A DNA stretch of 43,826 nt, taken from an uncultured Bacteroidales bacterium. Its GTDB lineage: Bacteria > Bacteroidota > Bacteroidia > Bacteroidales > Muribaculaceae. Positions 1 through 43,826 of the stretch are shown in pieces (within the stretch, counting starts at the first letter, position 1; every line of letters starts with the position of its first letter). The notes beneath the pieces are model-generated. The model was not told where the DNA came from and ran no database searches. It saw nothing but the letters and a program-made list of their open reading frames with translations. The stretch is taken from contig CACWID010000038.1 in assembly GCA_902760865.1 (NCBI GenBank), positions 1 to 43,826 on the forward strand, given 5' to 3'. The translations under genes and the position numbers were made by a program.

Positions 1-64
1 AACAAATTATTTTTAAAATTTTTATTAATATGAATAAAATATTAATTTTAATTTAAAAATTTGT
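1..64. repeat. AT-rich imperfect inverted repeat at window edge
   Basis: The first 64 bases are almost pure A/T. The left arm beginning AACAAATT is mirrored by the right arm ending AAATTTGTT, so the segment could form a long imperfect hairpin or cruciform. It is followed at 73-88 by a perfect 6-bp stem (CCGTGC/GCACGG) with a 4-base loop. No gene is visible in it. It may be the end of a transcript or a mobile-element scar; the window edge prevents a decision. Confidence 0.4.
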
Positions 65-129
65 TTAATTTCCCGTGCGATAGCACGGTTATATTACCGT
101 GTCGCAATTATGGCACACCAGGTTGGGGG

Positions 130-274
130 GCGTTGATGCCTCAAGAGTAAGTGTTTCGAGGGTGAATCATACTCCTACGGCGCTATGCGCCACCTCCCCT
201 ATCTTAGGGGAGGAATTGAGTATCAGAAACTTATCTTTGTCGAATTCATGTTAAATACAATTCCATCCGGCCTG
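130..274. repeat. Dispersed repeat, copy A (MITE-like, probably truncated)
   Basis: This segment matches 31196-31339 over about 145 bases with few gaps. Shared blocks include GCGTTGATGCC, GAGGGTGAATCATACTCCT, a hairpin CCTCCCCTA-tct-TAGGGGAGG and the terminal GGCCTG. The right end (236-255) resembles the terminal inverted repeat of the second copy. No matching left terminus is visible, so this copy may be truncated. It lies downstream of recQ. The rest of 1-344 holds no gene I can support. Confidence 0.7.
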
Positions 275-344
275 CGATGCTCATGAGCGCGGATGCTTTA
301 GTATTTATTGTATTTATTGTTTTCCTTTTTTCAGAATCGTTGTT

Positions 345-2198
<1,854 letters not shown>

Positions 2199-2204
2199 TG
2201 TTTT

Positions 2205-2260
2205 CTTTAGCCTTTAGCCTTTAGCCTTTAGCCATTAGCCTTTAGCTGTTGGCTGTTGGC
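2205..2260. repeat. Heptameric intergenic array, left arm (CTTTAGC)n
   Basis: Eight consecutive 7-base units: four CTTTAGC, one CATTAGC, one CTTTAGC and two TGTTGGC. It begins 6 bases upstream of the recQ start codon. The units are reverse complements of those at 2299-2347. Confidence 0.85.
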
Positions 2261-2298
2261 GGTTTGTGATTGTTGTTCTTTCTGGCGATGGTTATCAA

Positions 2299-2347
2299 GC
2301 TAATGGCTAGAGACTCCTAGCTAAAGGCTAAAGGCTCCTAGCTAATA
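2299..2347. repeat. Heptameric intergenic array, right arm (GCTAAAG)n
   Basis: Seven 7-base units (GCTAATG, GCTAGAG, ACTCCTA, GCTAAAG, GCTAAAG, GCTCCTA, GCTAATA). It ends 3 bases before the stop codon of the sugar transferase. Several units are exact reverse complements of the 2205-2260 units, so the two arrays can pair across a 38-base centre. Confidence 0.85.
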
Positions 2348-2350
2348 GCT

Positions 2351-3745
2351 TTAATAAGCATTTGCCTCGCCCTTGATGGCGTTCCACACGGTGAGGAAGA
2401 TGATTTTCAGGTCGAGGAAGAATGACCAGTTCTCGGCGTACCACACGTCATACTCGACGCGTTTTTCCATCTGCCAGAGTTCCTCGGTCTGGCCCCTGTA
2501 GCCGCGGACCTGTGCCCAGCCGGTGATGCCGGGCTTAATGGTGTGGCGCAGCATGTACTTGTCGATGAGTTCGCTGTACATCTCGGTCTGGGCCACCATG
2601 TGGGGACGTGGTCCCACGATGCTCATGTCGCCGCGCCACACGTTGTAGAACTGCGGCAGCTCGTCGATGCTCGTGCGACGCAGCAGGTTGCCGAAGCGGG
2701 TGACGCGCGGGTCGTCCTTGGTGGCTTGACGCGTGTCGCTGTCGGCATTCAGGCGCATGGTGCGGAACTTGTAGCAGTTGAAGGCCTGGCCACGATAGCC
2801 GGTGCGTTTCTGTACAAAGAAGATGGGGCCCGGCGACGACAGCTTGATACCGATGGCCACCGGCAGGATGACCAGCGGCGACAGGATGAGGACCACCGTC
2901 GATACCAGCAGGTCAAAGGCGCGCTTGATGATGCGGTTCAGGGGGTTCTTCAAGGGGTAAGGATGGACGGCCAGGATGGGCACGTCGCCCACCGACTGCA
3001 GCTCGAACTGCCTGGTCACCGTCCTGCCGAACTGCGGCACATAGTAGAAATCCACCGCATTGTTGTCGGCGATGCGTATCATCCGCGACACGTTGTTGTT
3101 GTCCTCGATGTCGGGGACGGCGCAGAACATCTCGTCCACCTGATGGGTCTTGACAAACTGCTCCACGTCGTCGAGAGTGCCTTGATAGACGGCTGAGGCC
3201 GACCTGGCGCGCGGGTTGTTGTCAAAGAAGCCCACGATGTGGTAGCCATAGCCCTGGTCGCCCAGCATCTCGTCGATGAGGCGCACGCCCACCGTGCCGC
3301 CGCCGATGACAATGACGCGCTTGAAGTTGTAGCCCCGGTTGCGGTAGAGCTTCACCAGCTGGCGTGAGACCACCCACCACGAGGCCAGCACGACAAAGAA
3401 GATGAGGTAGAAGCGCAGCATGTGATGCCATGGCGCGTCATACGGGCCCAGGAAGGACGTGAGCGTGACAAAGATGCCGGCATGGGTGAGCACGAGCTTG
3501 AGCGCCTGGCCCACAACCTTGTCGGCATAGACGACGCGCCGCTCATGCACATCACTGAAGAAGTAGATGCACACGAGCATAGCCACATTGAGCACTACCC
3601 ACGCCATGCGGGAATACATCCCGTCGGTGCCAAACTCGCCATCATACCACAGCATGGTGGCATAGAAAGCGAGGTTGACAATCAGCAGGTCAATGATGCT
3701 GAAAATCCACCTGACGAATTGTCCGTATCGGCCTTTGCTCTTCAT
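2351..3745 (-). CDS. Undecaprenyl-phosphate sugar phosphotransferase (WcaJ-like)
   Basis: This 464-residue protein is a polyprenyl glycosyl-phosphotransferase, the enzyme family that moves a hexose-1-phosphate onto undecaprenyl phosphate to start capsule or exopolysaccharide repeat units at the inner membrane. Four N-terminal membrane helices (about 11-33, 47-65, 84-101, 111-131) precede a Rossmann-like domain (VIVIGGGTVG at 144-153). A fifth hydrophobic segment (276-300) then leads into the catalytic domain with KFRTMR (326-331), DELPQ (361-365) and the GDMSIVGPRP motif (372-381). The ATG at 3745 fits the family length. Sugar specificity (glucose, galactose or other) cannot be read from sequence. 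It is an isolated initiating transferase here; no other capsule genes are adjacent, though a CpsB-type phosphatase lies at 30290. Confidence 0.9.
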   Translation of the reverse strand: MKSKGRYGQFVRWIFSIIDLLIVNLAFYATMLWYDGEFGTDGMYSRMAWVVLNVAMLVCIYFFSDVHERRVVYADKVVGQALKLVLTHAGIFVTLTSFLGPYDAPWHHMLRFYLIFFVVLASWWVVSRQLVKLYRNRGYNFKRVIVIGGGTVGVRLIDEMLGDQGYGYHIVGFFDNNPRARSASAVYQGTLDDVEQFVKTHQVDEMFCAVPDIEDNNNVSRMIRIADNNAVDFYYVPQFGRTVTRQFELQSVGDVPILAVHPYPLKNPLNRIIKRAFDLLVSTVVLILSPLVILPVAIGIKLSSPGPIFFVQKRTGYRGQAFNCYKFRTMRLNADSDTRQATKDDPRVTRFGNLLRRTSIDELPQFYNVWRGDMSIVGPRPHMVAQTEMYSELIDKYMLRHTIKPGITGWAQVRGYRGQTEELWQMEKRVEYDVWYAENWSFFLDLKIIFLTVWNAIKGEANAY

Positions 3746-3790
3746 GTAGGGGGGAAGAATGATGCGCTGTTAGGGCGCTGTGTTATATAA

Positions 3791-3873
3791 TGCCGGTGCG
3801 TCATCATTATCCGGCTCCGCAACCTTGCTGCTGCACGATTGACTTGCCGCCGATGAATGATGACACACCGGCA
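3791..3873. repeat. 18-bp inverted repeat between DUF349 gene and sugar transferase
   Basis: TGCCGGTGCGTCATCATT (3791-3808) and its reverse complement at 3856-3873 match at 17 of 18 positions, with a 47-base spacer. It lies downstream of the DUF349 stop and upstream of the transferase start. It could be a transcript-end structure or a small mobile repeat; there is no clear T-run. Confidence 0.6.
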
Positions 3874-3905
3874 TCCGTTGTCATGATGCCACTGATGGCA
3901 GTGTT

Positions 3906-5840
3906 TTATTCATTATCAAGTTCCTTGATGCGGCGCTCCAGCTCGGCGATCTCTTCCTTGAGGCCGACGATGCGTTTCTCCATCTGCTGAACCAGCGAGT
4001 TGCCGCTCTTGGTGTTGGCGGTCAGGAAGCCCATGTTGTTCTCGAAGGTCTTCAGCTCGCTCATGCGCTGCTCATAGGTGCGGACGAGGCGGTCGCGCTC
4101 GGACAGGCCGCGGTCGCTGCCACCCTGACGCGGTCCACGGCTGGACGAACCCTCGCCGCGAGGCATCCTCATGCCGCGCATGTTGAACGTCTCGAATGCC
4201 TTGTCGATCAGCTCGCGATACTGGGCATAGATCTTGTCCTTCTCCTTGAAGGGAACGTGGCCGATCTCTTGCCAGCGGTCCATCAGGTCGCGTACGGTCT
4301 GGGCGGCATCCTCGGCAGCCTCCTCGATGGTGGCCTTGAGCGTGGCGATGACGTCCTTCTTGGCCTTGAGGTTCTCGTGCTCGACGGCGTGGACGTTGAC
4401 GTTCTGTTTCTTCTTCTGCTCGAAGAAGTGGTCACAGGCGCTGATGAAGCGTTTCCACACGGCGTCGCTGTGCTTTTTCACCACGGGACCGATGGTCTTC
4501 CACTCTTTCTGCAGCTCGACGAGCTTGTCGGTGGTCTCTTTCCACTCGGTGGACTCCATCAGGGCTTCGGCGCGTTCACACAGGTCAATCTTCTTGGCCA
4601 GGTTGGCGCTCAGTTCCTCCTTCATCGACTTGTAGAACTCGGCCTTCTTGGCGAAGAACTCGTCACAAGACTTGCGGAATCGTGCGAACAGCGCAGCATT
4701 GGCGCGACGCGAAGCGTAACCGAGCTTGCGCCAGTCTTCCTGCAGGGCGATGATCTGCTTGGTCACCTCGTCCCACTGGGCATAGGTCTTGAGGTCATCG
4801 GTCTTGATCTGCTCGATCTTCTCACACAGTTCGGTCTTGGCATCGGCATTCTCCTTCTCCTTGCTCTTGCGGTCCTCAAAGAAGGTCTGATACTTCTTGT
4901 TGATGGCACTCGAGGCAGCCTTGAAACGTGCCCACAGCTCCTCGCGCAGCTCCTTGGCTACGGGGCCGATCTCGCGCCACTTGTTGTGCAGCTCCTGCAG
5001 TTTCCTGAAGGCGATAACGACGTCGGTCTCCTCGTCGAGGGCCTCGGCCTCTTCACACAGGTTCTGCTTCAGCTCCAGGTTCTTCTTGAAATCATAGTCG
5101 CGCAGCTCGCGGTTCACCTTGAGCACGTCATAGAAGCGCTCGGTAGCACGCTGGAATTCCTTCCAGACCTCGGTGTCGGCCGTGGCGGGCACCTCGCCGG
5201 TCTCCTTGAACTCCTGCTGCAGCTGCTTCACGCGGTTGAACTGGCGGTTGATATTGTCGGGGTCATTGGCAATCTCGTTGATGAGCGCAATGATCTGGCG
5301 CTTCTTCTCGAGGTTGGCCTCACGGTTAGCCTCCTGGGCCGCGTTATACTCGGTACGACGCTCCTTGAGCACGTTGAGCAGCTCCTTCAAGTTGTTCTCA
5401 TCGGCATCTTCCTTGGCAGTGAAATCGCCTTCGTCGTTGCCGTTGGCGAGGAACTCTTCTCGCTCCTTGGCCACCTCATCGCGGCGCAGGGCAAAGAAGG
5501 CGGCCTTGATGGCCTGCACTTCGTCCTTCACCTCCTCGATGGGACGGGTAGCCATCTCACGCATCATGTCCACCAGCTCGCTCTTGCTCTTGCCGGCCAG
5601 GTCCAGCCCCTGTTTTTCCTCAGCGGGTGCGGGTTCCTCGTCGGGCACGGGCTCTTCAGCAGGCACGGGCTCCTCGGCGGGCACGGGCTCTTCGGCGGGT
5701 GCAGGTTCCTCGGCAGGTGCGGGTTCCTCTACTTTAACTTCTTCATTCACAACTTCCTGTGCCTCGTTCTGGGGCTCAGTGTTCAGGATTTGATCCTTCT
5801 CGAGATTGTTCATCGATTCAGATTGTTCACGCGGTTCCAT
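3906..5840 (-). CDS. DUF349 domain protein, coiled-coil rich
   Basis: The protein (about 644 residues from ATG 5840) is a string of helical DUF349 repeats, recognisable by recurring W-K-x-I-G-P-V and F-x-x-A-x-x-x-F-F-x-x-K patterns (WREIGPVAKE, WKTIGPVVKK, WQEIGHVPFK). A C-terminal coiled coil runs to the end (KRIVGLKEEIAELERRI). The N-terminus holds six tandem copies of a Pro/Glu hexapeptide (EPAPAE, EPVPAE) that form an acidic disordered linker. The reading frame continues upstream to a TTG at 5888, but ATG 5840 (MEPREQ) fits the mapped promoter; ATG 5813 (MNNLEK) is the alternative. DUF349 proteins are common in Bacteroidetes and Actinobacteria; their biochemical role is not settled, and I infer only a large cytoplasmic scaffold-like protein. 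Confidence 0.85.
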   Translation of the reverse strand: MEPREQSESMNNLEKDQILNTEPQNEAQEVVNEEVKVEEPAPAEEPAPAEEPVPAEEPVPAEEPVPDEEPAPAEEKQGLDLAGKSKSELVDMMREMATRPIEEVKDEVQAIKAAFFALRRDEVAKEREEFLANGNDEGDFTAKEDADENNLKELLNVLKERRTEYNAAQEANREANLEKKRQIIALINEIANDPDNINRQFNRVKQLQQEFKETGEVPATADTEVWKEFQRATERFYDVLKVNRELRDYDFKKNLELKQNLCEEAEALDEETDVVIAFRKLQELHNKWREIGPVAKELREELWARFKAASSAINKKYQTFFEDRKSKEKENADAKTELCEKIEQIKTDDLKTYAQWDEVTKQIIALQEDWRKLGYASRRANAALFARFRKSCDEFFAKKAEFYKSMKEELSANLAKKIDLCERAEALMESTEWKETTDKLVELQKEWKTIGPVVKKHSDAVWKRFISACDHFFEQKKKQNVNVHAVEHENLKAKKDVIATLKATIEEAAEDAAQTVRDLMDRWQEIGHVPFKEKDKIYAQYRELIDKAFETFNMRGMRMPRGEGSSSRGPRQGGSDRGLSERDRLVRTYEQRMSELKTFENNMGFLTANTKSGNSLVQQMEKRIVGLKEEIAELERRIKELDNE

Positions 5841-5898
5841 TATAATAACATAGTTTAAGTGAGTGCCACAGGGGCCCTCAAGGTTCAATTCTAAACCC

Positions 5899-5928
5899 CA
5901 AATTTACTCATATTTTTGCAATCGCAAA
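5899..5928 (-). promoter_or_regulatory. Bacteroidetes-type promoter for the DUF349 gene
   Basis: On the minus strand, TAAATTTG (complement of 5899-5906) is preceded by TTTG (complement of 5925-5928) with an 18-base spacer, close to the sigma-ABfr consensus TTTG-N19/21-TAnnTTTG. Transcription would start near 5892, leaving a leader of about 50 bases before ATG 5840. Confidence 0.6.
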
Positions 5929-5981
5929 GCCATTTTGCTGATTTTTTTTATTTTTTGCCCGTTTTTTAGGGAAAAGGCATG

Positions 5982-6020
5982 AAAAAAGGGACGATAAGCC
6001 TTGTCGGTCTTATCAGTCCC
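5982..6020 (-). terminator. Intrinsic terminator of the cyclophilin gene
   Basis: On the minus strand an 11-bp stem (6009-6020 pairs with 5988-5998, one bulged base) is followed directly by six T residues (complement of 5982-5987). It lies 37 bases after the stop codon of the cyclophilin gene. Confidence 0.8.
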
Positions 6021-6056
6021 ATGATGGTTTAGTCTGGCCGCTCGAGCGGTTGTCGC

Positions 6057-6917
6057 TTACTTGAGCACCTTGGCCTTGATGATCTTGACGTCAACGGTGG
6101 GGCGGTCCATGCGGCCGGTGGTGACGTTCTGGATCTTGTCCACGACGTCCATGCCCTTGATGACCTCGCCGAAGACGGTGTACTGGCCGTCCAGGTGCGG
6201 CGTGCCGCCGATGCTGGTGTAGGCGTTGAGCTGCTCGTCAGTCATCTTGAACGGGGTCTTGGCAGCCTCGGCTTCGGTCTGCTGGATGAGCTCGTTCTGC
6301 AATGCCTGGATTCCGGCCTCGTCCTGGTTCTGCTGCATCTGCTGGATGCGAGCCTGGTTCTGCATGACAAGGTTGCGGAAGATTTCCTGCTTCTGCATGT
6401 CGGCCATGCGCTGGGTCATCATGTTGAGCTCGTCCATGCTATAGATTTTGCCCGTCACGATATAGAACTGGCTGCCGCTGCTACGGCGCTCAGGATTCAC
6501 CTGGTCGCCGGTGCGCGCTGCGGCCAGGGCACCGCGCTTGTGGAAGTAGCGGGGATAGACAAACTCGGCGGGGATCGTGTAGCCGGGGTCACCGTCGCCC
6601 AGGGCGGCATCGGGACCTGCGGTCTTGCTGTTGCCGTCTCCGGTCTGAATCATGAAGTCCTTGATCACGCGGTGGAAGAGCACGCCGTCGTAGTAACCCT
6701 CCTTGACCAACTTGATGAAGTTGTCGCGGTGCTGAGGTGTCTCGTTGTAGAGCTCGACAACGATGTTGCCGTAGGACGTCTCCAGTTCTACTTGTGTCAT
6801 TTTATTGTCTGCTTTTTTGTTTTCGCTGGCTGCGCTCTCACTGCCCGAGTTGTTGGCCGAGCAGGAAATGAGTGTAAACGCTGCCATCAGGATGATTGAT
6901 AAAAAGTTCTTTTTCAT
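6057..6917 (-). CDS. Lipoprotein peptidyl-prolyl cis-trans isomerase, cyclophilin type
   Basis: From ATG 6917 the 286-residue product begins with a lipoprotein signal (hydrophobic stretch ending LISC, Cys19), so it is probably anchored in the envelope. The cyclophilin fold follows: TSYGNIVVELY, the catalytic FHRVIKDFMIQTGD segment with its arginine, and GSQFYIVTG. A helical, Gln/Met-rich insertion of about 60 residues (MADMQKQEIF to MTDEQLNAY) interrupts the fold before the GQYTVFGEV strand; such insertions occur in other Bacteroidetes cyclophilins. The role is proline isomerisation during folding of exported proteins. The frame extends upstream to 6959, but ATG 6917 is preferred because it creates the signal peptide. 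A dedicated terminator follows at 5982-6020. Confidence 0.93.
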   Translation of the reverse strand: MKKNFLSIILMAAFTLISCSANNSGSESAASENKKADNKMTQVELETSYGNIVVELYNETPQHRDNFIKLVKEGYYDGVLFHRVIKDFMIQTGDGNSKTAGPDAALGDGDPGYTIPAEFVYPRYFHKRGALAAARTGDQVNPERRSSGSQFYIVTGKIYSMDELNMMTQRMADMQKQEIFRNLVMQNQARIQQMQQNQDEAGIQALQNELIQQTEAEAAKTPFKMTDEQLNAYTSIGGTPHLDGQYTVFGEVIKGMDVVDKIQNVTTGRMDRPTVDVKIIKAKVLK

Positions 6918-6943
6918 TGTATTACAGTGTCTTATTCTTTGAA

Positions 6944-6967
6944 AGGCCTTAAAAGCCATTAAGGCCT
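6944..6967. repeat. 9-bp perfect inverted repeat
   Basis: AGGCCTTAA (6944-6952) and TTAAGGCCT (6959-6967) form a perfect stem with a 6-base loop. It sits between the orphan gene at 7004 and the cyclophilin start and directly abuts a heptameric array. It may be a transcript-end hairpin, although no T-run follows. Confidence 0.6.
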
Positions 6968-6970
6968 CAA

Positions 6971-6998
6971 ACTCCTAACTCCTAACTCCTAACTCCTG
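6971..6998. repeat. Heptameric intergenic array (ACTCCTA)4
   Basis: Four tandem 7-base units, three ACTCCTA and one ACTCCTG, end 5 bases before the stop codon of the next upstream gene on the minus strand. It belongs to the same general class as the other CTA/TAG-core arrays in the window. Confidence 0.85.
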
Positions 6999-7003
6999 AC
7001 TGA

Positions 7004-7378
7004 TTAAATGCCGACGGGGTAGAGGCGCTTGAAGATGCGGCGGAAGTTGTCGTCCTTGGCACTCAGCTCAGCGGCGTGCTCCTTGTAGTCGACGCCCCAT
7101 AACGACGAGGCCAGGTAGGCCAGATAGACGTGGTCGCGGTCCTTGGCGATGGCGGCCTTGACTAGCAGGTCGATGCTGTCGGCATACTTCTCGCGGTCGA
7201 TGGCGTTGAGGTAGCGGGCTGTGCTCACCACGAACTGCCCCGTGCGGTCCTTGAGGATCATGTTGTCTACCAGAGCAGGCATGTCATCGTCGATGCTGCC
7301 CATGTTGTTGGCGATGTACTCATAGGTCAACAGGCCGTTGGTATCATCTTCCAGTATCTGTTTAGTATGATTGTCCAT
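7004..7378 (-). CDS. Small cytoplasmic protein of unknown function (124 aa)
   Basis: I do not recognise this family. The product is 124 residues, acidic at the N-terminus and predicted mostly helical, with no signal peptide, membrane segment, cysteine cluster or catalytic motif that I can see. The middle (DREKYADSIDLLVKAAIAKDRDHVYLAYLASSLWGVDY) has the look of a short helical-repeat scaffold. The ATG at 7378 is preceded by a -7 type element (TACCTTTG, complement of 7415-7422), which supports real expression. Base composition is like its neighbours. It is followed by a hairpin and heptameric array before the cyclophilin gene, so co-transcription is uncertain. Confidence 0.75.
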   Translation of the reverse strand: MDNHTKQILEDDTNGLLTYEYIANNMGSIDDDMPALVDNMILKDRTGQFVVSTARYLNAIDREKYADSIDLLVKAAIAKDRDHVYLAYLASSLWGVDYKEHAAELSAKDDNFRRIFKRLYPVGI

Positions 7379-7414
7379 ATCTTAAAATCAGTAATGTGGT
7401 TCTTTTACAAACTG

Positions 7415-7422
7415 CAAAGGTA
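7415..7422 (-). promoter_or_regulatory. -7 element (TACCTTTG) for the 7004-7378 gene
   Basis: The complement of 7415-7422 reads TACCTTTG followed by C, the Bacteroidetes -7 consensus, 37 bases ahead of the start codon. No good TTTG element is seen at the right spacing. Confidence 0.5.
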
Positions 7423-7471
7423 ATGCTTTTTTCTTTTTCTCCTTGTTTATCGGTCCAAAAATCAGCATAAC

Positions 7472-7616
7472 CCTTGCAGATTTGTTGCTCGGGTTATAGA
7501 ATGTAATGGCCTTGCCTTTATCTGATGACCACCGATAGCGCCCTTGCAGGGTCAATAAACCCACTGCGGGGGAAGAAAATTGTTATCAAAACACGTCTGT
7601 GTCCTTGCAGATTGTT
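7472..7616 (+). promoter_or_regulatory. Three CCTTGCAG direct repeats upstream of ppdK
   Basis: CCTTGCAG occurs at 7472-7479, 7542-7549 and 7603-7610, spaced 70 and 61 bases apart; the first and last continue as GATT(T)GTT. They lie in the 388-base gene-free region before ppdK. They could be binding sites for a regulator of this gluconeogenic enzyme (inference). The same region has an ATAACCC/GGGTTAT inverted repeat at 7467-7497. Nothing else is evident in it. Confidence 0.35.
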
Positions 7617-7671
7617 AATGTTTTACATTTTTAGGGCACTGTAAATAAAATAATGTGTTTTTTGGCTTGAT

Positions 7672-7706
7672 TTTGCGGTAAAATTGACTAAAAATGACTA
7701 CCTTTG
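7672..7706 (+). promoter_or_regulatory. Promoter for ppdK
   Basis: TACCTTTG at 7699-7706 matches the Bacteroidetes -7 element; a TTTG lies at 7672-7675, 23 bases upstream, slightly longer than the usual spacing. The predicted leader is about 55 bases. Confidence 0.6.
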
Positions 7707-7766
7707 CACCGCTAAAAGCGAATTAATAATATTTGCAAATATATTCATCAAGAAAAAGTTTAGTAA

Positions 7767-10484
<2,718 letters not shown>

Positions 10485-10520
10485 TCTCTCGGAGTTTAGA
10501 GAAACATTTACTGTAAAATA

Positions 10521-10561
10521 AAAGCGGTTGGATTCCATTGAAGAATCCAACCGCTTTTTTT
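10521..10561. terminator. Bidirectional intrinsic terminator after ppdK
   Basis: AAAGCGGTTGGATTC (10521-10535) pairs perfectly with GAATCCAACCGCTTT (10543-10557) across a 7-base loop. Adjacent T-runs occur on the plus strand and an A-rich flank on the other side, so it can serve both ppdK and the convergent lipoprotein gene. Confidence 0.93.
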
Positions 10562-10578
10562 ATGAGAAGACCTAAGGG

Positions 10579-11130
10579 TTATTTTGTGGGTTGAAACCTC
10601 TTTAAGGCATCAATCATCAGCTGGCCGTCCTGGTCAATGACTTTGATGAGATGCGCCCCCTTGAAGCCCATGTCATAGAATGTGTAAAGGTACCAATCAT
10701 CACCTTTGGGCTCAACCGAGATGATCCCATTGGGTTCATCCGGCCCATCCTGTTCATCAGAGCGGAACATCCACACTGCAAAACAATCTCCACTTTCACA
10801 GTCATACTCATAGTTGTCATGTAGGTACTGGAGCATTTTGTCAGTGCAATGTTTCCTCAGGAAGTCGTAATCAGTATACTTCCCGTTATCGTACATGTCG
10901 GTGATAAACTGGATGACTTTCTTCACACGTGCAGTGCTGTCGACGACCCGGATGCTGTCGGCAACGCGGATGCTGTCGGCCATGCGGATGCTGTCCACCC
11001 TGTGCAGGCTGTCGGCCACGCGGGCACTGTCGGCGAGACGTTGGGCCTCGGTCTCGGCTTTAGAGGGTCCGCAGCCTGCCATTGTGCAGAGGCCGATGAA
11101 CAAGGTGATGATAGATAATAACTTTCTCAT
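10579..11130 (-). CDS. Lipoprotein with hexapeptide repeats (function unknown)
   Basis: The 183-residue product starts with a lipoprotein signal (hydrophobic helix ending TMAGC, Cys20). Residues about 30-67 consist of six or seven degenerate hexapeptides of the form R-[VLM]-A-D-S-[IAL], a helical, charged stalk encoded by 18-base DNA repeats (around 10940-11050). The C-terminal half (VIQFITDMYDNGKYTDYDFL onward) looks like a small alpha+beta domain with two cysteines and may resemble DUF3828/NTF2-like secreted domains, but this is tentative. It probably sits in the envelope with the stalk projecting the globular domain. It is 33 bases downstream of the thioredoxin lipoprotein gene, so the two may be co-transcribed, and it ends at the ppdK terminator. 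Confidence 0.8.
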   Translation of the reverse strand: MRKLLSIITLFIGLCTMAGCGPSKAETEAQRLADSARVADSLHRVDSIRMADSIRVADSIRVVDSTARVKKVIQFITDMYDNGKYTDYDFLRKHCTDKMLQYLHDNYEYDCESGDCFAVWMFRSDEQDGPDEPNGIISVEPKGDDWYLYTFYDMGFKGAHLIKVIDQDGQLMIDALKRFQPTK

Positions 11131-11163
11131 AGTATTATTCTGATGTTGAAAGGTGGTTGATCG

Positions 11164-12165
11164 TTATTTCAGGACCTCTGCGAGTTTGTTGGCCAGGTCG
11201 TCACCGGTGAGGCCGCGGGCCATGATGGTACCGTCGGGGCCGAAGACGATGATGTGGGGGATGCCCTTGATGCCATAGAGGTCGGTGGGCTCGTTCAGCT
11301 GCTGGGTGCCGATGATGACGGGCCAGGTGATGTTGAGCTCCTGCATGGCCTTGCGGGTGTCGTCGGGATTGTCCCACACGGCAACGCCCAGCACGTCAAA
11401 CTTGTCGCCGTACTTGGCCTTGAGGGCTTGCAGCTTGGGAATCTCGGCGCGGCAGGGCGGGCACCAGCTAGCCCAGAAGTCCACAACAGCCACTTTGCCC
11501 TTGCCGACGTGGTCGGAGAGCTTCTGCACGGAGCCGTCCTCGGCAGGCACCTCAAAGTCGGTGAACTTCTGTCCCACAGCGGTGACGGTCAGTTGGTGGG
11601 CGGCCTGTTTGGCCTTCTCGACGCGTTTGAGCTGGGCATACTCGGCAGGCGCCGTCTTGAGCATGTCGTCAATCTCGGCCTCAGAGAAGTCTTTATACAT
11701 CAGGTAGTTGGTGAAGGCCCATGCGCCGATGGCATTGTCTTTGTTCTCCTCATAGAGCTTCTTCAGCCCCTCGGCATAGAGGGCGTCGCTCTCGGCCTCG
11801 CTGAGGGTCGAGTCATTGACCATCTGCTCCATGTCCTTGCTCCAGGCTGCCATCTTGTCGTTGAGCGGGCTGACGGCATTGCCGTCGGCGATGTCGAGCT
11901 TCACCTCGCCCGGCTCCACGATGAAGCCGTAGCGGTTGCCGCCCACGAGCAGGCGTGCAAAGAAGCCCTTGTCGGCCGTGCCCTCGAAGGTGCACATCTG
12001 GTTCTCGATAGTGGCACTGAGCAGGGTGTCGCCCGTGTCATAGTTGGTCAGGAAGGCGGTCTCGCCGTTGGCGCTGTCGTCAGGAAAAGTGACGGTCACC
12101 TTGTAGCCCTTGCTGCATGATGCCAGCAGCAACAAGGCCGTGAAAAAGAATGCGATTTTTTTCAT
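11164..12165 (-). CDS. TlpA/ResA-like thioredoxin lipoprotein with DUF4369-like N-terminus
   Basis: The 333-residue protein has a lipoprotein signal (LLLASC, Cys17) and an N-terminal beta-rich domain of the DUF4369 type often seen in Bacteroidetes. A C-terminal AhpC/TSA-thioredoxin domain carries the redox motif WCPPC in FWASWCPPCRAEIPKL and the cis-Pro region GIKGIPHIIVFGPDG. Such proteins reduce disulphides in the periplasm, for example during cytochrome maturation or protection of secreted proteins. ATG 12165 (MKKIAF) is preferred over the in-frame TTG at 12171 because it gives the standard signal peptide. It follows the GH3 fusion gene with a 73-base spacer containing nonameric repeats. 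Confidence 0.9.
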   Translation of the reverse strand: MKKIAFFFTALLLLASCSKGYKVTVTFPDDSANGETAFLTNYDTGDTLLSATIENQMCTFEGTADKGFFARLLVGGNRYGFIVEPGEVKLDIADGNAVSPLNDKMAAWSKDMEQMVNDSTLSEAESDALYAEGLKKLYEENKDNAIGAWAFTNYLMYKDFSEAEIDDMLKTAPAEYAQLKRVEKAKQAAHQLTVTAVGQKFTDFEVPAEDGSVQKLSDHVGKGKVAVVDFWASWCPPCRAEIPKLQALKAKYGDKFDVLGVAVWDNPDDTRKAMQELNITWPVIIGTQQLNEPTDLYGIKGIPHIIVFGPDGTIMARGLTGDDLANKLAEVLK

Positions 12166-12192
12166 TGTCAATAATCTGTTATTGTTAGTTGT

Positions 12193-12228
12193 GGGCTAGA
12201 TATTCTAGATGGTCTAGATAATCTAGGG
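12193..12228. repeat. Nonameric intergenic array with CTAGA core
   Basis: Four 9-base units (GGGCTAGAT, ATTCTAGAT, GGTCTAGAT, AATCTAGGG) lie between the GH3 gene stop and the thioredoxin gene start. The unit matches the array at 18676-18729. Confidence 0.85.
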
Positions 12229-12238
12229 GGATGGCTGA

Positions 12239-15200
12239 TTAGTCGCGGATGGCGCGATAGATGAGCGAATTGATGTGGCTGCGCGCGCTGATGCGGCCGA
12301 AGTTCGGGTTGTTGCGCGTGGGGCTCACACGGTTGCTCAAGAAGATGTAGATCATATCGTTCTTGGGATCCACCCAGAAGCACGTCCCCGTGAAGCCCGT
12401 GTGACCGATGGTCTCGGGCGTTGCCTCGGGGCAGGTGTTGCTGGCATCGGGGTCGCCGATGACGGGTTTGTCAAATCCCAATCCGCGGTGGCTGTTGGGA
12501 CTCTTCTGGGTCAAGAAAGTCTCGACGGTAGAGGCCTTCAACAGTCGCACACCGCCATAGGTGCCGCCGTTGAGCCACATCTGGAAGAGCTTGGCCAGGT
12601 CGTTCGCGTTGCTGAACAGGCCCGCATTGCCCTGCACACCACCCGAGAAGGCAGCCAGCTCGTCATGGACGTAGCCGTGGATGTGCTGCCGGCGCAGGTA
12701 GGTGTCCTTCTCGGTGTAAGCGATCTCGTCGCGCGAGAACTTGCTCAGGGGGCGGTACAGCGTGTGGTAAGCGCCCAGCGGAGCGAAGATGTAGTTGTTC
12801 ACGTAGTAGTTGAGCGGCGAGTGCGTCATGCGCTGCACGGCGTCGGCCAGGAGCGAGAAGTTGCAGCAGCTGTAGAGGTATTTCTTCTTGCCGAGTTTGG
12901 CGTGGTAGATGCGGTTCATCACCGAGTCATAGGTAACGCGGCCGCCCCAGATGCCGTCGGCAATCGCGATGTTGAACTTGTCGGTCTTGACGGGCGACAG
13001 GATGTCGGTGCGCAACTTGGCATCCTTGTGTCCCCACGAGCCGCTCATGATCTTGATGGTGTGGGTGGCATCCTCGGCGCCGGTGATGAGCGGTCCGCTG
13101 TAGGTGGCGGGATCCATCATCATCAGCCACATGTTGAGCGATGCCGGCATGCCGGTCTCGTGGTAGAGCAGGTCGCGGAAGGTGATGTCCTCCTTGTCGC
13201 CGTCGCGCAGGCCGGGGATGAATTCGCTGGCCTTGTCGTCGAGGCGGAACTTGCCGTCATCAAACGCCTTCATCACACCGCTGATGGTGCCGGTGGCCTT
13301 GGAAACCGATGCCAGGCCGAAGAGCGTGTTGTCGGTCACCTTGACGTTGCTGCTGTAGTCGATGGTGCCGAATGAATTCTTGTAAACCACCTTGCCGTGA
13401 CGGGCCACAATCACCTGGCATCCGGGGAAGGCATGCTGCTGCACGCCCAGGCGGCACACCGAGTCGATCTGGGCCGTCAGGCGGTTGTCCAGGCCGACCT
13501 CGGCGGGGATGGAGTAGCCCAGGCGGTTGGCTCCATAGTGGATGCCGTGGCCCGCTTCATAGCGTGTCTTCTTGCCGTTAAAGGCCAGCGAGATGGGCAG
13601 ATTGCCGCCGGCAGCGTTGCCGCCGAAGATGGTCTGCGCGGCATAGTCCTCGGCCAGCGTGGAGCTCTCGTAGGTGAGCACTACGGCCTTGACGTGCTTG
13701 TGGGTGATGGCGGTGCCATAGTTCTTGAGGTCATAGGGCTTGCTCGTGATGACCACGACGACGTTCTTGCACCTCTTGACCACGGTGTTGAGAGCTGCTC
13801 GGTTTTCCTCGTTGTCCTCGCCGACCTCGACAATAATGGTGTTGAAGTGGCCGTCGTGCAGCTGCTCGGCGAGCTCGGCGGCGCTGCCGGCCTTGTCAAG
13901 GTCAAAGCGCTTGATCTGGGCATAGTCGGCACAGCGACGGGTGAACTTGCTGGCCGTGCCCTTCTTGTTGCCGATGGTGGCTACGGCGATGTGGCGGCTC
14001 TGCAGGTTGTGTATCGGCAGGATGTTGTCGTTGTTCTTGATGACGGTGATGCTGCCTGCGGTGAGTTGGCGCTTGAGGACCTCGGCCCGCTGTGAATTGA
14101 TGTCGTACATCAGGTTGGACGTGTTCACCTGTTGCTTGCCGGTCAACTCGAGGGCATACTTGTAACGCAGGATTTTCTTGCAACGCTCGTCGATGTCGCT
14201 CTGCTTGAGTTTGCCGCTGGCGACGGCATTTTTGATGGCCGCGATCTCGTCGCTGATGTTCTCGGGCATAAGCAGCACATCGTTGCCTGCCAGCAGCGCA
14301 TTAACACACGCCGAGCCCTTGAGCATCTGTGTGGCCCCCTTCATGTTGAGGGCGTCGGTAAAGACGAGGCCGTCGAAGTTCAGCTGGTTGCGCAGCACGT
14401 CGGCCACACACTCCGGTGACAGGCTGGTGGGGGCCTTGCCGCCATCGATGGCGGGCACCAGCAGGTGTGCCGTGAGAATGCCGCTCAATCCGGCCTCGAT
14501 GAACTTGCGGAAAGGCAGCAACTCGCAGGTATTGATTTCCTGCATCGTCTTGTTGATGACGGGCAGAGTCTTGTGGGAATCCTCGCTGGAATTGCCGTGA
14601 CCGGGGAAGTGCTTGCCGACGGCCATCACGCCGCCGTCCTCCAGACCGCGGGCAAAGGCGATGGCATGCCTGGCCACCAGCTCAGGGCTCTCGCCGAAGG
14701 AGCGGCTGCCGATGACGGGATTGAGCGGGTTGTCGTTCACGTCAAGCACCGGGGCAAAGTTCACGTGGATGCCGATGCGTCGGCACTGGCGTGCCACCTC
14801 GCGACCATATTCATAGAGCAGCTGGTCGTTGTCGATGGCCCCCAGTATCAGGTTGCGCTGGAAGTTGGGCACCTCCTTGAGGCGCATGCCCAGTCCCCAC
14901 TCGCCGTCGATGGTGATCATCAGGGGCACTGTCGCCAGCGATTGGGCCAGGTTGGTGACCTCGGCCTGCTCGGCGATGGTGCTGTTCTCATAGATGAGTC
15001 CGCCCACCAGGTTCCGGGTGACGAGGCTACGCACCAGTTCGCGCGTGGCATCGTTGCTCCGGGGGGTGACAGCTGCGACAATGAGCTGGCCGATGCGTGC
15101 GTCGGCCGAGAGCGAATTAAACACGCTGTCCACCCACTGGTTCATCGCCACCTCGTCCACGTTGTTGAACAGGTTGGGCACCCTGACTGTGCTCGTACTG

Positions 15201-15268
15201 CGGGCCGCAGCACTCAACGCGAGCACTGCTGCCACAGTCACCAGTAAAATGCGTTTGAATTTGGTCAT
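12239..15268 (-). CDS. GH3 beta-N-acetylhexosaminidase (NagZ-like) fused to serine beta-lactamase-like hydrolase
   Basis: The 1009-residue exported protein has a Sec signal (residues 1-22). Residues about 40-370 form a GH3 catalytic domain with the NagZ-type KHFPGHG loop (219-225), the Asp230/His232 dyad and nucleophile Asp305 in VFTDALNM. A GH3 C-terminal domain follows (about 400-580). The C-terminal third is a class C beta-lactamase/esterase-like domain with Ser654-x-x-Lys657 (SVSK), a YSCCNF motif in place of Y-x-N, and HTGF near residue 955. The combination suggests cleavage of peptidoglycan-derived GlcNAc-anhydroMurNAc coupled to peptide or ester hydrolysis in the envelope. The fusion is known in Bacteroidetes; the exact substrate is inferred. 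It neighbours a thioredoxin lipoprotein and a 5'-nucleotidase. Confidence 0.93.
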   Translation of the reverse strand: MTKFKRILLVTVAAVLALSAAARSTSTVRVPNLFNNVDEVAMNQWVDSVFNSLSADARIGQLIVAAVTPRSNDATRELVRSLVTRNLVGGLIYENSTIAEQAEVTNLAQSLATVPLMITIDGEWGLGMRLKEVPNFQRNLILGAIDNDQLLYEYGREVARQCRRIGIHVNFAPVLDVNDNPLNPVIGSRSFGESPELVARHAIAFARGLEDGGVMAVGKHFPGHGNSSEDSHKTLPVINKTMQEINTCELLPFRKFIEAGLSGILTAHLLVPAIDGGKAPTSLSPECVADVLRNQLNFDGLVFTDALNMKGATQMLKGSACVNALLAGNDVLLMPENISDEIAAIKNAVASGKLKQSDIDERCKKILRYKYALELTGKQQVNTSNLMYDINSQRAEVLKRQLTAGSITVIKNNDNILPIHNLQSRHIAVATIGNKKGTASKFTRRCADYAQIKRFDLDKAGSAAELAEQLHDGHFNTIIVEVGEDNEENRAALNTVVKRCKNVVVVITSKPYDLKNYGTAITHKHVKAVVLTYESSTLAEDYAAQTIFGGNAAGGNLPISLAFNGKKTRYEAGHGIHYGANRLGYSIPAEVGLDNRLTAQIDSVCRLGVQQHAFPGCQVIVARHGKVVYKNSFGTIDYSSNVKVTDNTLFGLASVSKATGTISGVMKAFDDGKFRLDDKASEFIPGLRDGDKEDITFRDLLYHETGMPASLNMWLMMMDPATYSGPLITGAEDATHTIKIMSGSWGHKDAKLRTDILSPVKTDKFNIAIADGIWGGRVTYDSVMNRIYHAKLGKKKYLYSCCNFSLLADAVQRMTHSPLNYYVNNYIFAPLGAYHTLYRPLSKFSRDEIAYTEKDTYLRRQHIHGYVHDELAAFSGGVQGNAGLFSNANDLAKLFQMWLNGGTYGGVRLLKASTVETFLTQKSPNSHRGLGFDKPVIGDPDASNTCPEATPETIGHTGFTGTCFWVDPKNDMIYIFLSNRVSPTRNNPNFGRISARSHINSLIYRAIRD

Positions 15269-15299
15269 TGTTTTTCCGTTGTTTGGATGATAACCTATA

Positions 15300-15376
15300 A
15301 ACCTAAAACCTAAAGTCTAGTATCTAACGTCTAGCGTCTAACGTCTAGTGTCTAACGTCTAGTGTCTAAAGTCTAA
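15300..15376. repeat. Heptameric intergenic array of 11 units, overlapping a stop codon
   Basis: Eleven 7-base units run without a break: AACCTAA twice, AGTCTAG, TATCTAA, then alternating CGTCTAG/CGTCTAA/TGTCTAA and a final AGTCTAA. The last unit contains the TAG stop codon (complement of 15373-15375) of the nucleotidase gene. The array fills most of the space before the GH3 fusion gene. Confidence 0.9.
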
Positions 15377-16890
15377 TTCCTCTTAATCCTCACCTCGTCC
15401 TTGGCGTCAATCTTCTTGCCGGCGGCCTCGAGGCGCTTGACGTAGCTCAGGATGTGGTTGCCATACTTCTGGGTGTCGACGAACAGGCGCTTGCACGGCT
15501 TCATCGGGTCCATATAGTCGCCGCCGTTGGCCAGATAGTCGATCGTGGCAACGATGTAGGTCTTCTTGGGGTCGATTTTCTTGCCCTTAAGGGTGGCCTT
15601 GACAAGTTCGCCCTTGGCGTTGTAGGTAGCCTTCAGTTCCTTGCTGACGGCATCACCGCCGCGGCCGCACATCAGCTTGATGCTCTCGATGAGCGCCTGG
15701 CCGGGCATCTCGAGCACAACGAAGCGGTTGTCGAAGGGGAACATCGAGCCGATGACGCCCTCGGTGACGGTGCCCTGCGGCATGTCGGTGCGGATGCCGC
15801 CCTTGTTCATGATGGCGCAGTCGATGTTATTGATGCCGGACAGTTCCTTGATGATGTCCATCGCGGCGTCGCTCACCCAGTTCTGGAGGGCGTCGCTGGA
15901 GTTCTTCAGGTAGCGTGCGCTGGTGGCGACAGGGTTGTTCATGATGCTGTCCACACCGTGGCGGTACTGGTCGAGCCACTCGTTCATCGCGGTGTAACGG
16001 CTGGCTGCGGCATCCCAGCTGGCATCGACGGGGATGTGGTTATAGACTACCTGTCCGCTCTCCAGGTCCAGGTCGTAGGTAGCGACCAGCTTGCCTGCCT
16101 TGCCGTTCTGGCCGATGGGAATCATCTTGCCGTCGGCGTTGGCTACGCGGTCCATGCCGCTGCCGGGCTGGATGGTGGTGTGTGAATGGCTGCTGATGAC
16201 CATGTCGATGTAATGGCTCTTAGTAATAATGAGCGAGTCATTGGGCTCGGTGGGCTCGTAGCTGCTGTAGCCGATGTGTGATACCATGACGGCATAGTCC
16301 ATGCCCAGCACCTCCTTGAGGTAACGTGCTGTAGCATCTGCCACATCGGGGGCATAACGGTAACGCAGACCCACGCTGTTCATGTCGGCAATCAGTCCTG
16401 CAGGGTTGACGTTGATGCCGAAGAAGGCCACGCGCTTGTCGCCCACGGCCTTGATCCAGTAGGGCTGGAACATCCCGTCGAGCGGTGTGGCGCTGAAGTC
16501 GTAGTTGGCGCTCATTTTCACGGCATCGACGTTGCGGTAGTGTGCCGCCAGCTCATCCATGCCGTTGTCAAACTCGTGGTTACCCATGATGATCGCGTCA
16601 TAGCCCAGCGTGTCCATCAGCGCATATTCCACCTCGCCGCGGTAGAGCGAGAAGAACAGCGTGCCCTGGACGGCGTCACCGGCGTGGATGAGCACCGTGT
16701 TGGGGTTCTCGGCACGCAGCTTGTCATAGATGGCGCGACGGCGTGCCACACCGCCCTTGCCGTCGCTGGCAGGGTCAATCTGGCTGTGGGTGTCATTAAC
16801 AGCGATAATCATCAGGTGCTCGGCGCGCAGGGCGGGAACCACCATCAGTGCACACAGGCACAGGAGCATGAAATTGCGAAGTCTTGCCAT
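15373..16890 (-). CDS. Secreted 5'-nucleotidase / metallophosphoesterase (UshA family)
   Basis: The 505-residue product has a signal peptide (cleavage near ALRA, residue 23) and an N-terminal calcineurin-like metallophosphoesterase domain. That domain shows AVNDTHSQIDP (D-x-H metal ligands), HAGDAVQGTLFF, MGNHEFDNG and SHSHTTIQPG. The C-terminal 5'-nucleotidase domain includes NKGGIRTDMPQG and the substrate-clamping FPFDNRFVVLEMPG region. It would hydrolyse nucleotides or related phosphoesters in the periplasm for scavenging. Length fits single-polypeptide UshA-type enzymes. The stop codon lies inside a heptameric repeat array, so the last residues (VRIKRN) border repeat DNA. It has its own upstream promoter at 16938-16968. 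Confidence 0.94.
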   Translation of the reverse strand: MARLRNFMLLCLCALMVVPALRAEHLMIIAVNDTHSQIDPASDGKGGVARRRAIYDKLRAENPNTVLIHAGDAVQGTLFFSLYRGEVEYALMDTLGYDAIIMGNHEFDNGMDELAAHYRNVDAVKMSANYDFSATPLDGMFQPYWIKAVGDKRVAFFGINVNPAGLIADMNSVGLRYRYAPDVADATARYLKEVLGMDYAVMVSHIGYSSYEPTEPNDSLIITKSHYIDMVISSHSHTTIQPGSGMDRVANADGKMIPIGQNGKAGKLVATYDLDLESGQVVYNHIPVDASWDAAASRYTAMNEWLDQYRHGVDSIMNNPVATSARYLKNSSDALQNWVSDAAMDIIKELSGINNIDCAIMNKGGIRTDMPQGTVTEGVIGSMFPFDNRFVVLEMPGQALIESIKLMCGRGGDAVSKELKATYNAKGELVKATLKGKKIDPKKTYIVATIDYLANGGDYMDPMKPCKRLFVDTQKYGNHILSYVKRLEAAGKKIDAKDEVRIKRN

Positions 16891-16937
16891 AATTGTAGTA
16901 TCGTTTTTTAGTTGAATGATCGTTTACTATTAACCGA

Positions 16938-16968
16938 CAAAATTAGCCATTATTTTTATGTCAGGCAA
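16938..16968 (-). promoter_or_regulatory. Promoter for the 5'-nucleotidase gene
   Basis: Minus strand TAATTTTG (complement of 16938-16945) with TTG (complement of 16966-16968) 20 bases upstream matches the Bacteroidetes consensus. Confidence 0.6.
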
Positions 16969-17059
16969 CAGCCCCGCCATGGTTTTTTTCAACATTTTTA
17001 AAAAACAATCGAATTGATGTTCGATGGCCTTGCAGTAATGAGTTTAGCACAAAAAGAGA

Positions 17060-17087
17060 GGGTGAACAAACCGGAATTTGTTCACCC
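17060..17087 (-). terminator. Intrinsic terminator of the glycogen cluster
   Basis: GGGTGAACAAA (17060-17070) and TTTGTTCACCC (17077-17087) form a perfect 11-bp stem with a 6-base loop. On the minus strand it is followed by CTCTCTTTTTG. It lies 17 bases after the GH57 stop codon. Confidence 0.85.
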
Positions 17088-17104
17088 CCCTTATTGGTCA
17101 GGGA

Positions 17105-18631
17105 TTATTTCTTGGCCGGTGCCTTTTTGGCTGCGGGCTTTTTGGGTTCTGCCTTCTTGGCCGGTGCCTTTTTGGCTGCAGGCTTTTTGGGCTCAGCCTT
17201 CTTGGCGGGTGCCTTTTTAGCAGCAGGCTTTTTGGCGGGCGCTTTCTTCTTGGGCTCAGGCTCGGGGGCGGGCTTCTCCTCCTCGGCTGGGGCGGGAACA
17301 TTCTCGTCGATGGGGAAGTCGCCTGTGGTGTCGTTGACGATGTTGTTACGCATCATCTCGACCTCACGGTGCAGCTTCTCGATCTCCTGCTCCTGGTTGC
17401 GGATGGTCAGCAGCAGCGAGTTCAGCTCCTCGTTGTCGATGCTGGTCGGGTATTGCTCCTCGACGCGCGTCATGAAGTCGCTCAGCACGTTCATGTAGTT
17501 GGTGAACGCGGTGTAGGGCGAGTCATAGGGGCTGTAGTGGCTGTGTACCGAGCCGTCGTCGTTGTGCTTGGTGGACATGTAGAAGAAGTGGTCGCTGGCC
17601 TGCAGGTAGTTCCAGTCCTGCTTGATGCGGCGGTCACGGCACAGGCGCACGCGCTCACCGATGCTGTAGAGCTTGCGGACGGCCTCCTGCTGCAGGGTGT
17701 TGCCCAACCAGGCGCTGGTGTCGCGGGCCTCGTCGGTCCAGGACATGGGGTAGGGCACGGCGAGTTCGGCGACGGGTTTGAACTTCGATACCACCTCGCT
17801 CGGGGTCCAGAACTGGATGTCGTGCTCGGCGGCAAAGCGGGGCAGTGCGCGCATGAACTCAAAGATGCCGCTCTCGCGGGGCTGCAGCTCACCGAAGGCG
17901 TCATAGTTCATGAACAGGTTGATGAGCTGTTCCTCCTGGGGCAGCTCGTTGATCCAGTTGATGTACTTGTCGGCGGTGAGGGGATAGGATGCCCACTCGG
18001 GGTTGCTGAAGCGGAACGAGATGTCGTCGCTCAGCTTGCCGTTCTTCAACAGCAGTTTGAGCTTGGGAGCCGAGGCACTGCTGTACAGGAAGTTGGGCGA
18101 GCGCCAGCCCAGCACGTGCTTGGCGTCGGCGGTGATGGCGGCCTTGAAGCCCAGGGCATAGACCATCGAGGCGATGTCGTCGTCATAGATGAGCTCGGTG
18201 TTGCGGAACACCTTGGGACGCTGGCCGAAGAGCTGGAAGATCTTCTCGTCGTGGGCCTTGACCTGAAGCGCAAACTCGTCGGGGTCATAGAGTGACGAAA
18301 GGCTGTGGGCATAGGTCTCACTCAGGAACTCGACGCAGCCCGTTGCTGCCAGCTCCTTCATCGAGTCGACGAACTCGGGCACATACTGCTCCAGCTGCTC
18401 CAGGGCGGTGCCGCTGATGGAGAAGGCCACCTTGAACTTCTTGCCGTGCTCGCGGATCATGTCGAGCAGCATCTCGTTGGCGGGCAGGTAGGACCGCTGG
18501 GCGATGCGGGTGATGATGTCGTCGTCGGCAAAGTCATCATAGTAGTAGTGGTCATTACCGATGTCAAAGAAGCGGTAGTGCTTCAGCCTGAATGGCTGAT
18601 GAATCTGGAAATAAAAACAAATCGCTTTCAT
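17105..18631 (-). CDS. GH57 alpha-amylase / glucanotransferase with lysine-rich repeat tail
   Basis: The first ~440 of 508 residues are a GH57 catalytic domain: HQPFRLKHY near the N-terminus, the conserved RNTE with candidate nucleophile Glu146, and MNYD with candidate acid/base Asp244. No signal peptide is present, so it acts in the cytoplasm, consistent with glycogen or maltodextrin turnover. A coiled-coil segment (LLLTIRNQEQEIEKLHREVEMM) links to an unusual tail of about 62 residues (447-508). The tail is made of Pro/Glu then Lys/Ala/Pro repeats with a 15-residue unit of the KKAEPKKPAAKKAPA type, encoded by 45-base DNA repeats at 17108-17245. Such histone H1-like tails bind nucleic acid or polyanions in other proteins; their role here is unknown. 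It is the last gene of the glycogen cluster. Confidence 0.92.
   Translation of the reverse strand: MKAICFYFQIHQPFRLKHYRFFDIGNDHYYYDDFADDDIITRIAQRSYLPANEMLLDMIREHGKKFKVAFSISGTALEQLEQYVPEFVDSMKELAATGCVEFLSETYAHSLSSLYDPDEFALQVKAHDEKIFQLFGQRPKVFRNTELIYDDDIASMVYALGFKAAITADAKHVLGWRSPNFLYSSASAPKLKLLLKNGKLSDDISFRFSNPEWASYPLTADKYINWINELPQEEQLINLFMNYDAFGELQPRESGIFEFMRALPRFAAEHDIQFWTPSEVVSKFKPVAELAVPYPMSWTDEARDTSAWLGNTLQQEAVRKLYSIGERVRLCRDRRIKQDWNYLQASDHFFYMSTKHNDDGSVHSHYSPYDSPYTAFTNYMNVLSDFMTRVEEQYPTSIDNEELNSLLLTIRNQEQEIEKLHREVEMMRNNIVNDTTGDFPIDENVPAPAEEEKPAPEPEPKKKAPAKKPAAKKAPAKKAEPKKPAAKKAPAKKAEPKKPAAKKAPAKK
17108..17245. repeat. 45-base tandem repeats inside the GH57 gene
   Basis: About three in-frame copies of a 45-base unit encode the Lys/Ala/Pro tail. 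Copies are nearly identical (for example GCCTTTTTGGCTGCGGGC against GCCTTTTTGGCTGCAGGC), so copy number could vary by slippage without a frameshift. Confidence 0.8.
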
Positions 18632-18675
18632 ATCTCTATTGTCGTTTTATTGTTTGTTTTCTTGTTGTTGTTTTG

Positions 18676-18729
18676 GTCTAGATGGACTAGATGATCTAGA
18701 TGTTCTAGATTTTCTAGATGGTCTAGAGG
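18676..18729. repeat. Nonameric intergenic array with CTAGA core (6 units)
   Basis: Six 9-base units (GTCTAGATG, GACTAGATG, ATCTAGATG, TTCTAGATT, TTCTAGATG, GTCTAGAGG) lie 3 bases after the stop of the glycosyltransferase gene and upstream of the GH57 gene. The unit is the same as in the 12193-12228 array. Confidence 0.88.
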
Positions 18730-18732
18730 GTG

Positions 18733-19995
18733 TTAACGGTTGATGAGATCACGGTAAATCTTGATGACCTTGGCGCCGGCTTTGTCCCAGGTGATCTGTG
18801 CCACTTCGGCCAGTCCCTGCTCGCGCAGCTCGTTGTACATCGCGGGATACTTGATGATGCTGTAGATGGCGTCGGCCATGGCGTTGATGTCCCAGTAGTC
18901 GGTCTTGATGACGTTGTCCAGGATCTCGGCGCAACCGCTCTGCTTGCTGATGATCGACGGCACGCCCATCTGCATCGCCTCGAGCGGTGAGATGCCGAAG
19001 GGCTCGCTCACCGACGGCATGATATAGACGTCGCTGGCTGCCAGCATCTCATAGACCTGCTTGCCCTTGAGGAAGCCGGTGAAGTGGAAGCGGTCGGCGA
19101 TGTTGCGCTTGGCGGCCAGACGTATCATCTTGTCCATCATGTCGCCGCTGCCTGCCATGACAAACTGGGCATTGTTGACCTTGTGGAGCACCTGTGCGGC
19201 GGCCTCGACGAAGTACTCGGGGCCCTTCTGCATGGTGATGCGTCCCAGGAAGGTGATGACCTTGCTCGTCTTGCCCGGAGGTGCCTCCAGGTTGAGCAGC
19301 TCCTCGTTCAGGGGTTCCACGGCGTTGTGTACGGTGGTCACCTTGTCGGGGTTGATGCCGTATTTCTCGATGACGGTGCGGCGCGTCAGGTTGCTCACGG
19401 TGATGATGTGGTCGGCGTTGTTCATGCCGTCCTTCTCGATGCTGAATACCGTGGGGTTGACGTTGCCGCGCGAGCGGTCAAAGTCGGTGGCGTGCACGTG
19501 GATGACCAGCGGCTTGCCCGTCACCTGCTTGGCGTGGATGCCGGCAGGGTAGGTGAGCCAGTCATGGCTGTGGATGACATCGCAGTCCACTGTGCGGGCG
19601 ATGACACCGGCCACAATCGAGTAGTTGTTGATTTCCTCGAGCAGGTTGTCGGGATAGCGTCCCGAGAACTCGATGCACCCCAGGTCGTTGGTGCTCATGT
19701 AGTTGAAGTCGCCGTAGATGTGGTCCCTCAGGTTGAAGTACATCTGCGGGTCCATCACGTTGCCGATGCGGCTCTGCACATAGTCCCAGTTCACGTCTCG
19801 CCATGCCACCGGAGTGCTGTTGGCGCCGATGATGTTGGCGAATTCCTTGGGCTCGTCGCCCCAGGGCTTGGGGATGACAAAGGTGATGTCCATGTCACCG
19901 TTTTGCCACATGCCCTTAGTGAGCCCGTAACTTGCTGTTCCCAGTCCTCCCAAGATGTGAGGCGGAAATTCCCAGCCAAACATTAATGCTTTCAT
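18733..19995 (-). CDS. Glycosyltransferase family 4, probable glycogen synthase
   Basis: The 420-residue cytoplasmic protein has the GT-B fold. The N-terminal glycine loop is FGWEFPPHILGGLGTASYGL. The middle has DVIHSHDWLTYPAG (donor or acceptor pocket histidine), and the C-terminal nucleotide-sugar site is SDVYIMPSVSEPFGISPLEAMQMG with the E-x7-E pattern. The starch-synthase-type N-terminus and position between a debranching enzyme and a GH57 amylase indicate alpha-1,4-glucan synthesis from a nucleotide-activated glucose. Whether it uses ADP- or UDP-glucose cannot be told from sequence. It starts 15 bases after the debranching gene and is surely co-transcribed with it. The spacer to the GH57 gene carries a nonameric array. 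Confidence 0.9.
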   Translation of the reverse strand: MKALMFGWEFPPHILGGLGTASYGLTKGMWQNGDMDITFVIPKPWGDEPKEFANIIGANSTPVAWRDVNWDYVQSRIGNVMDPQMYFNLRDHIYGDFNYMSTNDLGCIEFSGRYPDNLLEEINNYSIVAGVIARTVDCDVIHSHDWLTYPAGIHAKQVTGKPLVIHVHATDFDRSRGNVNPTVFSIEKDGMNNADHIITVSNLTRRTVIEKYGINPDKVTTVHNAVEPLNEELLNLEAPPGKTSKVITFLGRITMQKGPEYFVEAAAQVLHKVNNAQFVMAGSGDMMDKMIRLAAKRNIADRFHFTGFLKGKQVYEMLAASDVYIMPSVSEPFGISPLEAMQMGVPSIISKQSGCAEILDNVIKTDYWDINAMADAIYSIIKYPAMYNELREQGLAEVAQITWDKAGAKVIKIYRDLINR

Positions 19996-20010
19996 ATCGT
20001 AGTTCAGTTA

Positions 20011-21924
20011 TTATTCGTCGATAATGTGGAGGTTCTTGAAGGTGCGCAGCACGCGCAGGATGCCGCCCACGTTGGGGGCGAAGCTCACGGCCCCACGGCC
20101 GATGAAGGGCGGGTTGCCGTCATAGAGCTCGCTCAACGAGCCGATGCATCCCTCCTTCATCTCGTCCTCGAAGCCGATCATCATCCTCTCGATGAACGAG
20201 ATGCTGTTCAGGCCGAAGACGCGGATGTAGGCCTTGCTGTAGAAGTCCATCAGCCAGGGGCGGGCGCTGCCGGCATAGTAGGCCGTCTGGCGCTCCTCGG
20301 GAGTACCCACATACCAGGGGATGTACCCGTAGCTGTTGGGGCTCAGTGTTCGCAGTCCCTTGGGCGTCAGGAGCTCGCGGGTGGTGATGTCGAGCACGCG
20401 CTTGCGCTGACGGCGGTCCAGCGGGCTGTAGTCGGTGGCGGCGGCGATGATCATGTTGGGCCTTACGCTCAGGTCGGTGTAGCTGCCGTTTACATAGTCA
20501 TAGAGGTAGCCGTAGTCGGTCATGAACGTCTCGATGAAGGCGGGCTTGCACTTGTCGGCAATGTCGTTGCAGCGGGCAACAAAGTCCTTCTCCTCCTCGA
20601 GCTCGCCGAAGAGTTCCTCAACGGCAAAACGCAGCGCGTTGTACCACAGGGCGTTGAACTCGACCAGGTAGCCGGTGCGCGGAATCAGCGGCGTTCCGTC
20701 GGGGTGGGTGCTGTTCATCCACGAGACGGGGCGCTTGGTGCCGTCGGTGGCGATGAGGCCGTTGGGCTCCAGTTTGAGGTTGGGATGGCGGCCGTCGGCA
20801 ATAAAGTTGATGATGTCCTTGACCAGCTGGCCGTAGCGTTCACGTGCGGCCTGGGCATTGAGGTCGTGGGCATAGCGCTGCACGGCCCAGATGGCCCACA
20901 GCGGCACGTCGGGCAGCTCCAGGCCGTCGAGGTGCTTGTCGAGGGTACCGTCGCGCATCCAGTCGTTGAGGGCGCGCTGGGCGGTATCCATGATGAGCTC
21001 GAAGTCCTGGCGGTGGTGCACTGACAGCGTGCAGCCCGGCAGCGCGATGAACTCGTCGCGGGCGCGGATCTTGAACCAGGGGTAGCCGGCCAGCAGGTAG
21101 TGGCCCTCCTTGTTGGTGATATAGAACTGCTTGGCGCTGTTCTTCATGCAGTTGTAGAAGCTCGTGCGCGGTGTGCGCGGCTTGATCTCGTCCTCATACA
21201 ACTTGGTGAGCGTGCGGGTATTCACCTCCTCGACGCCGGCCGAGAAGATGAGCGGCTCGCCCTTCTTGATCTCGACCTCGAAGTAGCCGGGCACGTACAG
21301 GTCCTCGCTGTAGGGGATGCCGCGTTCCTGGTCCTTGGTGTACTCGATGTTCTTGTACCAGTGCGGGTCGAACACGAAGCGGGGCTTGTGGTTCATCTGC
21401 ATGTAGAGGGTGGGATAACCGTTGTACATGCAGGTGGCGATACCGTTTGACACCTCCTGGTAGTCACGGCTGGCAACGGCGTTCTCGACACACAGGTCGT
21501 TGGCGTTGCGGAAGGCCAGGAAGGGCCTGAACTGCAGGGTCGTTGCCGAGTGGGCATCCACGAGCGTGTAGCGTATGAGGATGCGGTTCTCGTGGGTGAT
21601 GAAGATTTTCTCCTTCTTCAGGATCACACCGCCCACGCGGTAGGTCGTCGTCGGCACGCGCTCGCAGTTATACTCGCGGATGTACTTGTGGCCGTTGGGG
21701 CTATAGGTGTCACCCTTATAGCGGTGCAGACCCAGGTTGAAAGGCGCACCGTGCTGGATGACCGTCTCGTCGAGAGAGGACAGCAGCACGTGGTTGTTGT
21801 CATCAAGTTCGGGAACGGGGATCACCAGCAGGCCGTGCTGCTTGCGGGTGTTGCAGCCCACGATGGTGGTGCAGTGATAGGCCCCCGACTGATTGGTGCG
21901 CAGCATCTCCTTGGGCAGTGACAA
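20011..21924 (-). CDS. Glycogen debranching enzyme (amylo-alpha-1,6-glucosidase)
   Basis: The protein has an N-terminal GDE_N-like beta domain (GAYHCTTIVGCNTRKQHGLLV onward) and a C-terminal (alpha/alpha)6 barrel typical of glycogen debranching enzymes (GDE_C), including LPGCTLSVHHRQDFE and GYLYDYVNGSYTDLSVRPNM. It removes alpha-1,6 branches from glycogen. The start is unusual: no in-frame ATG exists before conserved sequence. TTG at 21924 is the only standard candidate, yet homologues I recall are about 10-15 residues longer and the codons just upstream (N-N-E-L) still look family-like. An in-frame TGA lies 11 codons farther upstream, so the true start may be a rare codon such as ATT or the 5' end may be altered. 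Gene spacing on both sides indicates an operon. Confidence 0.93.
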   Translation of the reverse strand: MSLPKEMLRTNQSGAYHCTTIVGCNTRKQHGLLVIPVPELDDNNHVLLSSLDETVIQHGAPFNLGLHRYKGDTYSPNGHKYIREYNCERVPTTTYRVGGVILKKEKIFITHENRILIRYTLVDAHSATTLQFRPFLAFRNANDLCVENAVASRDYQEVSNGIATCMYNGYPTLYMQMNHKPRFVFDPHWYKNIEYTKDQERGIPYSEDLYVPGYFEVEIKKGEPLIFSAGVEEVNTRTLTKLYEDEIKPRTPRTSFYNCMKNSAKQFYITNKEGHYLLAGYPWFKIRARDEFIALPGCTLSVHHRQDFELIMDTAQRALNDWMRDGTLDKHLDGLELPDVPLWAIWAVQRYAHDLNAQAARERYGQLVKDIINFIADGRHPNLKLEPNGLIATDGTKRPVSWMNSTHPDGTPLIPRTGYLVEFNALWYNALRFAVEELFGELEEEKDFVARCNDIADKCKPAFIETFMTDYGYLYDYVNGSYTDLSVRPNMIIAAATDYSPLDRRQRKRVLDITTRELLTPKGLRTLSPNSYGYIPWYVGTPEERQTAYYAGSARPWLMDFYSKAYIRVFGLNSISFIERMMIGFEDEMKEGCIGSLSELYDGNPPFIGRGAVSFAPNVGGILRVLRTFKNLHIIDE

Positions 21925-21990
21925 CTCATTGTTGCGAATACATATTTTATTTCAGTTAATATTCTGTCGTGTTTGAATTTTGGAGTAGGA

Positions 21991-22896
21991 TTACACGCTG
22001 TCGGGCAGTGACGGAGGTACCAGGATGTTGATGCCCTTGCTGACGTTCTCGATGACAATCCTGGAGGGCAGCATGACGGGGTCGCCGTCGATGTGGACGA
22101 TATCTTCACGGCGGCGGTCGATGACGACGCGCTTGCCGCGGTAGATGCTCACGTGGTGGTCGTGGTCAAGCTTGCGCAGGAACAGGCGGGCGCCGATCAA
22201 TGGGCTCTGTACGATGTTGAACGGGTGCATCACCGTCACGTCGAGCAGGCCGTCCTGCATGGTGGCGCGTGGGGCGATGTAGGCATTGTTGCCATATTGT
22301 GCCGCGTTGCAGCATGCGATGACAAATGCTTTCTCGCTCATCTTCTTGCCGTCGATCTCGATGAGGTATTCTTGAGGCTTGTACTTGATATACTCGGTGA
22401 TGGTGGTCTTGATATAGGTGATGAACCCGCGCGTCCCCTCGTTGGAGAACTTGTAGCTCACCGCCGCGTCAAAGCCCATGCCGCAGGTGCAGAAGAATGG
22501 CTTGCTGTTCACCGTGCAGTAGTCGAACTGGCCGACCGTGCCGTCGTTGAGCAGCTGCAGGGCGCGGCTGGCATTCATCGGGATGCGCAGGTGGCGCGCC
22601 AGCCCGTTGCCCGAACCGCAGGGCACGATGGCCAGGGCCGTATCGGTGCCGCACAAGCCGCTCCCCACCTCGTTGACCGTGCCGTCGCCACCAATGGCGA
22701 TGACAAAGTCCAGGCCATCGTCTGCCGCCTGCTGGGCAAGCTCGCGGGCGTGGCCGGGGTACTCGCTCATAATGATGCTCACGTCATTACGTTCATGGTC
22801 AATCACGGTGTCGATCAGGCGAGGGATTTTGTCCTTGCTGCCAGTACCTGACACAGGGTTGATGATGGCGAGTATGTGCCTTCGTTTTTCTTCCAT
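21991..22896 (-). CDS. Diacylglycerol/lipid kinase family protein (YegS/DgkB-like)
   Basis: The 301-residue product has the lipid-kinase catalytic domain: IINPVSGTGSKD near the N-terminus, the hallmark GGDGTVNEV, and GSGNGLARHL. A C-terminal beta-sandwich domain follows (YLIEIDGKKMSEKAFVIACCNAAQYGNNAYIAP). It phosphorylates diacylglycerol or a related lipid using ATP at the inner membrane surface. ATG 22896 (MEEKRR) is chosen; the frame extends to a TTG at 22905 that overlaps the promoter -7 element. That element (TATCTTTG) ends 6 bases before the ATG, so the mRNA is likely leaderless. It heads the glycogen cluster with a 66-base gap to the debranching gene; a functional link to glycogen is not obvious. 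Confidence 0.9.
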   Translation of the reverse strand: MEEKRRHILAIINPVSGTGSKDKIPRLIDTVIDHERNDVSIIMSEYPGHARELAQQAADDGLDFVIAIGGDGTVNEVGSGLCGTDTALAIVPCGSGNGLARHLRIPMNASRALQLLNDGTVGQFDYCTVNSKPFFCTCGMGFDAAVSYKFSNEGTRGFITYIKTTITEYIKYKPQEYLIEIDGKKMSEKAFVIACCNAAQYGNNAYIAPRATMQDGLLDVTVMHPFNIVQSPLIGARLFLRKLDHDHHVSIYRGKRVVIDRRREDIVHIDGDPVMLPSRIVIENVSKGINILVPPSLPDSV

Positions 22897-22902
22897 TCCC
22901 TG

Positions 22903-22910
22903 CAAAGATA
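22903..22910 (-). promoter_or_regulatory. -7 element directly before the lipid kinase start
   Basis: The complement of 22903-22910 is TATCTTTG followed by CA, a strong Bacteroidetes -7 element. It ends 6 bases before ATG 22896. No TTTG at ideal spacing is visible. Confidence 0.55.
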
Positions 22911-22930
22911 ATACTTTTTTGTTTAATATT

Positions 22931-22961
22931 TTTGCTAATCGATGATTTTGAGATATTTTTG
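22931..22961 (+). promoter_or_regulatory. Promoter for the 23005 membrane-protein gene
   Basis: TTTG (22931-22934), a 19-base spacer and TATTTTTG (22954-22961) match the Bacteroidetes consensus well. It is divergent from the lipid kinase promoter; predicted leader about 40 bases. Confidence 0.7.
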
Positions 22962-23004
22962 TAGAAAAATTATTAACAGCTACCTGTTTAACGCTACAAA
23001 ACTA

Positions 23005-23586
23005 ATGAAAAAGGTCAGTATAAACCTGCTTACTAACGTGATTTTGCTGCTTGCAGGCATCATTCTAATCATCTTTCATGGTGTTCCCAGCATCATGCTG
23101 TGGGGCTGCCGGGTGATGGGTGCCATGTTCATGTTGCCCGCTGTCATTTATCTGGTGATGGTCGCTGTGCGCCACGCCGATGCCCGCACCAGTGCCGACT
23201 ATATGGGCGTCCTGCCCGCGGTGGGCGGCTTGTGCTTCGGTCTGGTGATGATTATCAAGGCCCACCTGTTCGACGGCATCCTGCAGATGTTCATGGGCAT
23301 GCTGCTGGTGGTGCTGGGACTGTTTCATGTCATCTACCTGTTGCTGTCCAGCAAGAGTCTGAAAATCAAGGGGTGGTATTACCTGTGCCCGCTCATTGTG
23401 GTGCTGTGCGGCCTCTTGTCGCTCTTGTTGCCCTCGCTGCGTGACAGCGATTCGACCGTGGTGCTGATGACGGGCATCTGCCTGCTGCTGTTCAACTTCA
23501 CCAGCCTGCAGGAATACCTGGCCGAGCGACGTGAGCGCCGTGCCGCCAGCATCGAGAAAGCACCTGTGACCGACGATGTGATTTGA
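23005..23586 (+). CDS. HdeD/DUF308-like integral membrane protein
   Basis: The 193-residue product from ATG 23005 (MKKVSINLL) is almost entirely hydrophobic with about six membrane helices: LLTNVILLLAGIILII, GAMFMLPAVIYLVMVAV, GVLPAVGGLCFGLVMII, MFMGMLLVVLGLFHVIYLL, YLCPLIVVLCGLLSLLL and VVLMTGICLLLFNF. It ends in a short charged tail (LAERRERR). The spacing of helices and Gly-rich turns resembles the HdeD/DUF308 family, some members of which relate to acid stress, but the similarity is general. The reading frame extends upstream to 22942, inside the promoter, so ATG 23005 is preferred. The gene is followed after 69 bases by a DUF3667 gene in the same direction. Confidence 0.78.
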   Translation: MKKVSINLLTNVILLLAGIILIIFHGVPSIMLWGCRVMGAMFMLPAVIYLVMVAVRHADARTSADYMGVLPAVGGLCFGLVMIIKAHLFDGILQMFMGMLLVVLGLFHVIYLLLSSKSLKIKGWYYLCPLIVVLCGLLSLLLPSLRDSDSTVVLMTGICLLLFNFTSLQEYLAERRERRAASIEKAPVTDDVI

Positions 23587-23655
23587 CCTCACAGGTAACT
23601 ATACCGCCGCTTCAAGTCCTGGGCAGATGCATCCTGTACTATCATAACTGATGCC

Positions 23656-24741
23656 ATGAGTTGGATTAAGGAAAAATATCGTCAGTTCCGTCGTTGGCAG
23701 GAAAATCCGTTTGAGTATCATGACTCGCATGGACACCATGTGTGCTGCAACTGCGGAGCCGAGTGTGACAACAACTTTTGTCCCCGTTGCGGCCTGAAGG
23801 CCACTAGCGGCCCCGTCACCTGGCGCAGTGTGTGGCAAGGCGTCCTGGACGTGTGGGGTGTGGGCACCCGCTCGTTGCCCTACTCGCTGTGGCAGCTGAT
23901 GTGGCGCCCTGGATACATGATGCGGGATTACATCAGCGGCAAGCGTCAAGTGAGCTTCCCGCCGGTCAAGATGCTCTTGCTCGTGAGCTTTGCTGTGATG
24001 CTGATAGGAAACTGGGTAGACCCTGAAGAAGAAGTAGTGACAGAGCCTATCACGTCAACAGGTGTGAGGTATTATCTTGACGTGATATCAGATTGGCTGG
24101 ACAGTCACACTGAATGGTTTGTTCTTGCCTGCTTCACGTTCCTTGTGGTGCCAGTCTGGGCCCTGTTCCGCTACTCGCCCAGGTGTACGAAGCACACTTT
24201 GCCACAAGGTTTCTTTGTCCAAGTGCTTGCTGCGTCACAATTCTACTTGTGGCTGATGTTGGCCTTTTTAGTCGTCAGTCTGTTGGTGCCCGATGGTGAT
24301 TATGAATTTGTCGGGTTTACAGTCTTTGTCGTCTTGCTCCCCATCATGCTGATGGTCGATTTCAAGCAATTGTTCGGTTTCGGCTGGTGGGGCACCTTGT
24401 GGAGAACAGTCATGACGGTGCCATTAGGAATCTTGTTATTTAGGATAGTAACGAATGTTTGCCGTCTGCTGCTGTGGCAGTATGAGGGGAATATAGGTCA
24501 CCACACATGGAAGACCCTGATATCAGCTCTCGACGGGGCCGCATTGCTGTGGCTGTCTATGGAAATCGTGAGACTGGTCAACCTCAAGGAGTGGCGCAAA
24601 CGTGGCTGGAGGCAAGTGTTAAAGCGCCCCATGCTGGCCTTCTTGGTTTATGTCGTGTTTAGTTTGGCTATCTACTTCCTGGGCTATCAAGGAGCCCTAG
24701 CCAACCTGTTTGATACTTATATTTCTCTTATTGATTATTAA
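23656..24741 (+). CDS. DUF3667-type zinc-ribbon membrane protein
   Basis: The 361-residue protein opens with a short zinc ribbon (Cys30-x2-Cys33 and Cys42-x2-Cys45 in CNCG...FCPRCG). The conserved amphipathic segment with RPGYMMRDYISGKRQVSFPPVKMLLL follows, as in DUF3667 proteins, and then five or six membrane helices. DUF3667 is widespread in Bacteroidetes; its function is not known. The paired cysteines suggest metal binding on the cytoplasmic face. The ATG at 23656 fits. It is separated by only 9 bases from the dockerin/SUMF1 gene, so the two are likely co-transcribed. G+C is lower in the second half than in nearby housekeeping genes. Confidence 0.82.
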   Translation: MSWIKEKYRQFRRWQENPFEYHDSHGHHVCCNCGAECDNNFCPRCGLKATSGPVTWRSVWQGVLDVWGVGTRSLPYSLWQLMWRPGYMMRDYISGKRQVSFPPVKMLLLVSFAVMLIGNWVDPEEEVVTEPITSTGVRYYLDVISDWLDSHTEWFVLACFTFLVVPVWALFRYSPRCTKHTLPQGFFVQVLAASQFYLWLMLAFLVVSLLVPDGDYEFVGFTVFVVLLPIMLMVDFKQLFGFGWWGTLWRTVMTVPLGILLFRIVTNVCRLLLWQYEGNIGHHTWKTLISALDGAALLWLSMEIVRLVNLKEWRKRGWRQVLKRPMLAFLVYVVFSLAIYFLGYQGALANLFDTYISLIDY

Positions 24742-24750
24742 TCTGATTCA

Positions 24751-25647
24751 ATGACGTCTCTGGTTAGGAAAACTTGTTTTGTGTCCTTCTTTGTTTTGCT
24801 GATGTCTGTTCAGGCTTCGGCAGATGATGACTTGCGAGGCGACGTGAACCGGGATGGACGGATTAACATCGGCGACGTCACTGAGCTTATCGGCTTTCTG
24901 CTCAATGGTGAGTGGCATGACGAGTCGCCGATTGAGACATTTACCGTGGCTGGCGTGTCGTTCAATATGGTACAGGTCGAGGGTGGCTCCTTCATGATGG
25001 GTGCCGCCGACGACGATGCCGAGGCTGCCGACCGCGAGCGTCCTGCCCACCGGGTGACCCTCTCAGGCTATAGCATCGGCGAGACCGAGGTGACCCAGGA
25101 ACTCTGGCAGGCCGTTATGGGCTACAACCCGAGCGACATGACCGATGACCCGCAGCGCCCCGTGGATTACGTTTCTTGGGACGAGTGCCAGCAGTTTATC
25201 GCTCGGCTTAATGAAATGACAGGCCAGGCTTTCCGCCTGCCCACCGAGGCCGAGTGGGAATTTGCTGCCCGTGGCGGCAACCATAGCAAGGGATACAAGT
25301 ATGCCGGCAGCGACAATGTGGACGAGGTGGCATGGTATGACGGTAACAGTTATTATGTGGATATGGACGACCCCGACTTCGGGAGCCATGCTGTGAAGAC
25401 CCTCGCGCCTAACGAGTTGGGCTTGTATGACATGAGCGGCAACGTGATGGAGTGGTGCCAGGACTATTATGGCCCCTACAGCGCAGGAGCCCAGACCGAC
25501 CCCGCGGGCCCTTCAAGCGGCTATGGCCGCGCGACACGTGGCGGCAGCTGGGGCGGTGCGGCATCGGCCTGCCGCGTCAGCTATCGCGGCTCGGGAACGG
25601 TGCAGTCTGCCGCAGGCCATTACCGCGGCTTCAGGCTTGCCCTGTAG
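24751..25647 (+). CDS. Secreted SUMF1-family protein with N-terminal dockerin-like repeat
   Basis: The 298-residue product has a signal peptide (about 1-24). A single dockerin-type calcium loop comes next (residues 30-53, D-x-N-x-D-G-x-I-N-x-x-D), then a SUMF1/formylglycine-generating-enzyme-like fold from about 72 to the end (GGSFMMGA, RLPTEAEWEFAARGG, ELGLYDMSGNVMEWCQD, RGGSW at 263-267, GFRLAL). True formylglycine-generating enzymes use two active-site cysteines in the RGGSW segment; here only Cys274 is present, so oxidase activity is unlikely. Related proteins without the pair serve as binding or structural domains. The dockerin-like repeat in Bacteroidetes secreted proteins is common, but it usually sits at the C-terminus. 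The role is unknown; likely exported with the DUF3667 membrane protein's operon. Confidence 0.85.
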   Translation: MTSLVRKTCFVSFFVLLMSVQASADDDLRGDVNRDGRINIGDVTELIGFLLNGEWHDESPIETFTVAGVSFNMVQVEGGSFMMGAADDDAEAADRERPAHRVTLSGYSIGETEVTQELWQAVMGYNPSDMTDDPQRPVDYVSWDECQQFIARLNEMTGQAFRLPTEAEWEFAARGGNHSKGYKYAGSDNVDEVAWYDGNSYYVDMDDPDFGSHAVKTLAPNELGLYDMSGNVMEWCQDYYGPYSAGAQTDPAGPSSGYGRATRGGSWGGAASACRVSYRGSGTVQSAAGHYRGFRLAL

Positions 25648-25687
25648 CACCACGTTGGTTTGTGTGGCCTCGTCATCGTGAAAAACA

Positions 25688-25725
25688 AGCAGCGCGCCCT
25701 TCCCAATCGAGGAGGGCGCGCTGCT
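25688..25725 (-). terminator. Terminator of rpmE2
   Basis: A perfect 13-bp G+C-rich stem (25688-25700 with 25713-25725) and 12-base loop. On the minus strand it is followed by TGTTTTT, so it serves rpmE2; it may also stop transcripts of the convergent SUMF1 gene. Confidence 0.82.
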
Positions 25726-25779
25726 GTGTCTTGTAGTAACTGCCGCGAGCGCTCACGACAGTGATGCTGTCTAGTCTTC

Positions 25780-26034
25780 TTATTTCTTCTTGCGGTTGCC
25801 GTAGCGCTGCATGAACTTGTCCACGCGACCTGCGGTGTCGACGAGCTTCTGCTTACCGGTGAAGAACGGGTGTGAGGTGTTGGTAATCTCAAGCTTCACC
25901 AGGGGATAGGTGGTACCGTCGATCTCAATGGTCTCCTTGGTGTTCACCGTGCTGCGGGTGATGAAGACCTCCTCATTAGACATGTCCTTGAAAGCAACCT
26001 CGCGATAGTTGCTGGGATGGATATCCTTCTTCAT
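25780..26034 (-). CDS. rpmE2: 50S ribosomal protein L31, type B
   Basis: The 84-residue protein is recognisable from [18 protein letters not shown], the central [18 protein letters not shown] and the basic C-terminus [13 protein letters not shown]. It lacks the CxxC zinc ribbon, so it is the zinc-independent (C-minus) paralogue of L31, located at the ribosomal subunit bridge. The gene is monocistronic, between a TACCTTTG promoter element at 26112-26119 with a leader of about 70 bases, and a strong terminator at 25688-25725. In organisms with two L31 types this one is favoured under zinc limitation; whether a second copy exists cannot be judged from this window. Confidence 0.97.
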
Positions 26035-26111
26035 TTTTTCGATATATCTTTAAAGTGTTAAACAATACAATTTTGTGGCGGTGGTAAACGCCCAATTTTT
26101 GTAATGGCGCG

Positions 26112-26119
26112 CAAAGGTA
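26112..26119 (-). promoter_or_regulatory. -7 element for rpmE2
   Basis: The complement of 26112-26119 is TACCTTTG followed by CGC. It gives a leader of about 70 bases, long enough for regulation. Confidence 0.55.
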
Positions 26120-26232
26120 CAACCTTTTTTTGAACTGGAAAAACTTTTTCCTCGATTTTTTTTGTTTTTTGCTGATTGATAAGGGTTATCTAGGCTTTTG
26201 TAAGGGCTCTCTGGCCGTCATCATGTGCGGCG

Positions 26233-27090
26233 TCATCCCAACCAGAAGGATTTCCCGCCCCAGATGCGTTGCACCTTTTTGTCCGACAGGTTGTAGATGT
26301 ACAGGATGCGTATGCGCCAGGTCTTGATGGTCTCGCCGACCCTGTCCGAGAGCATGCAGTATTCCCACCAATTGTAGTCGTCACGCCACCATTCATAGGA
26401 AGTGTAATGATGTTTCAGACCCCATCGCGACAGCTCAGTACCATCATGATTCTTCAGGTACACCTGGGCCTTGTCAGGGGCAACTGACAGATTCAGGTTA
26501 TGGCCAAGGGCCACGCGAGCATAGATGATGACCCCTTCGTCGCCTGAGCCATGACCGCCAGAATAATGTTTAGCAGTGTCCTTGTCCATAGTGAAGTAGA
26601 TTCCTGTGCCCGCAAAATTGCCGCCACCGACTCTCCAGATGCCGGGGACGGAGATGCTGACCGATGATTTGAGCCTGGTGCCGTGCATCATTGTCAGCGT
26701 GGGCACGATAGTGTCAATGGCCGTGAACAAGGCTCCCTCGAGCAGCTTGGCGATAAAGGTAAAGCTGTTCTTGAGGACCCTGACGGGAAGACCGAAGAGC
26801 CAGTAGAGAAAATAGACAAAGCCTTTCTTCTGGCGAGTCCAGAGGTTGACACGGGGCCTGAAAATCTCGAGGTAATGGTCCTTGAGGCTGAATACACCAT
26901 AGACCAGCAGGTCGTACCACACGGCGTTGACAAACCGCAACGGCGCCAGTACAAAATACATGACAAGATTGTAGGTCCAGTGAAAGATCCTGATTTTGTG
27001 CAGCCTCCTTACGGTTTTGGATTCCTTCTTCAGGGCCGAGCGATATGGCCTCTGAAGGATGTATTGCAGTCTGTTCAGGAGAGAGAACAT
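26233..27090 (-). CDS. Membrane-anchored PARP-like ADP-ribosyltransferase
   Basis: The N-terminal half of this 285-residue protein is basic then hydrophobic, with likely membrane segments at about 41-66, 91-105 and 112-134. The C-terminal half (about 131-268) reads as a PARP-type ADP-ribosyltransferase domain. It has MHGTRL with His136, GTGIYFTMDKDTAKHY with Tyr165, the strand GVIIYARVALG (186-196), and WWEYCMLSD with Glu243 before the terminal RIRILYIYNL strand. That is the H-Y-E triad of PARP1-like enzymes, in the right order and spacing. It would transfer ADP-ribose from NAD+ to a target on the cytoplasmic face of the membrane (inference). I know no named bacterial family with this membrane-PARP architecture. 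The gene is single, with a TATCTTTG element upstream; G+C is somewhat below its neighbours. Confidence 0.72.
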   Translation of the reverse strand: MFSLLNRLQYILQRPYRSALKKESKTVRRLHKIRIFHWTYNLVMYFVLAPLRFVNAVWYDLLVYGVFSLKDHYLEIFRPRVNLWTRQKKGFVYFLYWLFGLPVRVLKNSFTFIAKLLEGALFTAIDTIVPTLTMMHGTRLKSSVSISVPGIWRVGGGNFAGTGIYFTMDKDTAKHYSGGHGSGDEGVIIYARVALGHNLNLSVAPDKAQVYLKNHDGTELSRWGLKHHYTSYEWWRDDYNWWEYCMLSDRVGETIKTWRIRILYIYNLSDKKVQRIWGGKSFWLG

Positions 27091-27137
27091 GATGATTTAG
27101 AACTAATATGATGAATAACTGTTTGTTAATTGCGCCG

Positions 27138-27145
27138 CAAAGATA
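27138..27145 (-). promoter_or_regulatory. -7 element for the PARP-like gene
   Basis: The complement of 27138-27145 is TATCTTTG followed by CGG, 47 bases ahead of the start codon. It lies between trkH and the PARP-like gene and suggests separate transcription. Confidence 0.55.
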
Positions 27146-27209
27146 GTCATAAAAGTTGACGCTGCTGGCTTTTTGGCATCAATTTTTACGCTATGGCTCG
27201 AGGTGACGG

Positions 27210-28667
27210 CTACTGGTTTTTCCAGAAGGAGGGCGAGAAGATGACCAGGATGGTGAAAATCTCGAGACGGCCCATGAGCATCAGTCCCGACAGAATCCAT
27301 TTCACGCCGGCGGGCAGTATGCTCCAGGACATGGTCGGCCCGATTTCCAGTCCCAGGGTGGGCCCCACGTTGCTGGCGCAACTGAGGGCTATGGTGAACG
27401 AGTTGGTGCTGTCCACGCCGGTGAGAATCATGATGAAATAGGCGGTGAAACACAGGGCAATGTAAGCGATGAAGAAGGCCAATAATGTAATCTGGCCCGA
27501 TGTGGCCACCGTCGAGTCACCCGACTTGACAGGCAGCAGGGCCTTGGGGTGCAGCATGTGCCGTATCTCGTTGCGCAGGATTTTGAGGGCGATGACGCCA
27601 CGCGCGCACTTGAAACCGCCCGCCGTGCTCCCGGCACAGCCGCCGAAGAACATGCAGAAGCTCAAGATCACCCAGGTGATGTGGTGCCACTGGGCGGCAT
27701 CCTCGTTGAACATGCCCGTCGTGGTGAGGAACGACACCGTCTGGAACAGCGAGACACGGATGGCGTCGCTGACGGTGTAGTCGTTGTAACGCAGCAGGAA
27801 ATAGACGATGAGCGCAGCGGGAATGAGCGCCAGTGCAGCATAGAAGCGGAATTCGGCGTTCTTGATCAGCTGGCGGACCTTGCCCTTGATCAAAGCGGCG
27901 TAGAGCAGGGCGAAGCTCACGCCCGAAAGGAACATGAACACGATGGCCGTGTAGTCGATGGCGGGACTGTGGAAGTAGCCCGTGCTGGCATCATGGGTGG
28001 CAAAGCCGCCGGTGGCCGTGATGGTCATCGCATAGTTGACGGCGTCGAACAAGTCCATGCCGAAGACGAAGAACAGCGCGCCGCATGCTGCCGTCAGCAG
28101 CAGGTAGATGCCCCACAGCGCCTGGGCCATGGTGCTCAGACGGGGGTGCATCTTGGTCTTGACGGGGCCGGTCGCCTCGGCTGCAAAGACCTTGACCGAG
28201 CCGCCGACAAACGACGGGATGATGGCTATGGTGAAGAAGACAATTCCCAAGCCGCCGATCCACTGGGTCATCGAGCGCCAGAAGAGCAGCCCGTGAGGCA
28301 GACCCTCCACCTGATTGATGATGGTCGCCCCGGTGGTCGTCAGCCCTGACATCGTCTCGAAGAAGGCGTCGGTCACGCTATGGATGTAGCCGCCGATGAG
28401 AAACGGCAGTGAGCCGAAGATGCCGAAGGCGATCCACACGACCGAGACCAGCAGGTAGGCATCGCGGCGGCTCAGCGCGCTGCTGGCGTGACGTCCCGAT
28501 AGCCTCAACACCGTCCCCGTGACGGCCGTGATGGCCACCGTGATGGCAAAGGGGGTGATGTCGCTTTCCTGGTAGCACAATGACAGGAGCAGGCACAGCG
28601 TCATGAATGCTGCCTCGATCCACAGCAATGTGCCCAAAATCTTGAATATCAGCTTGTAGTTGAGCAT
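27210..28667 (-). CDS. trkH: Potassium uptake protein TrkH
   Basis: The 485-residue inner-membrane protein has the repeated membrane-pore-membrane layout of TrkH/KtrB transporters. Selectivity-filter-like turns include ETMSGLTTTGAT, MTITATGGFATHD, QTVSFLTTTGMFNED and the last SCASNVGPTLGLEIG. It carries K+ (with Na+ or H+) into the cell when gated by the TrkA ring. Start ATG 28667 lies 8 bases after the trkA stop codon, so the two form an operon in the order trkA-trkH. Length and filter motifs are typical. Confidence 0.95.
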   Translation of the reverse strand: MLNYKLIFKILGTLLWIEAAFMTLCLLLSLCYQESDITPFAITVAITAVTGTVLRLSGRHASSALSRRDAYLLVSVVWIAFGIFGSLPFLIGGYIHSVTDAFFETMSGLTTTGATIINQVEGLPHGLLFWRSMTQWIGGLGIVFFTIAIIPSFVGGSVKVFAAEATGPVKTKMHPRLSTMAQALWGIYLLLTAACGALFFVFGMDLFDAVNYAMTITATGGFATHDASTGYFHSPAIDYTAIVFMFLSGVSFALLYAALIKGKVRQLIKNAEFRFYAALALIPAALIVYFLLRYNDYTVSDAIRVSLFQTVSFLTTTGMFNEDAAQWHHITWVILSFCMFFGGCAGSTAGGFKCARGVIALKILRNEIRHMLHPKALLPVKSGDSTVATSGQITLLAFFIAYIALCFTAYFIMILTGVDSTNSFTIALSCASNVGPTLGLEIGPTMSWSILPAGVKWILSGLMLMGRLEIFTILVIFSPSFWKNQ

Positions 28668-28675
28668 CGGGGTGG

Positions 28676-30022
28676 TCAGATGAAGTATTTCTCGATACGG
28701 CTTATTTCGGTCCCGTGGCAGAATACCACCACGATGTCACCGGCCTGGATGAGGGTGTCGCCATTGACCAGCAGGCCCTTGTCGCCGCGGACGATGCCGC
28801 CCAGCTCGGCCTCGCGGGGGAAGTTCAGGTCTCGCACCCGCTTGCGGGTGATGCGCGAGCCGGGACTGGCGACAAATTCGGCGATGTCGGCATTGACGTT
28901 CAGCAGGTTGCGCATGTTGCGCACATCGCCGTCCAGCATCATCTGGTAGATGTGGCTCGCGGTCAGTGCCTGCTTGTTGATGATGGTCCCGATGTCCACG
29001 TTGCCGGCGATGCCCACATAGTCCATGTTCTCGATCATGGCGATGGTCTTGTGGATGCCCAGCTCTTTAGCGGTCAGGCAGGCGAGAATATTGGCCTCGG
29101 CGTTGCCCGTGAGCGCGATGAATGCCTGTGACCCCTTGATGTTCTCTTCCATCAGGTTGGCTACCGAACGTCCGTCGGCGTTGATGACCATGACGCGGTC
29201 AGGATTCACCAGGTCGATAAGTTCTTCACACCTGCGCGGGTCCGACTCAAATATCTTGGCCTTGATGCCGTGGGGCAGCATATTGGCCACGCGGACTGCC
29301 GTTTTGCCGCCGCCCACGATGATGACGCTCTTCACGTCCGGGTAGTTCTCCTTGCCCAGGATTTTTCTCATGCTGGGGACAAAATCGCGCGTTGTCATGA
29401 AATAGACATAGTCGCCGCTGACGAGCATGTCATTGCCCGTGGGGATGATGGTGTCGGTGCCGCGCTTGATGGCGACGACGTGGTAGGGGGAGTCGGGCTT
29501 GAAGATGTCCTTGAACGGCTGCCCCAGGATTTCACATGACTCATGCACCTTGATGCCCAGCAGCGTGAGGGCGCCGCCATGCACTTCCCACCGCTGGCGA
29601 ACCCACGTGAGCTCCAGGCCGTTGATGATGTCGAGGGCGGCCAGGTTGTCGGGGTAGATGATGCTGGTGATGCCTGCCGCGCGGAACGACTCGACGACCT
29701 GGCGGTCGGTCAGTTCGACGTTTTCGACCTTGGCGACGGTCTTTCGGGCACCCATGGACTTGGCCAGCACGCACAGGCTCAAGTTCTTGTTCTCGTCGGG
29801 CGTTACGGCGATAAAAAGGCCCGCCTTGTGGACACCGGCCTCCTTGAGCACACTCACCGGAGTGGCCGAGGTGCAATGGATGGTCATCAGGTCGCAGTCC
29901 GACTGGATGCGTTCAAGCTTCTGTTCATCATCATCGATGATGACGATGTCCTGGTGGATTTTTGAGAATAAGTCGGCCAAGTGAGCTCCGATGGCTCCGG
30001 CCCCGATAATGATCACTCTCAT
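28676..30022 (-). CDS. trkA: Trk system potassium transport regulator TrkA
   Basis: From ATG 30022 (MRVIIIGAGAIGAHLA) the 448-residue protein has two RCK modules in tandem. Each has a Rossmann NAD(H)-binding start (VIIIGAGAIG at the N-terminus, SVIIVGGGKTAV near the middle) and a TrkA_C domain (for example REAELGGIVRGDKGLLVNGDTLIQAGDIVVVF at the end). It forms the cytoplasmic ring that gates TrkH in response to nucleotides. The frame is open upstream to 30082, but ATG 30022 starts exactly at the first beta strand and sits 30 bases after a TATATTTG element. Confidence 0.95.
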   Translation of the reverse strand: MRVIIIGAGAIGAHLADLFSKIHQDIVIIDDDEQKLERIQSDCDLMTIHCTSATPVSVLKEAGVHKAGLFIAVTPDENKNLSLCVLAKSMGARKTVAKVENVELTDRQVVESFRAAGITSIIYPDNLAALDIINGLELTWVRQRWEVHGGALTLLGIKVHESCEILGQPFKDIFKPDSPYHVVAIKRGTDTIIPTGNDMLVSGDYVYFMTTRDFVPSMRKILGKENYPDVKSVIIVGGGKTAVRVANMLPHGIKAKIFESDPRRCEELIDLVNPDRVMVINADGRSVANLMEENIKGSQAFIALTGNAEANILACLTAKELGIHKTIAMIENMDYVGIAGNVDIGTIINKQALTASHIYQMMLDGDVRNMRNLLNVNADIAEFVASPGSRITRKRVRDLNFPREAELGGIVRGDKGLLVNGDTLIQAGDIVVVFCHGTEISRIEKYFI

Positions 30023-30052
30023 TGCTTTGATGGTTATGATTGCTTGGGGCTG

Positions 30053-30060
30053 CAAATATA
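30053..30060 (-). promoter_or_regulatory. -7 element for trkA-trkH
   Basis: The complement of 30053-30060 is TATATTTG followed by CAG. No clear -33 TTTG is seen. Confidence 0.45.
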
Positions 30061-30289
30061 TGTTATTTAGTGGAATGTTCATGATTCAGATGGAAATAAT
30101 CTGTTAATTATCGTTTTTTGTTATGGCAAACGGTAATGTCATGCGCTAAAAGCGGACTTACATCTGTGATTTTGAGACGCGTTTGGCTAAAATGCTAAAA
30201 AAATCGGTCCATGTGGTGGCTGATTGTAAAATAATGAGTATTTTTGCAGGTCAAAATTGATTTGAAGTTTTTCAGAAATAGAATTTAGA

Positions 30290-31036
30290 ATGAGTATTCT
30301 CACCAGAATCTTTGGAAGCAAAAAAGAGCAGGTTAAACTCTTCTATAATACAGATATCCATTGCCACATCCTGCCGGGTGTGGACCATGGCTCACGGTCT
30401 ATTGAACAATCGCTCGACATGCTGCGCGCCGAGCAGGAAATGGGTATCAGCCGTGTCATCCTCACCTCACACGTGACGGCAGTGACCTTCGAGAACACGC
30501 GCGAGACCCTGATGGACGCCTTCTTGAAGCTCAAGGACGCTGTGACCGACGCCGGCCTCGAGATGGACCTTTACTTGAGCGCCGAATACCGCATGGACGA
30601 GTACTTCGACAAGGAATATGCCGCCGACCACCTCATCCCCATGCCGGGCAATCACATCCTGCTCGAGAACTCCTTCCAGCAGGAGCTGATGAACCTGAAT
30701 GACCTGCTGTTTGACATGCAGGTGAAGGGTTACAAGACCATCCTGGCTCATCCCGAGCGCTACACCTACTACTCGCGCCGCCGCAAGCGCTATGAGGAGC
30801 TGCACAACGCGGGAGCACGGTTCCAGATCAACATCCTGTCGTTCACCGGTTACTTCGGCGAGGAGGCTCGTGAGAGCGCTCTCTGGTTTGCCAAGAACGG
30901 AATGATTGACTACCTGGGCAGCGACATGCACAACGTCAAGCATGCACACATCATCATGGACTACCTCAACTCCAAGGAGTGGAAGAAGCTGAGCCGTGAC
31001 CTCGAGCAGACCGTCAAGAACGACCTGATCATTTAA
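30290..31036 (+). CDS. CpsB/CapC-type PHP tyrosine phosphatase (YwqE-like)
   Basis: The 248-residue cytoplasmic protein matches the metal-dependent PHP-fold tyrosine phosphatases of capsule systems. It has DIHCHILPGVDHG (His24, His26, Asp32), LTSHVT, AEYRMDEYF, ILAHPERYTYY and GSDMHN, each supplying expected metal ligands. Family members normally read DDG where this protein has Asp32-His33-Gly; His could still bind metal. Such enzymes dephosphorylate tyrosine kinases that control polysaccharide polymerisation. Here it is solitary, far from the WcaJ-like gene at 2351 and without an adjacent Wzc kinase. A weak TATTTTTG element at 30239-30246 may drive it. Confidence 0.9.
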   Translation: MSILTRIFGSKKEQVKLFYNTDIHCHILPGVDHGSRSIEQSLDMLRAEQEMGISRVILTSHVTAVTFENTRETLMDAFLKLKDAVTDAGLEMDLYLSAEYRMDEYFDKEYAADHLIPMPGNHILLENSFQQELMNLNDLLFDMQVKGYKTILAHPERYTYYSRRRKRYEELHNAGARFQINILSFTGYFGEEARESALWFAKNGMIDYLGSDMHNVKHAHIIMDYLNSKEWKKLSRDLEQTVKNDLII

Positions 31037-31116
31037 TTATTTTCACTTGCTATTTCGATGGATTACCCATGGCCGAAGCTAACGCTTGCGGCCCTGTTCG
31101 TCGTGTACGTCACTTC

Positions 31117-31321
31117 AATTAACGTGAGTTCGACGAAATTATTTATTGTCAATCAGTGCGTTAGCAACTCCCCCTCTAAGATTAGGGGGCAGGGAGCGTT
31201 GATGCCCCAAGAGTAGGTGTTCTGAGGGTGAATCATACTCCTCCGGCGCTACGCGCCACCTCCCCTATCTTAGGGGAGGAATTGAGTATCAGTTACTTAT
31301 TCGTCAAACTCACGTTCAATT
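31117..31321. mobile_element. MITE-like element, copy B, with terminal inverted repeats
   Basis: AATTAACGTGAGTTCGACGAA at the left end (31117-31137) is the near-complement of the right end (31300-31321). Most positions of the ~21-base termini pair. The 205-base interior has no gene; it holds a CCCCCTCTAAGATTAGGGGG hairpin and the CCTCCCCTA/TAGGGGAGG hairpin shared with copy A at 130-274. This is the structure of a non-autonomous transposable element; no transposase is present in the window. Confidence 0.65.
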
Positions 31322-31335
31322 AGCACTCCACAAGG

Positions 31336-31422
31336 CCTGTAGAGACGCAAAATTTTGCGTCTCAAGGGTAGCATTTGGTAATGTCCAACGAATTGAGACG
31401 CAAAATTTTGCGTCTCTACAGG
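31336..31422. repeat. 30-bp perfect inverted repeat built of two 22-bp palindromes
   Basis: 31336-31365 is the exact reverse complement of 31393-31422 (30 of 30). Each arm contains a 22-base perfect palindrome, GAGACGCAAAA followed by its complement, at 31342-31363 and 31395-31416. The 27-base centre is unique. It directly follows the MITE-like element and precedes the plsC stop codon. Together the two elements fill most of the gene-free stretch 31037-31455. Confidence 0.9.
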
Positions 31423-31455
31423 ATGTTCGGTAGTAGAATTTGAAATACGAGGGCT

Positions 31456-32178
31456 TTAGTCCCGCATGTCTTGGGGGAGGTCCTGCTGGATGAGTGTGCG
31501 GCACTCGTGGCTCACCTGGGCGATGTCGTTGCCGCCGGTGTGCTCGATGGGCTTGTGGAAGGTGAGGGTGATGGTGCCCGGGGTGACGTTGAACGTGCTG
31601 CGGGGCATTACCTTGTAACTGCCGTCGATGGTGATGGGCACTACGGGAAGCCCGAACTCCAGCGCGAGTTTGAAGGCTCCGTTCTTGAAGGGTCCCATCT
31701 TGCCGGTGCCGGTGCGACGTCCCTCAGGGAAGACGACAATCGACATGCCGCCGTGCAGCTTCTTCTTGGCGGCGGCCATCGTGTCACGCAGGCCCTGGGT
31801 CGAATGGGTATCGACCAGGATGTGTCCCGCCATGCGGCAGGCGGTGCCGATGAGGGGGATGTTGGTGATGCCCTTGCGCATCATCCACTTGAAGTTGTGC
31901 CCCAGAAAACCGTATATCGAGAAGATGTCGTAAGCCCCCTGATGATTGGCGACAAACACGTAGCTCGTCTCGTGGTCCACGTGCTCACGGCCTGCAACGC
32001 GGATGCGCACCAGGTGCAGCCAGCACCAGATGCGGGCCCACCACTTGGCCGGGAAATAACCCCAATAGTCCTGGTTGAACAGGCTGCCGATGATGGTGAC
32101 GAGCGCGGTGAGGATGCTGAGAACAAGCATGATGGGCGACACAATGCACCATTGGTATATTCTGTAAAGGTATATCAT
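31456..32178 (-). CDS. plsC: 1-acyl-sn-glycerol-3-phosphate acyltransferase (PlsC family)
   Basis: From ATG 32178 the 240-residue protein has an N-terminal membrane segment (IVSPIMLVLSILTALVTIIGSLF). The acyltransferase motifs follow: NHQGAYD (H-x4-D), a PLIG-type turn, FPEGRRTGTG (substrate binding) and LPVVPITIDGSY. It makes phosphatidic acid from lysophosphatidic acid at the inner membrane. ATG 32178 is preferred over the upstream frame extension to 32235 because the promoter element lies at 32215-32222. The gene is monocistronic; its 3' end abuts the palindromic repeat at 31336-31422. Confidence 0.92.
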   Translation of the reverse strand: MIYLYRIYQWCIVSPIMLVLSILTALVTIIGSLFNQDYWGYFPAKWWARIWCWLHLVRIRVAGREHVDHETSYVFVANHQGAYDIFSIYGFLGHNFKWMMRKGITNIPLIGTACRMAGHILVDTHSTQGLRDTMAAAKKKLHGGMSIVVFPEGRRTGTGKMGPFKNGAFKLALEFGLPVVPITIDGSYKVMPRSTFNVTPGTITLTFHKPIEHTGGNDIAQVSHECRTLIQQDLPQDMRD

Positions 32179-32214
32179 TGTTCTATCAATCACAAGTTCT
32201 TGTTTTGAGTACCG

Positions 32215-32245
32215 CAAAATTACAGTTTTTGGCAATATGTTGCAA
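32215..32245 (-). promoter_or_regulatory. Promoter for plsC
   Basis: Minus strand TAATTTTG (complement of 32215-32222) with TTG 20 bases upstream (complement of 32243-32245); leader about 30 bases. Confidence 0.6.
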
Positions 32246-32313
32246 GAGTATGCGTGTGATATAGTCTAGAACAGGTACAGATTTAACGCAATTTAGGACA
32301 CGAGTATTCGGTC

Positions 32314-32362
32314 GTGATTAGTGATTAATGATTAGTGATTAGCGTTTAGTGATTAGTGATTA
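32314..32362. repeat. Heptameric intergenic array (GTGATTA)7
   Basis: Seven 7-base units: GTGATTA twice, ATGATTA, GTGATTA, GCGTTTA, GTGATTA twice. It lies between plsC and the response regulator gene, next to a terminator-like hairpin. Confidence 0.88.
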
Positions 32363-32365
32363 GTG

Positions 32366-32416
32366 AGGCATCCGCACTCACCGTTTGACGGGAATGCGGA
32401 TGCCTATTAGGTTTTT
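32366..32416 (+). terminator. Terminator-like hairpin oriented for the plus strand
   Basis: AGGCATCCGCA (32366-32376) pairs perfectly with TGCGGATGCCT (32395-32405) across an 18-base loop. It is followed on the plus strand by ATTAGGTTTTTT. No plus-strand gene lies upstream for more than 1 kb, and on the minus strand the stem is followed by the heptamer array instead of T residues. Confidence 0.6.
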
Positions 32417-32426
32417 TAATAATCTT

Positions 32427-32444
32427 AGCGCCTTAGCGTGAGGC
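32427..32444. repeat. 18-base repeat AGCGCCTTAGCGTGAGGC, copy 1
   Basis: An identical 18-mer occurs at 40217-40234. Here it lies 19 bases after the response-regulator stop codon; there it spans the uvrA stop codon. The internal unit CTTAGCG occurs twice at 8-base spacing, similar in style to the other arrays. Confidence 0.7.
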
Positions 32445-32463
32445 TTGTGGGGAAGGGTGGTTA

Positions 32464-33174
32464 CTACTTCTCCTCGGTGTCCACCTCGGGGGCGATGAGC
32501 TTGTAGCCCTTGCCGTGGATGTTGATGATCTCGATCGAGGGGTCCTCCTTGAGTTTCTTGCGCAGCTTGGTGATGTAAACGTCCATCGAACGGGCATTGA
32601 AGTAGTTGTCGTCGATCCAGATGGTCTTCAGCGCGAAGTTGCGCTCCAGAATCTCGTTCAGGTGGGCGCACAACAGGCTCAGCAGCTCGCTCTCCTTGGT
32701 GGTCAGGTTCTCGCTGCGGTCATCGGTGAACAGCACCTGGCGCTGGGTGTCGAAGGTGAACTTGCCGATCTTGTAAACGGTCACTTCCTTACCCTTCTTG
32801 CCCTTGACGCGGCGCAGGATGGCCTCGATGCGCATCACGAGCTCCTCCATCGAGAAGGGCTTGGTGATGTAGTCGTCGGCACCGATCTTGAAGCCCTCGA
32901 GGATGTCCTCCTTCAGGGCCTTGGCGGTGAGGAAAATGATGGGCACGTCGCTGTTGACGGCGCGGATCTCCTGGGCGAGCTGGTAGCCGTCCTTCTTGGG
33001 CATCATCACGTCGAGCAGGCAGATGTCATACTTGCCCTTGAGGAAAGCCTTGTAACCGGCTTCGCCGTCGGCATACAGTTCGGCCTTGAATCCCTTGTCC
33101 TCGAGATACTCGCGGGTGAGGGTTCCCAGGTTCTCGTCGTCCTCGCACAACAGAATTCTCAGTTTCTCTTCCAT
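32464..33174 (-). CDS. rprY: OmpR-family response regulator, RprY-like
   Basis: The 236-residue protein has a receiver domain with phospho-acceptor Asp55 (ICLLDVMMPKKDG), acidic Asp12/Asp13 and the conserved switch Lys in DDYITKPF. A C-terminal winged helix has ESELLSLLCAHLNEILERNFALKTIW and the recognition segment SMDVYITKLRKKL. The whole sequence closely resembles RprY of Bacteroides, which with RprX forms an envelope-located two-component system. It lies 19 bases after the rprX stop codon. RprY in other species has been linked to stress and metabolic genes; targets here are unknown. Confidence 0.93.
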   Translation of the reverse strand: MEEKLRILLCEDDENLGTLTREYLEDKGFKAELYADGEAGYKAFLKGKYDICLLDVMMPKKDGYQLAQEIRAVNSDVPIIFLTAKALKEDILEGFKIGADDYITKPFSMEELVMRIEAILRRVKGKKGKEVTVYKIGKFTFDTQRQVLFTDDRSENLTTKESELLSLLCAHLNEILERNFALKTIWIDDNYFNARSMDVYITKLRKKLKEDPSIEIINIHGKGYKLIAPEVDTEEK

Positions 33175-33193
33175 AATGTTCTCTTGTTTTAAA

Positions 33194-34705
33194 TTATTTG
33201 TATAGTGGTAATGTGATAATGAATTTCGATCCCTGGTTGACCTCGCTTTCGGCGCGTATCGAGCCGCCGAAGAGGTCTATCATCTTGTGCACGTAGGCCA
33301 GGCCCAGGCCGAAGCCCTTCACGTCGTGCAGGTTGCCGGTGGACACACGGTAGAACTTCTCGAAGATCTTCTTCAGGTCCTCGCGCTTCATGCCGATGCC
33401 GTTGTCGGCGACGGTGATCTGGATGTGGTCCTCGTCGGGGTTGACGGTCGTGACCACCAGTTCGGGCGGCACATCCTCGCGGCGGTACTTCACGGCGTTG
33501 TCCAGTAGGTTGAAGATCACGTTGGTGAAGTGCATGCGGTCCACGTTGATGATGGGGTCCTCGGCGTCGAGGTTGGCGGTGATGTGGCCGCCATATTTCT
33601 CTACCTTCAGCTTGAAGGTGTTGATCACGCTGTAGATACTGGCGTTGGCATCCTCCTCCTCGAGGCGCATGGTGGCGTTCTTGCGGTCAAACAGTGAGAG
33701 CTGCAGCACCTTCTCGACCTGGAAGCGCAGGCGCTTGGTCTCGTCGTTGATGACCGTTGACACGTGCTTGAGCATCTCGGGGCTCTTGCGCACGCTGTCG
33801 TCGTTGAGCATCTGGGCGGCAATCGAGATCGACGAGATGGGCGTCTTGAACTCGTGCGTCATGTTGTTGATGAAGTCGTTCTTGATCTCGCTCAGCTTCT
33901 TCTGCTTGAAGGCGACCGAAATCGTATACAGGAACACGCCCAGCAACAGGAAGGTGAAGGCCAGTGACGGCACGAGGAATTTCACCGACGAGAAGATGTA
34001 GTCACTCTTGTTGGGGAAGGTGACGTTCAGGGTGTTCTGTTTGTTCTTCGGGTCGTTGGGGAACAGCAGCAGGCTGTAAACGTCCTGTTGTGACATGGGT
34101 GCATAGCCCTCGGTCTTATAGACCACGCCATTGGCGCGGTTCACGACGGCAAATTCAAAGGGCAGCGTCAGGCCGTTGAACTCCAGCTCTGAACGCAGGT
34201 AGCTGGCTACCGTGGCGCTGTCGGCGCGTTCCTGGATGGGACGGTCGCTCGAGTGGTTCAGGATGGTGAGTATGACCTCGTTGAGCAGGCTCTTCTGGTA
34301 CAGGTACTGGCCCTTGAGGGTCTCCTGCTTGCGCTGGTAGGAGTCGTTGAGGTCCTTGACATTGAGGTCCTTGAGCGTGTTGATGTTGGCAGGACGTTTG
34401 GTGGCTGCATCCGAGCTGAATGTCGTGTCGATGGGCGCATCCAGATTATCGTTGAAGCCGAAGCTGTTCTTGCTGATGCCGGAGTAGGTCTGCTCGGCCT
34501 CGGCCAGGTCCTTGTCCAGGAAATATTTCGTCTCGTTCTGTTCCAGCATGGTGGACACGCTGTAGAGGCTACGCATCACGATCTCGCTGAACTGGCTGTT
34601 GCGCATGGCCACCATCTTCTCCAGATACACGATCTGCATGGTGAGTAGTCCCAGCAGGGCTATCGCCATCACTACCGTCAATATCCATATCGTAGATCTC
34701 TTCAT
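33194..34705 (-). CDS. rprX: Sensor histidine kinase, RprX-like
   Basis: The 503-residue kinase has two membrane helices (about 6-28 and 243-266) that flank an extracytoplasmic sensing domain of about 210 residues. The cytoplasmic part holds the HisKA dimerisation helix with phospho-acceptor His284 (NMTHEFKTPISS), then the N box (NLLDNAVKYR), G1 (VADNGIGM) and G2 (GFGLGLAYV) of the HATPase domain. It partners the RprY-like regulator immediately downstream. A well-formed promoter lies at 34751-34781. The signal sensed is unknown. Confidence 0.93.
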   Translation of the reverse strand: MKRSTIWILTVVMAIALLGLLTMQIVYLEKMVAMRNSQFSEIVMRSLYSVSTMLEQNETKYFLDKDLAEAEQTYSGISKNSFGFNDNLDAPIDTTFSSDAATKRPANINTLKDLNVKDLNDSYQRKQETLKGQYLYQKSLLNEVILTILNHSSDRPIQERADSATVASYLRSELEFNGLTLPFEFAVVNRANGVVYKTEGYAPMSQQDVYSLLLFPNDPKNKQNTLNVTFPNKSDYIFSSVKFLVPSLAFTFLLLGVFLYTISVAFKQKKLSEIKNDFINNMTHEFKTPISSISIAAQMLNDDSVRKSPEMLKHVSTVINDETKRLRFQVEKVLQLSLFDRKNATMRLEEEDANASIYSVINTFKLKVEKYGGHITANLDAEDPIINVDRMHFTNVIFNLLDNAVKYRREDVPPELVVTTVNPDEDHIQITVADNGIGMKREDLKKIFEKFYRVSTGNLHDVKGFGLGLAYVHKMIDLFGGSIRAESEVNQGSKFIITLPLYK

Positions 34706-34750
34706 GAGAATTCCCTTCTATTTCAAAATCGTCATTTTAACAATCAACGG

Positions 34751-34781
34751 CAAAATTAACACTTTATTGTGAAAAACCAAA
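34751..34781 (-). promoter_or_regulatory. Promoter for rprX-rprY
   Basis: Minus strand TTTG (complement of 34778-34781), 19-base spacer, TAATTTTG (complement of 34751-34758). A near-perfect Bacteroidetes promoter with a leader of about 40 bases. Confidence 0.72.
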
Positions 34782-34910
34782 ATTTTCTTTCACTTTTTGC
34801 TCAAAAAATTAACGCGAAATGTTAAAACGCCCGCTTTCAAGGAAAAGGGTGCTAAAGAATCGGTCACTTGCCTGTGGATTCTTGCTGCCTTGCGGATAAA
34901 CGGTTAAATA

Positions 34911-34949
34911 TTTGGAATGTCAACAAAAAACACTATCTTTGCATGCAAA
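34911..34949 (+). promoter_or_regulatory. Promoter with overlapping palindromic operator for the DUF3791/DUF3990 cassette
   Basis: TTTG (34911-34914), a 19-base spacer and TATCTTTG (34934-34941) form a near-ideal promoter. A perfect 12-base palindrome, TTTGCATGCAAA (34938-34949), overlaps the end of the -7 element and the predicted start point, where a repressor would block transcription. This suits autoregulation by an antitoxin (inference). Confidence 0.65.
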
Positions 34950-34966
34950 TCATAAATAGAATAAGC

Positions 34967-35191
34967 GTGGATAAAAAAAAGCAGGATATCGCCTATTTTA
35001 TTTCATTCTGTATTGAGCAGTACAAGAATGAGCATCATCTGACTGGCCTTGAGGCAATGAGCCAATTAGAGCAATATGGGGTGTTCGATTATCTGAGTGA
35101 ACACTATGAGGTGCTCCACACGCAGAGCCGCCAATGGATCATGGAGGATATTGACCAGTTCATCAAGCTCAGAAAGGAGGGCAGTGTATGA
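34967..35191 (+). CDS. DUF3791-like small protein, putative antitoxin
   Basis: The 74-residue product (GTG start, M-D-K-K-K-Q) matches the general DUF3791 pattern: FISFCIEQYKNEHHLTGLEAM, GVFDYLSEHYEVLHTQ and a C-terminal DIDQFIKLRK. It is predicted all-helical. GTG 34967 is chosen because the in-frame ATG at 34943 lies only 2 bases after the -7 element and would not be in the transcript. The stop overlaps the next start by 4 bases (ATGA). DUF3791 genes often sit next to DUF3990 genes, which suggests a functional pair; the antitoxin role is inference. Local G+C is clearly lower than in flanking genes. Confidence 0.75.
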   Translation: MDKKKQDIAYFISFCIEQYKNEHHLTGLEAMSQLEQYGVFDYLSEHYEVLHTQSRQWIMEDIDQFIKLRKEGSV

Positions 35192-35670
35192 AGCTGTATC
35201 ATGGTAGTCTGGAAATCGTTGATGTTCCCGAAATCAGGGAGCCTAATCGCACATTGGATTACGGCAGTGGTTTCTACACGACCACATCTTTTAGTCAGGC
35301 TGAAGATTGGGTGCGACGAAAAATGAATGAAAGAAACGTTGACTATGGATATGTCAATGTCTTTGAGCTTGATGAGAGGGTAATGTCAGGGCTGAAATGC
35401 CTGATATTTGACTCAGCTAACGAAGAATGGCTTGATTTTGTCATGATGAACCGCACGCAGCGTGGGTTTAATCATTCTTATGATATCGTTTATGGCCCCG
35501 TCGCTAATGATCGGGTCTATGCTGCTTTTGCTTTGTATGAAGGCGGTTTGCTGAATAAGCAGAGCCTTATTGCTGAATTGAAGACCTACAAATTGGTTGA
35601 TCAATACTTGTTCCATACACCTGAATCTTTAGAGGCCATAACATTTATCGAAGCAAAGGAGGTGACATAA
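35188..35670 (+). CDS. DUF3990 protein, ADP-ribosyltransferase-fold putative toxin
   Basis: The 160-residue protein starts MKLYHGSLEIVD and contains LDYGSGFYTTTSFSQAEDWV, YDIVYGPVANDRVY and DQYLFHTPESLEAI, the marks of DUF3990. The family is thought to adopt the ADP-ribosyltransferase fold. Candidate active-site residues are His5, Tyr30 and, in the place of the usual Glu, Gln139, but this assignment is mine. It would modify a cellular target using NAD+ (inference). The start overlaps the preceding gene by 4 bases and the stop overlaps the next start by 1 base, so the three genes are translationally coupled. G+C in 35341-35460 is 52 of 120, against 38 of 60 in the adjacent EF-G-like gene (36001-36060), which suggests transfer. 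Confidence 0.78.
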   Translation: MKLYHGSLEIVDVPEIREPNRTLDYGSGFYTTTSFSQAEDWVRRKMNERNVDYGYVNVFELDERVMSGLKCLIFDSANEEWLDFVMMNRTQRGFNHSYDIVYGPVANDRVYAAFALYEGGLLNKQSLIAELKTYKLVDQYLFHTPESLEAITFIEAKEVT

Positions 35671-35891
35671 TGAATGCAATGGAAATCAATCAGGACAACC
35701 TTTACTTGCTGCTCCCTTCTAAAGTGGCTTGGTTGACTGATATGTTGACCGAAGACAAAGGCATCAGCATTATTGAAGCCATCAGAGATATCTACTCATC
35801 AGATACCTACCGAAGGCTCGAGGACGAATCAACCAAGATGTGGCATCTGGGTCCAGTGGCTCTCTATCAGGACATGATAGCCAGTTCTTGA
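35670..35891 (+). CDS. Small third protein of the DUF3791/DUF3990 cassette
   Basis: The 73-residue product (MNAMEINQDN, or MEINQDN from the ATG at 35679) is predicted helical, with LYLLLPSKVAWLTDMLTEDKGISIIEAIRDIYSSDTYRRLEDE and KMWHLGPVALYQDM. I have the impression that similar short proteins with a terminal L-E-D-E-x-T-K-x-W-H-L segment follow DUF3990 genes elsewhere, but I cannot name a family. Overlap of the start with the preceding stop (TAATG) argues it is part of the same unit, perhaps a second antitoxin or chaperone. A shared terminator follows at 35926-35960. Confidence 0.7.
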   Translation: MNAMEINQDNLYLLLPSKVAWLTDMLTEDKGISIIEAIRDIYSSDTYRRLEDESTKMWHLGPVALYQDMIASS

Positions 35892-35925
35892 CTTTTTGGG
35901 TGGATAATTTCAATAAACAATAAAC

Positions 35926-35960
35926 AATAATGGGCGGCCCAGTGCGGGTCGCCCATTATT
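35926..35960. terminator. Bidirectional terminator between the cassette and fusA2
   Basis: AATAATGGGCGGCCC (35926-35940) pairs with GGGTCGCCCATTATT (35946-35960), one wobble pair, 5-base loop, A/T-rich on both sides. It serves two converging units. Confidence 0.85.
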
Positions 35961-35985
35961 ATATAATGTAATGAGGAATCGGGGA

Positions 35986-38145
35986 TTAATCCTCGTCCTG
36001 CTTGCTCTCCTCGTACTCCTTGAGCAGCTGAGCCTGCACGTCGGCGGGCACGAGCTCGTAGCTCGAGAACTTCATGCTGAACGAAGCGCGGCCACCCGAG
36101 ATGGAGCTCAGGGAGGTGCTGTAGCTCGACATCTCCTTCAGGGGGATGCGGGCCTTCACGCGCTCCAGGCCGTTGGCGCTCGACATATCCATCATGATGC
36201 CGCGGCGGCCCTGCAGGTCGCTCTGTACACCACCCATGCAGTCGGCGGGCAACAGGATCTCGACGTCATAGACGGGCTCGAGAACCTTGGGGTTAGCATC
36301 GCGGAATGCGGTGGAGAAGGCATTACGGGCTGCCAGACGGAAGGAGATTTCGTTACTGTCAACCGGGTGCATCTTACCATCGTAGATGCAGACGCGCACG
36401 TCGCGAGCGTAGCTACCGGTCAACGGGCCCTGCTCCATGCGGTCCATGATACCCTTGACGATGGCGGGGATGAAGCGTGCATCGATGGCACCACCGACGA
36501 TACAGTTGTAGACAACCAGCATACCGCCCCATTCCATGGGGATTTCCTGCTTGTCCTTGATGTTCATCTTGTACTCCTGGTTACCGAACTTGTAGGTGTC
36601 GGGCTCAGGCATACCCTCGCGATAGGGCTCCACGATCAGGTGAACCTCACCGAACTGGCCGCTACCACCAGACTGCTTCTTGTGACGATAGTCGGCACGG
36701 GCAGCCTTGGTAATGGTCTCGCGGTAGGGGATGCGGGGCTCCTGATACTCGATCTGGATCTTGTCGTTGTTCTCGATGTTCCACTTCAGGGTGCGCAGGT
36801 GGAATTCGCCCTGACCGGAAACGATGGTCTGGCGCAACTCCTTGCTCTGCTCGATCAGCAGCGTGGGATCCTCCTCGTGCATACGGTTGAGGACGGCACC
36901 CAGCTTCTCGGTCTCGCTCTCGTTCAGGGCGCGGATGGCGCGCTGGAACTTGGGAGCGGGATAGGCGATGAAGTCGAAGATGTGCTCGCAGCCCTTCTCG
37001 TTGAGGGTGTTGCCACAGCGAACGTCCTTGAGCTTCACGGCAGCACCGATGTCACCAGCGTGCAGCTCGTCGATCGGAGTCTTGTTCTGGCCGCAAACCA
37101 CGTTGATCTGGGCAAGGCGCTCCTTGCTGCCGCGGTTCATGTTGGTCAGGTCGGCACCAGCCTTGAGGGTACCGCTCATTACCTTGAAGTAGGAAACCTC
37201 ACCGATGTGAGACTCTACAGAGGTCTTGAAGAAGAAGATGCTGACGGGGCCGTTCTCGTCGTAGGGCACCTCGTCACCGTTGTTGTTCTTGGGAGCGGGC
37301 ATCTCGGTCACGTCGGGAACGATCTCGGTCATGATGTCGAGCATGCGGTCGGTACCGATGTTGTTCTCGGCGCTAACCAGCACGACGGGGAAGATGCTGC
37401 GGTCAACCATACCCAGGCGGATACCCTTAATGGTCTCTTCGTCGGTCAGGGTCATCTCGTCGAGGAACTTCATCATCAGCTCCTCATCGTTCTCGGCAGC
37501 CATCTCGAGCAGTGCCATGCGGAACTCCTCGGCCTTGTCGGCGTGTGCGCCGTCGATGTCAGCGGCGGTAGCCTTGCCACCGTCCTTGGGCCAGGTGTAC
37601 TGCTTCATGGACAGCACGTCAACCACGCTGTTGAAGCCGGGACCGGCGTTCACGGGGAACTGCAGAGCGACAACCTTGTTGCCGTAGGTCTCACGCAGCT
37701 GGTTATATACGTTGTCAAAGTCACACTTCTCGTCCTCGAGGCGGTTGATGACGAACATCAGCGGCTTGCCGATGCGCTCCACGGTGCGGAAGTTGTTCAT
37801 GGTGCCTACCTCGACGCCATTGCGGCCGTCAACGACCAGGGCAGCAGTGTCGGTCACGCTCAGTGCGGTCACGGCATTGCCCACGAAGTCATCACTACCC
37901 GGGCAGTCAAAGAAGTTGAGCTTCTTGCCGTTCTTCTCGGCATAGAACACGGTTGAGGAAACTGAGTAACCATACTCTTTCTCAACGGGGGTGTTGTCGC
38001 TCACGGTGTTGCCGCCATCGACGGAACCCCTGCGGCTGATTGCGCCGCCCTCAAGGAGAATAGACTCGGTGAGAGTGGTCTTACCAGCGCCCTTGCCACC
38101 GACGAGAGAGATGTTCTTGATCTCGTTTGTTTTGTAAACCTTCAT
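35986..38145 (-). CDS. fusA2: Elongation factor G paralogue, EF-G2 type
   Basis: The 719-residue protein has all EF-G domains but diverges in the G domain. The P-loop is kept (GGKGAGKTT, 16-24). Switch I reads EYGYSVSS where EF-G has ERGITI. The G3 motif is DCPGS (80-84) instead of DTPGH, so the catalytic histidine is Ser84, and G4 is NRLE (134-137) instead of NKxD. These changes predict weak or no GTP hydrolysis. They fit the Bacteroides EF-G2 paralogue, reported to support translation during carbon starvation without GTPase activity and to be controlled by the Cur regulator. Domains II-V look intact. The divergent gene hemW starts 222 bases away; the cassette converges on it. Confidence 0.9.
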   Translation of the reverse strand: MKVYKTNEIKNISLVGGKGAGKTTLTESILLEGGAISRRGSVDGGNTVSDNTPVEKEYGYSVSSTVFYAEKNGKKLNFFDCPGSDDFVGNAVTALSVTDTAALVVDGRNGVEVGTMNNFRTVERIGKPLMFVINRLEDEKCDFDNVYNQLRETYGNKVVALQFPVNAGPGFNSVVDVLSMKQYTWPKDGGKATAADIDGAHADKAEEFRMALLEMAAENDEELMMKFLDEMTLTDEETIKGIRLGMVDRSIFPVVLVSAENNIGTDRMLDIMTEIVPDVTEMPAPKNNNGDEVPYDENGPVSIFFFKTSVESHIGEVSYFKVMSGTLKAGADLTNMNRGSKERLAQINVVCGQNKTPIDELHAGDIGAAVKLKDVRCGNTLNEKGCEHIFDFIAYPAPKFQRAIRALNESETEKLGAVLNRMHEEDPTLLIEQSKELRQTIVSGQGEFHLRTLKWNIENNDKIQIEYQEPRIPYRETITKAARADYRHKKQSGGSGQFGEVHLIVEPYREGMPEPDTYKFGNQEYKMNIKDKQEIPMEWGGMLVVYNCIVGGAIDARFIPAIVKGIMDRMEQGPLTGSYARDVRVCIYDGKMHPVDSNEISFRLAARNAFSTAFRDANPKVLEPVYDVEILLPADCMGGVQSDLQGRRGIMMDMSSANGLERVKARIPLKEMSSYSTSLSSISGGRASFSMKFSSYELVPADVQAQLLKEYEESKQDED

Positions 38146-38211
38146 TAGTTTAATTTTGTTGTTAAATGGTTGTTATATAGTGAATTGTTGTTCTGTTCGC
38201 TAAACAGCCTG

Positions 38212-38242
38212 CAAAATTAGTAATTTTTGCTGATAACACCAA
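38212..38242 (-). promoter_or_regulatory. Promoter for fusA2
   Basis: Minus strand TAATTTTG (complement of 38212-38219) with TTG 20 bases upstream (complement of 38240-38242). Predicted leader about 60 bases. Confidence 0.55.
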
Positions 38243-38328
38243 CATTATTAAAAAGAAAAATATCAACAGGCGCAAAAATAGGCTTTTTACGCCGTTTTTG
38301 GGGACACAGGGACGGTTCTTTTGTCCCA

Positions 38329-38360
38329 TTTGGTGGTTTGGTGTGAAAATTGTAACTTTG
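38329..38360 (+). promoter_or_regulatory. Promoter for hemW, leaderless transcript likely
   Basis: TTTG (38329-38332), 20-base spacer, TAACTTTG (38353-38360). The ATG is at 38368, only 7 bases later, so the predicted mRNA begins at or next to the start codon. Confidence 0.7.
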
Positions 38361-38367
38361 CACCGTT

Positions 38368-39504
38368 ATGGCAGGTGTTTATGTCCATATTCCGTTCTGT
38401 GCGAGTCGATGCAGTTACTGTGACTTCTTCTCGACGTTGAAGCTGCCCCAGACGGGGGAGGCCTATGTCGAGGCCGTGGTAGCCGAGGCGCGCCTGCGCT
38501 GCGCCGAGTTGCGCGGCGAGGCTGTGCGGACGCTCTACATGGGCGGCGGCACGCCGTCACAGCTGCCGCTGCCGCTGCTGGAGCGGCTTCTCGCGGGGCT
38601 GGGCGAAGTGATTGACCTGGGCAGCGTGGAAGAGTTTACAGTCGAGGCTAATCCCGATGATGTGACTCCCCAATGGAGCGCTGCAGTCAAGGCACTGGGC
38701 GTGAACCGCGTGAGCATGGGCGTGCAGTCGTTCGAGGACCCGATTTTGCGGGCCATCGGTCGCCGCCATACCGCCCGCCAGGCTGTCGAGGCGGTGAACG
38801 CCCTGCGTCAGGCTGGCATCGACAACATCAGCATCGACCTCATCTATGGCCTGCCGGGACAGACGGTCGCGTCGTGGGCCCGGTCGGTGGAAGAGGCCAT
38901 TGCGTTGGAGCCGCAGCACATCTCGGCCTACGGGTTGACCTATGAGGAGGGCACCCGATTGTGGCGGCAGCGAGAGAGCGGCGAGGTCGTCGAGGTGCCC
39001 GAGGAACAATGCCTGGAAATGTACCGCACGCTCGTGGAAATGCTGGCGGCGGCCGGCTACGAGCACTATGAGATTTCCAATTTTGCCTTGCCGGGCTATC
39101 ATTCCCGCCACAATTCATCCTATTGGGACGAGACTCCCTACCTGGGCCTCGGTTCGGCAGCGCACAGCTATGACGGCGCGGTCAGGCGCTACAATCCCGC
39201 TGATCTGCAGGAGTATATCGCCACGATCGCGTCAGGGAAGCCTGCTTGCCAGGAAGAAATGATGCAGTGGTGGGAACGCTACGACGAGCGGGTGATGCTG
39301 GGGCTGAGGACTGCCCGCGGTGTGGATGCCGGCAAGTTGCGCTGCGATTTCGGCGATGAGGCATGGCGACATTTCACCCGCGAGGCCGAGCGCCACATCA
39401 ATCAGGGCAATCTGCATGTCGTTGGCGGAAACCGCTATATCCTGACGGCTGACGGCATCATGCTGAGCGACACCGTCATCCGCGACCTGCTGTGGGACGA
39501 GTGA
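38368..39504 (+). CDS. hemW: Radical SAM haem chaperone HemW
   Basis: The 378-residue protein begins almost directly with the radical-SAM cluster motif CASRCSYC (Cys11-x3-Cys15-x2-Cys18). GGGTPS (59-64), the VEANPDD strand, the GVQSFEDPILRAIGR loop and LIYGLPGQT follow, all typical of HemW. It is related to coproporphyrinogen dehydrogenase HemN but the N-terminus lacks the HemN extension, so a haem chaperone role is more likely than decarboxylation. In Bacteroidales, which import or need haem for fumarate reductase cytochromes, it may help load haem. The gene is monocistronic. A 39515-39533 hairpin (GCAGCGAT-gac-ATCGCTGC) follows the stop codon. Confidence 0.93.
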   Translation: MAGVYVHIPFCASRCSYCDFFSTLKLPQTGEAYVEAVVAEARLRCAELRGEAVRTLYMGGGTPSQLPLPLLERLLAGLGEVIDLGSVEEFTVEANPDDVTPQWSAAVKALGVNRVSMGVQSFEDPILRAIGRRHTARQAVEAVNALRQAGIDNISIDLIYGLPGQTVASWARSVEEAIALEPQHISAYGLTYEEGTRLWRQRESGEVVEVPEEQCLEMYRTLVEMLAAAGYEHYEISNFALPGYHSRHNSSYWDETPYLGLGSAAHSYDGAVRRYNPADLQEYIATIASGKPACQEEMMQWWERYDERVMLGLRTARGVDAGKLRCDFGDEAWRHFTREAERHINQGNLHVVGGNRYILTADGIMLSDTVIRDLLWDE

Positions 39505-39594
39505 CGGGTGGGGCGCAGCGATGACATCGCTGCATACTTGACAACGCAACTGTAGCGTAAAGGCGATTGTCGAAAAGCAGAAAATGTGATTGTT

Positions 39595-40164
39595 TTATTG
39601 AAATTCCTCGAGGAGGTCTTGCAATAGTGCTGCAAGGGCACCGTGGGCTTGCTGTGCCTCATTGCTGATGATGATCTGCAGCTGGGCGGTGGGCTGCATC
39701 TTGTCGAGCAGTAGGAGGTTCAACAACAGGCGGTAGCCGGTGTACTTGACGAGGGGCTTGGCATCGCTGATGAGCAGCCTCACCAGTTCATCGCTGCCGT
39801 CGATGTAGCGCAGCAGTTTGTGGCACAGGTTGTCGGCGACCTCGGTGCTTTCGACGCTTTGGCACCACTGCAGGGCGGTCTCGGGCGTCATCCTCTCGAC
39901 GGGGTAGAGCATGGGCGCGGCGAGGCGGCACTCGCGGGAATTGGTGTCGCTCCACAACTCTTCGGCCATGGCGACAAGCCGGTCATCGTCCGCGATGCTG
40001 TCCTTCATGCCCCGCGTGATGGTCACGATGTCGGTCAGCAGGCACCCCATGATGACGGGGTGCGGGTCGTTGGCTTTTCTGAGTTTGTCGGTGATGATTC
40101 CGTTGCGGAAGGCGAAGAACTCTTTGCGTATGTCCCTAAGTATTTCTTGATTTTTTGTGTCCAT
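39595..40164 (-). CDS. AlkD-like HEAT-repeat protein (DNA alkylation repair family)
   Basis: The 189-residue product from ATG 40164 (MDTKNQ) is predicted to be a stack of helical repeats. The segment AEELWSDTNSRECRLAAPMLYPVERMTPETALQW matches the pattern of the AlkD-type proteins (L-W-x-x-x-x-R-E-C-x-x-A-A-x-x-L). It is shorter than canonical AlkD (~230 residues), and I cannot locate the base-flipping catalytic residues with confidence. It lies 58 bases downstream of uvrA in the same orientation, a context that supports DNA repair. The alternative is a HEAT-repeat scaffold without glycosylase activity. Confidence 0.6.
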   Translation of the reverse strand: MDTKNQEILRDIRKEFFAFRNGIITDKLRKANDPHPVIMGCLLTDIVTITRGMKDSIADDDRLVAMAEELWSDTNSRECRLAAPMLYPVERMTPETALQWCQSVESTEVADNLCHKLLRYIDGSDELVRLLISDAKPLVKYTGYRLLLNLLLLDKMQPTAQLQIIISNEAQQAHGALAALLQDLLEEFQ

Positions 40165-40216
40165 GATTCGCACAATAATTTATGATTTTATTGGGTGTAG
40201 TGACTGTTTGCTGGTG

Positions 40217-40234
40217 AGCGCCTTAGCGTGAGGC
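40217..40234. repeat. 18-base repeat AGCGCCTTAGCGTGAGGC, copy 2
   Basis: Identical to 32427-32444. It contains the uvrA stop codon (complement of 40223-40225) and the last three codons. Confidence 0.7.
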
Positions 40235-43030
40235 GAGTTTCTCGGCCAGGAAATGGCCCGTGTAGCTTTCCTTGCACTGGGCGACCTGCTCGGGCGTGCC
40301 CTCAACGACGATGTTGCCGCCCTTGTCACCGCCCTCGGGGCCGAGGTCGATGATGTGGTCGGCACACTTGATCACGTCCAGGTTGTGCTCGATGATGACC
40401 ACCGTGTGGCCGTTGCCGATGAGCTGGTCGAATGAGCGCATCAGTGTGTTGATGTCATGGAAATGCAGACCCGTCGTCGGCTCATCAAAGATGAACAGCG
40501 TGTTGCCCTGACGCTCACCGCTGAGGTAGTAGGCCAGCTTCACGCGCTGGTTCTCGCCGCCCGAGAGCGTGGATGACGACTGCCCGAGCTTGATGTAGCC
40601 CAGACCGACGTCCTGCAGCGGCTTGAGGCGGCGCACGATCTTGTGCTCGTTATAGGTGTTGGACTCGTTGAAGAACTCGATGGCCTGGTTCACCGTCATG
40701 TCGAGCACGTCGCTGATGGTCTTGTCGCGGAAGGTGACGTCCAGCGCATTGCGCGAGAAGCGCTTGCCGTGGCAGGCCTCGCAGGTGAGTGTGATGTCGG
40801 CCATGAACTGCATCTCGATGGTGATGGTGCCCTCGCCCTTGCACTCCTCGCAGCGCCCGCCGGGCGAGTTGAACGAGAAGAAACTGCTGTTGTAGCCCAT
40901 CTGCTTGGACAGCTGCTGCTGGGCGAACAGCTGGCGTATCTCGTCAAAGGCCTTGAGGTAGGTCGCGGGATTACTGCGCGTGCTCTTGCCGATAGGTCCC
41001 TGGTCGATGAATTCCACGGCCTGCAGCCGGCCCAGGTCGCCGCCGATGCCGCTGTGGCTGCCGGGCACCTCGGCCGTCTGGTCGTACTGTCGCGCGAGGG
41101 CGGGGTAGAGGATCTTGCCCACGAGGGTGGATTTGCCCGAACCGCTCACGCCGGTCACCACGGTCATCACGCCCAACGGGAACTTGACGTTGATGTTCTT
41201 GAGGTTGTTGTGGGTCGCCCCCTTGACCTCGATGTATTGGCTCCACTGGCGACGATGCTTGGGGACGGGGATGGACAGTGCCCCCGTCAGGTATTTGGCC
41301 GTATAGCTCTCCTGTGCCTCGGCCAGGTGATCGACGGTGCCCTGGTAGGTGATGCGGCCGCCGTTGCGTCCCGCCTCGGGGCCGACGTCGATGAGGTAGT
41401 CGGCGCTGCGGATGATGTCCTCGTCATGCTCGACGACGACAACGGTGTTGCCCAACTGCTGCAGCATGCGCAACACGTGTATCAGGCGGTGGGTGTCGCG
41501 CGGATGCAGGCCGATGGAGGGCTCGTCGAGGATATACACCGAGCCGACCAGCGAGCTGCCCAGGGCGGTGGCCAGGTTGATGCGCTGGCTCTCGCCGCCC
41601 GACAGGGTCGCCGACAGGCGGTCGAGCGTCAGGTAGCCCACGCCGACCTCGCACAGGTATTCCAGGCGGCTGTTGATCTCGGTGAGCAGGCGTTTAGCAA
41701 TCAGGGCGTCGGTCTCGTCTAGCTGTAGCTGACCGAACCACGCGGCCAGGTCCTTGACCGGCATGCGCACCAGGTCGCTGATGGTCATGCCGCCCACCTT
41801 GACATATTGGGCATGGGGCTTGAGGCGCGTGCCATGGCAGTCAGGGCACACGGTCTTGCCGCGGTAGCGGGCCTGCAGCACGCGGAACTGGATGGCGTAG
41901 GCCTTGCTCTTGACCCACTCAAAGAAACCGTCGATGCCGCTCCACTCGCTGTCGCCCGTGCCGTGCCACAACAGGTCGCGCTGTTGCTGCGTCAGTTCGT
42001 GGTAAGGTTTGTGGATGGGGAAATTGTGGCGTGAGGCCACATGGATGAACTCGCGCTTCCATTCGCTCATGATCTGGCCTCGCCAGCACATCACCGCGTC
42101 GTCATAGACCGAGCGTCCCTTGTCGGGAATCACCAGGTTCTCGTCGATGCCGATCACGCTGCCGAAGCCCTCGCACGTGGGACACGCCCCGACGGGGTTG
42201 TTGAAGTTGAACATCAGGTCGCTCGGCTCGACAAAGGTCATCCCGTCGAGCTCGAAGCGCTTGGAGAAGCGGTGCTCCGTCATCGACCCGTCCTGCTGCC
42301 ACACCACGACGATGCACTCGTCCTTGCCCTCGTAGAAGGCCGTCTGCAGCGAGTCCAGCAGGCGCATCTCGTCGTCGCGGTTATGGGTCACGGCCAAGCG
42401 GTCGATGAGCAGACGGTAGTCGTTGGCGTCCAGGTCGCCGTCGCTGGCCATCACCTGGGAGATGTCGATGAACTTGCCGTCACGCGTCATCAGCCTGGAG
42501 TAGCCGCCCTTGACGAGGATGTCAAGCTGGGTGCGCAGGTCGCGCCCCTCGGGGACGAGGACCTCGGTCAGCAGCGCCAGGCGTGTGCCGTCGGGGTAGG
42601 TGTTGATGGTGTCGATGACGTCGTTGGCGGTGTGCTTTTTCACCACTTGGCCCGAAATGGGCGAATAGGTCTTGCCCACGCGGGCGAACAGCAGCCTGAG
42701 GTAGTCATAGATCTCGGTGCTCGTGCCTACCGTGCTGCGCGAGTTGCGCGTCACCGTGCGCTGCTCCACGGCGATGGCCGGCGGCAGCCCGCGGATGAAG
42801 TCGCAGTCGGGCTTGGTCATGCGGCCCATGAACTGGCGCGCGTAGGAGGAAAGGCTCTCGACATAACGGCGCTGCCCCTCGGCGTAGAGCGTGTCGAAGG
42901 CCAACGACGACTTGCCGCTGCCCGACAGGCCCGTCACGACGACGAATTTGCCGCGCGGAATCGCCACGTCAACGTCCTTCAGGTTGTTGACGCGGGCCCC
43001 CTTGATGATGATGTCTCCTCCAATAGCCAT
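40223..43030 (-). CDS. uvrA: Excinuclease ABC subunit A
   Basis: The 935-residue protein has two ABC ATPase halves. Walker A motifs are GLSGSGKSS (near residue 34) and GVSGSGKST (near 640). Signature motifs are [12 protein letters not shown] and [12 protein letters not shown]. Zinc-module cysteines are [17 protein letters not shown] and [17 protein letters not shown]. It recognises DNA damage and loads UvrB in nucleotide excision repair. ATG 43030 gives [20 protein letters not shown], the standard start. The stop lies inside an 18-base repeat. A strong promoter lies 20 bases upstream of the start codon, so the leader is very short. It is followed by an AlkD-like gene. Confidence 0.97.
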
Positions 43031-43049
43031 TGCCGATAAATTGAGCCCG

Positions 43050-43081
43050 CAAAGGTACGGATTTTTCTTGAGATAAACAAA
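43050..43081 (-). promoter_or_regulatory. Promoter for uvrA
   Basis: Minus strand TTTG (complement of 43078-43081), 20-base spacer, TACCTTTG (complement of 43050-43057). The predicted leader is only about 15 bases. Confidence 0.72.
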
Positions 43082-43170
43082 TTATGCGAGTAGCGCGAGA
43101 ACTATATTTTATTGTTTTTCTTATTATCGCTGTTTGCTGAGCCAACTTGCTGCAAAATTCATTATATTTA

Positions 43171-43202
43171 TTTGTTTTTGTCGCAAAATGTTGCTAAATT
43201 TG
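43171..43202 (+). promoter_or_regulatory. Promoter for the BspA-type gene
   Basis: TTTG (43171-43174), 20-base spacer, TAAATTTG (43195-43202), with the ATG 31 bases later. Confidence 0.68.
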
Positions 43203-43232
43203 CCGAAAATCCTAACTTAAAACTTGAATGTT

Positions 43233-43826
43233 ATGAAAAAGAAGAGATTACCCATTCGACTGGTCGTCCTGCTGGCGGCCATGATATGCGCCCTCGGCGC
43301 CGCTGCAGCCGAGGCCTATGCCAACTACACGCCGTCGAACAAGACGTTGACGTTCTACTACGACAACCTGCGGAGCTCCCGCACGGGCACGACCTACAAC
43401 CTGAACACGGGATCCAGCAATCCTGGTTGGTACACAGACGGCACCAATGCCAATGTGACCAAAGTGGTCTTTAACTCTTCATTCGCTGGTGCCCGCCCGA
43501 CGACCACCTACGCTTGGTTCTGTGAGATGGGGAATCTTGAATCCATCACGGGCATGAGCTACCTGAACACCAGCGAGGTGACCGACATGTTTGCCATGTT
43601 TCTTAGCTGCCATAAATTGACAAGCCTTGATGTGAGCCATTTCAACACGTCCAAGGTGACCGACATGTTTGCCATGTTTGATTATTGCGACGGCCTTACG
43701 GGTCTTGACTTGAGCAGTTTCAATACATCCAAGGTGACGAATATGGCTTACATGTTCTTTCACTGCTATAATCTGCGGACTATCTATGTGGGCAATGGTT
43801 GGAGCACTGCTGCCGTGACAACCTCA
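43233..43826 (+). CDS. BspA-type leucine-rich-repeat surface protein (3' end outside the window)
   Basis: The visible 198 codons encode a signal peptide (MKKKRLPIRLVVLLAAMICALGAAAAEA), a Gly/Thr/Asn-rich spacer, and the start of BspA/DUF285 repeats. The repeats have a 26-residue period (L-T-x-L-D-[VL]-S-x-F-N-T-S-K-V-T-[DN]-M-x-x-M-F-x-x-C). Proteins of this type are secreted or surface-displayed and bind host or bacterial ligands in oral and gut Bacteroidetes. ATG 43233 is supported by a promoter 31 bases upstream. DNA encoding successive repeats is nearly identical (GTGACCGACATGTTTGCCAT at 43578 and again at 43656), so repeat number may vary. The C-terminus, which may carry a sorting signal, is not visible. 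Confidence 0.85.
   Translation, partial: MKKKRLPIRLVVLLAAMICALGAAAAEAYANYTPSNKTLTFYYDNLRSSRTGTTYNLNTGSSNPGWYTDGTNANVTKVVFNSSFAGARPTTTYAWFCEMGNLESITGMSYLNTSEVTDMFAMFLSCHKLTSLDVSHFNTSKVTDMFAMFDYCDGLTGLDLSSFNTSKVTNMAYMFFHCYNLRTIYVGNGWSTAAVTTS

What the first reader, a model, noticed from the sequence alone, without database searches (positions are those of the whole stretch)
26233..27090. Membrane-anchored bacterial PARP-like ADP-ribosyltransferase
The sequence shows an H-Y-E triad (MHGT His136, GIYF Tyr165, WWEYCML Glu243) in PARP order and spacing. The PARP-like strand GVIIYARVALG lies between, behind an N-terminal half with about three hydrophobic segments. PARP-type H-Y-E enzymes are known in some bacteria, but I know of no described family with this membrane architecture. 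The gene is single, has its own promoter element and lies between rpmE2 and trkH. Possible roles include stress signalling, phage defence or modification of a membrane partner.
Basis: partly seen in the sequence, partly recalled or inferred. Interest (0 to 1): 0.78.

Follow-up and report, generated by a model that had tools for sequence, protein, structure and literature searches.

The report
Truncated member of transmembrane bacterial PARP family
This gene encodes an enzyme-like protein resembling the human PARP proteins that mark other molecules with pieces of NAD; its fuller relatives in gut and rumen bacteria look like sensors reaching through the cell membrane, and several lie near NAD-based immune genes, a combination I found no description of.

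Summary
The 285-aa ORF is real and carries His136, Tyr165 and Glu243 in PARP order. All three are unchanged in 25 of 25 aligned rows (query plus 24 Bacteroidales relatives; one frame-broken relative left out). An alignment-based AlphaFold2 model (pLDDT 76.5) has only PARP catalytic domains among the 50 PDB hits listed. The window protein scores 24.5 bits for Pfam PARP, below the 26.7 cut-off; two of ten full-length relatives pass.

The larger finding lies in the relatives. Twenty of 25 carry a bacterial SH3 domain followed by a transmembrane segment ahead of a hydrophobic helical region and the PARP domain, usually behind a signal-peptide-like start (read by eye): a layout like a one-component transmembrane receptor. 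RyR, AAA_lid_6 and TIR genes lie in 4, 6 and 3 of 24 loci (0.09, 0.14, 0.21 expected; families chosen after seeing them).

The window copy is atypical. It lacks the SH3 domain, the strong transmembrane segment and the C-terminal tail, changes 17 of 71 columns invariant in relatives, and sits alone in a roughly 1-kb insertion between trkH and rpmE2, absent from 10 of 10 comparable same-genus loci. Activity, target and topology are untested. New variant of a known kind.

The parts
26233..27090 (-). ART gene, 285 aa, shortened member of the SH3b-TM-PARP family
   Evidence: ORF and translation; relatives
26701..27090 (-). N-terminal part, residues 1-130: conserved hydrophobic, predicted helical region
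   Evidence: AF2 model (helices 27-47, 49-77, 101-128 among others); R52, N55, E75, P79, R104, E118 invariant in 25 of 25 rows; hydropathy
26278..26700 (-). PARP-like catalytic domain, residues 131-271
   Evidence: Pfam PARP; fold searches; family profile to PARP4
26683..26685 (-). His136 of the H-Y-E triad
   Evidence: invariant 25 of 25 rows; aligned with the His of four other PARPs
26596..26598 (-). Tyr165 of the triad, in GTGIYF
   Evidence: invariant 25 of 25 rows; aligned with GYGLYF of other PARPs
26362..26364 (-). Glu243 of the triad, in WWEYCM
   Evidence: invariant 25 of 25 rows; in modelled strand 241-247; equivalence to the PARP Glu inferred, not aligned by profile
27138..27145 (-). 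-7 promoter-like box TATCTTTG of the ART gene
   Evidence: sequence; resembles the box before rpmE2, repeat D9
26155..27209 (-). approximate extent of the inserted single-gene cassette (edges uncertain by about 20 bp)
   Evidence: empty site in 10 of 10 same-genus loci where rpmE2 is seen after trkH
25780..26034 (-). rpmE2 (ribosomal protein L31), downstream neighbour
   Evidence: Pfam PF01197 E 9.7e-28
27210..28667 (-). trkH, upstream neighbour
   Evidence: Pfam PF02386 E 7.9e-57
28676..30082 (-). trkA-like (TrkA_N and TrkA_C), upstream of trkH
   Evidence: Pfam

Best explanation
The gene encodes a PARP-type (H-Y-E) ADP-ribosyltransferase of a Bacteroidales family. In the fuller family form an N-terminal signal peptide and SH3 domain lie outside the inner membrane, a transmembrane helix and a hydrophobic helical region lie in or on it, and the catalytic domain faces the cytosol, where NAD+ is. 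I propose that the external domain or membrane region senses an envelope insult (phage entry, cell-wall damage) and releases the helical region's hold on the catalytic domain, which then uses NAD+ to ADP-ribosylate a cellular or invader target, as one output of NAD-based conflict islands holding RyR, TIR and AAA genes. The window copy has lost the external sensor and strong TM and would act as a stand-alone, membrane-peripheral transferase carried as a one-gene insertion. Shown: family, triad conservation, predicted fold, domain layout of relatives, insertion, neighbour excess. Inferred: activity, topology, gating, target, defence role.
Confidence: 0.5

Rival explanations
1. The window copy is a decaying or recently inactivated remnant of the family; only the relatives are functional.
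For: It lacks SH3, strong TM and C-terminal tail, has by far the longest branch (4.82 against a median of 0.25, model-dependent), and changes 17 of 71 columns invariant in its relatives, where by leave-one-out each other row changes 0-2.
Against: Open reading frame intact over 285 codons; H-Y-E, GGGN.AG.GIYF and EWWR.D..WWE kept; catalytic half more conserved (mean 43.8%) than the N-terminal half (31.5%); a -7 box is present.
Confidence: 0.2
2. A general ADP-ribosyltransferase of envelope or translation regulation (stress response, modification of a membrane partner), not a conflict system; the island association reflects accessory-gene clustering.
For: No fixed partner gene; some relatives sit next to metabolic genes such as GH115 in L020, and the window copy is among housekeeping genes.
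Against: Patchy distribution: 3 of 397, 1 of 395 and 3 of 393 genomes, the query's own counted each time; RyR and AAA_lid_6 genes near it far above uniform expectation.
Confidence: 0.25
3. The ART fold is kept as an NAD/ADP-ribose-binding sensor without transferase activity.
For: Some PARP-fold proteins are inactive (for example PARP13, recalled; PARP13 structures are among the hits).
Against: Complete H-Y-E triad in 25 of 25 rows; PARP13-like losses affect the triad (recalled).
Confidence: 0.1
4. Not a PARP: the H, Y and E are chance in a helical membrane protein.
For: Single-sequence model poor (pLDDT 48); Pfam hit below cut-off.
Against: Family, profile and fold searches all return PARPs.
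Confidence: 0.04

Closest known systems
Eukaryotic PARP/ARTD catalytic domains (PARP4, PARP2, tankyrase, plant SRO)
   Same: Predicted ART fold, HG[TS], G.GIYF, late Glu; best PDB matches.
   Different: 11-22% identity in the structural alignments listed; here preceded by a hydrophobic helical region and, in most relatives, SH3 and a transmembrane segment.
Bacterial WGR-type PARPs (PMC4245714, PMC5966428; passages read)
   Same: H-Y-E PARP domain in bacteria; His and Tyr motifs align with four PARPs from other Bacteroidota (WGR found in 1 of the 2 scanned).
   Different: Per those passages most have WGR plus PARP and resemble DNA-repair PARPs, some are PARP domain alone; here no WGR, an SH3-TM front, and relatives only in Bacteroidales records.
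PARP16/ARTD15 (PMC3372510, PMC7695420: search listings and abstract starts only; PMC4245714 passages)
   Same: Membrane-associated PARP with an alpha-helical domain.
   Different: PARP16 has its transmembrane region at the C-terminus, in the ER; here the membrane parts are N-terminal and follow a probably extracytoplasmic SH3 domain.
Thoeris TIR and RyR nucleotide-signal systems (PMC13232231: abstract and passages)
   Same: NAD-derived chemistry; TIR or RyR genes lie in the loci of 5 of 24 relatives (L013, L014, L017, L027, L035).
   Different: I know of no ART in described Thoeris (recalled); no fixed operon here; none seen at the window locus.

Membership tests
PARP/ARTD (H-Y-E) catalytic domain | ART fold | tested here: met
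PARP/ARTD (H-Y-E) catalytic domain | His in HG[ST] and Tyr in G.GIYF | tested here: met
   Invariant 25 of 25; profile-aligned with four other PARPs, one of which (L076) itself lacks the usual HG and Tyr
PARP/ARTD (H-Y-E) catalytic domain | Catalytic Glu at the structurally equivalent place | tested here: inconclusive
   Glu243 invariant 25 of 25 and in the expected strand, but profile alignments stop at residue 202 and no residue-level superposition was available; Glu233 is also invariant
PARP/ARTD (H-Y-E) catalytic domain | Pfam PF00644 curated score | tested here: not met
   Window protein 24.5 bits against 26.7; relatives L013 (30.7) and L036 (26.8) pass, 8 of 10 do not. Filed therefore as a divergent PARP-like ART, not as a PF00644 member
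PARP/ARTD (H-Y-E) catalytic domain | NAD+-dependent ADP-ribosyl transfer | not testable with these tools
   needs an assay
Bacterial WGR-type PARP | WGR domain before the PARP domain | tested here: not met
   No WGR match in the window protein at E up to 1 nor in 10 relatives at E up to 0.01
PARP16-type | C-terminal transmembrane tail anchor | tested here: not met
   In the window protein no window after residue 129 reaches Kyte-Doolittle 1.4; in some of the 14 relatives examined a window inside the catalytic domain reaches 1.41-1.49, none lies at the C-terminus
Thoeris/RyR NAD-signal system | TIR or RyR gene in the same locus | tested here: not met
   No RyR on the window contig; none among 12 window genes from 20011 to 33174; TIR was not searched over the whole contig. 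Met for relatives L013, L014, L017, L027, L035
Known anti-phage defence protein | match to a PADLOC model | tested here: not met
   0 families at E up to 1

The most novel reading that the evidence does not exclude
The family is a bacterial 'receptor PARP': one polypeptide with an extracytoplasmic SH3 sensor, a membrane segment and a cytosolic PARP domain, which turns an envelope signal into ADP-ribosylation inside the cell and works within RyR/TIR/AAA islands as an NAD-based immune output; the window gene is a sensor-less, mobile single-gene derivative.
Probability: 0.35. Interest if true: 0.85.

Novelty: new variant of a known kind. Interest (0 to 1): 0.6.

Why it matters
The passages I read describe bacterial PARPs as scattered, mostly WGR-type, DNA-repair-like enzymes. 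A patchy Bacteroidales family in which a PARP domain is joined through the membrane to an SH3 domain would be a new signalling layout, and would make it testable whether bacteria use PARP-type ADP-ribosylation in envelope or phage sensing. The RyR and TIR genes near several members tie it to NAD-derived immune signals, a very active field.

Tried and rejected
Single-sequence structure prediction gave pLDDT 48 and was not used. Searches of phages, plasmids and viral contigs found no relative: window protein, alignment A1 in viral contigs (26), P0003 in plasmids, P0002 in phages. A phage or plasmid origin has no support here. NCBIfam, PADLOC and PHROGs gave nothing relevant. PF00644 in the order gave 9 of 295 genomes, none above the cut-off; apart from the query and the Odoribacter locus they were not pursued. 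A conserved partner gene was sought and not found. PADLOC on ten neighbour proteins matched three: two TIR proteins of L013 and, weakly, the TerB protein of L023. Repeats at the edges of the insertion were sought; no convincing target-site duplication was seen. Structural lists name only chains that Foldseek ranks; families absent there are not excluded. BFVD hits include an iridescent-virus PARP-like protein and phage polyvalent ARTs; not pursued. TrkA/TrkH partnership was considered; the empty site argues that trkH adjacency is fortuitous. Literature: nine of ten searches used. No title or abstract start listed there describes a bacterial SH3-TM-PARP protein; most listed papers were not opened, subscription papers are mostly missing, and the ART natural-history review was not held, so absence from print is not shown.

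Full report
WHAT IS THERE. The minus-strand ORF 26233-27090 encodes 285 residues from ATG with no internal stop. His136, Tyr165 and Glu243 are at the codons given in 'parts', and GVIIYARVALG is at 186-196. Its neighbours are rpmE2 (PF01197) and trkH (PF02386), then a trkA-like gene, all on the same strand.

FAMILY EVIDENCE. Pfam gives PARP PF00644 at E 2.2e-5, 24.5 bits against a cut-off of 26.7, over residues 135-209. NCBIfam has no relevant match, PADLOC and PHROGs none. phmmer against the PDB gives one weak match, PARP-2, E 0.92. Whole-genome searches with the protein matched 1 of 61 relatives (itself) and 3 of 397 genomes of its family including itself: L002 (41% identity) and L003 (39%), both full length. 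A scan of genome contigs with the three-sequence alignment A1 gave 25 relatives, 31-40% identical across residues 1 or 2 to 284. Twenty-four carry names of Bacteroidales groups; L016 is labelled Rickettsiales, but its protein groups inside the Bacteroidales sequences (96/94 support). L025 and L026 are the contigs of L002 and L003. With the 25-row alignment A2, 1 of 395 genomes of the phylum (itself) and 3 of 393 of the order including itself match. One of these, L040, is an extra relative that keeps HGT, G.GVYF and WEYC by eye; it is in none of the alignments. The family is rare and patchy.

CONSERVATION. In A2 (query plus L013-L036; L037 omitted because its frame is broken) His136, Tyr165 and Glu243 are invariant in 25 of 25 rows, as are E233-W-W-R, D238, W241 and W242. 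Of 71 columns invariant in the 24 relatives, the query keeps 54, including the triad, and changes 17. By leave-one-out the other rows change 0-2. The query's catalytic half is 43.8% identical to relatives on average and its N-terminal half 31.5%; the relatives have 60.8% and 51.9% among themselves. Its tree branch is very long (4.82 against a median of 0.25; the value depends on the model and its position is unsure).

LAYOUT OF RELATIVES. Open frames of the 25 relatives mostly begin, by eye, with a signal-peptide-like segment; no signal-peptide or topology predictor was available. Of ten full-length relatives scanned, seven have Pfam SH3_3 above its cut-off, seven have a PARP match at E <= 0.01 and two of those pass the PARP cut-off. 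A profile built from the seven SH3 regions finds SH3 in 20 of the 25 relatives (13 outside the training set) and not in L013, L014, L019, L025, L036 or the query. After SH3 comes a strong hydrophobic segment (up to Kyte-Doolittle 2.7 among the 14 relatives; listed for all 20). The conserved part then has a basic segment (net +5.2 on average), a hydrophobic stretch, an acidic loop (-2.2), a second hydrophobic stretch and the catalytic domain. This fits a catalytic domain in the cytosol, but charges next to the first TM are not decisive. The query starts at the conserved part, has no SH3 and no strong TM, carries +5 in the loop and ends before the conserved C-terminal tail.

INSERTION. I looked at 17 same-genus trkH orthologues (75-85% identical). 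In 10, rpmE2 follows trkH after 108-145 bp with no gene between (in L044 only the start of rpmE2 is on the contig). In the other seven neither rpmE2 nor the ART was found in the fetched stretch after trkH (up to 1.5 kb), so they have another arrangement and do not bear on the insertion. The window carries about 1.05 kb extra there. GC is 0.523 for the ART, 0.597 for trkH, 0.579 for trkA, but 0.522 for rpmE2, so composition is not decisive.

NEIGHBOURHOODS. One search lists 239 ORFs of at least 80 aa in the 25 loci, ART frames and probably some spurious ORFs included. I scanned 51 neighbours chosen by me with Pfam; 17 had no match at E <= 0.001. Pfam-confirmed: TIR genes on both sides of the ART in L013, two in L027, one in L035; RyR in L013, L014, L017, L027; AAA/AAA_lid_6 ATPases in L014, L016, L017, L024, L030, L032; DUF1963 in L018, L019; NYN in L016, L024, L029, L036; Cas6b, TerB, metallophosphatase, MscS, DUF4062, Sel1, C39-peptidase-like, LRR and GH115 in one to three loci each. 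In the 24 genomes (59.6 Mb; loci 0.449% of it) I count 21 RyR, 30 AAA_lid_6 and 44 TIR genes. Under uniform placement 0.094, 0.135 and 0.205 fall inside the loci; they were seen in 4, 6 and 3 loci (Poisson P 3e-6, 7.5e-9, 1.2e-3). Seven of the 21 RyR genes lie in these loci. Against this: the families were picked after being seen; L013 and L014 are sisters sharing an 87% identical RyR gene, and with three RyR events P is 1.3e-4; accessory genes cluster anyway, and no control with other accessory genes was run. The query genome has three RyR hits on another contig, one of them below the cut-off, and two macrodomain hits, none in the window. Twelve window genes between 20011 and 33174 look like housekeeping, regulation or envelope genes. 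A phage RyR-domain glycosidase cleaves 2'/3'cADPR and related proteins sequester them (PMC13232231; abstract and passages), which makes an ART-RyR-TIR grouping chemically coherent, though 'ADP-ribosyl' does not occur in that text.

MECHANISM. Best supported: a cytosolic-face PARP-type ADP-ribosyltransferase (mono- or poly- cannot be told), in the fuller form under control of an extracytoplasmic SH3 domain through the membrane; the hydrophobic helical region occupies the place of the regulatory helical domain that precedes the catalytic domain in PARP1 (recalled). The window copy would be an uncoupled derivative, or a decaying one.

KNOWN OR NEW. Perina et al. (PMC4245714, passages) report 28 PARP homologues in 27 bacterial species, most WGR plus PARP, seven with a regulatory domain and seven with the PARP domain alone; Garcia-Saura et al. 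(PMC5966428, passages) describe WGR-based layouts. 'SH3' occurs in neither; 'transmembrane' occurs in the first, in the passages shown only for eukaryotic PARPs. My nine paper searches did not surface this family, but coverage is partial. I rate it a new variant of a known kind, interest 0.6: the family is surprising, while the window copy itself is the most divergent and shortest of the intact members seen.

Noticed in passing
contig of L013 (G1180:C1 about 53,600-76,800): All ten TIR_2 hits of this genome lie in about 23 kb around the ART, with two of its three RyR hits: a dense TIR/RyR island.
   Followed up: partly
contig of L016 (15.5 kb): ART, Cas6b, AAA_lid_6 ATPase, NYN, RyR and a TIR hit in a frame of 1889 aa lie on one short contig; the MAG is labelled Rickettsiales but the ART groups with Bacteroidales, so the contig is probably mis-binned.
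   Followed up: partly
L037 5569-6916: Odoribacter relative whose ART gene is split between two frames, by decay or assembly error. Not mended.
   Followed up: no
   Followed up: partly
L028 7600-8007, L033 4984-5391, L034 341-793, L035 4981-5394: A conserved acidic protein of about 135 aa (no Pfam match for the L034 copy); directly upstream of the ART in three related loci and two genes downstream in L028.
   Followed up: no
window 26135-26144 and 27216-27225: The insertion separates a 10-nt perfect inverted repeat (CTGGAAAAAC/GTTTTTCCAG) at the trkH end and the rpmE2 promoter region; the empty site of L045 folds as a 10-bp hairpin (z -2.65). Possible insertion hotspot; other empty sites were not folded.
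   Followed up: partly
window 24751-25647: FGE-sulfatase-like protein with a weak dockerin-like match near its N-terminus (21.6 bits against 22.9).
   Followed up: no
window 23656-24741: DUF3667 protein; relatives of it lie beyond rpmE2 in 8 of the 10 same-genus loci with rpmE2 after trkH.
   Followed up: no
query genome G000:C5 98,957-103,269: Three RyR hits in 4.3 kb (one below the cut-off), a possible RyR island elsewhere in the same genome.
   Followed up: no
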